A stretch of DNA of 64,000 nucleotides, taken from the NCBI GenBank assembly GCA_030267965.1, contig BRYA01000040.1, positions 57,098 through 121,097 of the forward strand, in the 5' to 3' direction. This DNA is from Triparma columacea. Its lineage: Eukaryota > Sar > Bolidophyceae > Parmales > Triparmaceae. A program made the position numbers and the translations under genes. Positions 1 to 64,000 of the stretch are shown piece after piece; position 1 is the first letter of the stretch, and every line of letters begins with the position of its first letter. A model generated the notes under the pieces. The model was not told where the DNA came from and did not search any database. It worked only from the letters and a program-made list of their open reading frames with translations.

Positions 1-2
1 CT

Positions 3-3000
3 AGGCACGTTGCCGAGGTTTTTGACGCCGCAAACTCGGATGACACCCTGCTCCAATGCAATGCGCAGCTGGTATACGCCAGGAGCATGATGGTCCCCCT
101 GAAACAGGAGGAAAAGAAGATGAGGGCGCTTTTCAAGCTGTCGAGGGATGCAACTTTGAAGCTGAAGGACTTGGTCCAAGACGAATTCTCGCCCCTCTAC
201 GTTGCCGCTGCCTCGATCCTTAATGCCGAACTGGGTATGAACCTGCAGGGCGAGAAGGCCAATATTGCATCGTACTTGAACGACGCTCTGAAGATCTGCA
301 AAGATAACGTCTCCGTGTGCAGCAGATCCTCCCTCTCGGCTGTACTCACAAAACTCCGAAACTTCTTCACTTTCCTTCGCGACACTGTCAGGTCGTCCCA
401 ATGTGCCGGGCTGCTGTCGAAGTGCGGGACAGAGCCCAAGCAGGGGGTACTAGAGTTTATTTCGAATGCCTACTTGCATGCGGGTATGAACGACTTGGCT
501 GCCAACATCGATGTGAGTGGTGAGGTCGCAGAAATCGTGCTGAAATTGAGGGAGGACGGATTGGACACAGTTGGAGATTCCATTAAGGGGCTCTACGAGA
601 TGCTAGGTAGCACAGAGGAAGCTGCGGTGCGGGAGGGCGATGAAGGCCTGCAATGGAAGGTTGTCCTGATTTGTGCAGCCCTGAGCGAAGCGGAGGAGAA
701 GAGGGCGAACCCTGCTGAAGCCTTATTTTATACCAGGAAGGCCATCGTTGCTTGTAAGTCGGCCATTAGGGGCGGAGCTGGAAAGAAGTGGGTGGGTGCT
801 CTAGTTGAATCGTTGGCAAACATGGGGAAACTTTGGGGCTTGCTTGGGGACAAACGAAGGGCCGAGGGGTACCTGGTCGCTGCGGGGGAGTGCCTCGGAT
901 TGACGATGGGTGAAGATGACAGTATCGAGGTTATAGATTTGGAGGGAGGGGAGGATGACGGTGAAGGCGAACGCGACGAGACTCTGAGCAGTTTTAAGTA
1001 CGATGTTGTCAGAGATAGGGCTGGCAGCACCAGCAACGATTTGCTCGTCGAGCACGTGAGCAAGAAGATGAGGCTGCTCGCGATGCCTCCCGAGATGACA
1101 GTCGACGTCGCGAAGAAGGAACTAAAAGTTGATCTCTTGAAGGAAGTCAAGAAGATGGACATTGAGAGGAATGTTGAGATCGTGCATGGACTGCTCTCCC
1201 AGGGAGACGCGTTGAGGAGAGTGTGCGAAGGATACGACAACGGTTTTGTGGGCAAGTATAACAGCGCGAGGGGTGTTCTTGACGCTCTGCTGGACGACGA
1301 GCTCGGGAGGCAAGTAGAGAAGGCGGTGGCCACAGTCGGGGTGCTGAGCGTAGATGCTCAGAACCAGGCGGTTGGGAGGCTCGGCAATTTGAAGAGCCAG
1401 GTCGACGTGAGGATTGCACGAGCGATAGAAATTGTAAATGGGTGGGGAGAGGAGGTCGAAAGCATCTACGAATCTGTGAGGGGGAACGAGAAAGGCCGCG
1501 GGAGGGAGAGATCCATGGCCTGCTATAGGTTGGGAAGAGCAATGCTGAAGGCGGGGTGGGAGGAGCTGAGGAACCTTTGGAGTGGGGAGAAACTTGACGA
1601 AGGGGGGGACCTTTGGAAAGCAAGAGAGCTCTTTCTCGAAGCCAGCAAATCCTGTGGGCCTGGAACTAGCAGTTTGGGTCGCAAAATTTACCGCAGCTTA
1701 GCGTTAGTTGCCGGGCCCAAAGGTGACTTCGGAAAGGGGGCGCTTTTGGGAGGTGTGGCAGCTGTGTTCAATCTGCACAAGAGTTTGGGGGCAAGCGTTA
1801 GGATGAACGTTTGGTACAATCTCGGTGGTGAGGATGGTGAAGGTGGTCAGGGCGGCGATGAGGAAGTGAGGAGGGTGTTTGGATTGCTGGACGATCAGAA
1901 GTTGGATTTGAAAGAAGGGGCGCAAGAAATGGAGGGCCTGATTTTGGAGTACCTGCCAGAAGACTGGAATATCATTAACATTGCAGTTTGTCCGAGCGGT
2001 CATATCCTCGTGGGTTCTCTTAAAAAGGAGGGAGGTCGAGTCGTCGGAACCTTGCGGTGCGTCTTTGAAGAGCGCGAGAACGGTGGGAATACGAAGAAGG
2101 ATGAAAAGCACGGAGGGTTTTTGATGAGGAGCTTCGACACCTTGGACCTCTTGCTGGAGAAGAGTAGGAGACAGCTCGATGGTATCGACCCCGTCATGGC
2201 CAGGAAATTTGGGGAGAAGGAAAAAAGGGAGTGGTGGAGGCAGAGGGAGGATATAGACAACGGTTTGAAGAGGTTGATGGAAGATGTGCAAAGGGACTTG
2301 GTGGAGGTTGGCAAGCTTGAAGGCTTATTCGTGCGCGGGGAGAAAGAAGAGGAGGAAGTCGTCGCTGATGACTTGATTAAAAAGTTTGAGGCTGCCTGTG
2401 TCATTGATCTCACCGTTGATAGTGAAGATGAAGAAGGGGAGGAGTTGACTGAGAAGGACATCAAGAAGATGACCGTGCCGGTCTTGAAGGAGAACATCCT
2501 AGAAAGGGACGAAGCTGCCTCCTTGAAGGGACTGAAGAAGGCGGGGTTGCAAAGTCTTCTGCTCAAGATCGTGGAGCAGAGGAATGGCGGTGCCAAGGTG
2601 GAGAAGAAAGTAAAGGAGAGCGCGAGCGGGATGGGCGCTGCTGCCTCTGCTACTGCTGGTAGTGGGGGAGGAGAGAGACGGAGCGGAGACACCAACAATA
2701 CAATTATTCTCACCCTCGACGAACGACTCCAGCGCCTCCCTTGGGAGAGTATGCCTTTGCTCGAGAAGAGATTCGTCTGTCGAGTGCCATCCCTCCCGTT
2801 TGTCCTGTCACCCCTGATTGAAAAAAGGGGCAAAATGACGAAGATCACAAAGAAGAATTGTTTCTACATTCTAGACCCCGAGGCCAACCTTCCTACCACC
2901 AAGAAGACCCTCAATCCGATCCTGGAGAGCTACGCCAGTCAGAAAGGTTGGGGTTGGAAGGGTTACGTCGGAAAGATCCCCGACCTAAGCGTCTTGGAGA

Positions 3001-3449
3001 GGCTCGAAAAGGAGGACGGGTTGATGATTTACTGCGGTCACGGCGGTGCGGAGTGTTGCTTCCCTAGAGTCGAGGTGGAGGAGAGGTTGATGAACAAGAG
3101 GAGGGGGTGCAAAAGTAGCGTGTTTTTATTCGGTTGCAGCAGCGGGAGGCTGAGCAGTGGTGGCGGGGCAAAGAGGGGAATTGGGTCCGCCTTCAAGCAG
3201 ATGGAGTACGAACCTGACGGCGTCGCGACGAGTTACCTCGGTGCAGGTGCGCCGTGTGTGCTCGGGAATCTGTGGGATGTGAGTGACAGGGACATTGACA
3301 GGTTCTGCATTGAGTTTATGGACAAGTTCTTTGGGGGGGATAAAAGTGTGGCCCAGTGCGTCAGTGAGAGCAGGGGTGTCTGCAAGATGCGATATATTGT
3401 TGGGGCAGCAGTTGTAGTTTACGGAGTGCCCATCGTTTTCGGGGGATAG
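3..3449 (+). CDS. ESP1: Separase (ESP1), C-terminal part, gene enters from left edge
   Basis: Separase is the caspase-like cysteine protease (peptidase C50) that cleaves cohesin at anaphase. The reading frame is open to the left edge, so the N-terminus lies outside the window. Counting from the first in-window Met (position 87), 1,120 residues are visible: a long helical region, a SAP-like helical stretch (about residues 790-835), then the protease domain. The catalytic His is in the motif YCGHGG (codon 3039-3041). The catalytic Cys is in FLFGCSSGR (codon 3135-3137), followed by the hallmark PCVLGNLWDVSDRDIDRF. Two SUMO-interacting-motif-like sequences precede the protease (VIDLE near 930 and VIDLTVDSEDEE near 2400). 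The gene converges on the next gene with 90 bp between stops. The call rests on the exact catalytic signatures. Confidence 0.95.
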   Translation, partial: RHVAEVFDAANSDDTLLQCNAQLVYARSMMVPLKQEEKKMRALFKLSRDATLKLKDLVQDEFSPLYVAAASILNAELGMNLQGEKANIASYLNDALKICKDNVSVCSRSSLSAVLTKLRNFFTFLRDTVRSSQCAGLLSKCGTEPKQGVLEFISNAYLHAGMNDLAANIDVSGEVAEIVLKLREDGLDTVGDSIKGLYEMLGSTEEAAVREGDEGLQWKVVLICAALSEAEEKRANPAEALFYTRKAIVACKSAIRGGAGKKWVGALVESLANMGKLWGLLGDKRRAEGYLVAAGECLGLTMGEDDSIEVIDLEGGEDDGEGERDETLSSFKYDVVRDRAGSTSNDLLVEHVSKKMRLLAMPPEMTVDVAKKELKVDLLKEVKKMDIERNVEIVHGLLSQGDALRRVCEGYDNGFVGKYNSARGVLDALLDDELGRQVEKAVATVGVLSVDAQNQAVGRLGNLKSQVDVRIARAIEIVNGWGEEVESIYESVRGNEKGRGRERSMACYRLGRAMLKAGWEELRNLWSGEKLDEGGDLWKARELFLEASKSCGPGTSSLGRKIYRSLALVAGPKGDFGKGALLGGVAAVFNLHKSLGASVRMNVWYNLGGEDGEGGQGGDEEVRRVFGLLDDQKLDLKEGAQEMEGLILEYLPEDWNIINIAVCPSGHILVGSLKKEGGRVVGTLRCVFEERENGGNTKKDEKHGGFLMRSFDTLDLLLEKSRRQLDGIDPVMARKFGEKEKREWWRQREDIDNGLKRLMEDVQRDLVEVGKLEGLFVRGEKEEEEVVADDLIKKFEAACVIDLTVDSEDEEGEELTEKDIKKMTVPVLKENILERDEAASLKGLKKAGLQSLLLKIVEQRNGGAKVEKKVKESASGMGAAASATAGSGGGERRSGDTNNTIILTLDERLQRLPWESMPLLEKRFVCRVPSLPFVLSPLIEKRGKMTKITKKNCFYILDPEANLPTTKKTLNPILESYASQKGWGWKGYVGKIPDLSVLERLEKEDGLMIYCGHGGAECCFPRVEVEERLMNKRRGCKSSVFLFGCSSGRLSSGGGAKRGIGSAFKQMEYEPDGVATSYLGAGAPCVLGNLWDVSDRDIDRFCIEFMDKFFGGDKSVAQCVSESRGVCKMRYIVGAAVVVYGVPIVFGG

Positions 3450-3539
3450 GGAGGCGGGGGTGGTTTCCTGGAATGCGCTTGCGGTGGAACCGTGTTGGTG
3501 GCCTAATCCTTACAGATTTTTAGCATAAACATACACGGG

Positions 3540-5099
3540 TTAGATTCTTTTAGGTGGAGAAGGTCGGGTCGAGGAAGTAAGAGGGTCGACGTTGGATGGG
3601 GACGGGGAATTAGCCTCGGAAGCAATAGTGTCCGACGATGGAGATGTTGGGGATGATAGGGTCGGTGAGAGAGCTCCAGAAACTTCCAAGGCGTCCATTT
3701 CGACAATTTTTGCGTTTTCGGGAGGTAGCCACGAGGTTTCTTGCGTCACTTCGTTGAAGTAGTAGATGAGCCCAGTCTTCTCGTCGAGCGTCTCATGCCA
3801 GGTGGCTTCGTCTTTCCTCAAGTGCTTAGGGGTTGGAGGGAGCGGTCCTGGATGGGGCGACTGAGGGGGCGGTGGGGTGGGAGATTTGGACGTTGACTTC
3901 GCAGGTGGTAAAGGCGTAGACTCAACATCGAGCTCGTCCATGGAGATGTTCCCGGCCCTGTGTTTTCGCAAAGACTTGCTCATGGACTTCTTGTCTTCGT
4001 GACCGAGATGTGCCACCTCCTTAAGAAGAAGGTGGACAACCTCCTCGAGCGACGCAAACTTATCTTGCTGCATCTTGAGGTCCTTTTCGAGCCTTTGGGA
4101 ATGAAACTTGGCAACAGCCGCTATTTCTGTAGCCGCTCGGACTTCTGCCCTCAGGCTGTTGTACTCGTGCTGGGACAGGGTGACAATTGTAGGGTCCTGC
4201 TCTTGTTCCTCCTCCTCCTGAACGTTTGAGCTGTCATAGTAGACTGACTGTAAGTGTTTGCGATTAGGGAGAGAAACCTCCCCGTCGTCTGTGGTATCAA
4301 AGTATACGCTGCTGTGTTTCTTCTTCTTCGTTAGGATTGCCGCCTTCGTTGTGTCTGGTGCATAGGCAGGGGCGGAGGCAGGGACGGGGGTGGGTGCGGT
4401 GGGTAGGGCTAGTGTCGGAGCAGGGACGGGGGTGGGTGCGGTGGGTAGGGCTAGTGTCGGAGCAGGGACGGGGGTGGGTGCGGTGGGTAGGGCTGGTGTC
4501 GGGGCAGGGGGAGGGGGGGGTGCTTGAACTAGCGGAGACATATTGAATGCTTGAGGGTTTCTACGCCTGTAAGCCCAAGCCTTCAATATGGCTGACGAAG
4601 AGGGAAGGGAGGATTTGGAAAGCAGAAAGTCCCTCGCAAGAAAACCTCGGATGTACCTCTGCAACACTTTGGCTGAATGCTTGCGAGCCACAGCGTCGCG
4701 CTTGACCCACAGTTTGTGGTACTTCTTCATGTGGTTCACTGTGTCCTGCAACTTCTTGAAATCGCGCAGGGGGGCAAACAGCTTCCTTGGCATTGGTGGG
4801 GCCTTCACTTGGGCAACCTCCTCCTGTCTGGAATCTTTAGTGACATTGGAAGCCTGAACGCTCGGCTGCTTCGGAACATTCTCTGAGTCCTCTTGGCCAT
4901 CGAAGTGGAAAGCCGAAAAGCATTTCATTGGGGGTGATTGGACAGGGCCTTGTCGCCCACTCTTGGCCTTGGCCTTCTTTAAACGCTGGGCTGAAGTCGG
5001 CGAAAGCGCAGCGTCTGAGAGCTTCAGGGTGATGTCCGAAGAGGAGTAGTATCCCATTTCCTGAGCGAGGGAGAGGTCGATGTGCTGTTCCATTGGCAA
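3540..5099 (-). CDS. WW domain and IQ motif protein with proline-rich repeats
   Basis: This 519-residue single-exon protein has unknown function. About residues 138-160 form an IQ motif (VLQRYIRGFLARDF), a calmodulin-binding signature. Residues ~190-245 are a proline/alanine/threonine tract made of 14-residue repeats (PTPVPAPTLALPTA). Residues ~300-370 look like a coiled coil. A WW domain lies near residues 430-462, with WHETLDEKTGLIYYF followed by ETSWLPP. WW domains bind proline-rich peptides, so the internal proline tract could be an intramolecular ligand, but that is inference. The start is the first ATG after the divergent promoter shared with the 7TM gene. Assignment to a named cytoskeletal or centriolar family is not possible by eye. 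Confidence 0.75.
   Translation of the reverse strand: MPMEQHIDLSLAQEMGYYSSSDITLKLSDAALSPTSAQRLKKAKAKSGRQGPVQSPPMKCFSAFHFDGQEDSENVPKQPSVQASNVTKDSRQEEVAQVKAPPMPRKLFAPLRDFKKLQDTVNHMKKYHKLWVKRDAVARKHSAKVLQRYIRGFLARDFLLSKSSLPSSSAILKAWAYRRRNPQAFNMSPLVQAPPPPPAPTPALPTAPTPVPAPTLALPTAPTPVPAPTLALPTAPTPVPASAPAYAPDTTKAAILTKKKKHSSVYFDTTDDGEVSLPNRKHLQSVYYDSSNVQEEEEQEQDPTIVTLSQHEYNSLRAEVRAATEIAAVAKFHSQRLEKDLKMQQDKFASLEEVVHLLLKEVAHLGHEDKKSMSKSLRKHRAGNISMDELDVESTPLPPAKSTSKSPTPPPPQSPHPGPLPPTPKHLRKDEATWHETLDEKTGLIYYFNEVTQETSWLPPENAKIVEMDALEVSGALSPTLSSPTSPSSDTIASEANSPSPSNVDPLTSSTRPSPPKRI
4373..4512 (-). repeat. 42-bp tandem repeat encoding 14-residue Pro-rich units
   Basis: About three near-identical 42-bp units lie inside the WW/IQ gene. 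They encode PTPVPAPTLALPTA on the minus strand. The high nucleotide identity suggests recent expansion, and copy number may vary between strains. Confidence 0.85.
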
Positions 5100-5211
5100 A
5101 CTAACTGTGCAGCTTTGTTCGAGTCCGAATCAGTCAAGAATCCAAACCGACGAAAACTTGGCCAGGCCACGTCTTCCTGTTTTTCTGAAACCCCGGGTTT
5201 GTGGCGCAATC

Positions 5212-7229
5212 ATGTCGCTTCTGCTGCTTTCACATCTTCTTTTGCTGGCTGGCGTCATTGAGGGGGCAGTCGTGCAGCGGACGGGAGAGGGCAAGGTGGT
5301 TCGGGGTCAGAAATTCTGCTACTCAGGGATCATGCTTACTGAGGCTCATTGTCCCGACGACATTGATGGTAAGACATAGGTGGATGGTGATTTACAGTCG
5401 CTTGTTTGATTTTGGAAGGTTTTGGGGTCTCGCAAATCTCCTTACAATCTCGAGGCCTTCCACTCACCCCCTCCCTCACCCCTTCCCTAGCCCCTGTCGT
5501 ATACAGTTCAAAGATAATGGGCGCGGAGGACTCGTTGGTTGTGGATATAAATAGTTTGAGGTTGAGCGGCGAGGGTGTTCACGGGAGGGTCAGTGGAGGG
5601 GAGGAGGAGGGGGGAGAGGGGGAGGGGAGATTGCTGGATGATGCAACGCCCGCGACATTTAAGGCGGAGTTTTACCTCATTCCTAAGAGCGAAATATCGA
5701 CGACGGAGAAGCCCGACCCTAAGATGAAGTGCTGCTGGGATGGCTCTGGGAACTTCTGTGATTACAACATTGCCGACGAGGACAAGCCGAAGGAGGACCA
5801 CCTGCCGAAGGAGTGCAAGGGGGACGATGGGAAGGCTTCTTGTAGCGCCAGGATGTACCTGGATTTTGATACGGAGCCTATGGGGGGAGGGGGTATGAGT
5901 GGCGTTTTTCAGAGCAAGGTGGGTGGGCGGGCTGCTTCACTCGTCGGGGTCTTATCACAACGCTTTTTTTATTTCAAACTCACCTCGCCTCTCCTCTCTC
6001 CCCCTCCCCCAGGATGGGAGCTACGTCTCGATTGATTTGGCATTAGATCCAAAGGTCGACATGTTCCCCGACATCAACTTCACTCTCAAACCTGCCAAAG
6101 GAGAGCAAATGTACATCCTATTAGTATCGAACTGTGCCTTTGTTGATGCAGACGGCCAGAAGAACAAGGTCAACTACTTGGAGTGGGACGGGATGACCCT
6201 GACTTGGGTGCTCAATGAGGGGGGGAACTTGGGAGAGCTGGGAGGATTGATCTGGTTCTATGCGATCTGCTTCGTCGTCTATATAGGCCTGGCCGTGCAG
6301 TGGGTGAGGAAGAGCATGCAGTTCGAGGGACAGCTGCTGGGGCTTCAAAAGGCTGTCAGTAACCTCGTGTACGGAGAGGTGAGTTTCCTTTTCGGGGATG
6401 TTCGTGGGTGCAAGGCAGGCTTTTATGTAGCTAACTCTTAAGCCTCCCCCCCGCTTCTTCACAGTGTCTGTTCACATTCGTCGCAATGATCTACTACATT
6501 CACGTCAACAATACTGACGTCGACTATGAAGTCCTTTACAGCGGGACCTTCGCTGCGCTCCAGAAGTGGGATTTCTGGACGCTCATCGTCGCCGTCGCCC
6601 ATCTGGCCAGCATCTTTGCGTGCCAGGTGGTCGTGACGCTCGCCGCAGACGGGAAGTGGCTCATCCAGCACAGCATGAGGAAGAGCACCCGGGCGTTCAT
6701 TGTCGTTCTGGCGGGCCTTTGGGCCCTGTACTTGATGCTATACAACCTCGTTAGCCCAGACTTTAGAATGTTCTGGGCCGTGAGTAGCGGGCTCGTTTGG
6801 ATAACGTGGCTCCTGATTAGCGTACGGAACTCACTTCGCCACATCAAGAGCCTCACCGTCGGGGACTCTAACGACAACGTTAGCGTGGCGCACCCGGGGA
6901 GCAAGGGTGGGGACATGCTTACTGCGAAGAGAGGACTATTCAGGAAGATGTGCTGCCTAGTGGCCACCTACCCTGTGGTGTTTATGCTCACCATGATCTT
7001 GGACACTAGCGCTAACAAGACGGAGTGGGGGGTTCCCTGGATAGGCTACGTGCTGACGGACATCTACATCTTCGCCATCCTAGTCCAGGCTAGCTATATG
7101 TGGATGCCCCAGCCTGCTGTTGATTACGCCCCCTACGCACCAGTCGGGACATCAGATGACCAGTCATTCGATGGGGATTTCGGACAAGGTATCGAAATGG
7201 GAGAAGCTGGTGCGGGTGCGGGGAGTTGA
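5212..7229 (+). CDS. GOST-type / lung 7-TM receptor family membrane protein
   Basis: The four-exon model is 5212-5368, 5491-5918, 6013-6378 and 6465-7229, all GT-AG and in phase, giving 571 residues. The N-terminus (MSLLLLSHLLLLAGVIEG) is a signal peptide. A cysteine-containing lumenal domain of about 240 residues follows. The C-terminal half has about seven hydrophobic helices, starting near GGLIWFYAICFVVYIGLAVQ, and a short polar tail. A signal peptide, a large extracytosolic domain and a C-terminal 7TM core is the architecture of the GOST / lung-7TM family (GPR107, GPR108, TMEM87-like), which acts in Golgi and trafficking functions. The family call is from architecture and general resemblance, not a diagnostic motif. 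An unrelated 7TM protein remains possible. Only 112 bp separate it from the divergent WW/IQ gene. Confidence 0.6.
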
Positions 7230-7349
7230 GGGGGGATAAGGTAGGGTGGGGGGGTGAGAGCGTGCAAAAGTAGAAAAATTAATTTGTAGCTTCCGCCAAT
7301 AGGTTTTGCAAAACAACAATCAAAGTTTGAACAAGCTTTCCAATACAAA

Positions 7350-8574
7350 TCACCTCCAACCCCTCGCCGAGCTGGACCTCCTTGGGTTCGTCGGAACGGG
7401 TCCTGCTTGGGTTTTTACATTATTTTCGCTGTCTGCAGGCTCCCCGCTGTCTGAATCAACAGCAAGGAAGGTGCTGGCTTGAGATTTTCCGAGGATATCA
7501 GTTGATCGAATTATAGACATTTGCACTGATATGGCCCTGGAGAGTCTGTCGAGCGCAGACCCTGGAAGGGAGGACTGTTGATCTGAGGAGTAAGGGGAAG
7601 AAGTGTTGGTGGTGGTGGTTGACCAGAGGTCGTCTCCCCTGCGACGAGCAAGCGACGAGGAAACGTTGTTATGTTAGTGGAAAGTTAATGCGCCCATTGC
7701 CTACTTCTTGAGGATCTCACGACATTGACCCTTCTCACCTAGCAGGGGAGTTGAGGTGGCTGACGTTACGCATCAAGGAAGCGCCAGCGCTTCCAACGGG
7801 AGGCCAAGCCGAAGAAGAAGACTTTGTCTGGGACGATCTTCTACTGAGAGGAGCGGGGAGGGGGTTGGCTTCATGGGCTATATAAACTAGACAAACATGA
7901 AAAATTCCACCAGAATCCTAGAAAATATCCTCCTCGCTCGCCTGCACTCACCTTCTCCCGCCGCTTACGCTCCCGACGAACGTAATTTTCTCCAGGCTGA
8001 AAGTCTTCCACAGAGGAGAGGGCTGCTCTAGGTATATTCTAAGCGGAGCGTCGCTCCCGCTCTCGTAATGGTTGGGGTCGAATTCGGATATGGTTATGGT
8101 GTGGTTGATCAGGGCCTCGCGTTCACAATGAATATTCGACATTAGGGGGCGGGACTGCAGGACGGTTTGCCAGTGGTCAGAGACAATGGCTACAGAGGGG
8201 GAGGTACTCGGGGGGGAGGACGGGGGGGCAGGGGTGTGCTTCCTCTTCTGAAGCTGCTGGACCGTCACGGCCCCGACGAAGTAATTTTTAAATTCTATGC
8301 GATCCAGAGTTGGCTTGAGGCGTTTGAGGAGGGAAGGCGGAAGGGTCACAGAGGAAGATTTGGAAGGGGAGGATTGGGACCCGTGAGGAGGTGGTGTGGA
8401 AGGCCCGGATGACGTTGGGGACCACGGGTTGTTGTCATCTATTCTCAGGATTGTTATTTCATAGTAGTGGGGCCGGGGGAAGGGGGGGGGAGGACCTGTG
8501 GAGGTGGGATTAGGAAGGAGGGGAGATACGGAAATTGGAATTTCAGACGATAACGAGGCCCCAGCGCCGGACAT
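7350..8574 (-). CDS. Unknown protein, three exons
   Basis: I rebuilt three exons in phase: 8574-7952, 7843-7739 and 7638-7350, for 338 residues. Introns are GT-AG; the first acceptor follows a strong pyrimidine tract and the second reads TCGTCGCAG. The N-terminal ~90 residues are rich in Pro and Ser. Residues ~90-205 look folded (for example ITILRIDDNNPW earlier and LRIYLEQPSPLWKTF later). The C-terminal third is Ser/Thr-rich and probably disordered. I recognise no domain. Support for a real gene comes from consistent splicing, the conserved-looking core, and placement between convergent and divergent neighbours with the usual short gaps. Confidence 0.6.
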
Positions 8575-8679
8575 TGAATTTGGGGGGGAGAGAGAGAGAG
8601 AGAGGAAGGGGAGAGGGAGGAGGGCAAAAAAGAAAATAAATCAGAGTGTTCAGAGTGAATGGGGGAAAACATTATTTAA
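8575..8679. promoter_or_regulatory. Short divergent promoter with purine tract
   Basis: These 105 bp separate the start codons of the unknown minus-strand gene and the PP5 gene. They contain a GA-repeat purine tract (8588-8625). No TATA box is convincing. The region must hold both 5'UTRs, so a shared bidirectional promoter is inferred. Confidence 0.45.
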
Positions 8680-10692
8680 ATGGCAGCAATGGAGACACCG
8701 GAGGAGAAGGCTTTGCGCCTCAAAGACAGTGGTAATGAAGCGCTGAAGATATGCAAGTACAGTGAGGTCAGTGGTTAGTGTGAGGTGTTTGAGAGTCATG
8801 CAGGCTGTACGGTCGAGAGAGATTTGAGGGAAAACAGGGTTGTGAAGCAGTTTTTGGGGGGCATTGGTGCAGGGGGGGGGATCTATGGGGTGTAAATGCT
8901 GATATGGGGGGGTCTCTGAGGGAAAGGGGTGGGGAGGGAGGGTTGAAAGTGGGCTAAAAGTGGTGTCTCGTGTTGAAAGGCCGCATGCTTGGCATCTTTA
9001 CTCTTTTCGATAGGCAAAATGTGACCTGTGCGCCTCGTAAGGTCCTATTCTGATCTAACCCGCCTCCAATCTCAACCCTACTTCGCGCAGGCGGCGGACC
9101 TGTACACCCAGGCACTTGAGCTTCACGAGACTTCTGTTTTATTCTCCAACAGGGCCATGGCCTACATCAAGATGGAACAATATGGGCAGGCCATCCTAGA
9201 CGCTGACTGTGCAATTAAAATTGACCCCCAATACGTTAAGGCTTATTATAGAAGGGGTTCGGCAAATTTTGCGCTCGGCAAGAACAAGGCTGCGAAGAAG
9301 GACTTTAAGAAGGTTTGCCAGATGAAACCCAAGGACAAGGACGCGAGGGCCAAGCTGGCCGCGTGTACCAAGGCCGTGAACGAGGCGGCATTCGCCATGG
9401 CGATAGAGAGCGACGAGACGGCCCCACTTAGCCAGACGCTTGATCCGGGGCAGTGGGCCATTTCAGCTGCGTACGAGGGGCCTCACCCAGGGGCTGGGGG
9501 GGAAGTGTTGGAGGACATGGATGCGGAGAAGGTGAGGGTGTGCGAATCATGCGAGGCAGTGCGGGTTGAGGCGGGGGGGTAGGGGGAGGATTCGCGCACC
9601 CCAACCCCTCTCCCCTCTTGCCCAAACCGAATAACCTCATGCCCAAGCCCAAGCCCCAATGTCAAACTAACCCAACCAAACGACCCCATCCTTCTTCCCG
9701 TCCAGATGCTCTTTACGCCTGGGATGCTTCCTAGGGAGTTCGTCATGGACGCGATCAAGGGCTTCAAGGACGGCAAGGTTATCCACAAGAGATACGTAGC
9801 GAGACTGCTGATCAGCTGCAAGGAATACTTTGAGAGCGTGTCGACGCTAAGTGAGATCACCATTCCCGACCTGGGGGCAGATGGGTCGCCAGACTCTGCG
9901 CACGTGACGGTATGTGGAGACACCCACGGACAGTTCTACGACGTGCTTAATATTTTCGAGTTGAACGGATATCCCTCCGCCTCCAACCCCTACCTTTTCA
10001 ACGGGGACTACGTGGACCGGGGCAGCTGGGGGCTTGAGGTTGTCCTCACGTATTTCCTCTTCAAAATCAGCGACCCAAACTGCATCTTCCTGACTAGGGG
10101 GAACCACGAAACAAAAAATATGAACAAAATATACGGCTTTGAGGGTGAGGTGAAACACAAGTACGATATCAATATCTTCAACCTCTTCTTAGAGGTCTTT
10201 ACCTGGCTACCCTTGGCCGCGACCATCAACAACAAGGTGTTCGTCGTGCACGGGGGGCTGAGCAGCGAGGATGGCGTAACGCTAGATGACATTAGGGCCC
10301 TCAAGAGGGGAATAGAACCTCCCGAGGGAGGGCTTTTCAGCGACCTTCTCTGGAGCGACCCCCAGCCTTTCCCCGGCAAGTCACCGAGCAAGAGGGGTGT
10401 CGGGTACTCCTTCGGCCCTGACATCACAGCGGCGTTTTTGGAAAAGAATGGGCTGGACTTACTGGTGAGGTCCCACGAGGTCAAGGACGAGGGCTACCTC
10501 GTTGAGCACGCGGGGAAATGCATAACTATCTTCTCCGCCCCCAACTACTGTGACAGCATGGGCAACAAAGGGGCCTTCATCCACTTCGGCCATGACCTGG
10601 AGCCCAAGTTCACCCAGTACGCCCACAGCCCGCACCCTGATGTCAGGCCCATGGCGTATGCGCAGGGGATGGGGGGGTTGATGGGGTTGTAA
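8680..10692 (+). CDS. PPP5C: Serine/threonine protein phosphatase 5 (TPR-PPP)
   Basis: Exons 8680-8766, 9091-9531 and 9706-10692 give 504 residues, the usual length for PP5. The N-terminus carries TPR repeats (for example ALELHETSVLFSNRAMAYIK and CAIKIDPQYVKAYYRRGSAN), which in this family bind Hsp90. The catalytic domain has the metal-binding PPP signatures GDTHGQFYD, GDYVDRG, GNHE and HGGL, followed by SAPNYCDSMGN. The C-terminus is compatible with the autoinhibitory helix of PP5. The known role is dephosphorylation of Hsp90 clients and kinases in cytosol and nucleus. The first intron (324 nt) splits TPR1. The next gene converges, with 161 bp between stops. Confidence 0.95.
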
Positions 10693-10853
10693 GGTGGGAG
10701 ATTTGGGGATGGAGGGAGGGAGGAAAGAGGAAGGGGGATTTGTTGGGGGAGGGTTGGGGGGCTAGAATATACGAACTAGAGTAATTTAAACGTCGAAATA
10801 CAACAGTGCGCTTCTTTTAGGAGGACTCTATCCCGTCCCCCACCCCCCCACCG

Positions 10854-11968
10854 TCAGTCGCTTATCGTCAAGATTTCGAAGCCGTCGTCAGTGACCAAAA
10901 TAGTATGCTCAAATTGCGCAGCCCTTCCTCCATCTACAGTAGCGGCCGTCCAGTTGTCATCCCAAGTTATTGACGCCTGGTTTCCCTCAACAAACATGGG
11001 CTCTATGGTAAAGATCATTCCAGGCATCAACATGCATTTATCAGAGTTACGAAAGTGCTTCACAAAAGGGGGGGTGTGGAATAGCTGGCGGGGAGGAGGG
11101 AGGGGAGGGGGGGTTAACGAAAGAAGGGTGGTTTAGGTGGGCAGATATGTTGGATGCAGTCAACCCTCACCTCCCCAACTCCATGGCCGCAGTACTTCCT
11201 AACGCTACTATAACCGTACGAATCAGCCACATCGTGGATGGCAGCCCCAATGGAAGTTAGGCAACCCTCAGGCTCAACGGCATTTATTCCAGCCATCAAC
11301 CCCTCCTCGGCAGCCTTCACCAGACGCACGCCGGCTTCGTCGACGTCTCCAACAGTAACAGTCCCGCAATTGTCACCGTGCACCCCATCAAGGAAACACG
11401 AAACATCGAAGGAGACAATGTCGCCATCCTGCAGGGGACGAGAGTCCGGGATCCCGTGACAGATTACTTCGTTAATTGAGGAACAAAGGGACTTCGGGAA
11501 CCCCGAATAATTCAACGGAGAGGGGTAGGCCCCCGCAGCGATGATTGCCTCGTGAACAATTTCATCGATCTCATCAGTAGTCACCCCGGGTTTTGCGTGC
11601 AAGCAGGCCAGATCGAGAATCTGGCGCGCGAGGCGGCAAGATGCGCGCATCCTAGATATTGTGTCTTCGTCGTGAAGCGTCAATACCATGGGAGGGTTTC
11701 CGACATACCCTGTGGAGGCATACGGAGGGGGTACGATATGAGAAGGTACAGTTCGAGTGGGTGAAAGCTCGTGGGGGCTGCAAGAGGGTGGGGAAGAGGG
11801 GGGGGGGGGGGTTAGGAGAGGACATCTTTGAGCCACCATGGCGAGAGGTGATGGGAAGGGGTGTGAGACTCACGTTACAGGAAATGCTGAACCGAAATGA
11901 GATGCAGAGTACTTATTCATCGCAACACGGGGGCGCTGCTTTGGCAGCCGGGAGAAAAATCGCCGCAT
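10854..11968 (-). CDS. MAP1D: Methionine aminopeptidase type 1, organelle-type (MAP1)
   Basis: Exons 11968-11874, 11777-11171 and 11084-10854 join in phase to 310 residues. The enzyme removes the initiator Met from nascent proteins. The five metal ligands of the family are visible: Asp in [11 protein letters not shown] (two Asp), His in KYCGHGVGE, Glu in FTIEPMF and Glu in QFEHTILVT. Splicing restores the conserved [17 protein letters not shown] run across the exon 2/3 junction, which supports the model. The N-terminal [17 protein letters not shown] is Arg-rich and lacks acidic residues, so mitochondrial targeting is likely. Without exon 1 the protein would lack this leader. The start codon lies 45 bp from the divergent HIT gene. 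Confidence 0.92.
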
Positions 11969-12013
11969 AGGAAGAGAATATTTTGGTTTGGTTTTGGGTG
12001 GGGGATTTTTTTT
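11969..12013. promoter_or_regulatory. 45-bp divergent intergenic region (MAP1 / HIT)
   Basis: Only 45 bp separate the two ATGs on opposite strands. If both starts are right, the promoter elements must overlap transcribed sequence. A later HIT start at 12194 would lengthen the gap to 225 bp. Confidence 0.4.
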
Positions 12014-12700
12014 ATGTTTGGGAAGCCACCTCCTGCCCTGCTTGTGGTCCTCGTGTTACTCAACTACTTTTTGCCAAGTATTCTTAGTCTGGCGACCCTA
12101 AGTTCATCCCGATCGTTGCTCTGGGGAAAGATCACACCACTCTTCTCGACAGCTTCGACAAGGAGGACAAGATTTTCGACTAATTTGTCAGGTATGGAGG
12201 AGGGTGCTGGTGGAGACAGCCAAATCTTTGGTAGGTTCCAGATACCCAGGAAACATGTCTTCTACGAGACGGAGAAGAGCTGTGCATTTGTAAACCTGAG
12301 GCCCATTGTGGCTGGCCATGTCCTGGTCGTCTGCAAGAGGGAGGGCGTCACTAGGATGTCGGCCCTCGAGGATGACGAGTACGCTGACCTCTGGTCAACC
12401 GTGAGAAAAGTTCAGAAGGTCGTTGAGGGGGAGAACGGAGGGGTGGCAGCCAATGTTGCTGTGCAGGACGGGAGGGAGGCAGGGCAGAGCGTACCCCACG
12501 TGCACGTTCACATTTTGCCGAGACAGAAGGGAGATTTCGAATATAATGACCAGGTATACGAGGAACTCGAGGGGTGGGGACCCTGGAAGGGCAAGGGGAA
12601 GGAGAGGGGGATGGATGTTCCAAATGATGAGGACAGGAGGGATAGAACAGAAGAAGTGATGGCCGAGGAGGCCCGCTCTTACAGAGACAAGTTTATTTAG
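12014..12700 (+). CDS. FHIT: HIT-family hydrolase, FHIT-like diadenosine triphosphatase
   Basis: Single exon, 228 residues. The histidine triad is HVHVHILPR, preceded by the FHIT-type VAVQDGREAGQSVPH. The body (FGRFQIPRKHVFYET, RPIVAGHVLVVCKR) matches the FHIT/Ap3Aase branch, which hydrolyses dinucleoside polyphosphates. The core begins near an internal Met at 12194. The upstream extension from 12014 encodes a hydrophobic stretch (ALLVVLVLLNYFLPSILSLA) then a Ser/Arg/Thr-rich segment, which resembles a signal peptide plus transit peptide. Organelle targeting is therefore possible, but whether 12014 or 12194 is used cannot be settled by eye. A C-terminal charged tail replaces the usual FHIT end. 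Confidence 0.85.
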   Translation: MFGKPPPALLVVLVLLNYFLPSILSLATLSSSRSLLWGKITPLFSTASTRRTRFSTNLSGMEEGAGGDSQIFGRFQIPRKHVFYETEKSCAFVNLRPIVAGHVLVVCKREGVTRMSALEDDEYADLWSTVRKVQKVVEGENGGVAANVAVQDGREAGQSVPHVHVHILPRQKGDFEYNDQVYEELEGWGPWKGKGKERGMDVPNDEDRRDRTEEVMAEEARSYRDKFI

Positions 12701-13704
12701 AAGAGGGATGGCGTAGGTTATTCCACTTTACTTCCGGTACATTAAACTACGGCACATTTTATTCAAACAGTGATAAACATTTTGTCTCAAAGTGTCAGAT
12801 GGCTCTATAATTTTGTACTTTTGAGTGAGGAATATATCCATTGTCTCATTCTCTGTCTCGGCACCCAATCCCGGGACAAAATGACACAAAAACACATGAT
12901 TTTGAAGTTGTAAATGATTATAGACTTATTATTTTTTGTCTTATTAGTATATTCAATTTTAATCACACCAATAATCTTAATGAAAGATTTGATTACTAAA
13001 ATTGCTATTGGAAATGGCAAATTAAGAATTTTGAGAAACGCTTAGTATCAATCAAGAATGTCAAAAAAATTTAAAACTGAATTAAATAATAATTTTAAAT
13101 GAGTTACAATAAATTAAATGACGAACTTCAAAATCTAATATTTTTTTATTACTGTATTTCGTATTTAGACATGAATAACTCAATTAAATAGATAAATTTG
13201 ATTGTTAAAAAAGTCAGATTAATTAGAATTTCTTTGAGATGAAATAAAATTTTGTGCAAAATTGCAATTTGATAAAATGGAGACATCACAGGGCATTACT
13301 AAGCGTAATCATAGGTTTACAGTAGAAAGGAAACATCTAAGTTACAGTCGCTCTGCTCCTGTTGATGGGGTATAATACCAGTTGCTACTGACGTTCTATC
13401 GATCTCTGACGTAGTAAAGATACTTGCACTAGTCTCGTGGGATACTTCAAGGTTGCCCTCGTCCAACGGCGTCTTCTATGCGCTACGTTTCCAACGGTCT
13501 ATATATTCACTTCTATCAGAATTTTGTTCGAGAATTCTAACTTGGGACAAAAGGTTGTTCACTTGCCCCCCAATTCAAACATTTTACACATGACTTCCCT
13601 TGCTGCAAAGGAATGAAGGGTGAGAACAAAATGTTAGGGTCACGTGAATCAAAGTGACGAGCATTGAAGTATAAAGGACGTTGTTGCGGCAGCAATTGCT
13701 CCTT
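12701..13704. other. ~1 kb AT-rich intergenic island
   Basis: This stretch between two convergent genes is strikingly AT-rich, especially 12,890-13,300, in an otherwise balanced to GC-rich neighbourhood. It has no credible open frame. Short GACAAAA / TTTTGTC sequences recur at 12,781, 12,874 and 13,545 but do not form convincing terminal inverted repeats. It is the longest gap in the first 40 kb. It might be a decayed mobile element or a matrix-type spacer. I see no tRNA. Confidence 0.5.
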
Positions 13705-14641
13705 TCAAAGTTGCTCCTCTCTACGTGACCTTGTGTTGCGCAATGCAAGCATGATGTCCATCACCTTAAAAATTTCAACACCTCGCTTCACACGGTCCCC
13801 GCTCACCTGCATTTGCAATGTGCGCAAACCGCTTCGGTCCCAATTTCACCCCACCATACCATCTGCTGACGATCATAAGAACCCCCCTTTCCTCCCCCTG
13901 TTCTTCCCCTGCCTTCATCATGTTGTTGAGCAACTCAGCAATCTTTCTCCCCGCCCCATCTTCCCCGTCGTCAGAGTTGTCATGGTAGAGCACGCCGCCC
14001 ATGAGGATTCTGTACGCATACATGTGGTGTGTGGCCTTCCTATGCCTGGAGTCCTTTTTGCTGTGGAATTCAACCAGGGGAACGACGTCTTGGGCGTCTC
14101 GAATTTTTATGCCAGAGGCAACAAAAACGCTTCCCTTGGAAACAATCTGTTCGCTGTGGAACCATTCCACTTCTTGTTCCGCAGCTGCTGCTGCTAGCGC
14201 CACCGCCGCCGACAGCATCACTTCAGTATCTTCTCCCCCCTTCCTCTCCTCCTCCGATCTCAGAACGTCGCGGTATATATCCTCGACGCCCCCCCCCTCT
14301 TCGCCCCTTAGAAATGCGATGACGTCGACGACCAGCATGTCGTCTACGTCTTCTTCCCCTCCCCCATCTTTGTCCCCCACCCTCTCTGACACAAATTTTC
14401 TTACTGCCTGGCTCAGTCGCTGCTCTGCGGCCTTGCTCCCGAGCCCCCCATATATTGTACAAGATAAACCTGCCCCTGGATACCCATCAGGTAGCGTAAT
14501 ATTCACCGAAATGGACAATTTCGGTGAATATTCGTTGTTACAGACCTCCAAATTCAAGGAAAAGCTGAAGTTTTCCGACGACTTTCTTACCAGTTCAGGG
14601 TACATCGCCTCAAGAACCTCCATCGACGACTCTCTAGCCAT
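13705..14641 (-). CDS. IMPACT: IMPACT / YIH1 family protein (RWD + UPF0029)
   Basis: The family competes with GCN1 for GCN2 and restrains the amino-acid starvation response. The N-terminal ~110 residues fit an RWD domain (EVLEAMYPEL). An acidic/Ala-rich linker follows, then the Impact domain: VSKGSVFVASG, KATHHMYAYRI, HDNSDDGEDGAGRKIAELL and MIVSRWYGGVKLGPKRF. The continuous frame stops at 13775 after a 10-residue tail (ERGPCEARC) unlike the family. Skipping 25 nt (13806-13782), which begin GTGAG and end CGAG, gives a helical end (GVEIFKVMDIMLALR) stopping at 13705. That end looks more natural, so either a mini-intron or a frameshift is present. Family assignment is firm; the C-terminal end is not. 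Confidence 0.88.
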
Positions 14642-14724
14642 AACTTAGCGTATTGAGTAGATTTCTCCCTCCCCTTCTATTTCTCAGACTTTCTCTTTTC
14701 ACTCCCAAATATTTGCCCACCCCA
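14642..14724. promoter_or_regulatory. 83-bp divergent promoter (IMPACT / prolyl hydroxylase)
   Basis: The region between two opposite ATGs is pyrimidine-rich on the + strand. It has no clear TATA element. A shared bidirectional promoter is inferred from spacing only. Confidence 0.4.
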
Positions 14725-16738
14725 ATGACAGGCATCTCCAACAAGATATTGCTCGCATCTGTCTTAGGACTACTGGTGGCGCTTTTAGTTCCCCACTCAC
14801 ATGTCGAAAATTACATGGAAATGGCGTCTAGGCTCCTAAATCTTGCCCCCTCGTCACCATCAAACTATGATCCTTCTAGCTATGAGCCTATAAGACTTCA
14901 CGTACACATGAACGGAGAATATGGGAGATGCCACAAATCTCCTTATGTCCTGAGCACTCCTCTCCCCATATCTTCCAGGAACTACTCCTTTGACTCCCAT
15001 CTCACGGACTCCCTTCTCTCCTTCCCTGAAATTGACAGTGGGTGCGGTCCGGTGGTCGGAGAGGGCACGTTTAAGGACTTCTGTGACATGGGTCCCGAGA
15101 AAACTGTGATTCTGGAGGACCACGACTCCCTCGTTCCTGTCCCCTCTACGAGAACTCTTCCTTGCTCCTACTACACCAGGGAGGGGAGGCGCATAACGTC
15201 CCTTTCCAACCTCATCGAGTTCGCTTCTCTTTCCTCGGCTCCACTCGACGTCTACGCTGTCGCTGCTGGCCGTCTTTTCCAGTTTGCTCCCGGGAAGGTG
15301 GGCGAAACTTTTGATCTTTCCCACTTGCCGCATCCCCAGGGCAAGAAAATGTACTTGGAGACCATGTCGGTGTCTCCGAAGGTATTCGAAATTAAAAACT
15401 TTTTCGTCGAGGAAGAGGCCGACGACTTGATTGAGAGAGCGATCGGATCAAGCTCGAAGACTCACGGGCTGAAGCGCTCCACGACCGGCGTAGACAGTGA
15501 GCAAGGTGAGATTAGTGTTCACTCGTAGACTTCACTCCTTTCCTTACCCCGCTTTGTGCGTATTGCTATCCATAATGCTTCGCTCCTCGTCACCCCTTGC
15601 GGTCGCTACAGATACGAATCCCATTAGGACGTCCGAGAACGCTTTTGACACCAGCGGAAAGTCTGCCATGAGGTGAGGAAGGGAGAAAACACTCAAACCA
15701 TAGCATTTTTCATGCATTCAAACGCTAACAGTAACCCTATTTTGTGTGGTCCGCGGCTCGCTTTGCTCTTCGGCACAGCCTTAAAAAACGATGCTTCAAA
15801 ATTCTAGGCATCAACCCGTACAAGGAGGACATGGCGGACGGGCTGCAAGTCTTACGCTACAACGTTTCGACGGCTTACAAGAGCCACCTGGACTATCTCG
15901 ACATGACGCCCACAAGTGAACACGACTTTGACAGTTCTCGGGTCGGCACGAACCGTTTTGCGACCATCCTCCTATACATGTCAGACTTTGAACCTGCCGA
16001 CGGCGGCGAGACCGTCTTCTCGTACGGAGAACCTTATAAGTCTGTGAAGACCCCCCCAACGTACCTCGAGGCGCTCGAGGAGGCAAGGGCGCATTCTTCT
16101 CTCTTTAAGCCAAACTCGTGGGAGGAGAAGATGGTCGCTGAATGTAGATCTCAGGTGAGAATGGGCGGCAAGTTGGAGAGCCGAACGACTCCAAACCAAC
16201 CCACTAACACACGCAACTCATTCGTTCTTCAATCTCGCTTCTCTCACCGTCGCAGCTCTCAGTGTCTCCAAAGCGTGCCAGATCTGTCCTCTTTTACTCC
16301 CAGCATCCCGACGGGAGGGTCGACAAGCGCAGCAAACACGGAGGCTGTCCCGTACTGACGGACGAAAAGGTCAAGTGGGCGGCAAACCTTTGGGTCTGGA
16401 ACGGACCTCGAATGGGTTATTCTTCAGCGCCCTTGAAACATGCCGACAAAGTCAAGAAGGGGCACAAGAGTGAAAAGAAGGACCGAGCTCAACCCCCCAA
16501 GGGTTCCATCAAGGTCGTGTTCGAGAACAAAGGGAAGGACCCCAAATTTAACGGTGCCTCCCTCTACTACCAGGAGACTCTTTGGGGCGACTTTGGCCCC
16601 GGAGAATCACATTCAGTGAATAGCTTTCAGGGCCACGTTTGGTATGTCAAGGGTGATAATGGAGAAGGTGAGAGTTCGAAGGAAGTGCACTCTCCAGCAG
16701 TAGTCGCGTATTCCAACCCCCTTAATCGCTCTTCATAG
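14725..16738 (+). CDS. Prolyl 4-hydroxylase with C-terminal VHL beta-domain-like region
   Basis: Exons 14725-15505, 15612-15672, 15779-16154 and 16256-16738 join in phase to 566 residues. An N-terminal hydrophobic helix (ILLASVLGLLVALLV) suggests a type II membrane anchor with a lumenal enzyme. The 2OG-Fe(II) P4H domain has HxD at H317/D319 (SHLDYLDM), the GGETVF turn, the distal His H434 in SKHGGCPV, and the 2OG-binding Lys near K444. The HxD-to-His spacing is longer than usual because of an insertion after GGETVF. Residues ~490-540 resemble the VHL beta domain: IKVVFENK, then GPGESHSVNSFQGHVWYVK. The residues aligning with the human VHL hydroxyproline pocket Ser111, His115 and Trp117 are kept (S529, H533, W535). 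There is no recognisable VHL alpha (elongin) part. Confidence 0.88.
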
Positions 16739-16848
16739 TTTTACTGACTTTGGTTGTGGGGGGGGGCGAGGGAAATCAGCGTTTCGAGGTCTAGGTTGTG
16801 CAACTGGGGGAGGGTTATTTAGGAGAGAAGGAAAAGTGTTGTCTGTAT

Positions 16849-17815
16849 GCAAGTTTGATTGTTAAGTTTCTTCACAGTGCATCGGCCTCTCGCCTGCTGC
16901 CCTAGACCATGAATTTGCCTTCATAATCGTCTGTCATCATCATCATCAACATCATATCATACTTCCCCACTTCGCCTCCTCCATTTGAACTTGCGGTACA
17001 CATTTCCCCGTTGAGCGTGGTTGCGGCCTGGGCCTCCGACTCTGTGCTTGTGAAGGGAGCCGTGGCAGGTACGACCGGAGCCGTGACAGCGGGAGCTGTT
17101 ACAACTCCTTCCATTCCCACGGCTTCACTCACGCCCCACTCAGGAACTGCGACAGGAGCCCCCCCCTCCCCTCCTCCCTCCCCACCCTCTGGAGCCGACT
17201 TGGCCGTGGCCTCAGGGGCAGTTTCTTTTCTTCTTTCTTCCTTCCTAATCCTGTCCGCCCTTTTCCTAAAATCCCTTGCCTTACTTTCCATCAGCTCTGT
17301 CGCCGCCACCAGTATACTAGCCTCGTCAAAACTTGCCATAACAACCTTGCTTGCTCCCCCAACGACGTCACTCTGTCCGGGATTGTGATGGCCGTGAGGG
17401 AGGAGCATCTGATGAAGGCGCCCTGGCCAATTGTCGTCACTCCGTCCGGGATTGCTTGCCCCCTCGCTTGCTCCCCCAACCTTACTTGCCGCCTCGCCTC
17501 TTCCTGCCTGCTCTTCTATAAAGTGCTCAGCAGCCTTCACCTTGCTCGAGAAGTCCATCCCGCTAGGTGACTGAAGGAAGTAATGATTGTCTTTAATTTT
17601 TTTGACACAGGTCCACGTATCGTCGCAGCCGACGGAGCTCCCAGGAATTCGAATATAATTGGGATCATTCAGCTTCGCTTGGATGTTGAGGGGTTCCACG
17701 ACTTCGGGTTTGTCAACCAGGCATAACAGCTTGCTTGCTCCCCCTCTCCCGTTGCTCCTTAAATGCATCCCACTTGGTGATCGCTCCTTTATCTTGGACT
17801 TCGAAGCTTCAGGGG
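16849..17815 (-). repeat. Segmental duplication, copy A
   Basis: This is a direct duplicate of 18263-19308 (copy B), which is the 3' end of the chromatin gene. Identity is high from the 3' flank (GTTAAGTTTCTTCACAGTGC) through one MBD-like unit. Copy A has a CAT/CAA microsatellite at 16936-16957, lacks the 24-nt insertion found in copy B, and has a foreign LRR-encoding insertion. Confidence 0.9.
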
Positions 17816-17969
17816 AAAGATTCATTGTGGTGTCGGCGGTGTCGGCGATGTCGGTGGACTCGGTAGGATGTGTCGTTTTTGGTGGACTTCCTGAGTCTGG
17901 GGTGGATTGGGGGTGTGAGTTGGGGGCAATTGTAGGAGTTTCGGGAAGTAATGCGGGGACATATTGCAA
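16902..17969 (-). pseudogene. Duplicated 3' fragment of the MBD-like chromatin gene
   Basis: The frame is open over 355 codons but begins without a credible promoter. The first internal ATG is at 17825. It encodes one MBD-like unit (GSSVGCDDTWTCVKK, HYFLQSPSGMDFSSK, KAAEHF), then a linker, a Lys/Arg-rich helix (KARDFRKRADRIRKEERR) and an Ala/Pro/Thr-rich tail. Every segment has a counterpart in the downstream half of the gene at 18520-22645, so this is a tandem duplicate of its 3' end. It lacks the oxygenase-like and PHD-like parts. It might be transcribed, since the frame is intact, but I treat it as a gene fragment. Its C-terminus appears to preserve the ancestral ending that the parent gene has lost. 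Confidence 0.7.
17350..17460 (-). repeat. BspA-type leucine-rich repeat insertion, out of host frame
   Basis: Within copy A, about 34 codons between two GGGGGAGCAAG boundaries encode, in a frame different from the host, IPDGVTTIGQGAF, CSSLTAITIP and DRVTSLG. This is a textbook BspA/LRR_5 repeat. In copy B the same place holds only short GGASEA repeats. In the host frame the insert reads as non-repetitive sequence but stays open. Confidence 0.8.
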
Positions 17970-18262
17970 AGCTTATAAAGTTTGATCAGGGAATGGGGAG
18001 AAAGAGACAGATTACGCGTTGTAGCCCCCTCAAATGTTTGGGGAAATTGGGACTCGTGAGGAGCAAGGTTAGAGTGGCCTTTTTGGGAGTTTTTGTGGTT
18101 GACGCGGCCATTTGGGGGGATTCTATTGGATATGTTAACACGAGTAATCGTTTGGATGGCGAAGAACTCACCATTTGGAACGATGTCAGCCATTTGAATT
18201 TTGGGGTTCCCGAATTTTGGGAATTGGCGGTTTTGGGAAATATTGAAATATTGGCAGATTAT
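17970..18262. other. Spacer between duplicated copies
   Basis: This sequence separates copy A from copy B and has no credible gene. It holds local A/T-rich and TTTTGGGAA-type motifs. It probably marks the junction of the tandem duplication. Confidence 0.5.
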
Positions 18263-19308
18263 GCAATTTTGATTGTTAAGTTTCTTCACAGTGCATCGGC
18301 CTCTTGCCTGCTGCCCTAGACCATGAATTTGCCTTCATCCTCGTCCGTCATACTTCCCCACTTCGCCTCCTCCATTTGAACTTGCGGTACACATTTCCGC
18401 GTTGAGCGTGGTTGCGGCCTGGGCCTCCGACTCTGTGCTTGTTGAGGGAGCCGTGGCAGGTACGACCGGAGCCGTGACAGCGGGAGCTGTTACAACTCCT
18501 TCCATTCCCACGGCTTCACTCACGCCCCACTCAGGAACTGCGACAGGAGCCCCGCGGTCACGGCTGCCGGTCGTACCCCCTCCCCTCCTCCCTCCCCACC
18601 CTCTGGAGCCGACTTGGCCGTGGCCTCAGGGGCAGTTTCTTTTCTCCTTTCTTCCTTCCTAATCCTGTCCGCCCTTTTTCTAAAATCCCTTGCCTTACTT
18701 TCCATCAGCTCTGCCGCCGCCGTCAGCATACCAGCCTCGTCCGTGGGATCCACTATCCCGGCATCCATAACTTCAGCCGCGACGACCTCAGAGACCGGAT
18801 CCGACTTAGCTGCAGCCCCAGTGGCGATTTCCCTTTCCTTTTCGGCCGTGACTGCCTTGTCAACCTTCCTTGCCATAACAGCCTTGCTTGCTCCCCCAGC
18901 CTCGCTTGCTCCCCCAGCCTCGCTTGCTCCCCCAGCCTCGCTTGCTCCCCCAACCTTCCTTGCCGCCTCGCCCCCTCCTGCCTGCTCTTCCATAAAGTGC
19001 TCAGCAGCCTTCACCTTGCTCGTGAACTGCATCCCGCTAGGTGACTGAAGGAAGTAATGGTTGTCTCCAACTCTTTTGACGCAGGTCCACGTATCGTCGC
19101 AGCCGACGGAGCTCCCAGGAATTTGAATATAATTGGGATCATTCAGCTTCCTTTGGATGTTGAAATTTGTGTGCCCCCCTTGTGTCCTTGCCATAACAGG
19201 CTCGCTTGCTGCCCTACCCTTCCTTGCCCCTCCTCTCCCGTTGCTCGTTAACTGCTTCCCACTTGGTGATCGCTCCTTTAATTTGGACTTCAAAGCTTCA
19301 GGGGTTGC
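18263..19308 (-). repeat. Segmental duplication, copy B (within parent gene)
   Basis: This is the parent copy of 16849-17815, at the 3' end and 3' flank of the chromatin gene. It contains four GGAGCAAGCGAGG-type units (18890-18955, encoding GGASEA repeats). At 18553-18576 it has a 24-nt insertion absent from copy A. Confidence 0.9.
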
Positions 19309-22300
19309 ATCGTCGTCATCGTCATCATTGTCGTTGCTGTTGCGCCCGCTGCTCGTCGATGTTGTTGCTTCCGCAACTTCACCCCCTTCATTGGTCGCTC
19401 CTTTCTCTCCTGCACCATCGGCGCTACTGTCAATGTCACCTCCGGCCTTCTTCGGAGTACGCGAGTTCTCCTCTTCGAAGTGCTCCACAGCCTTCCTCTT
19501 GCTCGTGAACCTCCTCCCGGATGGTGACTGAAGGTAGTATTTATATTTCACTTTGTCAACGGCACAGGTCCATGTGTCGTCGCAGCCGAGCTCGCTACCA
19601 GGAACGCTATGGAAATTAGGCCGCTGTAACACTTTTTGAATGTCGAAAGAGTCTTTCGGGGTTGCATCGTCGTCATCGTCAACCGGATGGATGGAAGAGG
19701 AAAGGGGTGTCAAACTTAGGGTTAGGTCTTTCTTCCGACAGGGAGTGCTTTGTTGACTCGACTCCGAGCCCGACGAAAACCTAACACTTGTCCAACCTAT
19801 GTTGAAACCAGTCACAACTCCTTGTCCATAGTCGGGATGGAGGACCGTTTGCCCTACTGTCGATACTGCCTCTGACACCTCTTGCCCCGACCACAACTTG
19901 TCGTTGTCACTGTCGCGCTTTTTAGGGGGACCGCGCTTTTTAGGGGGAGTTTGAGTCGTCTGGGATCCCGAATCGATTGCCATATCGGGACTTACTCGTG
20001 CTTCGACTTGGTCTTTCACCAGTTTGCAAAGCAGATCATCCTGCTCCTGGGTCCTGTTGAGAGGCTCCTTCTGTTTCGCGAAGCCGTCAATCAGCTCATC
20101 GACTTCCTTCGCATTTGGGTCCGAAACGACTGCTCCCGGAACCGTGTGCTGAAAGTTGTCGTCGCCACAGTAACTGCCAAGAACCCCCTTGGCTCCATTT
20201 GAGCTCGACCATACTACGCCCTTCAGGTAAACATGCACCCAGCCGTTACCCTGGTACACAAGACACTCAGGGGGGAGCGCATAGTCCCAAGGGTCCCTTC
20301 TTGCGATGTTGCTATAGTTTTTATCCGTAAACTTATGAAGGTTCTGGAAGAAGGCTACTCCATTCCTCGCACCTGCCTACGACGAGAAAGAGAGGAGGAA
20401 TAGGAGTTAGATGGATGTGCCTGTCGTGACCACTTGTCTTGTCGCCACTTGCTGCTGCATCGCGACTCAACCATTCTTACCTGAGTTTTCACAGACGTTG
20501 TTTGCAGGTTTAAAATAACCTGAAGAGGATCGCCCTTGTATATTTTCGGCGGATAAACCATTCTTGATTCACGTCCAGAGACACGTAAGGCAACGTCGTC
20601 AGAGCTCATGGACGGGATGCCTGTAAGGAGATCACGATGATCAAGCTGCAATTCATTAGCACACTTCTTGTACGTTACCATGGAAATTGAACGCAGCACC
20701 GACAAGGCGACTCCGTCGACTGAGACATCGCCAGAGTTAGGATCGATGGCGACGCTTTTCTTCAAGCAAATGGGACAAGTTACACTCGAAGGTAATGCAT
20801 CTGCGACGGACATGCATAAATGGGTTAGATTTGATGTGTTGGGCGCCCTCGAGAAGTTCAAGATGCTTCCACGTCGTCAAATTGCATCGCATGACCCTAT
20901 ATCTCACCTTCGTCTAAGCCAAGGCATGCCTTATGACATTGCCTCGCGCACTCTTGGCACTCCACCATCTGGCTTATGCGCACTCTGCCTTTGCCGTACT
21001 TTTTGTAATGGCGCTTATAGTGCGAATGGTGGAAATTCAATTTATCCAGCTCAAGTGTCTTCTTAGCGCCTGTACTGAAGCCGCGCTCATCAGTACGTTC
21101 GAAAGATACCCTGCCGTCCGCGTACTGAGCTCTTATCTTGCCCTTGAGTACGGATCCATCTGCGATACGGTGGGCGAAGGAATTCGTGAAAGGGGGTTTG
21201 CAGCGTGTGTGAGAGACAGAAAGAAAGAGGAAGGGAGCCCTGGGAGCCCACAATGCAACCACAACCCTATACGCAACTCGCTCGCCGCACCTTCAGAAAG
21301 ATAGTGAGTGTTCATGCCGTCTTCGCTGCCGCCTGCTGTCAAAAAGTCACTCTTCTCAACGAGGACGTGGTTGTGCAGGCAGAAGCACCCAACCTTCTGG
21401 CAGTCGCTCTTCTTGTCGTAGAACAGTGGTAGAGACGGGAGAGGGGCGCGAACTATTTTGGGATACGTTTCGTAAGTGTCCATTTTGCTCTCTAGCCCGA
21501 AGAAGAAGGCTATCTTCTTCGTCCCCCTCTCCGCAAAACCCGACCTGTGCGTGGCGTTTGACAGGAAGCAAGATGCGGAGCCGCTACCTTTGTACATGAT
21601 CTCATCATAACCGGCAACTTGCATCGAGGAAGCCGTGTCTGTCAGGGAGAGAACGATTGAGAGCACCATGTGGGAGTACTGCTCGCAGTCGTGATGCCAA
21701 CTGAAGATCGCCTGTGCCGAGCTTTGCTGCAGAAAGTGCATGTCCAGGAGGACCAAGTCTCCAGCCACTGTGGTGCGCAAGAGTAGAGCAGAGGACGAAC
21801 GAAGGGGTCAGGATTACTGCGGGGCGGCGAGAAGCAAGCTACAACACGGAGTGCAGTAATGTTGACATCGGGAGCTCTTGCGGTCTCACCTTCCTTGGCC
21901 TTGCTGTACACCTCCTTGAACCCGTCAATGGAGACGCAAAAGTGTTTCAGGTCGCCAACCTTCAACATGGTTGTAGCCTTCCTCTGCTCCTCTGGGTCAA
22001 GCTCAGCTTCCACCTTCCCGTACGTACTGTAACCATCGTAGAAAAGGTGCTGCTTTGGATTTTCCCACCTCCTCACAGCAAGTTCGCCTGGTCGTGATAG
22101 GATACGTGTCTGGGTTAGGTCAAGCATAGCAACAATGGCCCGTCCGCCATCCGTCACCCCCCACCCCCACCTCCTCCCCAATCTCCCATTCCCTTACCCT
22201 TTGTCTTCCCCTTCTGTTCAGCTAGTTGGAAGCCCTCTGCCATGGCCGCGACTAGCCTCTTAATGGGATCCTTGTCAAAAGTAACGGACTTGCACCCATA

Positions 22301-22645
22301 TTTTGGGTCGATTCCAAAACTTTCTGTCGTGGCCTTGTACTGCAGTAAGGGAAAAGAAGCAATGTGGAGTCGAGGGTTAGGTATTTGAATTTACGTATGA
22401 TGTAGGAAATTTCGCCCAACGACACGACATGAAGCACTTCTATTACTAAACATACGAACACCAACCCCCCAAGTACTCACCAGCTTCTCATTACGCTTGG
22501 AAAAAGCAACAAGAGTGTTGTGCTCCTGAGACGATTGGGTTTGCTCAAGAGTTTCCTTCCAAGTCAAGGCGAGAGGGCGGCCATCGACCACACTTCGAGC
22601 ATTAAGTAGGGAAATAACTTCCGTTTCAGAGTTATTCTGTCTCAT
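18520..22645 (-). CDS. Chromatin-type protein: 2OG-oxygenase-like, PHD-like and two MBD-like units
   Basis: Seven exons join in phase: 22645-22481, 22339-22198, 22087-21890, 21767-21291, 21159-20908, 20800-20481 and 20376-18520, giving 1,136 residues. Residues ~165-260 resemble a 2OG-Fe(II) oxygenase core: HxD as H193/D195 (FSWHHDCEQYSH) and a distal His H242 in NATHRSGF followed by basic residues. Residues ~390-430 form a half-PHD-like zinc cluster (ECQECARQCHKAC, then CPIC). Two MBD-like units follow near 768-825 and 928-985: GCDDTWTC, then YLQSPSGRRFTSKRKAVEHF. Acidic and Lys/Arg-rich linkers lie between. The frame ends early compared with the duplicate because of a small insertion at 18553-18576. 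A role in DNA or histone (de)methylation is inference. Confidence 0.65.
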
Positions 22646-22844
22646 CGGGATGACGAAACCCCAGTTAAGAGGGAAAATTTGGCTAAGTGGGACCGAAAGC
22701 CTCCAAAAACGTGCCCAGAATGCATTAAGACATATTTCCAAATTTGAGGATTCGATCGTTTACATCACTTTTAGCCAACTCAATAGCATAGAAACCCAGA
22801 TATCTCTCCAACAGTCGCAACAGCATTTCACCGCACTGACCTAT

Positions 22845-23984
22845 ATGGCCTCAACAAGCCTTGGTGGGAGTCTTCCTGAAGATGGTGAGGAAATTCTGTT
22901 GCAATTGCAGGACCAATTGCAGGACTTGGTGCGCACTCACTGCAACCTGTACTTGAATGAGATACACCTTCTGAAAGTGCGGGTAAAGGAGCTCGAAGAG
23001 GAGAAGGGGGCGCTAGTTGCCAAGCTTCACAAATGGAAAAAGGGGTTGGGGGAGTGGGTCGAGCGCACGCTGCGTAGGTATGGTGGTAAGATCAATCCTT
23101 CCGACCTTCCTGACTTGAACGAAGGCTCTCCGCAGTCTAGTTCTTCGCAATATCAAAACTCAAGTCACTCTGCCATTCCAGAGTCCCTCCCCGACTCTGG
23201 CAGCCTTACAAGGAAACCTCCGTCATCTCAGGAGAGTGATGAAACGATGATAGGTAGTACCGGGATTCACCATGATTACGACGTGGGTCTTGCTGGGTTG
23301 AGTTACGAGGAAAATCTGGGTGATATGAGGGTCAATTGTGGGAACCGAAACATGGGAAGGGGGACCAGGGGGCGAGGTGACGGGAAGGTAGCCGGGGAGG
23401 TAGAGAGGAGGGCGGCGGACAATGCTGTGTGCGAAGAAGTGGGGGTTGGGGTGGGGGCTTTAGGAGTTGTGTCTGCCAGAAGGGTCCCTCCCGCCAACCC
23501 ATACACAACAAGTTCCAGACCTCCAAGTAATTTCAACAGCAACCCGTACGCAAAAACGGGGGGAACAAAATTCAAGGAGGTGGTAAGGGGCAAGGAGGCT
23601 CGAAGAAGAATGCACGGTCAAAACTGTGAGGAGTGCAGGATTTTCTTCGAGGCTGTGGCGAAAGATTCAAACGGAGTCTTCGACGCCGACGTGATGGTGC
23701 AGTCGTGCTCCAGGCATAAAACCAGCTGGAAAAACGCAACGCAAACGCCACCCGACTTCTGGGAAATGGATTTCATAGACGAGAGGGAAAATGAGGAGAA
23801 GGAAGGGAACAGGTTTAGGAAGGCAGGGGAGGGCGTTGTGTTAGAAACACCTGTGAAGCAGCACCCGTTTTCGAAGCGCAAAAGCCGGGATTCCAGTTCG
23901 GAGAAGAAGAGGAAGCAAAGGAAGACACACAGAGTGGAGAGCAAGAGAATGCAATTCACTGCAGACTCCCAAGAAGAACACTAA
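22845..23984 (+). CDS. RBBP8: CtIP / Sae2 / COM1 DNA-end resection factor
   Basis: Single exon, 379 residues. The N-terminus (residues ~15-75) is a coiled coil (LQLQDQLQDLVRTHCNLYL and LLKVRVKELEEEKGALVAKL), the position of the tetramerisation region in this family. The middle is disordered. The C-terminus (about residues 255-310) is the CtIP/Sae2 domain: MHGQNCEECRIFFEAV, then SRHK and TPPDFWEMDF. Family members stimulate MRN/MRX to clip DNA ends before homologous recombination. The Thr-Pro before PDFW and the conserved SRHK region are where CDK/ATM regulation occurs in relatives. A basic tail follows. An upstream in-frame extension to 22650 is less likely as the start. The gene is divergent from the chromatin gene (199 bp). 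Confidence 0.88.
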   Translation: MASTSLGGSLPEDGEEILLQLQDQLQDLVRTHCNLYLNEIHLLKVRVKELEEEKGALVAKLHKWKKGLGEWVERTLRRYGGKINPSDLPDLNEGSPQSSSSQYQNSSHSAIPESLPDSGSLTRKPPSSQESDETMIGSTGIHHDYDVGLAGLSYEENLGDMRVNCGNRNMGRGTRGRGDGKVAGEVERRAADNAVCEEVGVGVGALGVVSARRVPPANPYTTSSRPPSNFNSNPYAKTGGTKFKEVVRGKEARRRMHGQNCEECRIFFEAVAKDSNGVFDADVMVQSCSRHKTSWKNATQTPPDFWEMDFIDERENEEKEGNRFRKAGEGVVLETPVKQHPFSKRKSRDSSSEKKRKQRKTHRVESKRMQFTADSQEEH

Positions 23985-24029
23985 AATGATTTTATTTATG
24001 CCAACAAAACAAGACATCCCCCCGGGGGG

Positions 24030-25677
24030 CTATCGCGCCATTCCTTTCAATATTGACAAACCGACCCCCAAACCAATAACAGTCCCCGAGGCGTAACCCA
24101 AAATACCCACAAGTAGCCCTGGCAAGACTAGGTCGTTCCAGCCCTTTCCCTTTGCCATCGCAGCAGCAGTAGTTGGTCCCCCGACGTTGGCATTGCTGGC
24201 AACATACACTTCTCGCCCACCCAGGCGCATGACCCTCCCACCAATTACAAGGAACACCCAGTGCAGCGCTATTTGTGCGAAAGAGAAGAGGAAGAGAGTC
24301 GGGGCATTCTTCAGCACCTCGACCAAGTTTCCTGCTGCCCCGCTTGCGGCGAAGAACATCTGGATGAAAAATACACCCAGGCAAGAACCAACAGAGCGCA
24401 AGCTTCCAAAAAACTTCGGGAACATTGTCGAGCAAACGACGGTGCAAAGGCTAAGCATTGGAAGGGAGGAAGTGCCAGCAGGAAGCAGCAACCTCGTTAA
24501 GCATTGGCCGACCCAAATGAAACCTGCTGCCACACTCAGCGCCAAGCTAATGCTCTCTAAGTCAAGTTTTTTCTCACTGCTAAGCAATCCATCGCCCTTG
24601 CTTGAAAGCCCCATCTGGAGGAAGCAAATGGATTTAGTTTGAGATGCAAAAGTTGACCAGAAAACGTGTCGCTCCTGTAATCTCACCTTTTCCAGAACGC
24701 CAGCACCCCCCCCCCCCTCGAAGCCTCGACCTTTGCTCGTGTAAAACAAGAAAACAAAGTACAGAGCAACCACCACGTTGTCCGCAGCAATGGCCGACGA
24801 GACCGTGGAGGCTTTTACCCCAAGCGTGTTTGCGACTGCAACAAAGTTCACGGCACCACCTATGTGCCGAGAAGCCAACGCGGCCGCCACCCTCCACCCG
24901 TCCTGCCCCAACTCGGTCATTGGAATGAATTTGAAGGACAAGACAGTCGCCACCACTGTAGACACGGCGCCAACAAAGAACGCCTGGAGCATAGGCCCAG
25001 CGTCTCTGCGAAGGGGGCGGGTAAAGGGAAAGGGAAAGGGTTAATAGCACACGGTCCTCCTCCACACCATTCATCTCCGCCTCATCCCTCTTCGCCTCCG
25101 TCTCCTCCGCCTCCGTCTCCTCCGCCTCGTCATCCTCAGGAGTCCCCTCACCTTGCTATTTTCCTCAAATCACCATCGAATAGCAACAGGGGGATAGCAA
25201 GAGGAACAAGCACACCGTTTACCACATTGGAATATACCCTTGACTCAAAGGGGAGCACGAACACGTTGGATAGGACAAGAGAAAAGAACATAGTAATTAT
25301 GGGCGCTGAAAGGCTCTTCCCAAAAAAGTGGCGACCGAAGGAGGTTAGAACTAGTGCTGAGCGTCACTCCTACTCCTGATGCTTTCTATATGAAACCCCA
25401 TTCTCACCTTTCCAATTGTGCTCCTCCTCTCTAGTGATATTCCAGCGTAGCTTAGCCAGAGAGATAGCAATAAAACGTACACATCGTTAGTGTGCTGCGT
25501 CAAGACAAATGTCTTGCTTGTGTGCACTGCCTTTGATAACGTGTTCATCATGGGCTTCGTGAGAGGAATTACTTTCAGAGACGTTTCAAGATGAAATGTT
25601 GAAACAATAGGTACCACGCTATTTAGAATCAACGGGCTATGCACACGACCAAGCGCGAAAGCAGGAGTTAGACCCAT
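24030..25677 (-). CDS. DUF819 family multi-pass membrane protein
   Basis: Exons are 25677-25408, 25315-25152 and 25005-24030 (469 residues). The first junction restores a family-like GK-SLSAPIITMFFSLVLSNV, and the second gives LRKIARDAGPMLQAFF. A possible fourth intron of exactly 72 nt (24686-24615; GTGAG to CTCCAG) has no stop, so splicing or retention would give 445 or 469 residues. The protein has about ten hydrophobic helices and DUF819 signatures (ASRHIGGAVNFVAVANTLG and YVASNANVGGPTTAAAMAKG). DUF819 proteins are predicted transporters found in bacteria, plastid-bearing algae and plants. Substrate and location are unknown. The N-terminal ~35 residues may be a targeting extension. Confidence 0.85.
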
Positions 25678-25783
25678 TTTTTATCAGACAGACCAAAATT
25701 GATTCCCCCCTTTGGTCATTTTGTGTTTTCCTCCACAAATTCGTTGGACGGAGTTCAAATCCCACCCTACGCCTCTTCTAAGA

Positions 25784-28700
25784 ATGAGTTTTAGTATAAG
25801 GAATAGCGGCAACAACATAATGTCGTTCTTTGCTCCCAGATCAGGGTCCTCCCCCCAAAAGTTGTCCTCACGAGAATCCCAGCATATGGAAGGCAAGGGG
25901 GACGAGAGTGATTCCGAGGTGACAGACGGGTCAATCTCTGATGAGCCTGCAACACAGGCGCCCCAAAACTCTAGAAACAGCGAGATTGAGAAGGTTGACT
26001 ACATGGACATCGAGAATGATGGCAGGGTGGAAGATATGGACACTGGAGCTGCAAATTCGAGCGGCAGTGTTGCGGAATTGCATGGGGAGGAAAGGACAAT
26101 CATCGAACTCATGAGCGACTCCGACACGGACATGAGCTCAGACGAGGGTGACCAACATCCTCAGAATCCTCCGGCTCTGGATAGTTATATATCCGCGAAG
26201 CGCCATGACCACGATTCCAAGACTTCGCCGTCTTCGTCCTCTTCGTCTTCGAAGTACACTTCTCCCTCCTCGTCAACTTCTTCCTCATCTTTAACCTCTT
26301 CTACCGTTGTCCCTGCCATTCCTGTCCCCTCTCAGTCCACTTTCTCCTCCCAGTCCACCACCATCTCCCCTGCTGGCTCCTCCCCCTCCGACGCCGCCCA
26401 CCCCTCCTCTCAAGCGCGGCCTCGATCAGACGCAAAGAAAAATATCGTGCAAGAGAGTCTAACTGCCATCTATGATCTTTGCATCTTCACCCAGGACACC
26501 TTCGACTATGCAACTTACCTCGTCAACAACGCTCGCTACAGTTCACTACCTTTCACTTCAGCCCTTCCCCAAAATGTTGAGGTCACAGGTGAGAAATTGA
26601 CACAAATTTTTAGCTGTTCCCGTTCCTAAACACTCCCCCCCCACGCAATCACTCTCTCAACTACTAATGCCGCTCATCGCAGCAATGGAGAGGGCCTTGA
26701 AAAACCCCTTCCCAGGCGCAACCACTTTGGGCGACTTTTGGGGGACGTACCTGAAGAAGTTTTGCGAGATATTCAGTAGGCTCTCAGAAATCGAGAACCA
26801 TGACGCTGGCGAGTCTATGATTTTTGGAGGCGTTGATGACGCCCCTTTTTGTGTTTTCATGATCATTCATAACCTCAACATATTAGGCGAGGTTATTGTC
26901 AAGAGCGTCGGGTTAGTCTCTGAGCAAACCACCTCCCAGCCGGCTTTAGGTGGATTTAGCGCGATGCTCTTCTGGGAGAAGGTGCTCGGCACCTTCGAGG
27001 TTTTGGATGGCCACAACGTAACCATAGCGAATGATGGACTCCTCCGCGACATCTCCAGCGTCGTCAGCCGCTCGCTTCTCCACTTCCGCTTCTTCCTCGA
27101 CAGCGAGGTTCAAAATCAAGTGCAACCAACCTTGCACGCTAGCAACCCCCCTAGACCAGAAGACGCGAGCCACAAATTTGTCACTCATCAGCTCGACAAC
27201 ATCCTCGCGACCTCCTTTGCTCTCCACTCACTCAACAGACTGTGCAACAACATCTACATGGACACTGAGACGGCTCTGTCTGAGGCTCTGGCGAACAAGG
27301 AGGCAGCAAGGAAGGAGCTGGTAGCGAGCTTCCCAGGTCTTGCCAATTCTGGCTCGGACACCGAAGCCTCCACTCATATTTGTAGCTCGCCGAACCGAAA
27401 ACGCAAGACAAGGAACATGGAGAGAGAGGAGCAGGATCTCAGCTCCATCAACACGAGGGACCCCATCCACGTCAAGTACTTCGGGGATTCCCAAGATTTC
27501 TTCTGCCACGAGACGTGCTCCTATTGCATGAATTCCAAGCAAATTACTATTTGCGCGTGCGGCAGCTGCGCGTGCTCTAACAATACTAGCAGCTGTTTGC
27601 TCAACGGCTACCGCACTCACGGGGACCTCATCAGCAGCGGCAGGGTCGACCTTCACACTTGCGACAAGCTCACGGACGAGTACTTTTGCCCGACATGCGA
27701 CGCTGGGAGGAAGCTGGCAAAAGCGGTCGAGCAGCAGGAAAGGCTCGAGATCAACAGACTTCTCGTTTATGAGTTCGCGAACCCACACTTTGCTTCCACC
27801 TTGAACCAATCCCACACGCTTTCACCGATCCACACGGCCGCCTGCCAGAATAGGTGAGAGAAGACGAGGAGCGGAGCAGAGCGAGTTACAGAAATGGTTG
27901 TTTTAATTGGTTGGATGTCGTGGTTTCGCACTTATAGCTAACTCTTTCGGCCGTCACCTCGCTTCTACTTTGCCGAAGCTACGAGATCCTTTCGATGCTG
28001 CTGTTTGGAGCCTCCGTCCTGATTAAAGTGAGCGGCGAAATCGGCGGTGACCTTCTTCCCGAAAGCCTTCCAGCGAGGGCGTGGGGCAGGGACCACAACA
28101 AGAAGACTCCATTCGAGACCGCTTACGACATGTCCCTCAAGTCGGCCGTGGAAGACAAGGGTTCCGTTTGCTCTCCCCCGTGCACAGAGTCCGTTCTACT
28201 CTTGGCTATGAGGGGCTGCGGTGACGTCAAGAAGGTCGACGAATTGAGCACGAGAAGGATTCATCTCATGAACATGGTGTCGCAGGGAGGGACACCAGTC
28301 GATGGGCCCATCCACTACCCGCGCAACGACATCTCTATGGGAAGCGAGCGTTTCAAATTACCATGGGTGAACGACACAGGAGACGGCGCTCTTCTTACCC
28401 CTTCCGACCTGCACTACATCAGGTGCTGTGTCGAAACCCGGCACGCTGCTATCGCGTGGCACCACTCGATTACCTCGACGCTTAGCGGGGGAGTAACCCA
28501 AAAAGGGAGTAAACAGGTGAAAAGGCGAAACAATCAGCTAATCAGGCCTTGGCAAAGCAAACCAGGCACCAGTGACGGTCCGTGTACAGAGGACAACAGG
28601 CAAGATCGTCTACAGTCAGCGCATAAGTCAAATGGTCACACACCTAACATCGAAAGGTGCATGTTGGAGTGCAATTTCTTGTGCCCCTGCCACAGGGATG

Positions 28701-29281
28701 CCTTGCGCCTCGCGAACCCTCTCATCGGGGGTTCACTTGGGATGCAACCATGCCAGAATGTGAAGTCTGAGGGGCTGCAGTTCCCCTTGGAAGTATTTCG
28801 CACCCCCGACAATAGGGGTTGGGCAGCTAGGACGCAAAGGGGGGTGACGATCCCGAAAGGCGCAATCGTGTGTCCTTACAGTGGGCAGTTAGCGGACGAG
28901 ATACAGGTGAAAGGTTTGGAAGAAATGTACGCACAGATGGACAAGGGATCCTTCATCATGAACCTTCACGAGGCAAAATTGAAGGGAGAGGCGCCCCCTG
29001 GCGAGTATTTCGTCAATGATGCCACCATCTACAGGAATGTCGGCGCCTTCTTTAACCACACGTGCGAGAAACCCAATGTCAAGTTCAAATTCTCATACCG
29101 TAACCACTTGGATTATCGTTTCCCGACAGTTCTCTTCGTCGCCGTGGAGAACATCCCTCCACTGACCGAGCTGTGCTTCAACTATGGCGAGAAAGTTGAG
29201 GGACTTTGCAACTCTTGCGGCAAGAAGCACTGCCTGTGCGCGGGGTGCATGAATAAGAAGTTTGCGAGTTGCAAACGTTGA
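25784..29281 (+). CDS. SET-domain histone-lysine methyltransferase with Cys-rich module
   Basis: Exons 25784-26588, 26683-27853 and 27979-29281 join in phase to 1,092 residues. The N-terminal ~230 residues are acidic and Ser-rich, with a SIM-like motif (IIELMSDSDTD). A helical region follows. Residues ~535-615 are a Cys/His cluster (CHETCSYCMN, ICACGSCACS, CDKLTDEYFCPTC), like a PHD/ADD zinc fold. Residues ~885-1,075 hold pre-SET-like cysteines (CNFLCPCHRDA) and a SET domain: GWAARTQRGVTIPKGA, NVGAFFNHTCEKPN and LCFNYG. A post-SET CNSCGKKHCLC ends the protein. The catalytic core motifs (NHxCxPN-like, ELxFNYG) are present. The target lysine cannot be told from sequence; the Cys-rich part suggests a chromatin reader. 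Confidence 0.88.
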
Positions 29282-29366
29282 AATGGACGTTTGGCGACCA
29301 GGCCAGGGGCGAGAATAATCAAACCGAACTTAACTTTACTACAAAAATAAGCGGAATTCATTTCGG

Positions 29367-29927
29367 TTACCCCACTGTTTCCACGCCATTTTTGTTGAGC
29401 CCAGCGGTCATGATCTCCAAACTAATATACACGATGCCGGCACTTTCACACTTCAACCCAAACCTGCCCTCCCCTGGCCTGGTGTTGGCGACGATGGTGG
29501 GGTCTTGGAGCTGGGGCTTGATGCCCAGGAAGAAGGTACTGAGCCTTTCAGATATGCCACCGACTGGGACCCACGTGACGATCTCGATCTCATGACTCCC
29601 GGACTGCATAGGGCAGTTTGCCATCCCGTACCCGCAAAGTATGTTGCTCCCAAAATGGTCCCTGCTCCAAACCTCCACCCTTAACCGAGGCCAACCCACC
29701 AGTGTGGGGCAGGCAAAATGCACATCGATGGGATGATCCCACACAGCATCCAGACCTTCGCCACCAGAACAGTCAACCTGCGTCGTTCCGCTCTTATCCC
29801 CTCCCAGGACCTGCCATTCAGTCTGGTCAACGACCCCAGACTCGAGATGAAACTTGCAGAAAAGGCCCTTGGGTTCATCAAAGTCGCTGCAACCCAGTAT
29901 TGAGCCCAAAATATGAACTTCCGCCAT
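29367..29927 (-). CDS. B9D2: B9 domain-containing protein 2 (ciliary transition zone)
   Basis: Single exon, 186 residues, close to the usual ~175. The N-terminus MAEVHILGSILG is nearly diagnostic. Further B9 motifs are LFCKFHLESG, TQVDC, WDHPIDVHFACPTLVGWPRL, VWSRDHFG and GYGMANCP. B9D2 forms the MKS/B9 module with B9D1 and MKS1 at the ciliary transition zone, where it gates entry of membrane proteins. Its presence means that the organism builds, or recently built, a cilium or flagellum. It is tail-to-tail with the SET gene (85 bp) and head-to-head with the antiporter (201 bp). Confidence 0.95.
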   Translation of the reverse strand: MAEVHILGSILGCSDFDEPKGLFCKFHLESGVVDQTEWQVLGGDKSGTTQVDCSGGEGLDAVWDHPIDVHFACPTLVGWPRLRVEVWSRDHFGSNILCGYGMANCPMQSGSHEIEIVTWVPVGGISERLSTFFLGIKPQLQDPTIVANTRPGEGRFGLKCESAGIVYISLEIMTAGLNKNGVETVG

Positions 29928-30128
29928 TGATTTATTCGACTATTTTAATTATACTACAACGATGGAGTGAAGTACCAGAGGCAACAACAATTCAAAAGTC
30001 AAAGTTTGTCCGACCTGCTCTTGGACTTTTCAGTTTCTTCTGAAACTCTCCCCCTTCCACCACTCCACCTGTCAGATAGAACTTATTGCCTCTTCTTTTC
30101 GAGGACGCGGCCTTGGTCTGCTCAAACC

Positions 30129-33100
30129 ATGAGCGAATCATTCTTGCGAGCACTAGGTGAAACTTCGATGGAGGACACCAACGTTGAGGGTCATAACTGT
30201 TCCTGTGTCATGGCGGACCATCAAGCGGGTAACAACCATGATGACCATCATGCTGAATTGGTTATGTTATTTCCCTTCGTTGTGTTGACTGTCGGGGCGG
30301 CCAGCGAGATGATGGTGCACGAAACTTCGATCCCTTATACAACATTCCTTCTCTTGATCGGGGCTGCAATTGGTTATTTGATGAGGGTGAGTATGTTTTG
30401 TTCCTGTGAGGCGATTCGACGGTAGTGAGTGTCGAAGGGCCCTATTTCTAGAAGGGAGCGATTAATTGTGCCCCCAGAATTGCCGATCCTAAGTAAAACC
30501 ATTGTCCTCCCCCCGCCCCCCTCACCCTCTTCTCACTCTATCCAACGCATGCAACCCAACCCAACCCAACCCAACCCAACCCAACTCAACCAACGCAGAA
30601 CGAATGGCTCGGTCCGCTAGGCCACTCGGGAGAGGCGATGGCAGATATAGACGCCCACCTGCTTCTGTACCTCTTCCTCCCGCCCCTCATCTACGAGTCT
30701 GCTTACAATGTCAACGAAACTCACTTCCATAAGATTGCTATGGCCGCCGTGAACTACGCGGTTATCGGTCTGCTGATCGCGACGGTGGTCACGGGGGGAG
30801 TAATTTCCTTGCTTTATCCAGAGTGGGAGTGGTTCCAGGTTGGTCTCCTCGGCGCGTTGCTCTCCGCCACTGACCCTGTTGCTGTCGTTGCACTTCTGAA
30901 GCAGGTTGGTACAGGCTCTCTACTGGACACTCTCATCGAGGCCGAATCACTTCTCAACGATGGGACCGCAATGGTCGTGTTCACTGTGCTTTTCGAGGCC
31001 GTGAAGTTGAACAAGATGGAGACGGGGGTTGGTGCAATCTTTCTGAAATTCATTCAGATGGCAATCGGCGGTCCTATATTCGGCATTTTCATGGGTTACG
31101 TCTGTTCGACTTGGATTGGCAAGTTCTTTAATGTGGCAGAGGTGGAAGTTTCCATTACCCTCTGTGCCGCTTACCTAACATTTTTCATCGGGGAGTACTT
31201 TTTAGGCCTTTCCGGCGTCCTTGCCGTCGTCGCGTGTGGCATATACATGGGGAATCGGGGAGACACGCAGGTTTCCCCCGAGGTTGAAGATTTCTTGAAG
31301 GAGTTCTGGGAACTTCTGGGTTACATCGCTAACACGTGCATCTTCACCCTCACTGGTGTCATTATAGCTTACAATAGGATGTGGTCTTCGATCGAATTCA
31401 TCGACTACCTGTACGCCGCCATAATTTACTTCACGATAATGTTGGCGAGATTTCTCATTTTCTCATCAATTAATTTCTTCCTAGCCATCGCGGGGCTCTA
31501 CGTGCCGCTGAAGGAGGAGACTTACATATGCTGCTGGGGAGCTCTGAGGGGAGCCGTAGGGCTCGCGTTGGGGCTTTTAGTTTGGGACAACAAGGAGGCG
31601 AACGATGGGGATATAGACGATATATTTGCCGACAAAGTATTATTTCATGCAGCGATGATTGTTATCGCGACGCTGACGATAAACGCAACTACAGTTGCTG
31701 TACTTTTGAGATATCTCGGGCTTGACAAGGTGGACGACTTGAAGGACAAGTTGTTCAGAGTGTCAATGGACGAAATTGCTACGGCGGGTATGAGGGAGGT
31801 GAGTGTGAAAATCGAAGCTGGGAGCGAATCCTCCCTGCTTTGCATCATGTTGCTCACCTCCTGCCCCTCAAATTATTTCCGCGACTTACGTTGCTCGTCG
31901 TAGGTTGAGAGCTTGAAGATGGACGAGCTCATCAGTTGCGCCTCCTGGCCCGACGTAAGAAAGCATGGGGACTTGAAATCCAAGCCGAAGCGGACGAAGG
32001 GCTCGGTTTTGTCGTCCGACGACATTGCGAGAGTGGCAAGGAAATCGAAGCTCGGAATTGCCGATGACGACGCGGCAAACGAGCGTTCTCTACGCAAGCA
32101 CTTGACCGAGGTCAGGGAGATGAGGGAAAGTAGGAGAAGGTGCCTGGCGGCAGTCAAGGCGAGCTACAGGAACCAATTCAGGCAAGGACTGCTCTCCCGC
32201 CAGGCTCTGCACTTTTTGGAGAACCTGACCGAGAAGATGATAGACAATGACTGCCAGATGAACGAGTGGGAAAGTATAGCTGAGCAACACCTCTTTTCGA
32301 GGGTCAAGCGAAGAAGTACAAAGTGTTTGCGGATAGTCTTCAAGAGGTGGGACTTTGAGCTTTTGCAGTTTGGCTATGATGTGGTCTGCGGCTTCTACCA
32401 TGCGAGGCACGAGGCATTGCATTCCATTGAGGTGATCTTGGGGGCCGACAGTGCGGCCTTTCACCACTTGCGCTCCATAATCAGCGACGACCAGGAAATT
32501 GCCAAGAGGACGATTCTTGAGGTCCAGCGTTACCTCCCCGAGATCGCTGCCAACATTGCTACACTAAGGGCAGCACGGTCGATGCTCAACGTACAGAGGT
32601 TCACAGCGTCGCAGCTATACGAGGAAGGCTTCTTGGACAAGTTGGAGCACACCAGAATTCTCCACATGATAGAACAAAAAATGCACCACATCCAAGTCAA
32701 CCCTCCGGAGATCGACATGCCTAGCAAGCACGACTTGATCAAGGAAATTTCCTGGCTGAGCGGCGCACCGCAGGACATGGTCAAGGAAATCAGCGACCTT
32801 GCAGTTGAGCACATGGTTGACGAGGGAGAAATGATAATTAAGCAGGGAGAAATGAGCAATAACATGTTTCTAATTGCGAGAGGGACGTGCACTGTGGTTG
32901 ACGAGAACAATGGTGGCGAAATGGAAGTGTTGAGCGAGATCGGGGTCGGGTCATTGATTGGGGACATCAGCTGGCTCAACAACCAGCCGAGGAGTGCCAC
33001 CGTGATGGCCGCAAGCAGGGGCCTGGTGTATTCCTTGAACGGGAAGGAAATGAAGAGCATCCTGAACAGGGAGACATTAATGTACAGTACCAACCACTCG

Positions 33101-34225
33101 GAAAGACGATCACTCGGAAAGACGTTCAGGATATCGTTACGGTCGGGTCGCGATTTGGAGAAGGAAAGTGGCTCCGTTTTTGACAAGCAAAAAAATGACC
33201 TCGCCGAAAAGAGAAACAAGGCCAAGAAAATAAAGGCCAAGAAAATTAACTCCACTATTAAGAAGAAGTTGTGGCAGAGCGCCGGGTTGAAGCTATCAGA
33301 GAACTTGCTGAGGTACGAGGAACCCTACAACACCTGGGAAAAGCCTGAGCTAAGGAGATGGCTCATGCAGTGGATTCTATTTATCCCCGACGAAACATCC
33401 TCGAGAGCAGAAATCGTCAGGCCGTGCATCTTGGTGGACGGAAAAGTGCAGCTACCCTGGCAGGAGACGTGCGGGGAGGAGTACGAGAGCCCTAAGTACT
33501 TAAAGCCTGGCGACGGCCAGCCCATGAAGTTGTTGTTGTTGAAGGGTGCGAAAATCTTCTGCCCTCCTGGAGCGATAAAGAAATCGCAGGCAACAGAGAA
33601 AATGGAAAGACGCACATCGATCGATGGGGCCCTCTTCCAGAAGGCGGGATGGAAGTTAATCAAGCAAAAGATGGTAGACGAGAAGAAAGGAGGTTGGGGA
33701 AAACTCGCAATCGATCTCAAAGGTGCTGTGGCGAAAGAGAAGGAGGCCAAAGACGCGGCAAAGGCTAAGGTCATTACGTTGGAGAAGAGAGGCAACTCAA
33801 ACTACCTTAGCGAAGGCTTTCATCAACGCATAGCAGGGGATAACAACCACCCTCAATCACCGACGACCTCCCAAACTCCGACCAAGTTCAAGAAGGAAAA
33901 GACTTTCAAGAGTGCCGCCATCAACCCAATAGCTGGCGGTAGCAGCGGCAATGCATTGATTCCGTTGGAATCTGAAGACGGAGCCGAAGCCATGCGCCCC
34001 CCTTCTGCAAGTCTCACGCCAAAGAGCAAACTCGAACAGCCAGACTTGCACAGGCCAGGCAGGAGGATCATGAAGGAGCTCAGCTTCAAGCAAAAAGTAA
34101 GCGCGGACGGATCATCTCTCGACTCGCTCGTGACCTCCGACAATGTGAAAAGTAAGGTGGGCGCATTAACAAAAGCAGTTATGGCATTCAAGGTACCCGG
34201 GACAGTACCAGAAGGGAGCGAATAA
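30129..34225 (+). CDS. Na+/H+ antiporter, SOS1/NHE type with cyclic-nucleotide-binding domain
   Basis: Exons 30129-30386, 30599-31798 and 31904-34225 give 1,259 residues. Residues ~35-480 are a CPA1 exchanger with about 12 helices. The ion-binding region reads LLSATDPVAVVALL and IEAESLLNDGTAMVVF, where the ND motif is the transport core. Another family motif is CCWGALRGAVGLALGL. A long cytosolic tail follows, with a cyclic-nucleotide-binding domain near residues 780-875 (EGEMIIKQGEMSNNMFLI, then GSLIGDISWLNNQPRSATV). This layout is shared by plant SOS1/NHX7 and by sperm-type SLC9C exchangers. There is no voltage-sensor-like segment between, so SOS1-like is preferred. The tail end is basic and Ser-rich. 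Intron 1 contains an (ACCCA)n tract. Confidence 0.93.
30549..30591 (+). repeat. (CAACC)n microsatellite in intron 1 of the antiporter gene
   Basis: About seven pentamers form the pyrimidine/A-rich tract just before the acceptor CCAACGCAG. It may serve as the polypyrimidine tract for that splice site. Confidence 0.8.
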
Positions 34226-34295
34226 TAGAAATATCCATAATCAAACATACTTCTTTCTTTTAACTCACGATCACCCTAGCCGGAACACGAGACTC

Positions 34296-34907
34296 CTAAT
34301 CCTGCCTGCCCTTCAACTCTCTGCTGGTCACCCCCTCCTTGGTGATGATGTGGACGACGCCTCCCCAGCCGCTCAGCGCGTCACGGTCAACACTGGCCAG
34401 CAAGGCCTGGGCGAGGGTCTCAAATAGGTCATCAGGCTCCAAATCGGGCTTGTACAAAGTCTCACACATTCCATAGAGGTTTCCTGTGCATGTACCGCTG
34501 ACCACAAAATCGTCAGTATAAACAGGGGCCCCGATCAAGTCCATGGCGGACAAGAACGGCTTCCCATCGTCATCGAGGCCAGCAACCACAGGCTCGGCAA
34601 AGTAAGGTCCGAAGCGCTTCTCGTAAAGGATGGAGGAAAGCATAGCCGAAAACACCTTGGGCTTCATCTCCCTCTCCTCCTTCAACTCATAAAGATTCTT
34701 CCTAAACGTTAGCAGCTGGTCTAGCGTCTGCACGTCGGACGCGAGACCCGCGAGGCCGACGAACAGCTTGTCTCCCATCTTGAACACCTTCTTAAAATCA
34801 CATGCCACAGTCTGGGCCTGTACACCAAGACGGGTATCTGCGGCAATACCGACGCAATTCTTACCGGCCATCGCAATTATGGCCGCACCATTGTACTCAA
34901 GGATCGA
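34296..34907 (-). CDS. PSMB3: 20S proteasome subunit beta-3
   Basis: The main exon encodes 203 residues beginning [17 protein letters not shown]. Eukaryotic beta-3 subunits begin M-S-I-x-x-YNG, so only the initiator Met is missing. It must come from an upstream exon, and the exon starts after an acceptor CTCGCGCAG. A candidate is ATG at 35253-35251 followed directly by GT (intron 35250-34908, 343 nt). An internal ATG at 34871 would lose the conserved N-terminus. Conserved parts include [36 protein letters not shown] and [18 protein letters not shown]. Beta-3 is a non-catalytic ring subunit without the N-terminal Thr. Confidence 0.93.
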
Positions 34908-35253
34908 CTGCGCGAGGGGGAGAGGACGGATAAGTTAGAAGCAAAGTGTGTAAGAGATCGGAGGCGAGGAGGGAGAAAGAGGAAACAAGTTTTCAAAGAC
35001 TCAACAACATGAGGGGGGGGTCTAACGAAGATCAAGCCACAATATGACAAATTTATCGACGACCAACCAAAAGAAGCCCTGCTTATTGTCGCACTGTCTC
35101 AGTCATTGTCTTCCCATTTCGATTTTCGGAGGGGTAGGGAGAATTCAGGATTTTGGAATTCATGGCGGATATAGCGGTGATAACTACCGAAATTCGCTAC
35201 TCGGAGCTCCTTAACAATTCGTTCATCGACAAGGAGTGTTCATAGCGCACCAT

Positions 35254-35302
35254 ATTAAGTTTCTAAAAGAGAAGAGGCAAAATATATTATATATTTGCAA
35301 AT
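35254..35302. promoter_or_regulatory. 49-bp divergent region (PSMB3 / SAP protein)
   Basis: It holds an AT-rich TATATTATATATTT stretch just before the + strand ATG. Spacing assumes that the PSMB3 start exon is the ATG at 35253. If that start lies elsewhere the shared region is longer. Confidence 0.35.
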
Positions 35303-38300
35303 ATGAGTTTTCTCATCACTAGTGCCTGCTCGACCCAGCAGCTGGTTAGCGCTGGGAGGGCCGCATCTACTTTTGTTGAGAACTCTGTCGCTCCTTTCAA
35401 TTTTTCCCCTCTTTTTGCTGTTCTTTTGGGCAGCGTGGAGGCAGGGGACGTTGTCAATGTGATGAATGCCATGGCCATCGCCACCCAGTCTCCCCCCCAC
35501 GCCGGGGTTGACATCAGGCAGCTCTTCTCTGATGGAGAGTCTCTCGACGAGTACGTCCTGACCGAGTGCAAGACAACCGGAGCCGAGGTGCTCGGTGGTG
35601 GAGTGGGGATTGCTTGCTCCTTGATCGGATACTCATACGTCAAGGGCCTCGGAGAGTTTAAGGCGTTCGTTGCGGGGAAGGGCGAGGGCAGAGATGTGGC
35701 AGCGCGGCTGAAGAAGAGGGCTCAGACCGTGAGGTGCCTGAAGGCTTGTGGGGGCTCTGATGCCGATGACGAGGCTGACGACTGTTTCAGGAATCTAATG
35801 TGGTGCGCGGCCGTTATTGATCACCTGGTTCCGTGCTATAGCGAGAAGCGTCTGGCTATTAGGAGCCTAGCCCTTACTTGCGACGCTCGCTCTACCCCAA
35901 TGCTAAAAATGTGCATGGGGTCAGAATTCGACGTCAAAGTTTTGACCGCCTTGGACCTTGCGCACATGCCCACCTCCTTCTCAGACACGAGGGAGCAGAA
36001 CCACCTTGGGATTTACCCAAACGCCCTTCCTGCCCACATCGCTTTTGAGAGGAAATCTGCCATGTTCGCCGTAATTTACTCAGCCATCGGGAGGTGAGAA
36101 TGGACAAAAGCGAAGCATAGCCTTCATCGACACATATATTCAACTTCCATTCAACTCATTGTGCTCCTCTTCCGCTCTTCACCCTTCGCTCCCTTGATCT
36201 TGATCCTCACTCAATTCTAATTCACCAACGCTACCCAATCCGCGTTCGCTTCTCCCTTCGTAGCTTCGTTAACAGCGGGATAACCAACGATTCTTTGGAC
36301 GCCCAGCGTGCGATAAAGGAAATTGCTTCATTTGTTGGAGAGGCGTTGACCGCCACGGCTGTGGTCGTGGACGCCGCGGTTGCCTCTTTCTTCATCGACC
36401 ACCTCCTGCAGCACCCCGAGAAAGCCCCAGACTATTCCGTCGAGGCCATCACTTCTCTCCTCCTTCGACCCAAGGTCCTCGGCACGATTCGAAGGGGCAG
36501 CAGGATGAACAAGACCGAGGTTGTGGTCGAGATCGCCGATCTTTTGAACGACTTGGAACAGCATGAGTCCTCCCTCGTCCTACTCAGGAGCCATGGGGGG
36601 ATCGCCCACGACGACAGGAGCAGCACAGTGGAGCTAGAGACCCTCCTTGGGTGCGAACAGTGGGACGCCGCCATGGGCTTAGTGAGAAAGGCGCCAAAGA
36701 GCCTTGAGCTGTTCCAAACGTTGATCGATTGGCTCGTTTCAAGCGGGAAGCTCAAGGAAGCACTCAGGCTACCCCTCAACGGGGATGAGAAGGAGGTCAT
36801 GCTCGGTCACCTTGACAGGGTGATTTCGACCTTCGATTCTAACGGTACCGAGATGTCCATGGGCCAGGAGACCAAAAGCGACGCGATTCTATGCTGGAAT
36901 TTGCTGCGGGGCGACCCCCACGTTGTGGCGGAACAGTTCAGGGAGAGCAACGTCACCCTGAGCTCCACGGGCACGGGTCTCCTTAACATGCTTCCTCCCG
37001 CAGTATCTGGAAGCACCCTAATCGAGAACGGCACCGGCTTCTCTTCCAACTACCTCGAGAGATTTTCGGCCCTCACTGAGGGCGCGAGGAACAGGAAGAG
37101 GAGGAGGAGCACCGAAGAAGCGCTGGAGGAGTTGGAGGAGGAGTACGGAGAGGAGTTGGAGGAGGAGTTGGAGGAGGAGTATGGAGAGGAGTTGGAGGAG
37201 GAGTACGGGGAGGAGTTGGAGGAGGCAGACGACGGCGATGATGATGATGATGACGATGAGGAGGAGGATGAGGAAGATATGAGGGGGGAAGAGGAAGGCG
37301 ACGATCTCCCTGCTATCGCTATTATGATGGACGCCGACCTTCCAACCTCCCTCGATACTGGAGAGGAGGAGGACAGCGAAGAAAATGAAGATGCTATGGA
37401 CATTGACGAGGAAAACGACGAGGGGGCAGATTTGCCTGCAATTGTAATGCTGGATGGGGCGCTTGATGTGGAGGATGAAGGTGATGAAGACGAGGACGAA
37501 GTGGTTGAGGGGGTGGAAGAGAGGGAATCGGAAGCAGATGAAGCAGTAGACGAGGAAGAAGAACGCGATGATCCTATGGAGGAGGAAGAAGAGGAGGAAG
37601 GGAAGGAGGGGGAAGATGAGGAGGAAGACCAGGAAGGGGAGAATGAAAGCGAAAAGCCCGTACCAGAAGGTGGAACGCTCGAGGCATTCTCCTCACCAGT
37701 CCGAGACACAAGGTCTAAGTCGACACAAGATGTCATGGAGGCGAGAGATGCCAACGAGACGGAGGCAGAGGGGGCGGACCAGTTTATTGATGGTGGCGAC
37801 GACGTAGACGAGGAAGAGCCCGAGGAGACCGAGAATGCTGATATTGCCGAAGGTGCTGAGGATGCTGAGGATGCTGAAGATGCCGAGGATGCTGAAGATG
37901 CTGATGATGCTGAAGATGCTGATGATGCTGAGGAGCCCAAGGTGGCCGAGAAGGTCGAGGAAGAGACCAAAGACATGGATGAGTCGGAAGAGATGGGTGT
38001 CGTTGATGGGGGAGAATCCTCACCTGAAAAGAGTATCCTTGAAACTGTGCCTTCTCGCCCTAGAACTACGAGATCTCGCTCAACTTTGGCAATTAACCAA
38101 GAACGTTCAGCCCAAGAAGAAATCGAGGACGATGACGACGGTGGCGACGGTGAAGATGGTGACGATGGTGACGATGGCGACAATGACAAAGACGACGAGG
38201 AGGCGGAGGAAAGCCAGGAGCAGCTAGTCGAGGAAGGAGACAAATTTGAAGATGCCCCAGAAAAGAGCATCCTTGAAACCTCTTCTTCTCCCGTCAAGGT

Positions 38301-39756
38301 TACGCGATCTGACTCTACTTTTGCAGTGAACCAAGAACGAGACATAATCGCCGCCGCCGACGACGATGACGGCTATAATGACGACGATGGTGACGAGAAA
38401 GATGCTTACGCGGGCTTCTTCGGGGCCAAACGCACAACTGCTCTCGACAACAGCGATGACGATACGATACGATACGATACGACAATACAATACGATGATG
38501 ACGACATCGAGAGTTCGGAGGAATCCCCTAATTCTGCAACGCCCTTAAACCATTCAGCCACCTCAGTTTCAAGGTCTGTAAGCAAACCTTTGAAAAGTGG
38601 GAAATCGCCAGTTGCTACCACTGGGTCTCTAGGAGAATTAGCATCTCCGCCACCCTCGCATATCTCCCTGGGGTACTTTACCAAAAAGGAAATTGGGGCA
38701 ATGAAAATGAAAGATCTTAAGGCCGAGCTCGAGAAGAGGAACATTAAGCATACGGGGTTGAAAAAGGATCTTGTCTCGAGGCTGACCAGGGTGGCTTTGG
38801 AGCGAGAAAATAGACCCGGAAGCGTTGCGACGAAGGGCGGTCCCACACCGAAGACCCCCGAACCAAGGAAGGTCGGGAGGGAGAGGGCGATGCGGGCATC
38901 AAGGGCTGCAACGCCGTCGACCACAACCAAGAGAGGTGAGAAAGGAGAGAATAGGGTTGGTGGACGGCATTATTCAAGCATGATCACCTTGCATTATTCT
39001 CACTCAATTGTGTTCGCTACTCTCGACGCCGCTTCGAAAAATACCAAAGGTTCCACGAATACCACGTCGGCCTTCACCCCCCCTCCCCCCGCCCCCTCCC
39101 CTGGCCCTTCTATATCTTCAACCTATACAAATATGAAGGTCAAGGAACTCAAGGCCGAGCTTAAGAAGAGGGGGCTTGATACTACGGGTTTGAAGGCAGC
39201 ACTGATTCGGAGGTTGAGCAATTATTCTGTTTTGGGAGGAAGTGGTGAGGGCGACGACAAGGTCCAGGACGAGGAAGAGGACGACTTATACGGGGGGAAC
39301 GGAGAGGTCGCGGACGAGTTCGCCGCTTTCGACAGTTTTGACACCCCCGGGAAGGAAAAGAGCAAACCCAAGATCAAGAAGACCAAGGCGAAAACTCCCG
39401 CTAGGAAGAAGCGTAAGGTGGAGGAGAAGGTGGAGGCGCTCCTTGAGGAAGAGGAGGGAAATGAAAAAGATACTTCTTTGGCGCGGGCGAGACCTTCTAG
39501 GGCAGCTAGTAAGGGTGGCAAGACGGATGCTAAGGAGACCAGGGAGACCAAGACGAAGGCGAAGGCGAATGCCAAAAAGCCGAAGCCAAAGAAGAAGAAT
39601 GTTCCGACGAAGAAAACTCCCACCATGACGAAATCTCCAACGACGACGAAAGCGCCGAAGAAGACGACTGGAGCGGGCAAGAAATCGAGCAAGAAAAGCG
39701 AGCCTATGGAACCCACACCAGCTCCAACAAGGAGAAGCTCGAGGAGGAGAACCTAG
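35303..39756 (+). CDS. Large acidic nuclear protein with two SAP domains and a Lys-rich tail
   Basis: Exons 35303-36093 and 36264-39756 join in phase to 1,427 residues. The N-terminal ~520 residues are helical (for example FQTLIDWLVSSGKLKEALRLP). This might resemble the ELYS nucleoporin helical domain, but that is weak. A bipartite basic stretch (RNRKRRRS) is followed by ~430 very acidic residues with repeats (EELEEEYGEELEE, DAEDAEDA). Three copies of a short motif (SPEKSILET and relatives, then TRSRSTLAINQE) are interspersed. Two SAP domains follow: MKDLKAELEKRNIKHTGLKK and VKELKAELKKRGLDTTGLK. The end is Lys/Pro/Thr-rich and histone-H1-like. A likely 114-nt in-frame intron (38936-39049) separates the SAP domains. 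DNA/chromatin binding in the nucleus is inferred. Confidence 0.75.
37120..37235 (+). repeat. Degenerate GAG-rich repeats encoding EELEEEYG
   Basis: Units of about 15-24 bp built on GAGGAGTTGGAGGAG encode alternating ELEEE and EYGEE. They extend the acidic domain of the SAP protein. Confidence 0.8.
37850..37935 (+). repeat. 9-bp repeats encoding (DAE/DAD)n
   Basis: About nine GATGCTGAA-type units encode an acidic DAE tract in the SAP protein. A separate (GATAC)n tract is at 38,461-38,480. Confidence 0.8.
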
Positions 39757-39956
39757 TGGAATTAAAGGAAGTACAATCGTTAAAATCTTCTAGAAAATCT
39801 AGATAATTCTTTTAGTGTTGACTGTTGCTTTGTTGCTTTGTTGCTTGGCCTGTTGCCGTGGGGTTGCGAAAACGTACCTCACGATGCCAACCTCCTCCCC
39901 CCCCCCACCCCCTTTCCCTTATCAATCCCCTCGATCATCAATGTGAGGGGTTAACT

Positions 39957-41030
39957 TTACGATATCTCAGTATTGTATCCATATCCGTTAAATTTGGCCT
40001 GCTGCTCGGGCGTGAAGGATATTTTCTTCTCATCCTCCATTCCTCCGAACATCTCCTCGGCGTCGTTAGATCCGGTGTCGCAGTTCGCGACGTTTATATC
40101 GGGGAGGAAGGGAGCCTTCATGGTCTGGTTCTTGACCGCTTCGAAGTCAAACCCTTTGAAAAAGTCGTGACCCCGGAGGTCTGCTGAGCCATTCGCTGCC
40201 CCAAGCCGGCCCTCTGTCTTCAAATGTATGAGCGAGCTCACGAAATCTTTCGCGGGATCTGTGAGTTTGCTGCTCTCGAGCTCTTTAAGCTTAAGCTCAC
40301 TAATGAGGTCGTCGTCGATCCCTGCCCTGCACTTGGCCAGCTTCTTGGCATCATAAGGTCTGAGGCCAAGGAGGAACTCGTGGGTGCAAACGCCAACGCT
40401 GAACCACTCGCTGGGCTTACCATGGTTGCACCCTGCCATGATGATCTCGGGGGCCATGTAACCCATGGTGCCGCTGCGGGCCTTGCAATCCTCGATGTTG
40501 TCCTGCTTCATCGAGATGCCGAAGTCAGTGAGCTTGAGGTACCCGTTGGTGACGATGAGCATATTCTCGGGTTTGATATCTCGGTGCAGCACTTGGCATT
40601 GGTGGCAGTAGTCAAGGGCGTCGAGGAGCTGCGCGAGGTAGAATTTAGAACGGTCTTCGTCAAAGCACTTTAGCTTCGTCGTGGCGTTCTTTAGCTTGCT
40701 CTGCTTCAGAGCGTAACGGAGATCGCCACCAAAGGCAATGTCTAAAACGATGTAAACAGCATCGTCGGAGAGGAAGCCATACTGACAGCAGCAGATATTC
40801 TTGTGAATGAGATCCCTCACAGAGTTAAGCTCCGTGAAAACAGAGTCTACTCCAGTCTTGGATTTGAGAATGAAGTCCTTCTCGAGCTTCTTAATAGCGT
40901 ACCACTGATCCTTGTCGTTGAGTTTGCCCTTGTCAGACTTTTTCCTGCACGCATAGACCTTTCCAAAGCCTCCTTGACCGATGATTCGTTCTAGCTCAAA
41001 GTGTGTAATGTCAATGGCATCCGGGTTCAT
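39957..41030 (-). CDS. Protein kinase, AGC-like, STK32/YANK-like
   Basis: Single exon, 357 residues from the ATG at 41030. All catalytic motifs are present: glycine loop GQGGFGKVYA, VAIK Lys in WYAIKKLEKDF, HRDIKPENML, DFG in KLTDFGIS and the APE motif in GTMGYMAPE. VLDIAFGGDLRYALK resembles the GGDLRY region of STK32/YANK kinases. The C-terminal tail includes FKGFDFEAVKNQTMKAPFLPD, which looks like the AGC C-tail linker with its PFxP motif. The family is poorly characterised. The upstream sequence (CCCGCAG just before the ATG) suggests a 5'UTR intron. General AGC/PKA-like kinase is certain; the YANK subfamily is likely only. Confidence 0.88.
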   Translation of the reverse strand: MNPDAIDITHFELERIIGQGGFGKVYACRKKSDKGKLNDKDQWYAIKKLEKDFILKSKTGVDSVFTELNSVRDLIHKNICCCQYGFLSDDAVYIVLDIAFGGDLRYALKQSKLKNATTKLKCFDEDRSKFYLAQLLDALDYCHQCQVLHRDIKPENMLIVTNGYLKLTDFGISMKQDNIEDCKARSGTMGYMAPEIIMAGCNHGKPSEWFSVGVCTHEFLLGLRPYDAKKLAKCRAGIDDDLISELKLKELESSKLTDPAKDFVSSLIHLKTEGRLGAANGSADLRGHDFFKGFDFEAVKNQTMKAPFLPDINVANCDTGSNDAEEMFGGMEDEKKISFTPEQQAKFNGYGYNTEIS

Positions 41031-41622
41031 TTTAGTGGCTGCGGGAGGGGCAGAGATAAAAATGACCGAAGACGGGGGGGGGGGGGGGAAGGGGGGTTGA
41101 GGGGTAAATGAATGATGATTTGTTGATGAAAGGAGCACAACTTCTTCTTAGTCAACCCCAACCGAAGGCATCATATCTTAGCCAGGGGGGCACGGGGGAG
41201 GGCCGGTGATGGGCGAAGGTCGCGGAAGGGACCAAATGAGAACAACTCACGGGAAGCCGAGCACTTACCTCCACCACCCATATTGGTTTTTCCAAATAAT
41301 TGCACAGGTTTTTCGTGGTAACTCTCTCTCCTATGGGCTTTTACTAATGTTCAAAAAGCTTCGGGCAGTTTTTGATGCGGTACACCACTGATAAAGGATC
41401 TCTCGGGGGCGCTTAAAGATATTTCGCTAATAAAAAGCCACGTCCAAGGACCTTCTAGTGGAAACCGATTTGAGCTGGCTAGAGTTGAGACCGGACAGCG
41501 CTGAAAGTGAGAGAGCCTTCTGGAAAAAATGAAAAATGGTTGATTTTGTTTTTTAGTGACAATTATTCAGAGGGGGGGGCACAAACGATTCCGATTCTCC
41601 TCGAATTTGATATGATCGTTGC
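41031..41622. other. Intergenic region upstream of the kinase
   Basis: It contains a 13-nt G run near 41,077 and otherwise unremarkable sequence. It separates two same-strand genes and presumably holds the kinase promoter and 5'UTR intron. I see no RNA gene. Confidence 0.5.
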
Positions 41623-43572
41623 TTACAGGTCGTCCTCGTCCGCCTCCCCACCAAAGATGTCTGGTATCTCATCGTCGTCCTCTTCAATATCAGGTATCTC
41701 CTCATCTCCATCATCTTCTTCAGCAGGATGCTTGTCGTGCATGGCGCTGGGTGGGGGCTGTGTAGGTTCGGGAGCTATATCTATCGTAGCGTAGGGGGGG
41801 TCGCAGTTGGGGGGAGGGGGGTTTGGGAGGTTTGCAGTTGCTATTGAAGGTGCTACAGTAGTAGTAGTTTCGGATGAACTAATGAGGTTTGCGTCGGTGG
41901 TGGTCGTGTCGATGGCTGCATCGTTGGAGAATTTTTTGATTGCGTCGCCCCCGTCGTTTGCGCTATCAACCGCGCCTCCGACTGCGTCTTCAACGGGACC
42001 GTTCTCCAATTCCCTCCCCCTCCTCTCCATAATCCTCGTTCTCTTCCTCTCCCACTCCTTCTCCTCTTCCCTCCCCCTTTTCTCCTGTCTCTCCGTCCAC
42101 TCCCCCCTCCTCTCGACCGTCACCTTAACGTTGCTTCTAACCCCCCTCCTAGCCCCTTTAATGATATTGTAATTATAAACCGCCTTCTCAAAGTCCATCA
42201 TATCCCTCCTCCCCCCCTCCATAGCCTTCATGCTCCCCCCGTACTCCTTCGCCAGCGCCGCCTTGATCTCCCACCCGGCTTTCCCCCCCCCCTCCTCCCT
42301 GACCCCCCAACCCTCGACCGCCCTGTAACCCTCCTCCTTGAAACCTTCCGCTACCCCCATCGCCATGCATTCACCCATTACCTTAAGTAGCCCTCCCCTC
42401 CCTCCTCTCCCCACCCTCAGTCCCCCCCGTCCGATCTCTCTCATCCTCTCCCCCAATAGTTTAACAGTTTCCCCCCCCGCCTCCCCTCTGGCAGCGCATA
42501 CCTTGAAGCACCTACAGAATTCCTCTACCCTTCCCCCATCAATCCCCCCGTTACCGTCGTACGCCGCGTCCCCCAGGACGCCGTTAGCGTACCACCCTAG
42601 GAGTTCCTTCGTCCTCCTACCTAGTGTAGCTAGACTCGCTATCACCACCCCCGCTACTGTCCACTTAACGGGGGAGGATATTGCGGAACTTAGGGAGGCG
42701 AGGGTGGAGCTGAGACCGTGGATAACAGGGGAGACGTCGAGACCCCTACTGCCGGACATTAAGATAAGGACGAGATCGACATACCACCAACCTAGGGAAC
42801 CTAGGAAGGTTACGTCTAGACAGGATGTAACCACCCACGATTTAACCGTGTCTGGGGAGGAGCTCAGGGCACGGTTAACTAGTAAGGTGTATGCCGATGT
42901 GTCGAGTCCTATTTTATCTTCGGTTTTTGAAGCACCTCGAAGAACGTTCTCCATTTCTCGGACCTTTAGGAAGACTCGGAATGCACGAGTTAACTCGAAG
43001 CGACCGCGGTCGGTGTTGCAGCGGAAACCCGGTTTTAATATCAGCTCTACGTACAGCGAAACTAACCCGGTAACGTAACGTATGTCTGAGTTGGGGGAGG
43101 AGGATGGGGTGAGGATAAGGTGGTCTATTTGCTTACGGACTGATGTTATTATGGAGTCGAAGGGGGTGTGGGCTTTTAGGGAATCTGAGGTGAAACTTGT
43201 TAGACGAATCAGACCGGATATAAAGTGAAGAGTTAACCAGGATTGTGGAGTGGAAGAGGAAAGACTCGGGAGGAGGGTTTGGAAGTGGTTGATTATTGGA
43301 TGAATTTGGGAGAATGATATAGGATAGGTGAGTGATTGGGATTTTGAAGATATGTTCATTGAGGATTCTGGGGAATTGATTGACTGGGAAGCTAGATACA
43401 TGGTAGAATCAGGGGAAGTGTCCTCGGTGGACGAGCTGGAAGTGTTGGACATTTGATGAGCAATCAATGACAGTGCATCATTGTCGCTTAGAAAGGTAGG
43501 ATCATTGATTAACGTAGGGGTTGTGCCCAATTTAGATAGAAATACGTCAAGTGATTGGGATCTAAGGGACAT
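41623..43572 (-). CDS. PELP1/Rix1-like acidic-tailed protein (tentative)
   Basis: Single exon, 649 residues. The N-terminal ~430 residues are helical and Ser/Leu-rich (for example HFISGLIRLTSF and SWVVTSCLDVTFLG). A charged Arg/Glu-rich helix follows (EKRGREEEKEWERKRTR). The end is Pro-rich, then acidic with DEEIPDIEEDDDEIPDIF. A helical body plus an acidic tail carrying IPDI motifs is what PELP1/Rix1 homologues show (pre-60S ribosome maturation). No catalytic motif is seen, so this is a tentative call. Base use shifts along the gene: the 5' third is T/A-rich and the 3' part is very G-rich on the coding strand. Confidence 0.4.
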   Translation of the reverse strand: MSLRSQSLDVFLSKLGTTPTLINDPTFLSDNDALSLIAHQMSNTSSSSTEDTSPDSTMYLASQSINSPESSMNISSKSQSLTYPISFSQIHPIINHFQTLLPSLSSSTPQSWLTLHFISGLIRLTSFTSDSLKAHTPFDSIITSVRKQIDHLILTPSSSPNSDIRYVTGLVSLYVELILKPGFRCNTDRGRFELTRAFRVFLKVREMENVLRGASKTEDKIGLDTSAYTLLVNRALSSSPDTVKSWVVTSCLDVTFLGSLGWWYVDLVLILMSGSRGLDVSPVIHGLSSTLASLSSAISSPVKWTVAGVVIASLATLGRRTKELLGWYANGVLGDAAYDGNGGIDGGRVEEFCRCFKVCAARGEAGGETVKLLGERMREIGRGGLRVGRGGRGGLLKVMGECMAMGVAEGFKEEGYRAVEGWGVREEGGGKAGWEIKAALAKEYGGSMKAMEGGRRDMMDFEKAVYNYNIIKGARRGVRSNVKVTVERRGEWTERQEKRGREEEKEWERKRTRIMERRGRELENGPVEDAVGGAVDSANDGGDAIKKFSNDAAIDTTTTDANLISSSETTTTVAPSIATANLPNPPPPNCDPPYATIDIAPEPTQPPPSAMHDKHPAEEDDGDEEIPDIEEDDDEIPDIFGGEADEDDL

Positions 43573-43965
43573 GATTCCAATTTCCTGTGGTGGGTGGAGA
43601 AAGAGCTGGAAGGCTAAGAAAGAATCATAATCTGTGACATGGGTAGTCGGCGGACCTTTTTGAGTGAGATTGCGAGACAGAGGATATCGTCAGAGTGCCA
43701 AAAAAGAAAGAAACGATAGCGACACTAACAACTCAGGAGAGTTCTGGATATGACATGAAGTTTTACTGGCGGCAACGTTTTGATGTCGCCGCGCATTTTT
43801 GACGGCTTCCCAGACCTCCGTTTTCAATTCCAAAAATAGTCCTGGAAAATTCGCGACGTTATATTGCGTGAATGTGCAATAAAAGCATTTTTGAGATGTT
43901 CGTCCCCAAAGTCACTTTTGCTGTTCATATTTATTGGGATATTTGTTGGACCAATTAAACGTGTT
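43573..43965. other. Divergent intergenic region, AT-rich toward the TGT gene
   Basis: This 393-bp gap is longer than other divergent gaps in the window. The last 150 bp are AT-rich. The frame of TGT is open upstream to 43,864 without an ATG, so 5' coding sequence could be longer if an upstream exon exists. Confidence 0.4.
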
Positions 43966-45612
43966 ATGCTTCATAAATTGTTTATAACATTCTTTAGTAA
44001 CAATATTGATAAGCGTGTAACGTCAAATATCGCATTATTGTACCTAATCATCATCATAAACTTGACTTCGAGCTCAGCCTTTTCGACATCATCAATTTAT
44101 ACTCCCATTTATACCTCCTCTGTACATACATTTAGACCTACGACCTTTCCTACTTCATCATCACTAATTATGACACCCACTACATCAATTAGAACAATAA
44201 CAACGCCAATTAGACCACATCTCAGAACACACCTTTATCTTCGTAATCCATTTCACTCTACATGGACAAACATACGTAACATTGTTACAAACAGAAAGAG
44301 AAACAATAGCACAAACACAGACACAAACCATACACTACAAAATAACTCCAAACCACTCCCGTCAGAAAGAAATAAAGGACCACCACCCCCACCCCCACCA
44401 CTACAACCATCAGATTTCCCACCCTGGTCCTACGAGCCTCGACAATTCTTCAAGCAGGAGGTTCTCCACGTGTCTTCAAAATCCTCCGCTCGCGTGACCC
44501 GTATAACAACCCCACACGGTACATTCCTAACCCCTTCCTTTGTCCTTGTCGCCACCAACGGCGTGCCAAAGGGGTGTAGTATTAGGGACGTTAGGGAGGA
44601 GAAACAGGACATGATATTCAGTAATTCTTATCACCTTATGCTTCAGCCAGGGGGGGACGTTATTAAGGACGCGGGTGGGATACATAGATTCATGGGAATC
44701 AAGGAGGGGGACCAGTGTATGGGACCCATGATCACGGACTCAGGGGGATTCCAGGTATTCAGTTTGAGGACTGGAGGTGTTAAGGAGGATTTGAAAGTTG
44801 AGGGTAAGAGAGAGGGCAGTTTCAACGATAAGGTTACGGGGAGGGAGGGCGAGATAAAGAGAGCCAAGACGGGGGGGAGCAAAAAAAATAAGAAGGGTGG
44901 GAAGGTTAAGAACGGGGAGAGGAAGAACAATGTTAGAGTCACGGAGGAGGGGGTTAAATTCTCGAGCTACAGGGACGGGACTGAGGTTTCGTTGACCCCC
45001 GAGAGCACGGTTGAGCTCCAGAAGATGTACGGGGCTGATATAATCATACCTTTAGACGAGCTCCCTAGCTACGACACCGGCAGGGATGAGCTGGTGGAAA
45101 GCCTGGAGAGGACGCACAGGTGGGAAGGGAGGAGCTTGAGGAGACACTTGGAGGAGGTTGAAGGGAGCAGCGGTATGGGGCAGGCTATGTACGGGGTCGT
45201 TCACGGGGGGGTTGAGAAGGACCTGAGGGAGAGGAGCTTGAGGTACTTGACTTCATTACCTTTTGACGGATTCGCAATTGGGGGGAGCTTGGGGGGGAAC
45301 AGGGACGAGATGGTAGACATGCTGGGGGAGGTCATGGAGACTTACAGATCCATAGAATCCTCGGGCTGGGCACCCGGTGCCGGGTTAGGGGGGGGGGATC
45401 CAGACAAACGCGCCAAGCCTGTTCACCTCCTAGGCATCGCTGACAAGGAGAGTATAGAGAGGACTGTTGGCATGGGGATAGACACGTACGATAGCTGCTT
45501 CCCGACGAGACTTGCGAGACACGGGACGCTGTTGACGAAGGGGGGGAAGGTACACATTAAAAATAGGGTGCATAGGAAGAGCTACGGGATTCCTATTGAG
45601 GAGGGGTGCCAG
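43966..45612 (+). CDS. QTRT1: Queuine tRNA-ribosyltransferase (TGT), likely plastid-targeted; 3' end lost in gap
   Basis: TGT swaps guanine 34 of certain tRNAs for queuine. Present here are ATNGVPKG, MIFSNSYHLMLQPG, the active-site DSGGFQVFSL, GVVHGG, GFAIGGSLGG and the nucleophile region GIDTYDSCFPTRLARHG. A Lys/Arg-rich insertion of ~45 residues follows DSGGFQVFSL. The visible exon ends CAG before GTGAGAGG (45613). The zinc-binding C-x-C-x2-C region is not in the window and presumably falls in or beyond the N gap. The N-terminus has a hydrophobic helix (IALLYLIIIINL) followed by TSSSAFSTSS, a SAF motif like that of complex-plastid presequences, then a Ser/Thr/Arg-rich stretch. The start is the first in-frame ATG; a later Met is possible. 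Confidence 0.88.
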
Positions 45613-45690
45613 GTGAGAGGAGGAAGGGGGGGGGGGAGGCAAGGGGATTAGTTACTGAAAAAAAAAGAAACAAACACTAAACTAAACCCC

Positions 45691-45748
45691 NNNNNNNNNN
45701 NNNNNNNNNNNNNNNNNNNNNNNNNNNNNNNNNNNNNNNNNNNNNNNN
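45691..45748. other. Assembly gap (58 N)
   Basis: The run of Ns interrupts the TGT gene. The missing TGT exon(s) need more room than 58 nt plus the visible flanks supply, so the gap size is probably an estimate or the locus is collapsed. Confidence 0.95.
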
Positions 45749-45915
45749 GGAGAAGATAATGAACGACGAGATTTGAGGACTTGGCGAAATAATACCAACG
45801 AAACTTCATCATATCATAGTGAAACCCTCGTTCAATTGTTACACATCCCACTCCAATGTCTCCCCTTCCCTTCCCTTCCCTCCCTCCCCCCCCCCCGGTT
45901 TCCTTCTCCCCCTTC

Positions 45916-47236
45916 CTACGGTTGCCACAGGACGGCTTCCCTTGCGATAAGTGCGTGTTTGCTAAGGAATTCATCCCCCCCGTCAATGATACCGTGTATG
46001 ACCGGTAGGCACTCCGCGCTCTCCCTCATTTCCTTCCTAGCGTCCGGGTGTACAGCCAGGGCAGCGACGGTCTTCAGCACGTTGATCTTAACGAGTCCCT
46101 CCGGGTCCTTCAAGAGCTTGATTAGAGGAGCTACGCCCTCGCAGGAGACGATGGCCTTCTTACCGGAGTCCGTCTGGATTATGGACATCAAGGCCTGGGC
46201 GGCGTTGGCGCGGACCTTCCAGAAGGGGTCGACGAGGAGGGAGGAGAGCTTGGACACGGCGTCGTTCTGTATGGCGGTTATCTTTGCGGAGTCCGCGAAA
46301 CAAAGGAAACCAAGAGTACCGGCTGCGTCCTTCTTTACCAGACTGTTAAGGGGTGAGAGGGGAGGGAAGAGAGAGGGAGGAGAGGAGCGAGGTGGAGGAA
46401 AGTTAGTGTGGAGGTTCTAGCAGGACCAGTTTCATAGAAAAACACCAAGGCACTTGTCAATAAAAAGTGTCCCCTCTCCTTCCCCTCCCCTCTCCTCCCC
46501 TCCCCCTCCTCTCACCTGTCCTTATGCGCAAGGTTTTCGATGCACGCCTCCACCGCGTTGCTGTCCAGTGCCTCTCTAAGTCCCACCTCGCTCTTGATGC
46601 AGTTGTAAAGCAGTTGCAGCGGCAGGTGTCTAACGTCGTCCGTCTCGGACGTCGCCTTTTTGACGAGGACCGGGACGAATCCGCCGAGGACTACCTCGTC
46701 GATTCCGGTGCGGACGGCGGTGTAACTTAGACAGCAGTCGTAAAGGTTGGAACGGACGATGGGAGAAGGGTCGGAGAGGGAAGGGAGGATTAGGGGAGCC
46801 GCGGCAGTTGAGCTTAAAGAGAAACGACCATTGGGGTCAACGGCAAGGGCTGCCAGGGCCTAAGGGGAGAGGAAGCGAAAGGTAGAAACGAGGGGGGAGC
46901 GGAGCGTTCGGGGGTCAGTTTTACTCCTTGGAGATACAGGCACACATGCTTTTCTCTCACCTTGCTAGCGGCCTCCCTTGTCTTTGTGTCGTCGTCCTTT
47001 AGGAGCTTCGTAAGGACCTCCGTTACCCCCGCCCTCGTGACCCCCCCCGCGTCCAGGGGGTTCCTAAGCTCCTCCCCCAGCACCCTAAGAGCGTTGAGGC
47101 GAAGGGTCTTGTTCTCGGACTGGGAGATCTGGGAGACTAGCTTGGGGGCCTTCAGGAGACCGAAGGCCTCGGAGACCTGGTCGGGCTGCTGGGCGGTAGG
47201 CATGGCCTTGGTCTCGTGGGACTGGGGAGCAGCCAT
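45916..47236 (-). CDS. RSPH14: Armadillo-repeat protein, radial spoke head 14 homolog-like
   Basis: Exons 47236-46961, 46859-46516 and 46342-45916 join in phase to 348 residues, about the length of RSPH14. The protein is a chain of ARM/HEAT helices: EAFGLLKAPKLVSQIS, RLNALRVLGEELRNP, VLTKLLKDDDTKTREAASKA, FVPVLVKKATSE, DPFWKVRANAAQALMSI and VAPLIKLLKDPEGLVKIN. The opening AFG..KAPKL with an adjacent R.NAL.VL helix, and the LVKK segment, fit RSPH14 (RTDR1), a ciliary axoneme protein. ARM repeats are divergent, so another ARM protein is possible. B9D2 in the same window makes a ciliary role plausible. Confidence 0.6.
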
Positions 47237-47807
47237 GGGGTGGGACTGGGGAGGGGACGGAGAGAGGGGGTTGGGATTAAGTGTTAGAGGAGTGAGGACG
47301 TATGGGGGGGGGGGGTTGGAAGTGCGCAAGGGAGACTGGGGAAGGGCTGTATACGGGAGAATGTGATGGAAGGGGAGGGGAGAGCCAGAGAGAGCAGATA
47401 AATAGGAGGAGATGGTAACGAGGCAGTTGGGGGTGGGGGAGGAGTTTTCTGTCTTTTGGAGAGAGCGTCAGTCTGGTCGTTGCTCGTTTATCGACGTACC
47501 GGAGTATTGGGGGAGACGGGAGTTTTTTTGGGACGGAAAGTGAAACAAGGAAAAGGTTGGATGGGAGGGCTGTTTTTTAGGTGAAGGGGGGGGAGGGGAG
47601 GGGGGAGGGGATGGGGGGAGGTTGTGGCATATTTTCTCAGCCCTCATGTTTAAAGCGGCCCCCTCGCGCCCCGTCAGGTGGTTGCTAAAGTGTCAATACA
47701 ACGCTTGGTTGTCCCGCTAAACGCACCATAGGGAGGAGAAAAAAAGATTAAGTCAAGGATGTGTCTGGTTTGATTTAATCTCTTTGTTCTAGTTTAAAGA
47801 CCGGCGC
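47237..47807. other. Intergenic region between two minus-strand genes
   Basis: These 571 bp are G-rich on the + strand with several G tracts (for example 47,586-47,620). They hold the RSPH14-like promoter and the GNAT terminator side. I see no RNA gene or repeat of note. Confidence 0.5.
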
Positions 47808-48584
47808 CTACGTCCCACTCTTTAGTTTCTTTCCTTCCTTACTATTGTCCTCTTGTTCATTCTTCCTCTTCCCTTCATTTTCATCATTGTCATTGTCAGT
47901 CTTTCCATCGTTAGTCTCCCCATCGTTAGTCTGTCCATCTTTAGTCTCTCCATTGTTCGTCTTTCCATCGTTTGTCACTCCGTTGTTGGTCTTCCCATTG
48001 TTGGTCTCTCCGCTGTTGGTCTTCCCATTGTCCGTCTCTCCGTTGTTGGTCTTCCCATAGTTGGTCTTCCCTTCGTTCCTCCCCCCCTCCATATTCTCTC
48101 CCTCCCCCCCGATCATAACCTCCCACCCTCCCCCCCCCCTCCCGTAGAACCCCTCCCTCCACATTCCCCTCCTCCCCCCAGCCTTCTCCACGTAGAACCC
48201 AACCTCCTCCTCCCTAGCGTGTAGGGCTAAAGCAACAGAGGCGGGGGGAGAGGTTATGTGGAGGATTAGGGAACTTCCTATACCCTTAGAACGGAGAGCC
48301 GGGGTTACTACTATGTAGTAAAGGTAGAGGCAGTCAAGTTGAGAGAAAGGGTCAGCAGAGCCTTGTCTGTCAGCAGAGCCTTGTCGGGGAGACTTTGGGG
48401 GTGTCCCTGTTACAGCTAAAGCTACGATTTGATCGTTCAACTCCGCAGTGTATACCTTCGTAGTATTCGCTTTTAACACGGTATTGTAGAACATTGGAGG
48501 AGGAGGAAGGGGAAGGAGACGGAGGAGAGGCTTGAGGAGGGAAGCCGGGGGGGGTTGGGGGTGAGTGGAGAATTTTATTACCAT
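47808..48584 (-). CDS. GNAT-type N-acetyltransferase with C-terminal pentapeptide repeats
   Basis: Single exon, 258 residues. Residues ~30-160 fit a GNAT fold: VYTAELNDQIVALAVTG, then LDCLYLYYIVVTPALRSKGIGSSLILH, where the acetyl-CoA loop R-x-x-G-I-G-S is clear, then ALHAREEEVGFYVEKAG. The substrate is unknown. Residues ~178-240 are about twelve G-[KE]-T-N-[ND] units, very hydrophilic. The end is Lys/Glu-rich. The repeat could be a disordered spacer or a region of replication slippage. The loop is standard for the family, but no acceptor specificity can be read. Confidence 0.75.
   Translation of the reverse strand: MVIKFSTHPQPPPASLLKPLLRLLPLPPPPMFYNTVLKANTTKVYTAELNDQIVALAVTGTPPKSPRQGSADRQGSADPFSQLDCLYLYYIVVTPALRSKGIGSSLILHITSPPASVALALHAREEEVGFYVEKAGGRRGMWREGFYGRGGGGWEVMIGGEGENMEGGRNEGKTNYGKTNNGETDNGKTNSGETNNGKTNNGVTNDGKTNNGETKDGQTNDGETNDGKTDNDNDENEGKRKNEQEDNSKEGKKLKSGT
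47893..48075 (-). repeat. 15-bp tandem repeat in GNAT gene
   Basis: About twelve degenerate 15-bp units encode G-[KEQV]-T-[NDK]-[NDYS]. On the + strand they read as variations of TTGTTGGTCTTCCCA. Confidence 0.85.
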
Positions 48585-48999
48585 TGGGGTTTGATGGTTA
48601 GAAATATGTGTACTGAGTATTTGATGAAGTTGCGTGGAGTATGAGTGGAGTAAAAGCGGAGTAAAAGCGGAGTTAAAAGGTGGCTTGGCTTGGAGGGAGT
48701 TCTGAGAGCGGAGAGTGGAGGTCCGAGTCTAGAGGACCGGAGACCGGAGGAGGAGAAAAAGGCAAAAAAAGAGACAAAACGCTATCAGCGCTACGTATTT
48801 AACACCAATTTCATCATCAACACCCCTATATGAATGCAAATTGCGTGAATTGAAAGCGGTAAAGCATCAAATCAGTAGTAACAGAAATAAATAGGGATCC
48901 TACTCACGCACTGTCGCTGACTCGGAGATATTATTGGATATATCATTGGTAAATCATACACCATACAAACAATACAACAACTTATACAACAACAATACA
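48585..48999. other. Divergent intergenic region
   Basis: Left half (48,640-48,760) has GGAGTAAAAGC-type short repeats and purine tracts. The right half is AT-rich and leads to the secreted-protein ATG. It presumably contains promoters for both neighbours. Confidence 0.45.
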
Positions 49000-50799
49000 A
49001 TGCCGACTATGAATGGGTTACTAAATATCCGCAAATTCCTTCCAATTCTAATCCTTCCAACAACTCTCCTTCCAACAACTGCATCTTCAGATAATTGGCT
49101 TAACCGTGATAAACCATGCTACATTATAGGTGAAGATGTGGAGTTAGACGGCCAATTAGGCGGCTCATTAGATGTGTTATCAAATTCATCATCAAATTCA
49201 ACATCAAATTCAACATCAAATTCAACATCAACAGAGAAGGTAGAGGACAGGAAAAGGATCATGGAGCAACTTAACAAATGGAGCAAGGGGATATGCAGGG
49301 AGGGAAATATCATCAGAGTCACAAGAGATTGGGGAAGGGGAGATGGAGCTGGGGGGACTAGTCATGCTACTTCTGCGAGTGACAGTGATAGCGTTGATGA
49401 ACACGTTGGCGGTGTTGGCGGTAATGACGGTGCTAATGCCGTTGACGGTATTGGTGTTGTAGGCGTCCTTGCTAAAGACGTGCTTGCTAAAGACCCTTCT
49501 AAAGATCCCTCAAAAGGTCCCTCCACCCCCCCCCCAGTCATCGTGACCCTCCTCCCCTCCTTCGAACTAAAGATAAACGAATCACCCCCCCTACCCTACG
49601 GACACGTTCACCTCTCACGTCCAAGGGTCGGTTCTCCACCACCACCAGGGATTATTTTCACACCCCCTCCCCCCAAAAATAGCGAGCAAGACGGTACGGA
49701 GAAGGAACTCAGCGACTCGGGAAAGGAAAATTCCACGTCCACAAACAACACAAAGGGGACGACCGTCTACGCTGGAGCGTCTGCGCTAACCAGGATCCTA
49801 AACACCCCTCCACAAACCTCTAATATAACCTACCTATCCTCCCACCCTGTGTATCTCTTCCACCTTTCATCTCATTTGCCGAAGGACTTCATAACCTCCG
49901 TCCCTGAACCCCTTCACGGCCTGCTTAGGGGAATGCTGAAGGATAGGGTGTGTCAGAAAGGTGTGAAACTTAAATTCACACACGACAGATTCGTTCGATA
50001 CGTCGTTAAAAACAGCAGTCACCCCAACGCAGAAACAGACGCGGATTCCACACCGTCGAACAACCTAACATCATCGGATGTATATGCAGCGTCAAGGTCA
50101 CAGCCGGATGTTATGGAGAGGATTGTTTGCCGGGATTTCGTACACGTTCCTATGACAGGGTACCCGTTTGGTTACGTAGACGAAACAGGTGTGAACGTTA
50201 AAGGTATCGTTAGACAGAGGTTCGGGGGTGAAGCTTTAAAGGTTAACGGGTGGGGATTAGGAAAGGAGGGTGTTACAATAGGGGAGGAGGGTAGGGAAGT
50301 TGAGGGGGGACAAGTGGAGGTCTCTGAAAGTCAGCTTGGGGGATTCTATGTAGGGGGGGAGGTTGGGAAGGAGTGGGAGTGCATATACGGGACTGGGGAT
50401 GGGGTAGGGGTATGGTACTACGTTGACGGGAAGGGGAGGGTTAGGGGGGTCGGGGTTATTGGGTTTGATGTTGGGGAAAATGTTGAGAGGGAGATTAGGA
50501 GGATGGTGGGGAGGAGGAGGGAGGAGGCGGTACTTTGGGGGTGCGGGAGAGGGAAAGTTAGGAAGGGGACGGGGAAGGGGAGGTGGACTAGGGAAGACGA
50601 GGGGCTGGGGTATGGGGGGGGGGGAGAGGGAGATGAGGAGGTGGGGGAAAGGAAGGAAAGGATTAGAGAGGAGGTGTTTATGACTGAGGAGGATATTAAT
50701 AGGTGGAGGAGTAAGGGGGATAACTGGTGGGGGAGCTACAGGAAGGAGGTCTACGGGGGGGGGAGGACGGATGGGTGGGGAAAATGGTTGAGGAGGTAG
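49000..50799 (+). CDS. Unknown secreted or membrane-associated protein
   Basis: Single exon, 599 residues from the ATG at 49000. An N-terminal hydrophobic stretch (FLPILILPTTLLPTTASS) looks like a signal peptide. A low-complexity SNST repeat (49,180-49,230) and an Asp/Gly-rich segment follow. Later segments look folded (YLSSHPVYLFHLSSHLPKDF, and DFVHVPMTGYPFGYVDETG). Several N-x-S/T sites and Cys fit a secreted protein. The C-terminal ~170 residues are Gly/Arg/Glu-rich from G-runs on the coding strand. I recognise no family. An earlier in-frame open stretch to 48,934 lacks ATG. Confidence 0.6.
   Translation: MPTMNGLLNIRKFLPILILPTTLLPTTASSDNWLNRDKPCYIIGEDVELDGQLGGSLDVLSNSSSNSTSNSTSNSTSTEKVEDRKRIMEQLNKWSKGICREGNIIRVTRDWGRGDGAGGTSHATSASDSDSVDEHVGGVGGNDGANAVDGIGVVGVLAKDVLAKDPSKDPSKGPSTPPPVIVTLLPSFELKINESPPLPYGHVHLSRPRVGSPPPPGIIFTPPPPKNSEQDGTEKELSDSGKENSTSTNNTKGTTVYAGASALTRILNTPPQTSNITYLSSHPVYLFHLSSHLPKDFITSVPEPLHGLLRGMLKDRVCQKGVKLKFTHDRFVRYVVKNSSHPNAETDADSTPSNNLTSSDVYAASRSQPDVMERIVCRDFVHVPMTGYPFGYVDETGVNVKGIVRQRFGGEALKVNGWGLGKEGVTIGEEGREVEGGQVEVSESQLGGFYVGGEVGKEWECIYGTGDGVGVWYYVDGKGRVRGVGVIGFDVGENVEREIRRMVGRRREEAVLWGCGRGKVRKGTGKGRWTREDEGLGYGGGGEGDEEVGERKERIREEVFMTEEDINRWRSKGDNWWGSYRKEVYGGGRTDGWGKWLRR
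49180..49231 (+). repeat. 12-bp repeat encoding SNST
   Basis: Four to five near-perfect AAATTCAACATC units follow a TCATCAAATTCA start. They encode N-S-T-S and are likely O/N-glycosylatable, slippage-prone sequence. Confidence 0.85.
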
Positions 50800-51090
50800 A
50801 TGATTATTTTGCTGTAGATTATTGCTGATTTGTTAATATACGAAGACGGTGTTTATTGCGTATTATTCGTGGCGTCGTAAGGTGTGAGTTTTTGGGGTAA
50901 CGTAACCCCAACATTTCTTCCGATTTCTGGAGGATTATCTTCATTTTTTCTTCTCATTTTCTTCACTCTCTTCCATTGCATTTGTTTGTCTTTCAAACGC
51001 ATTGAAACTCCTATTTTAACCTTCTTATACCTCAATTGCTTCCTTCCGTCTCGTTCTTCCGTCTCATTCTTCGACCTCAAGCTAAATAAG

Positions 51091-52358
51091 ATGATGATGT
51101 CGAAAAAGTTTTCATGTCCTCTCCTAATTCTAACTCTAATAACCAATATACTTGCATTACAACTACCAAAGAGTGTCAAAGGTGAGTAATAGTAATAACG
51201 TCGATCAAATACATTTCAAAAGCAAACACTGACCCACAGGAGTCTCCTCCTCCCTCTTCACCACTTCAGAATCTGTTACATTATGTAGGAAGTCAGTCCA
51301 GTCAGCATTATCAGACAGGACTTCAAGGATGGTCGTTGAGTTCCCAACAGGCACGGATTTTCAACTTGAGAATAAGGGTGGAAAGGGAAAAAGAGGAGGA
51401 GGAGGAGGTCTGAGGGAGCTTATTGGTGGTGATGATGATGTTGGTGGAGGTAGTACCAGTGTAGCAATGCCAACTAGATACGATATCGATAGGAGCGAGA
51501 GGGAGCTTGCGAGGGTGTTTGTTGAAATGTTTCAGCCACTTGGAGGGGAGGCCATTACTGTTTGCTTCAATGATTGGGATAGGGCTGAGGAAGCCAAGAG
51601 GATATGGGAGGTGAGACCGACGGGTTGAAGAGAGGAAGGGAGTGAGGGGGCTTTGAGGCTGGCTGAGGATTATTATTATTGCACAACTAACCATCCACGC
51701 CCACACTACAACCCAGGGGGACGTCGGAGCAGATTGTAACATTGTAGGTATTGGTTTAGGTTCAGGTTCCCCCACGGCGAATAAGAAGAAGAACAAGAAG
51801 AAGGGTCGTGGCAGCGGGGGAGGTTTCATGAAAGCCATGTCAGAGGTAGCCGCTAGTCCCTCCCCTCTAGCTGGTGAAGAAGGGGGGGGAGGAGGCCTTA
51901 TCGCAAACTTCCTACCTCCCCAAACCGAGTGCGCCATCTTCGTAGGTCCGACGGCTAAGGAGCTGGTTAAGATCTCCACCGTGCACTCTGCCGTTGGTCC
52001 TGGTTGTCTGCTTATCCTTCTGAATCCTCGTTCCCTAGGCTGGCCCTCCCTCGGCGGGAAGGTCAATCAAGACGTTTTCAACCTGGAGGTATTCAAGGAC
52101 GTCTGGAGCCTCCAAACGGCGAGGGGTAGCACGGAGCTTATGCAGTACCACGAGCACGGGGGAGGCTACGTGCTAGCGACAAGACCTCGGAGGTCGGGGG
52201 GGGGAGGGGAGGGGGGGGACTTCTTTAAGGACCTCGTAAACAAGGTTCAGGGAGGGGTCAAGGGGGGAAAGGTTGTAGAAAAAGGGGACAGACCGTGGGG
52301 GAAGGAGGAGGTAGAGGGAATATGGGAGAGGGTCAGGGGGGAGGAGGAGGGGATGTGA
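51091..52358 (+). CDS. DUF1995 domain protein, probably plastid
   Basis: Exons 51091-51181, 51240-51610 and 51717-52358 join in phase to 367 residues. Exon 1 is a signal-peptide-like leader (MMMSKKFSCPLLILTLITNILA). A Ser/Thr/Arg-rich stretch (VSSSLFTTSESVTLCRKS) follows and could be a transit peptide. The DUF1995 body shows SRMVVEFPTGTDF, ELARVFVEMFQPLGGEAITV, CFNDWDRAEEAKRIWE, ECAIFVGPTAKELVKIS and GPGCLLILLNPRSLGW. DUF1995 proteins in algae and plants are mostly chloroplast proteins, some linked to photosystem assembly. Two Gly-rich insertions are from G-runs. The first intron is only 58 nt. Confidence 0.82.
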
Positions 52359-52576
52359 GAAATTGGGGGGGGGTAAAACGGACCCTATTTTAATTGGAAA
52401 AATATACGTTTCGGGAGAACTTTTCAAGAAGGGCTTTCGAGCGTCGTTTTTAAACATTAAAATTAATCTGTTAGGGTTAAACCATTTCCTTTATAATTCT
52501 CTCCCTCCAAGAGCAACAAAGAAGTGAAGCGTCACAAGATCTGAAGCTGGCACTGCAAAAAGCAAACAAACAGCAA

Positions 52577-54884
52577 ATGGCTCTCATGATGAAGAATACG
52601 GAAGTGGACGTCAAAGTCCACGCCCCAATCTGTTCTGCCGCTCGCGAAATCTGCACTCCCGATGCGCTCAGGTGAGTCGTTGTCTGTATAGTGTCATTTT
52701 CAAGTTGGCGACAAGGGCGACACACCTGAACGTCAGAGCTTTCCACACAAACAACTTCAGTTCATGCCGCTACACTCGAACAAACTGGTGTCTCTAAACA
52801 CGTTTTCACCTTGCTACTCACACAATCAACGTCTACTCTCTCCCAACCCATATTCCTCACTTCAGGTTCGTGGGTTTCCTCTGTGCCACCTTTGATGACC
52901 GCCGTCGCGCCCTTCTCAAAGAGCGTGAGGCTGTCGCTACCGAGTATGACGGCGGTGCCCTTCCCTCATACCCCGTTGAGACCCGCGAGTCCGTTCGCGA
53001 GAACAACACCTGGATGTGTGCTCCCCCCCCTGCTGATATCTCAGACCGCCGCGTGGAGATCACTGGGCCCGTGGACAGGAAGATGGTAATAAACGGCCTC
53101 AACAGTGGGGCGAGCACCTACATGGCGGACTTCGAGGACAGTAGCTCCCCTACTTGGTCCGTTGTCACTGAGGGGCAGCGCAACCTGAGGGACGCAGTCA
53201 GGGGGACCATCAGCTACACAAACCCCGCGAACGGGAAGGTCTACGTGCCGCGCTCTGACGGCAAGGTGAGTGCGAGAGGAACGCCTTTGTGGGGGGGGTA
53301 GGGGAAATGGAGGGCCCTAGTAGCTGTTTCTTCCTTCCTTTACTTATCATGCCTCCACGACTAACGAAATCCGTCTTCGCTATGCGCCCTCCTCCTATCT
53401 TCTCCTACCCAGCTCGCCACTCTCCTTGTCCGTCCCCGAGGCTGGCACCTCGACGAGGCTCATGTCGTGGTTAATAACAAGGTCGCCTCCGGCGCCCTCT
53501 TTGACTTCGGCATGTACTTCTACCACAACGTCCACAACCTTGTTAAGAAGGGCTCCGCCCCCTACTTCTACCTTCCCAAGCTGGAGCACTACCACGAGGC
53601 CCGCCTTTGGAACGACGTCTTCGTGGCATCCCAGAAGTACATGGGCGTCCCCCAGGGCACTATCAGGGCGACCATCCTCCTTGAGACCATCACGGCAGCT
53701 TTCCAGATGGAAGAGATCCTATACGAGATCAAGGACCACTCCATCGGACTAAACTGCGGACGCTGGGACTACCTGTTCTCATACATTAAGAAGGTGAGTG
53801 TGGGAACGGGGGAAGGAATCGGAGGGAAGGGCAGCCAAGTAACGAACTTACACAAAAATAACTACGATGAATCTGCACCTAAAAATTTGCACACGACTAA
53901 CACAAATCAATTCTTTCGTCGTCGCTTCACTCCCCACAGCTCAAGTGCCACACCTCCAAGATCGCCCCTGACCGTTCCCACCTCTCCATGTCCTGCCCCT
54001 TTATGCAGGCCTACGTCAAAAAGTTAATCTACACCTGCCACAAGCGCGGCACCTTCGCAATGGGCGGCATGGCCGCAACCATCCCCATCAAGAACGACCC
54101 CGAGGCAAACGCCAAGGCCATGGAGGGTGTGAGGAGTGACAAGCTGAGGGAGGTGCAGGCGGGGCACGACGGGACTTGGGTGGCGCACCCGGCGCTTGTC
54201 AAGATCGCTAGGGACGTCTTCGACGAGCACATGAAGAGCCCGAACCAGATTGGACTTGTTCCTACTGAGGGGGCCAACATTACAGAGGAGCAGGTGAGCA
54301 GGGGTGTCGTGGGATTGGGATGGTGTGGGAGCGGCAGAAAGGGGATCGGGAGGGGAGGGAGGGGGGATTGAGAAGAAGCACACGCCAACGCAACCTGGTT
54401 CTTCGCGTACACTGTTCTAACCCACGATCTCCCACAGCTCCTTGAACTCCCCATTGTCCCCCATGGAAAGGCCATCACATCGGAAGGGCTTGCACACGGC
54501 GTTGCCATCGTCCTCGCCTACTCTGAGGCCTGGCTCCGAGGCGTCGGATGCATCCCCATGAACCACAAGATGGAGGACGCTGCCACAGCTGAAATATCCC
54601 GGGCGCAGATCTGGCAGTGGCAGAGGCATGGCGTCCACACACAGGACGACGACGTCAACATCACCAAGGAGAGGATCAGGGACCTCGTAGCGGCGGAGGT
54701 CAGCAGGAGGAGGTCAAATCTTAGCGACACCCAGAAGACCAACGCTAAGTGGCTCCTGGCGGGGAAGCTCGTGAGCGACATGCTGACGAAGGACAAGCTC
54801 GACAACTTCCTTACCTCAGTCTGCTATCCCCACATCCTTAAGACCGCGTATGAGGGGAGTGTCATCCCGGACGCCCACCTTTAG
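52577..54884 (+). CDS. MLS: Malate synthase
   Basis: Five exons, 52577-52671, 52866-53265, 53413-53793, 53940-54293 and 54438-54884, join in phase to 558 residues. The enzyme condenses glyoxylate with acetyl-CoA in the glyoxylate cycle. Family signatures are [68 protein letters not shown] and [10 protein letters not shown] (catalytic Asp). The A-type length fits eukaryotic and gamma-proteobacterial forms. The C-terminus ends VIPDAHL rather than SKL-like, so a standard peroxisomal PTS1 is absent. A targeting signal at the N-terminus is not obvious. Five exons with GTGAG donors make it clearly nuclear. Confidence 0.95.
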
Positions 54885-55513
54885 TAATGTGGAGCATTGG
54901 GGGGGGGGGCATGCAGGGAATGGAGGAGCAGGCACATAATAGAGGAAGGTATGGAAGAAGGAAAAGGAAAAAAGGAAGTGTGGGCGGGCTAATAAGGGAT
55001 TTGACGGCTCGTGAAATATATCGACTTTTGCCTATTATTCTTATGCAAAGGGTTAAAAAAGTAAAATGCATACCTATAGTGACACTACTTCGATGCGGAC
55101 GGGGATCACGAAGTCAATGACAAAAAGCAAATCTTTTCAGCTCACAGAACCCTGGGGAACAACAACAGAAGGCAAATTCTCAAGCTGATCTCTTACCTTG
55201 AACCACACGAATCAAAATAAAAGTGAGTTAAGACGAGGGAGACGGGGAACGACCAAGAGTCATTTGACGCAAAAGCTCTTTTTACGCGTGGAGTGATGTG
55301 ATTTGCAAAGTGGCCCGAGATGGAGATGGCAAGAGGCCAAAGAGGGGGGTTCATGAAACATGTCGTGTGTTTTTGGATGACGTCGTCGTCTTTCTTAGAT
55401 TTATTCCCCTCGGAGGACCGGTGGTATTCAATATTTAAGTGAGTAACTAACTCATCTTGCCCCCTCCCCGCTTAACATCCTTCCTCTAGGTTTGAGAAAT
55501 CTGCAGTGGCAGC
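54885..55513. other. Intergenic region upstream of the giant gene
   Basis: These 629 bp contain a G run at 54,899-54,909, a region of scattered short A-rich motifs and no credible gene. The pyrimidine-rich sequence ending CTTCCTCTAG at 55,481-55,490 could be a 5'UTR splice acceptor for the giant gene. Confidence 0.45.
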
Positions 55514-58500
55514 ATGGATCGCCGAGTCATGGAACTCAGCGAGGAAATTGGATCGTCAATGCACCAACGCGGGGGAAGCGATCGCGAAGATTCCTCTTTC
55601 AAAGGCATGGAGGGGGAGAAGCCTCCCCACAGGATTGAGGCTCCTCCCGGTGATGGTAGTCAACCAGACGACAACGCATTGAAGCAGCACGATAATGTTC
55701 TGCTGAAGACAACCGAGCCCCCTTCAGGCTCCAATCGCACACCCTCCGCAATATATGGCCCCGTAGATATTGATTACACAGCTCTTGGCCCCAAACAAGT
55801 CGAACTAGTCAAGCTTCTGGATGACCGAGGAGCCGTTGAAGGCCTCACAGACAACTCTACCGGCGTTGACGTGAAGGTTATGGAGCTTGCTGATGTCTTC
55901 CACGATGAGCGCGACAAGATCATTGACTTTCTCCTCACCGATTGTGAGCAGGGCAAGTTCCGAAGGAAGACCCTCCAGGAGTACGACGAAAAGGAAGGAG
56001 TCATTCACAGACTCGTCTACTGGCAGCACTACGGCAGGGGGAATAAGTTCGTCGAATTTCTCCTCAACGTCAAAGCCGTATCTCCTGACGAATCGACGAG
56101 CATTATGGAGTTGACACCCCTTGATGAGGATGACCTTTCTGATGAGGCAGCTGCGATGCCTGTCGAACTTCAAGCGTCAATAAAGACCAAGACTGTCAAA
56201 CAAGGTATCATTAAGGGGGAGCTCAGCTTCACTGATTACGAGTTTGGACAAACTGCAGTCACCGTGGTGGGAACTCTTAAGGCAGAGGAGAGAGCAACAG
56301 AGATGAAATCAGAAGTTGATGTTCGCACAAACAAAAGCTCAAAGAGTGCGCGCCCAAGTTTCAAGAGTGTGCGCCCAAGTTTCAAGAGTGTGCGCCCAAG
56401 TTTCAAGAGTGTGCGCCCTACTTTCAAGAGTGCGAGATCCACGAGATCTAGGGTTGAAGGCAGGAACAGTGGCAGGACCAAGAAGGGAGACGTCAAGGCT
56501 GCCTATACCTCATTGAAGGGAATTCTCAATGAAGCCATGGATGAGTTCAGACAGCCAGCTGTCATTGATGAGAGGAGGAAAAAACACTTTGTGGAGGAGG
56601 TCATGCCCAATGTGCCAACTCTTACTGAGGAAGAGGACAGGATGCTGGAAAGTGTTGCAGGGCTGGAGGAGAAACTCTACAAGAAGGGAAAGAGAGTCAA
56701 GGGGACACTGAAGGAGGGTATTGACAAGTTCCTGTGGAGAGTGGGGGACAATGTGTGGGCAGCCTTTGGGGTCACTGTGGACAAGTCAGCAAAGGATGTA
56801 TTGGCAGATCAATTTCTGTTTGACGCATTTGAGTGGTCAGAGCAGCACTTCAAAAATAATGGGAACTTACCATGGGTGATCAGGAATGATTTTGAGGGAA
56901 CTAGAAGCATGCACTGTCATGTTGGCGTGAAGGTCCCTGCCGCTACCAATCGACTATTTGAGAATTGGTTTGTGTGGAAGGAAGTTAAACTTGAGAATGG
57001 CAAGACTTCCTACATGTTAGCTTTTGTGCCACTGACAGAGTACCCTGGAGGAGGTTTCAAGGATCTCAGTAAGGAAGGATTTGTGCTAGCAGAGACTACA
57101 GGTGTCTACTTCTTCAATGAGATTGCTCCAAATGTCTGCAGGGTGACACGCATTCAGACTGTCGATCTGCATTTCAAAGGCCTTCAAAAGACACTTATGG
57201 ACAATGCTATTGACTACCTTGCAAAGAGTCAGCTTGTTGAGGCCAACAGGTTGCAGGAGAAATTCAAGAGGAACGGGAAGGAAGTTGATGCTGAGGTCAG
57301 GGAGGCCTTGGTGGAGAGGATGAAGGAGGGTGTTGAGTTGGAGGAGGACCAGAAGAAGGTGTTTGTGGAGTTGGAGGAGCTCTTTGGTGGGGAGGAGGAA
57401 GGAGGATGGGGGCATCTTGAGTCACCTTATGAAGGAGTGAAGATGGAGATCAAGTACAAGCAGCAGGAGAAAGGAAAGAAGACACTCGGTTTTGGAAGAG
57501 CCAAGTGTGTTGCCGACTGCTCAGCCGAGGAAGCAGCTGCTTGGTTCTTTGGGTACTGCAGCAGGGAGAGGATGGTAATGAGCCGGGAGGAAGGGCCCCC
57601 TGCAAGGCTGGAGATGAGGAAGGGTGGCAAGGGAAGGATAAATGAGAAGCTGTTTGCAACAGTCAAGAAACTTCGCTTCCCTCTTCACAAAAGAGAGTTT
57701 GTGTTGAGGTTTGTGTGGCAGAGGGGACACCAAGATGGCAACATGTCTGTGGCATTTGTCCCAGCTGAGGAGAAGGTTGACTATGGGGGAAACCTTGGAA
57801 AGCTTGTGCGGGCAACAACTAGTGGAATTTTTACTGCAAAGAACATTGAGGACCAAGGTGGTGTTCACCAGTGTAAACTCACATATACCCAATTTATGGA
57901 TGCAGGGGGGCTCGTTCCAGTAAATGTTGTCAACAGAACAATACCAAGAGGACTAAGAGCAATAGCAACACTCAGGGATTCCTTCAAGCGGGATGAAGAG
58001 GTTGATAAAGCTGCACTGGCCTCTCTTGCCAACATCATCAAGAATGTACATCAAGATTATACAAAAGAGGAGAAGGAAGCAATCAGGAAAGGAAATGAGT
58101 TTTATGAGAAGTGCAAGGAGGATGAAATTTTTGATGAACTGAAGAGTCCTGATGAGAGGGTCAAGATGAAGCTAGTTCATGTTGATGGGGCAAGCAGTGG
58201 GACTGGTTTTGCCACTACTGTGGTTGATGCTAGTGTGGAGGAATGTGCTGCAAGACAAATATCAGTATTGTACAGCAGAGAGACCAGAAATGATTTAAAG
58301 AAATGGGGACTGACTTTCTTAAAAACCATCAATGTGAACCCCCACACTCTCTACTACATCACAACAAGAGACCTTGGTCTCCCTGGTTTTGCTCCTCGTG
58401 ATGGGAGGAGTAAAATTACCTGGTTCAAGGAAGATGACGTCAAAGTCATCATTGACGTTGCAGACACAGAGGAGGTTCAGGTTGACTTTCCAGTGAAGAC

Positions 58501-61500
58501 TGGGAATGTTTTAGTAAAGATTCACACAGTATGGGTGTTTGAGCCACTTGACCCTATTGGAGGTGTGCCACAAACATCAGTCACTTTCACAACAAGGGCA
58601 GATCTTGGTGGTATTTTCTTCTCCTCCATTGTGAACAAGCTTGCACCAAGATTTCTTATGACAGTCTCAGGTTTGAGGAAGAAATTTGACAAAAGCAAAG
58701 AGATTGTACCCTTCAAGAGACAGCGGATAATTGAAAAGTTTGAGGAGATTGCAATTGAGGGAGCACCAGGGATTGAAAGTCATTTTGACGAGATTGATGG
58801 AGCTCAAGATATCAGTAGTGCGTTGTCTGGAACGACGATGATAAAGGCAGAGAAGGGGATGGGATGGGGGAAGACTTCAGTAACTGTGAGAGCATCCCAC
58901 AAGGAAGTTGCAGCGTTCTTTTGGGACTTTGTAAGTGGAGTTGAATCCCAGCTCGAGCTTCACAGAGTTAACAACAACACACTTGTAATCACAGTTGAAC
59001 ACGAAGGACATTTCACAGCTGTAAGGTTCTCAGAGGCTGGCCAGACGAAGACAGATGTTGAAATGATGACTAGACATAAGGGTTTTGGAAAAGCTGCCGG
59101 CAAAAAGAGTGTAATTAAGCACCTGAGCATGGCAACTGATGCTGCTTACTACTTTGACAACCTTCTGAACAGCGCAGAAGCAAGGGAGCAGGATGGGAAG
59201 AGGTTTGGAGAGCAGCTGATGGAGAGAGTGAATAAAAGAAATGTTGGGGACAGCAAGGTAGAGGTCCTAAGGGAATTTATTGCTGCCAATAGGGCACTGA
59301 GAGAGACTACAAAGCAGCATGGTTTCATGAGGACTCTGCTGTATGCTGTTGTAATGAACAAATTTAAAAGGAGAGCAACAAATGAGGGAGAAGTTAAGAG
59401 TGAGGAGGAAGCCAGGGGGTGGGAGATTGGGAGTGCAATGACAGCAGTCATGTTGACCACAGCAACTGCTACTCATGCTGTTGATGAATGGGCACATCAA
59501 TTCACTGAAGTGCAGGAGGTTACGAATGAACAAGAGTGGTTAAGGCCCATGCTTGAGGAGATAGTTATGAAACTATTTATGAAGTCTACCTTAGGCTTAA
59601 AAGCAAGGGTCACTGTTGGTGCTGCAACAAGCATGGTTGATTTGCTGACTGATATTTATGTGACGAACACGTTTTGGAAAGAAAAGAAATATGGGTACTT
59701 TAAGGCATCTTTTGCAAGTTTGGCAGTGTCAATTGGGTTTCAGATGCTTATTGTTTGGGGACAAAATAGGAAGTTGGGGATGATGAAGGTGCTAAGGGAG
59801 TGGATTCCAATCTTGCTTGGGTACAAACCTGCAGTTGATGCCTATAGGGTAGCAACTGGAGCAAAGCAAGAGGTTGGGGTTGCAGTGGAGGCAATAACGG
59901 AAATGACAATTATGAAATGTATAGAGATGTTTGCTGAGACAATCCCTGGGATGATTATCCAACTTATGGCAATAGCAACCAGTGACAAAGATGTTGGAAC
60001 TTCAGCATGGCTTTCAGTTGCAGTGTCAGCGATTACAACAGGCTTTGCCTCTGCAACAATTAGTTATGACTGGGACACAGACCCTGGTAAGAGAGAATAC
60101 ACACCAGACTTTTATGGGTATATTCCAGCAAAAGCAAGCAAGAGAACATTAGTGTTTGTGTCCATGTTGCTGGTGTCAGCAGGGATGCTTCTAATAAGGT
60201 GTACAACAATAGTTCTTCTTGGATTGATGGGAGGTAGGTGGGCCTTTCTCTACATTGGAGCTGACCTTGGTCTGTACTTATTTGTTAAGATATTGAGAGG
60301 AGACTTCTGGTATTGGATGCCATTGGGAGGAAACATAGAGATTGTGAGCAGTATATTTAGTAGAGTGATGGTAAAGGTCATTGTAGACTTTACTTCAATG
60401 GTGCAATTTAGACATCCTAGTGAAGTTGGGGGAGTGTATTGGCTGTTTGGTCTTGTGTTGACCATGGGAAGCCTCCCAGTGTCAATATACGTAGCTTCAC
60501 CTTATTTAGATGATGGAGCAATCGATATTGCATCAACAATTGCAAATGATTTCATACCAATAACTATTCTATGGTTTGCTGCCTTCTTTTTTAACATTGA
60601 GAAGAAGTACTGGCACACCTTCTGGAGTCCACAGAGGTCAAAGGATATGTCAATGGCATTTTTCCTTGAAGGAGAAAATGATGCAACAAAAATAAAAGTG
60701 TTTGCAAACTCCAGGCACCATTGGGTCTCAATTGAAGGAGAAATCAAGAAATGGGTTGAGCTAAATTGGGCTAATTGGGAAGAAGAGAAACCAGAGTGGT
60801 TTACTGATGTCATGAAGGCTAAAGTACCTGAAGACTTCATTCCAGCAGATGGAGATGCGAGAAGGAGAGAGAGTGTGAGGAGAGCAAGTGTTGATGCTGA
60901 AGCTGAGGTTGGTCTAGCAGGTGCTTTGCGAGCAAGTATTAGGAGAGCAAGTGTTGGCTTGGACAATGGAGGCGCAATGGTTTCTTCACATGCTGTGAAT
61001 GATACTACACAAAACTATGAAGGTTTAGATCCTAACAAAATAGGAAAGTTGTTGGGTGAGCAACTGTTGGTTGCATTGAGTTTCAGGAAGAAGGGACTGA
61101 CAAAGGAGGAAGCTGTCAGGTCATTTATTGGGTCAAACTATGTTCTGAGACAGGCTGCAGAGAAATATGTGTTTGTCACACCAATGCTTGGCGCTGTTGT
61201 CAAGAACAAGCTGTGTAAGTTGAGGAAGGTAGGGGGCAAGGCCATAGAGCTGGGGGAGAAGGAGGGAAGGGAGATTGGAGAGTCTCTAGCAAGGAGTTTG
61301 GCTATTAATACTCAGCCAGTTGCTGCAGTTGATGCCTTCATCTTAAATTTCCCTGCTCTACAGGAGCTTGATGAGGAATATGAGTGGTTCAGACCTATGC
61401 TTGAGACAATTAGCTACAGGCTTTTAGAGGAAGTTCCTTGGGGCTTGAAGATGAGGGTGACTGTTGGGGCTATCACTAGTATGGCAGATTTAGTGACAGA

Positions 61501-62908
61501 TGTGTATGTGACGTACATGTTTTGGAGTGACGACAAGGATGGATACTTTAAAGCATCTTTGGCAAGTTTGGCAGTGTCAATAGGGATCCAAATGTTTGTT
61601 GTATTTGTACAGTACAAAAAGTTGGGGATTTTGAGGGTGCTTAGGGAATGGATTCCTATTTTGATTGGCTTTAAGCCAGCATTTGATGCTTACAGGGTAG
61701 CAAAGGGAGAAAAACAAGAGACTGGCCAGTCTTTTGATGCTTTACAAGAGATGACTTTCATAAAAGGGTCTGAGATGTTTGCTGAGGCAATACCAGGTGT
61801 GATAATTCAACTGATGGCAATTGCAACGAGTAATGGAGAGGTTTCAAGAGCATCCTGGTTTTCATTAATTGTGTCAGCTCTGACAACAGGATTCTCATCT
61901 GCATCTATCAGTTATGACTTTGACACCGACCCAGTGAAGAGAGAACAAGTGCCTGACTTCTATGGGTATGTGCCAGCAAATCCCACCAAGAAATCTATCA
62001 TATTTGTTGCACTGATGTTCTTTAGCGCATGTATGCTTGTCATAAGGAGCATGACAATAGTTGTGTTAGGGCTTCTTAGTGGTAGTTGGGTCTCTCTTTA
62101 TATTAGTGCCGACCTTGCTTTATACTTGTTGGTGAAGGTCTTAATAGGAGATTTTTGGTATTGGATACCTATTGGTGGCAATGTAGAAATAGTGAGTAGT
62201 ATTATCTTCAGAGTGACAGTGAAAGTGGTGGGAGATTTCACATCAATTGTTCAATTTAGGCATCCTAATGAGGTTGGAGGGATGTATTGGTTCTTTGGAT
62301 TTGTATTAACAATGGGAAGTCTCCCAGTAGCTATAATTCTAGCTGAAAGTGGAGGTGTTGCAGACGAAGAACTTCCATTTACATGGAAAGTAGTTGGGAT
62401 AGTTCTACCATGTACAGTTGTGTTGTTTGCTGTATTCTTCTTTAACATTGAGAAAAAATATTGGGGCACCTTCTACAGCTTGCAAAGGGGTAAGGACTTG
62501 ACAGTAATGAAGTTTCGAGAGGGTGATGATGATGTAAAAGCAAACTACACCTTTTTGACGTCAAAACATCATTGGAAGGCAATTGAAGAAGAAGTGAAAG
62601 CTTGGGTTGAGGCAAATTGGGATAGGTGGGAGGAGGAGAAGCCAGATTGGTTTGATGAAGGAATGAGAGCAAGAGTGCCAGTTGAATACATTCCAGGAGC
62701 AGGAGATGCTAGAAGGAGAGAGAGTGTGAGGAGAGCAAGTGTTGAAGCTGAAGCTGAAGCTGAAGGTGGTCTAGCAGGTGCTTTGAGATCAAGTCTTAGG
62801 AGACCAAGTGTTGGAGGTGCAGAGGGTGGAGATATTATAGGGGTTGGAGGCGGGAGATATAAAGTAAGCAGTGTTTTGCCCAAAGATGAGGATGATGGGG
62901 GTAACTAA
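55514..62908 (+). CDS. Giant START-like and Xkr-like membrane protein
   Basis: Single exon, 2,464 residues. The N-terminal ~200 residues are hydrophilic with a folded segment near 95-200. KSVRPSF repeats lie at ~275-305. Four regions resemble START/lipid-transfer folds, near 430-570, 620-825, 865-1,060 and 1,085-1,200 (for example SYMLAFVPLTEYPGGGFKD and VRATTSGIFTAKNIEDQGG). Two tandem copies of a ~600-residue unit follow. Each has a helical pre-region, a multi-pass membrane core (1,310-1,700 and 1,920-2,315), and a tail with RRRESVRRASV. Each core contains MFAE[TA]IPG[MV]IIQLMAIATS and a DLxTDxYVT motif, similar in style to XK-related scramblases. Lipid handling or scrambling is inference. 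START-like is likely, Xkr-like is tentative. Confidence 0.7.
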   Translation: MDRRVMELSEEIGSSMHQRGGSDREDSSFKGMEGEKPPHRIEAPPGDGSQPDDNALKQHDNVLLKTTEPPSGSNRTPSAIYGPVDIDYTALGPKQVELVKLLDDRGAVEGLTDNSTGVDVKVMELADVFHDERDKIIDFLLTDCEQGKFRRKTLQEYDEKEGVIHRLVYWQHYGRGNKFVEFLLNVKAVSPDESTSIMELTPLDEDDLSDEAAAMPVELQASIKTKTVKQGIIKGELSFTDYEFGQTAVTVVGTLKAEERATEMKSEVDVRTNKSSKSARPSFKSVRPSFKSVRPSFKSVRPTFKSARSTRSRVEGRNSGRTKKGDVKAAYTSLKGILNEAMDEFRQPAVIDERRKKHFVEEVMPNVPTLTEEEDRMLESVAGLEEKLYKKGKRVKGTLKEGIDKFLWRVGDNVWAAFGVTVDKSAKDVLADQFLFDAFEWSEQHFKNNGNLPWVIRNDFEGTRSMHCHVGVKVPAATNRLFENWFVWKEVKLENGKTSYMLAFVPLTEYPGGGFKDLSKEGFVLAETTGVYFFNEIAPNVCRVTRIQTVDLHFKGLQKTLMDNAIDYLAKSQLVEANRLQEKFKRNGKEVDAEVREALVERMKEGVELEEDQKKVFVELEELFGGEEEGGWGHLESPYEGVKMEIKYKQQEKGKKTLGFGRAKCVADCSAEEAAAWFFGYCSRERMVMSREEGPPARLEMRKGGKGRINEKLFATVKKLRFPLHKREFVLRFVWQRGHQDGNMSVAFVPAEEKVDYGGNLGKLVRATTSGIFTAKNIEDQGGVHQCKLTYTQFMDAGGLVPVNVVNRTIPRGLRAIATLRDSFKRDEEVDKAALASLANIIKNVHQDYTKEEKEAIRKGNEFYEKCKEDEIFDELKSPDERVKMKLVHVDGASSGTGFATTVVDASVEECAARQISVLYSRETRNDLKKWGLTFLKTINVNPHTLYYITTRDLGLPGFAPRDGRSKITWFKEDDVKVIIDVADTEEVQVDFPVKTGNVLVKIHTVWVFEPLDPIGGVPQTSVTFTTRADLGGIFFSSIVNKLAPRFLMTVSGLRKKFDKSKEIVPFKRQRIIEKFEEIAIEGAPGIESHFDEIDGAQDISSALSGTTMIKAEKGMGWGKTSVTVRASHKEVAAFFWDFVSGVESQLELHRVNNNTLVITVEHEGHFTAVRFSEAGQTKTDVEMMTRHKGFGKAAGKKSVIKHLSMATDAAYYFDNLLNSAEAREQDGKRFGEQLMERVNKRNVGDSKVEVLREFIAANRALRETTKQHGFMRTLLYAVVMNKFKRRATNEGEVKSEEEARGWEIGSAMTAVMLTTATATHAVDEWAHQFTEVQEVTNEQEWLRPMLEEIVMKLFMKSTLGLKARVTVGAATSMVDLLTDIYVTNTFWKEKKYGYFKASFASLAVSIGFQMLIVWGQNRKLGMMKVLREWIPILLGYKPAVDAYRVATGAKQEVGVAVEAITEMTIMKCIEMFAETIPGMIIQLMAIATSDKDVGTSAWLSVAVSAITTGFASATISYDWDTDPGKREYTPDFYGYIPAKASKRTLVFVSMLLVSAGMLLIRCTTIVLLGLMGGRWAFLYIGADLGLYLFVKILRGDFWYWMPLGGNIEIVSSIFSRVMVKVIVDFTSMVQFRHPSEVGGVYWLFGLVLTMGSLPVSIYVASPYLDDGAIDIASTIANDFIPITILWFAAFFFNIEKKYWHTFWSPQRSKDMSMAFFLEGENDATKIKVFANSRHHWVSIEGEIKKWVELNWANWEEEKPEWFTDVMKAKVPEDFIPADGDARRRESVRRASVDAEAEVGLAGALRASIRRASVGLDNGGAMVSSHAVNDTTQNYEGLDPNKIGKLLGEQLLVALSFRKKGLTKEEAVRSFIGSNYVLRQAAEKYVFVTPMLGAVVKNKLCKLRKVGGKAIELGEKEGREIGESLARSLAINTQPVAAVDAFILNFPALQELDEEYEWFRPMLETISYRLLEEVPWGLKMRVTVGAITSMADLVTDVYVTYMFWSDDKDGYFKASLASLAVSIGIQMFVVFVQYKKLGILRVLREWIPILIGFKPAFDAYRVAKGEKQETGQSFDALQEMTFIKGSEMFAEAIPGVIIQLMAIATSNGEVSRASWFSLIVSALTTGFSSASISYDFDTDPVKREQVPDFYGYVPANPTKKSIIFVALMFFSACMLVIRSMTIVVLGLLSGSWVSLYISADLALYLLVKVLIGDFWYWIPIGGNVEIVSSIIFRVTVKVVGDFTSIVQFRHPNEVGGMYWFFGFVLTMGSLPVAIILAESGGVADEELPFTWKVVGIVLPCTVVLFAVFFFNIEKKYWGTFYSLQRGKDLTVMKFREGDDDVKANYTFLTSKHHWKAIEEEVKAWVEANWDRWEEEKPDWFDEGMRARVPVEYIPGAGDARRRESVRRASVEAEAEAEGGLAGALRSSLRRPSVGGAEGGDIIGVGGGRYKVSSVLPKDEDDGGN
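56335..56430 (+). repeat. 21-bp tandem repeat encoding KSVRPSF
   Basis: Four to five copies of a 21-bp unit (GTGCGCCCAAGTTTCAAGA) lie in the giant gene. They create a basic Ser-rich segment that could be phosphorylated. Confidence 0.85.
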
Positions 62909-62989
62909 TAGGGCAGCAACATTTGTAGGATAAATTGATTTGATTTGGTAGTTATAATTATTGTGTGTGTTTTAGGTGAATGTTAAATA

Positions 62990-63860
62990 ATATGGGAGTG
63001 TTATAGTGGTTTGTGAGTATAATGGGAGTTTAGTAGATGTGTATGGAGTTTTGAGGAATTGTGGAATGTTATAGTGATTTGTGAGTATAATAGAGATGTA
63101 GTAGATATGTATGGGGATAAATAAAAGGAAGGAGGGTGTGGTTGTGGAGAGGAGAGAGAGGAATTAAGGAGGGAGGGTAGAAAAAAGGAGGTGTAAGGTG
63201 GAAGGATGTGTGTAAGTGTAGTAGGTGTGGATGAAGATAATGAGGAAGAGTGAGTGTGGTTGTGGAAAGGAGTGAGGGGATTAAATAGTGAGAGTAAAAG
63301 AGAGGAGGGTATAAGATGGAATGATGTGTGTGAGTGTAGTTGATGTGTATGAAGATGAATTAAAGGATGGTGAGTGTAGATGTGGAGAGAAGTGAGAGAA
63401 GTGAGAGGAGTGAAGGAGTGAGAGTAGAAGAGAGGAGGGTATAAGATGGAATGGTGTGTGTAAGTGTAGTAGATGTGTATGAAGATGAATTAAATGAGGG
63501 TGAGTGTAGATTTTGAGATGAGTGAAAGGAGTAAAGGAAGGAGATAAGAAGAGAAGAGAGTATAAGATGGAATGATGTGTATAAGTGTAGTAGATGTGTA
63601 TGTAGATGAATTAAATGAGAGTGAGTGTAGTTTTAGAGAGGAGTGAAAGAAGTTAAGGAGAAAGAGTAGAAAAGAGGAGGGTATAAGGTGGAATGATGTG
63701 TGTAAGTGTAGTAGATGTGTATGAAGATAAATAAAAGGAGGTTAAGAGTAGTTGTGAAGAGGAGTGAGAGGAGTGAAATTGGAGAGTAGAAGAGAGGAGG
63801 GTATGAGGTGATATAGTGTGTGTGTGTTTGTAAGTGTGTTTGAAGATGTGAATGTATGTG
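62990..63860 (+). repeat. ~121-bp degenerate tandem repeat array
   Basis: A landmark AGTGTAGTAGATGTGTAT (with variants) recurs at about 63,215, 63,333, 63,463, 63,584, 63,705 and 63,833, a spacing of 118-130 bp. Each unit also carries GAGGAGGGTATAAG and a GAGTGAGAGGAG-like segment. About seven units are visible. Confidence 0.8.
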
Positions 63861-63929
63861 TGTGTGTTGGTGTAAGGGTAAGGTGTGTGTAAAGATAGAG
63901 TTTGTAAATGATGTAAAGGGTGTAAGGGG

Positions 63930-64000
63930 TGTAAAGAAAGTAAAGGGTGTAAAGGGTGTAAAGGGTGTAAAGGGTGTAAAGGGTGTAAAGGGTGTAAAGG
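63930..64000 (+). repeat. 9-bp satellite (TGTAAAGGG)n reaching the right edge
   Basis: About seven perfect TGTAAAGGG units follow degenerate ones from ~63,909. The array runs off the window. It is not the common TTAGGG telomere repeat but is likewise G-rich and C-free. Confidence 0.9.

What the first reader, a model, noticed from the sequence alone, without database searches (positions are those of the whole stretch)
62921..64000. 1,080 consecutive bases without a single cytosine on the + strand
I read every row: after position 62,920 the + strand has only A, G and T. The G content is high, so C survives on the other strand only. This cannot be chance, and the sequence is not one simple repeat. 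Orientation fits the G-strand of a right chromosome end. One hypothesis is that repeated exposure of the 3' G-strand as ssDNA (end resection or R-loops), with C deamination, has erased C from this strand. Selection for a C-free G-strand is an alternative.
Basis: partly seen in the sequence, partly recalled or inferred. Interest (0 to 1): 0.92.

Follow-up and report, generated by a model that had tools for sequence, protein, structure and literature searches.

The report
Cytosine-poor strand at chromosome ends
In a tiny marine alga related to diatoms, the last kilobase before many telomeres has almost no cytosine on one strand although its repeats have diverged by about 20%, so something keeps removing cytosine from that strand; single-strand exposure is a likely cause, not yet proven.

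Summary
In detail: bases 62,921-64,000 hold no C, and the window stops exactly at a contig end (C40, 121,097 bp). Related sequence lies at other contig ends with the G-rich strand running 5'->3' outwards; in 11 of 12 TTAGGG-capped ends that I read, C-poor DNA adjoins the telomere repeats, the twelfth is ordinary DNA. So this is a subtelomere, probably of a parmalean alga (nearest named proteins: Triparma columacea). It has a short single-copy part, degenerate ~121-bp units and (TGTAAAGGG)n. This end is the extreme: it alone of 26 zones has no C at all. The sequence is not frozen: 102 units have median pairwise identity 0.80, yet C is 28 of 11,943 bases, and variants to C are about nine times rarer than matching variants. 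Cytosine is thus continually purged from the outward strand.

The parts
55514..62908 (+). Open reading frame, 2,464 aa, pointing to the contig end; internally duplicated, with an XK-related (PF09815) match; member of a large gene family found near contig ends
   Evidence: ORF; Pfam E 4.5e-06, 26.3 bits, cutoff 24.8; second match of the same region to the protein's earlier half; 67 copies scored of 786 first-look candidates
62911..62930 (+). Conserved 20-bp motif after the stop codon that keeps its three C's; last C of the window at 62920
   Evidence: position; 23 fetched ends, up to 4 mismatches; 212 copies in the genome with at most 1 mismatch, 0 for the reversed pattern
62921..64000 (+). C-free zone on the outward-running G strand, reaching the contig end
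62931..63096 (+). Single-copy proximal part of the zone; homologous parts at other ends hold about 0.5-3% C
63097..63804 (+). Degenerate tandem array, period about 121 bp, 5.8 copies
   Evidence: one search found 109 such units in 23 ends, 102 of them full-length
63903..64000 (+). (TGTAAAGGG)n array, 10.9 copies; at some other ends (e.g. L018, L021) it stands directly inside TTAGGG

Best explanation
The stretch is the terminal subtelomere of an alga chromosome: a telomere-facing gene, then about 1 kb of C-free G-strand DNA (short unique part, ~121-bp units, 9-bp repeats), then, at comparable ends, TTAGGG. Shown: location at a contig end, orientation, recurrence at other ends, and continuing removal of C from the outward G strand while A, G and T keep changing. 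Inferred: this strand is repeatedly single-stranded, through 5' resection when ends erode before telomerase re-caps them and/or through R-loops of an outward transcript; C's that arise there are lost through unrepaired damage, while the neighbouring gene and short functional motifs keep theirs by purifying selection and exchange between ends.
For: Chromosome end: window = C40:57098-121097 of 121,097; 60 related places, those on the - strand within the first 2.1 kb of contigs, those on the + strand at the contig end in the seven contigs fetched; 11 of 12 TTAGGG-capped ends read have 0-14 C in the 300 bases before the array. Purge: 102 full-length units, C 28/11,943, median identity 0.80, A/G differences 71,997 vs C/T 1,203 over all pairs; in columns with one base at 85% or more, A>G 40, G>A 63, but T>C 4.5 per 1000; A>T 20 vs A>C 2.2; G>T 12 vs G>C 1.4; the 28 C's stand in 22 columns, 16 single and 6 double, so they look young. 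Direction: pooled over 21 ends, C is 6-11% in the last 200 coding bases, 7% in the motif bin, then 2.8, 1.0 and 0.4-1.5%, and 0-0.3% from 450 to 1,100 bp out. Coding third positions, 24 ends: C3/(C3+T3) 0.56 at 5-5.5 kb (6 ends) to 0.26 in the last 500 bases, not strictly monotone; correlation with distance p<0.05 in 17 of 24; 4-fold C 0.20 (4.5 kb) to 0.09. In the window's own gene 0.63 to 0.13 (last bin 4 of 30), while 20 interior ORFs have 0.48-0.77 on their coding strand. Telomere repeats begin at different points of the zone, as erosion and re-capping would give. Precedent: yeast cdc13-1 ends (PMC6527239, PMC3521656, passages).
Against: G also falls at coding third positions (p<0.05 in 12 of 24 ends), and part of the coding decline is a CpG effect. 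T>C equals A>G (35 vs 37 per 1000, 24 cells each) at 4-fold sites in the last 1.5 kb of coding (C/T against A/G pair differences there 0.082 to 0.127), so the purge nearly stops at the gene. C in the proximal zone does not depend on distance to the contig end. Changed motif C's: A 17, T 6, G 1. The zone has less T than A. Two ends have C-bearing sequence outside the zone (L022, L027), and a C-containing 37-bp element is little changed at 20 places (which could only find copies with up to 3 mismatches; L022 has a decayed one). No transcript or ssDNA data.
Confidence: 0.45

Rival explanations
1. Selection, not mutation: a C-free G strand is needed in the terminal non-coding DNA, for instance so that the 3' strand or a telomeric transcript cannot form G-C hairpins, stays a good telomerase primer, or binds telomeric single-strand proteins. 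Variants to C are made at the normal rate and removed.
For: The purge nearly stops at the gene's 3' end and does not follow distance to the contig end; variants to C are rare from every source base alike, about nine-fold; G stays near 38% in the zone although 4-fold sites in the last kilobase of coding hold 11-18% G.
Against: It needs effective selection against single C's at about a thousand positions on many ends; the graded rise of C inwards and the C-poor third positions are not predicted; L050 shows TTAGGG standing on ordinary C-rich DNA.
Confidence: 0.33
2. Ordinary replication or transcription strand asymmetry: the G strand would be the lagging-strand template of an outward fork and the non-template strand of an outward-facing gene, so C>T is favoured without special end biology.
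For: The scored copies of the gene family lie on the - strand near contig starts or on the + strand, that is, facing outwards wherever the contig end is known; skews at chromosome ends have been explained this way in Encephalitozoon cuniculi (PMC4704409, passages).
Against: Such effects are expected to be mild over whole genes or replicons; here C is near zero in the outer zone while the T>C/A>G balance is normal in the adjoining coding part, and interior + strand ORFs keep C3/Y3 0.48-0.77.
Confidence: 0.12
3. Common descent only: all ends copy a young C-free repeat that spreads by recombination, and too little time has passed for C to appear.
For: The zones are homologous, built of tandem units, and disjoint nearest pairs of units have median identity 0.93 (identical pairs left out).
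Against: Divergence is high (median 0.80), and even the 51 disjoint nearest pairs hold 335 A/G but 11 C/T differences; L052, which has neither a gene-family nor a unit match, is C-poor too (17 C in 640).
Confidence: 0.07

Closest known systems
Subtelomeric / telomere-associated tandem repeats (such as yeast X and Y' elements; recalled)
   Same: Repeats at many ends between a gene family and the telomere, in one orientation
   Different: Near-absence of C from the outward strand despite 20% divergence between units; I recall no such case
GC-skewed human subtelomeres prone to TERRA R-loops (PMC5286223, passages)
   Same: Positive GC skew on the strand running to the telomere, just inside TTAGGG
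   Different: In human ends the skew is variable and not present at all of them; here it is near absolute. No transcript data here
Strand-asymmetric chromosome ends of Encephalitozoon cuniculi (PMC4704409, passages)
   Same: Skew at chromosome ends, attributed there to asymmetric mutation by replication or transcription
   Different: There a skew, here near-exclusion of one base
Hypermutation of resected subtelomeric ssDNA in yeast cdc13-1 (PMC3521656, PMC6527239, passages)
   Same: The 3' strand at chromosome ends mutates, chiefly at C under the agents tested; resection spans several kilobases
   Different: Experimental, in mutants and with added agents; here it would be natural and long-term, and C>T dominance is not shown

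Membership tests
Subtelomeric (telomere-associated) tandem repeat | Lies directly inside telomere repeats at several chromosome ends in one orientation | tested here: met
   11 of 12 TTAGGG-capped ends read have C-poor DNA next to the array; in the window's own contig the sequence stops in the 9-bp repeats before any TTAGGG
Subtelomeric (telomere-associated) tandem repeat | Tandem units shared between ends | tested here: met
   109 units in 23 ends, 102 full-length
Telomere repeat proper (TTAGGG) | Perfect short telomerase repeat | tested here: not met
   No TTAGGG in 62921-64000; TTAGGG not enriched in 24 pooled zones (7 seen, 9.1 expected)
ssDNA cytosine-damage footprint | Strand-specific loss of C | tested here: met
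ssDNA cytosine-damage footprint | C>T is the dominant fate of C | tested here: inconclusive
   Where C occurs in the proximal zone the commonest other base is T in 24 of 36 columns (T is also the commonest base there), but changed motif C's became A 17, T 6, G 1
ssDNA cytosine-damage footprint | Graded with distance from the end | tested here: inconclusive
   Graded in coding and in pooled noncoding data, but not with distance to the contig end across 21 ends
TERRA / R-loop forming subtelomere | Outward G-rich transcript hybridised to the C strand | not testable with these tools
   Sequence skew only; no RNA or hybrid data
RIP-like or CpG-methylation decay | C>T on both strands, or limited to CpG | tested here: not met
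   G stays near 38% in the zone. A CpG component does exist in the coding part: C3/(C3+T3) before G is 0.07 near and 0.19 far

The most novel reading that the evidence does not exclude
Chromosome ends of this alga are natural, genome-wide recorders of single-strand exposure: the outward G strand of the last kilobase is so often unpaired that one base, C, is erased from it nearly for good, extending the C-free rule of the telomere repeat into complex DNA.
Probability: 0.4. Interest if true: 0.78.

Novelty: new variant of a known kind. Interest (0 to 1): 0.62.

Why it matters
Near-loss of one base from one strand over a kilobase of complex, diverging DNA at many chromosome ends goes far beyond the usual GC skew. 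If mutational, it would let one read from a genome sequence how far and how often chromosome ends become single-stranded in nature, which I know only from experiments with mutants. If selective, it would reveal an unknown demand on the DNA next to telomeres.

Tried and rejected
Assembly or chemistry artefact (bisulfite-like): rejected, since the adjoining gene and one telomeric end keep C and the copies differ from each other.

Degenerate TTAGGG origin: TTAGGG, GTTAGG and GGGTTA are not enriched in 24 pooled zones (7, 8, 5 seen; 9.1, 20.7, 11.5 expected); rejected as main origin.

Distance to the contig end as the only driver: tested with 21 ends, not supported. Other genes as independent tests: the unrelated gene of L019 has C3/Y3 0.27 in its last 600 bases and 0.35-0.51 further in; L030 shows no clear trend.

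Literature: no paper on parmalean telomeres (0 papers); no paper on cytosine-free subtelomeres recognised in the listings; a karyotype search was swamped by unrelated papers, a search for small stramenopile chromosomes gave nothing on this group in its listing. PMC10328945 has 0 occurrences of 'telomer' and 'chromosom' in its main text (passages). PMC7427184 was read whole. The other papers cited were seen as passages.

Rows dropped: L022 and L027 from the pooled composition, because C-containing sequence follows the zone there (their zones hold 43 C in 894 and 61 C in 1,826); L027 also's noncoding alignment, both's correlation; identical pairs's nearest pairs; ends with more than 3,000 N from the motif and unit scans; ends without a clear gene-family match (L019 and others), or with only partial or weak ones (L035, L038, L041). 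In-frame stops skipped: L025 1, L030 3, L032 1. One search measures distance from the last matched coding base, which in L031, L043 and L046 need not be the gene's stop. The variant thresholds differ: 85%, 70%.

Full report
WHAT IS THERE. From 62,921 to 64,000 the + strand has no C. The window is G000:C40:57098-121097 and the contig is 121,097 bases long, so the C-free stretch runs to the contig end. Inside it lies a 2,464-aa reading frame (55,514-62,908, +), internally duplicated, with a weak XK-related match; a relative at another end (L030) has a START domain. After its stop comes a 20-bp motif (62,911-62,930) holding the last C's, then a single-copy part, then degenerate ~121-bp units (63,097-63,804) and a 9-bp array (63,903-64,000).

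WHOSE GENOME. G000 has 37.85 Mb in 789 contigs. Of the 120 protein relatives listed (238 found), three bear an organism name, all Triparma columacea, 54-61% identical; the order Parmales is my inference from that. Parmalean drafts have 31.0-43.6 Mb (PMC10328945, passages).

IT IS A CHROMOSOME END. A search with 62,700-64,000 gave 60 places (best candidates only); those on the - strand lie in the first 2.1 kb of contigs, those on the + strand at the contig end in the seven contigs that I fetched. I oriented the ends so that the contig end is on the right. TTAGGG arrays close 12 of the ends read; in 11 the 300 bases before the array hold 0-14 C, in one (C71 right, L050) 86 C, ordinary DNA. Of these 12, six were not chosen by similarity to the zone (L030, L049-L053): five of six are C-poor. 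Of the starts of contigs C1-C20, taken by number, ten had readable terminal bases; four of the ten (C2, C4, C8, C15) have a C-free run of 75 or more within 300 bases of the end, two (C3, C18) end in or near a copy of the gene family, four show neither.

NOT WHOLLY C-FREE ELSEWHERE. Of 26 zones measured, this window's is the only one with no C at all. Among the others, 23 hold 1-17 C (0.1-2.8%), and L022 and L027, which have other sequence outside the zone, 4.8% and 3.3%; the 24 zones without those two hold 142 C in 21,276 bases, 0.67%.

C IS BEING REMOVED, NOT JUST ABSENT. I found 109 units in 23 ends and used the 102 full-length ones. Median pairwise identity is 0.80, C is 28 of 11,943 bases. 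Over all pairs there are 71,997 A/G and 1,203 C/T differences. Scaled by base content, in pairs 0.90-0.999 identical, A/G differences are 0.059 per A+G and C/T 0.0032 per C+T. In columns where one base holds 85% or more, variants per 1000 are A>G 40, G>A 63, T>C 4.5; A>T 20, A>C 2.2; G>T 12, G>C 1.4. The C's stand singly (16 columns) or in twos (6 columns). A young, merely C-free repeat would not give these numbers: C's seem to arise and disappear. As a control, 4-fold sites in the last 1.5 kb of coding at 18 ends show T>C 35 and A>G 37 per 1000 (24 cells each), and pair differences of 0.082 per C+T against 0.127 per A+G.

WHERE THE LOSS BEGINS. Pooled over 21 ends and aligned at the motif, C is 6-22% in the last kilobase of coding (6-11% in the last 200 bases), 7% in the motif bin, then 2.8, 1.0, 0.6, 0.5, 0.6, 0.7, 1.5, 0.4% and 0-0.3% from 450 to 1,100 bp, with up to 1.4% in small bins further out. 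In coding, third-position C/(C+T) is 0.56 at 5-5.5 kb from the stop (6 ends), 0.38-0.44 at 4-5 kb, 0.24-0.40 between 0.5 and 4 kb, not monotone, and 0.26 in the last 500 bases (24 ends); the correlation with distance is positive in 23 of 24 ends (0.00 in one) and p<0.05 in 17. G/(G+A) also falls, p<0.05 in 12 of 24. At 4-fold sites C and G are alike at 4-5 kb (0.17-0.20 and 0.16-0.21), and C is lower than G within 2 kb (0.07-0.10 against 0.11-0.21) and at 3-4 kb. Part of the coding decline is CpG decay: C before G 0.19 far, 0.07 near; C before A (0.61 to 0.39) and before C (0.42 to 0.28) fall too, C before T little (0.56 to 0.51). Leucine CTR/(CTR+TTR), a synonymous C/T choice at the first codon position, is 0.43 at 3-5 kb and 0.34 under 3 kb; 16 interior ORFs 0.48. 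In those 16 interior ORFs third-position C shows no common slope: the last third is lower than the first in 9 and higher in 7.

RESULTS AGAINST THE SIMPLE MUTATION STORY. The strong change sits at the gene's 3' end, whatever the distance to the contig end (256-1,522 bases): rho 0.10, p 0.67, 21 ends. The zone is richer in A than T. In the 20-bp motif, 24 copies differ at one of its three C's: 17 to A, 6 to T, 1 to G, against 5 at two of its G's; at least two of these copies are internal to contigs, and the changes may be few events copied many times. A C-containing 37-bp element is little changed at 20 places: its C's are altered in three copies (two to T, one to A); that search admits at most 3 mismatches, and L022 holds a decayed copy. 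Two ends (L022, L027) have C-bearing sequence outside the zone.

HOW IT MOST LIKELY WORKS. Shown: end position, orientation, recurrence, continuing loss of C from one strand. Inferred: the 3' G strand of the outermost non-coding DNA is often single-stranded. Resection over several kilobases exposes such strands in yeast cdc13-1, where C is the base most often mutated under oxidative stress, and deaminating agents cause clustered mutations; GC-skewed subtelomeres form R-loops in human cells. A C-free zone would favour R-loops further, so the state could reinforce itself. Telomere repeats begin at different points of the zone, which fits erosion and re-capping. Selection for a C-free strand explains the boundary at the gene at least as well, and I cannot exclude it; the two can act together.

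KNOWN OR NEW. Subtelomeric repeats and skewed chromosome ends are known kinds. Near-exclusion of a base from one strand of complex DNA at many ends was not recognised in the listings of the searches named, which are not exhaustive. I file it as a new variant of a known kind.

Noticed in passing
G000 contigs C70 (75,484 bp), C71 (84,296 bp); also C8, C97, C126, C147, C152, C186, C263, C327, C336: C70 and C71 carry TTAGGG at both ends, and nine more contigs have the gene family, the zone, the motif or the 9-bp repeats near both ends. With 944 TTAGGGx5 matches (the first 100 fall on 17 ends, so roughly 160 capped ends by extrapolation) and 212 motif copies, the genome may consist of a hundred or more chromosomes of roughly 70-130 kb. 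Four of eight parmalean drafts have N50 73-83 kb.
   Followed up: partly
L050 (C71 right end): TTAGGG stands directly on ordinary C-rich DNA: looks like a recently healed chromosome end.
   Followed up: partly
e.g. G000:C22:760-796, C26:59-95, C159:291-327: A 37-bp element with its C's mostly intact at 20 places, 15 of them within 1.2 kb of a contig start, in C-poor surroundings where I could see them; its AACCGTTA resembles a Myb-type binding site (recalled). Could be a telomere-protein site.
   Followed up: partly
window 55514-62908 and the list: Very large gene family near contig ends (67 copies scored, 786 first-look candidates) with XK-related and, in a relative, START matches.
   Followed up: partly
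L019:1672-5622 (-): An unrelated gene with ephrin-receptor-like repeats occupies the same outward-facing slot and has the 3' motif and a C-poor zone after it.
   Followed up: partly
L022, last 150 bases: Tandem array with both telomere strands in one unit (about TTAGATGCCTAACCCAGG), like a fused or inverted telomere remnant.
   Followed up: no
coding parts of the fetched ends: CpG is strongly reduced in subtelomeric coding sequence: CGR/(CGR+AGR) for arginine 0.03 in the last kilobase against 0.16 in 16 interior ORFs.
   Followed up: no
window 87-3449 (+): Separase-like protein (Peptidase_C50, E 1.4e-54).
   Followed up: no
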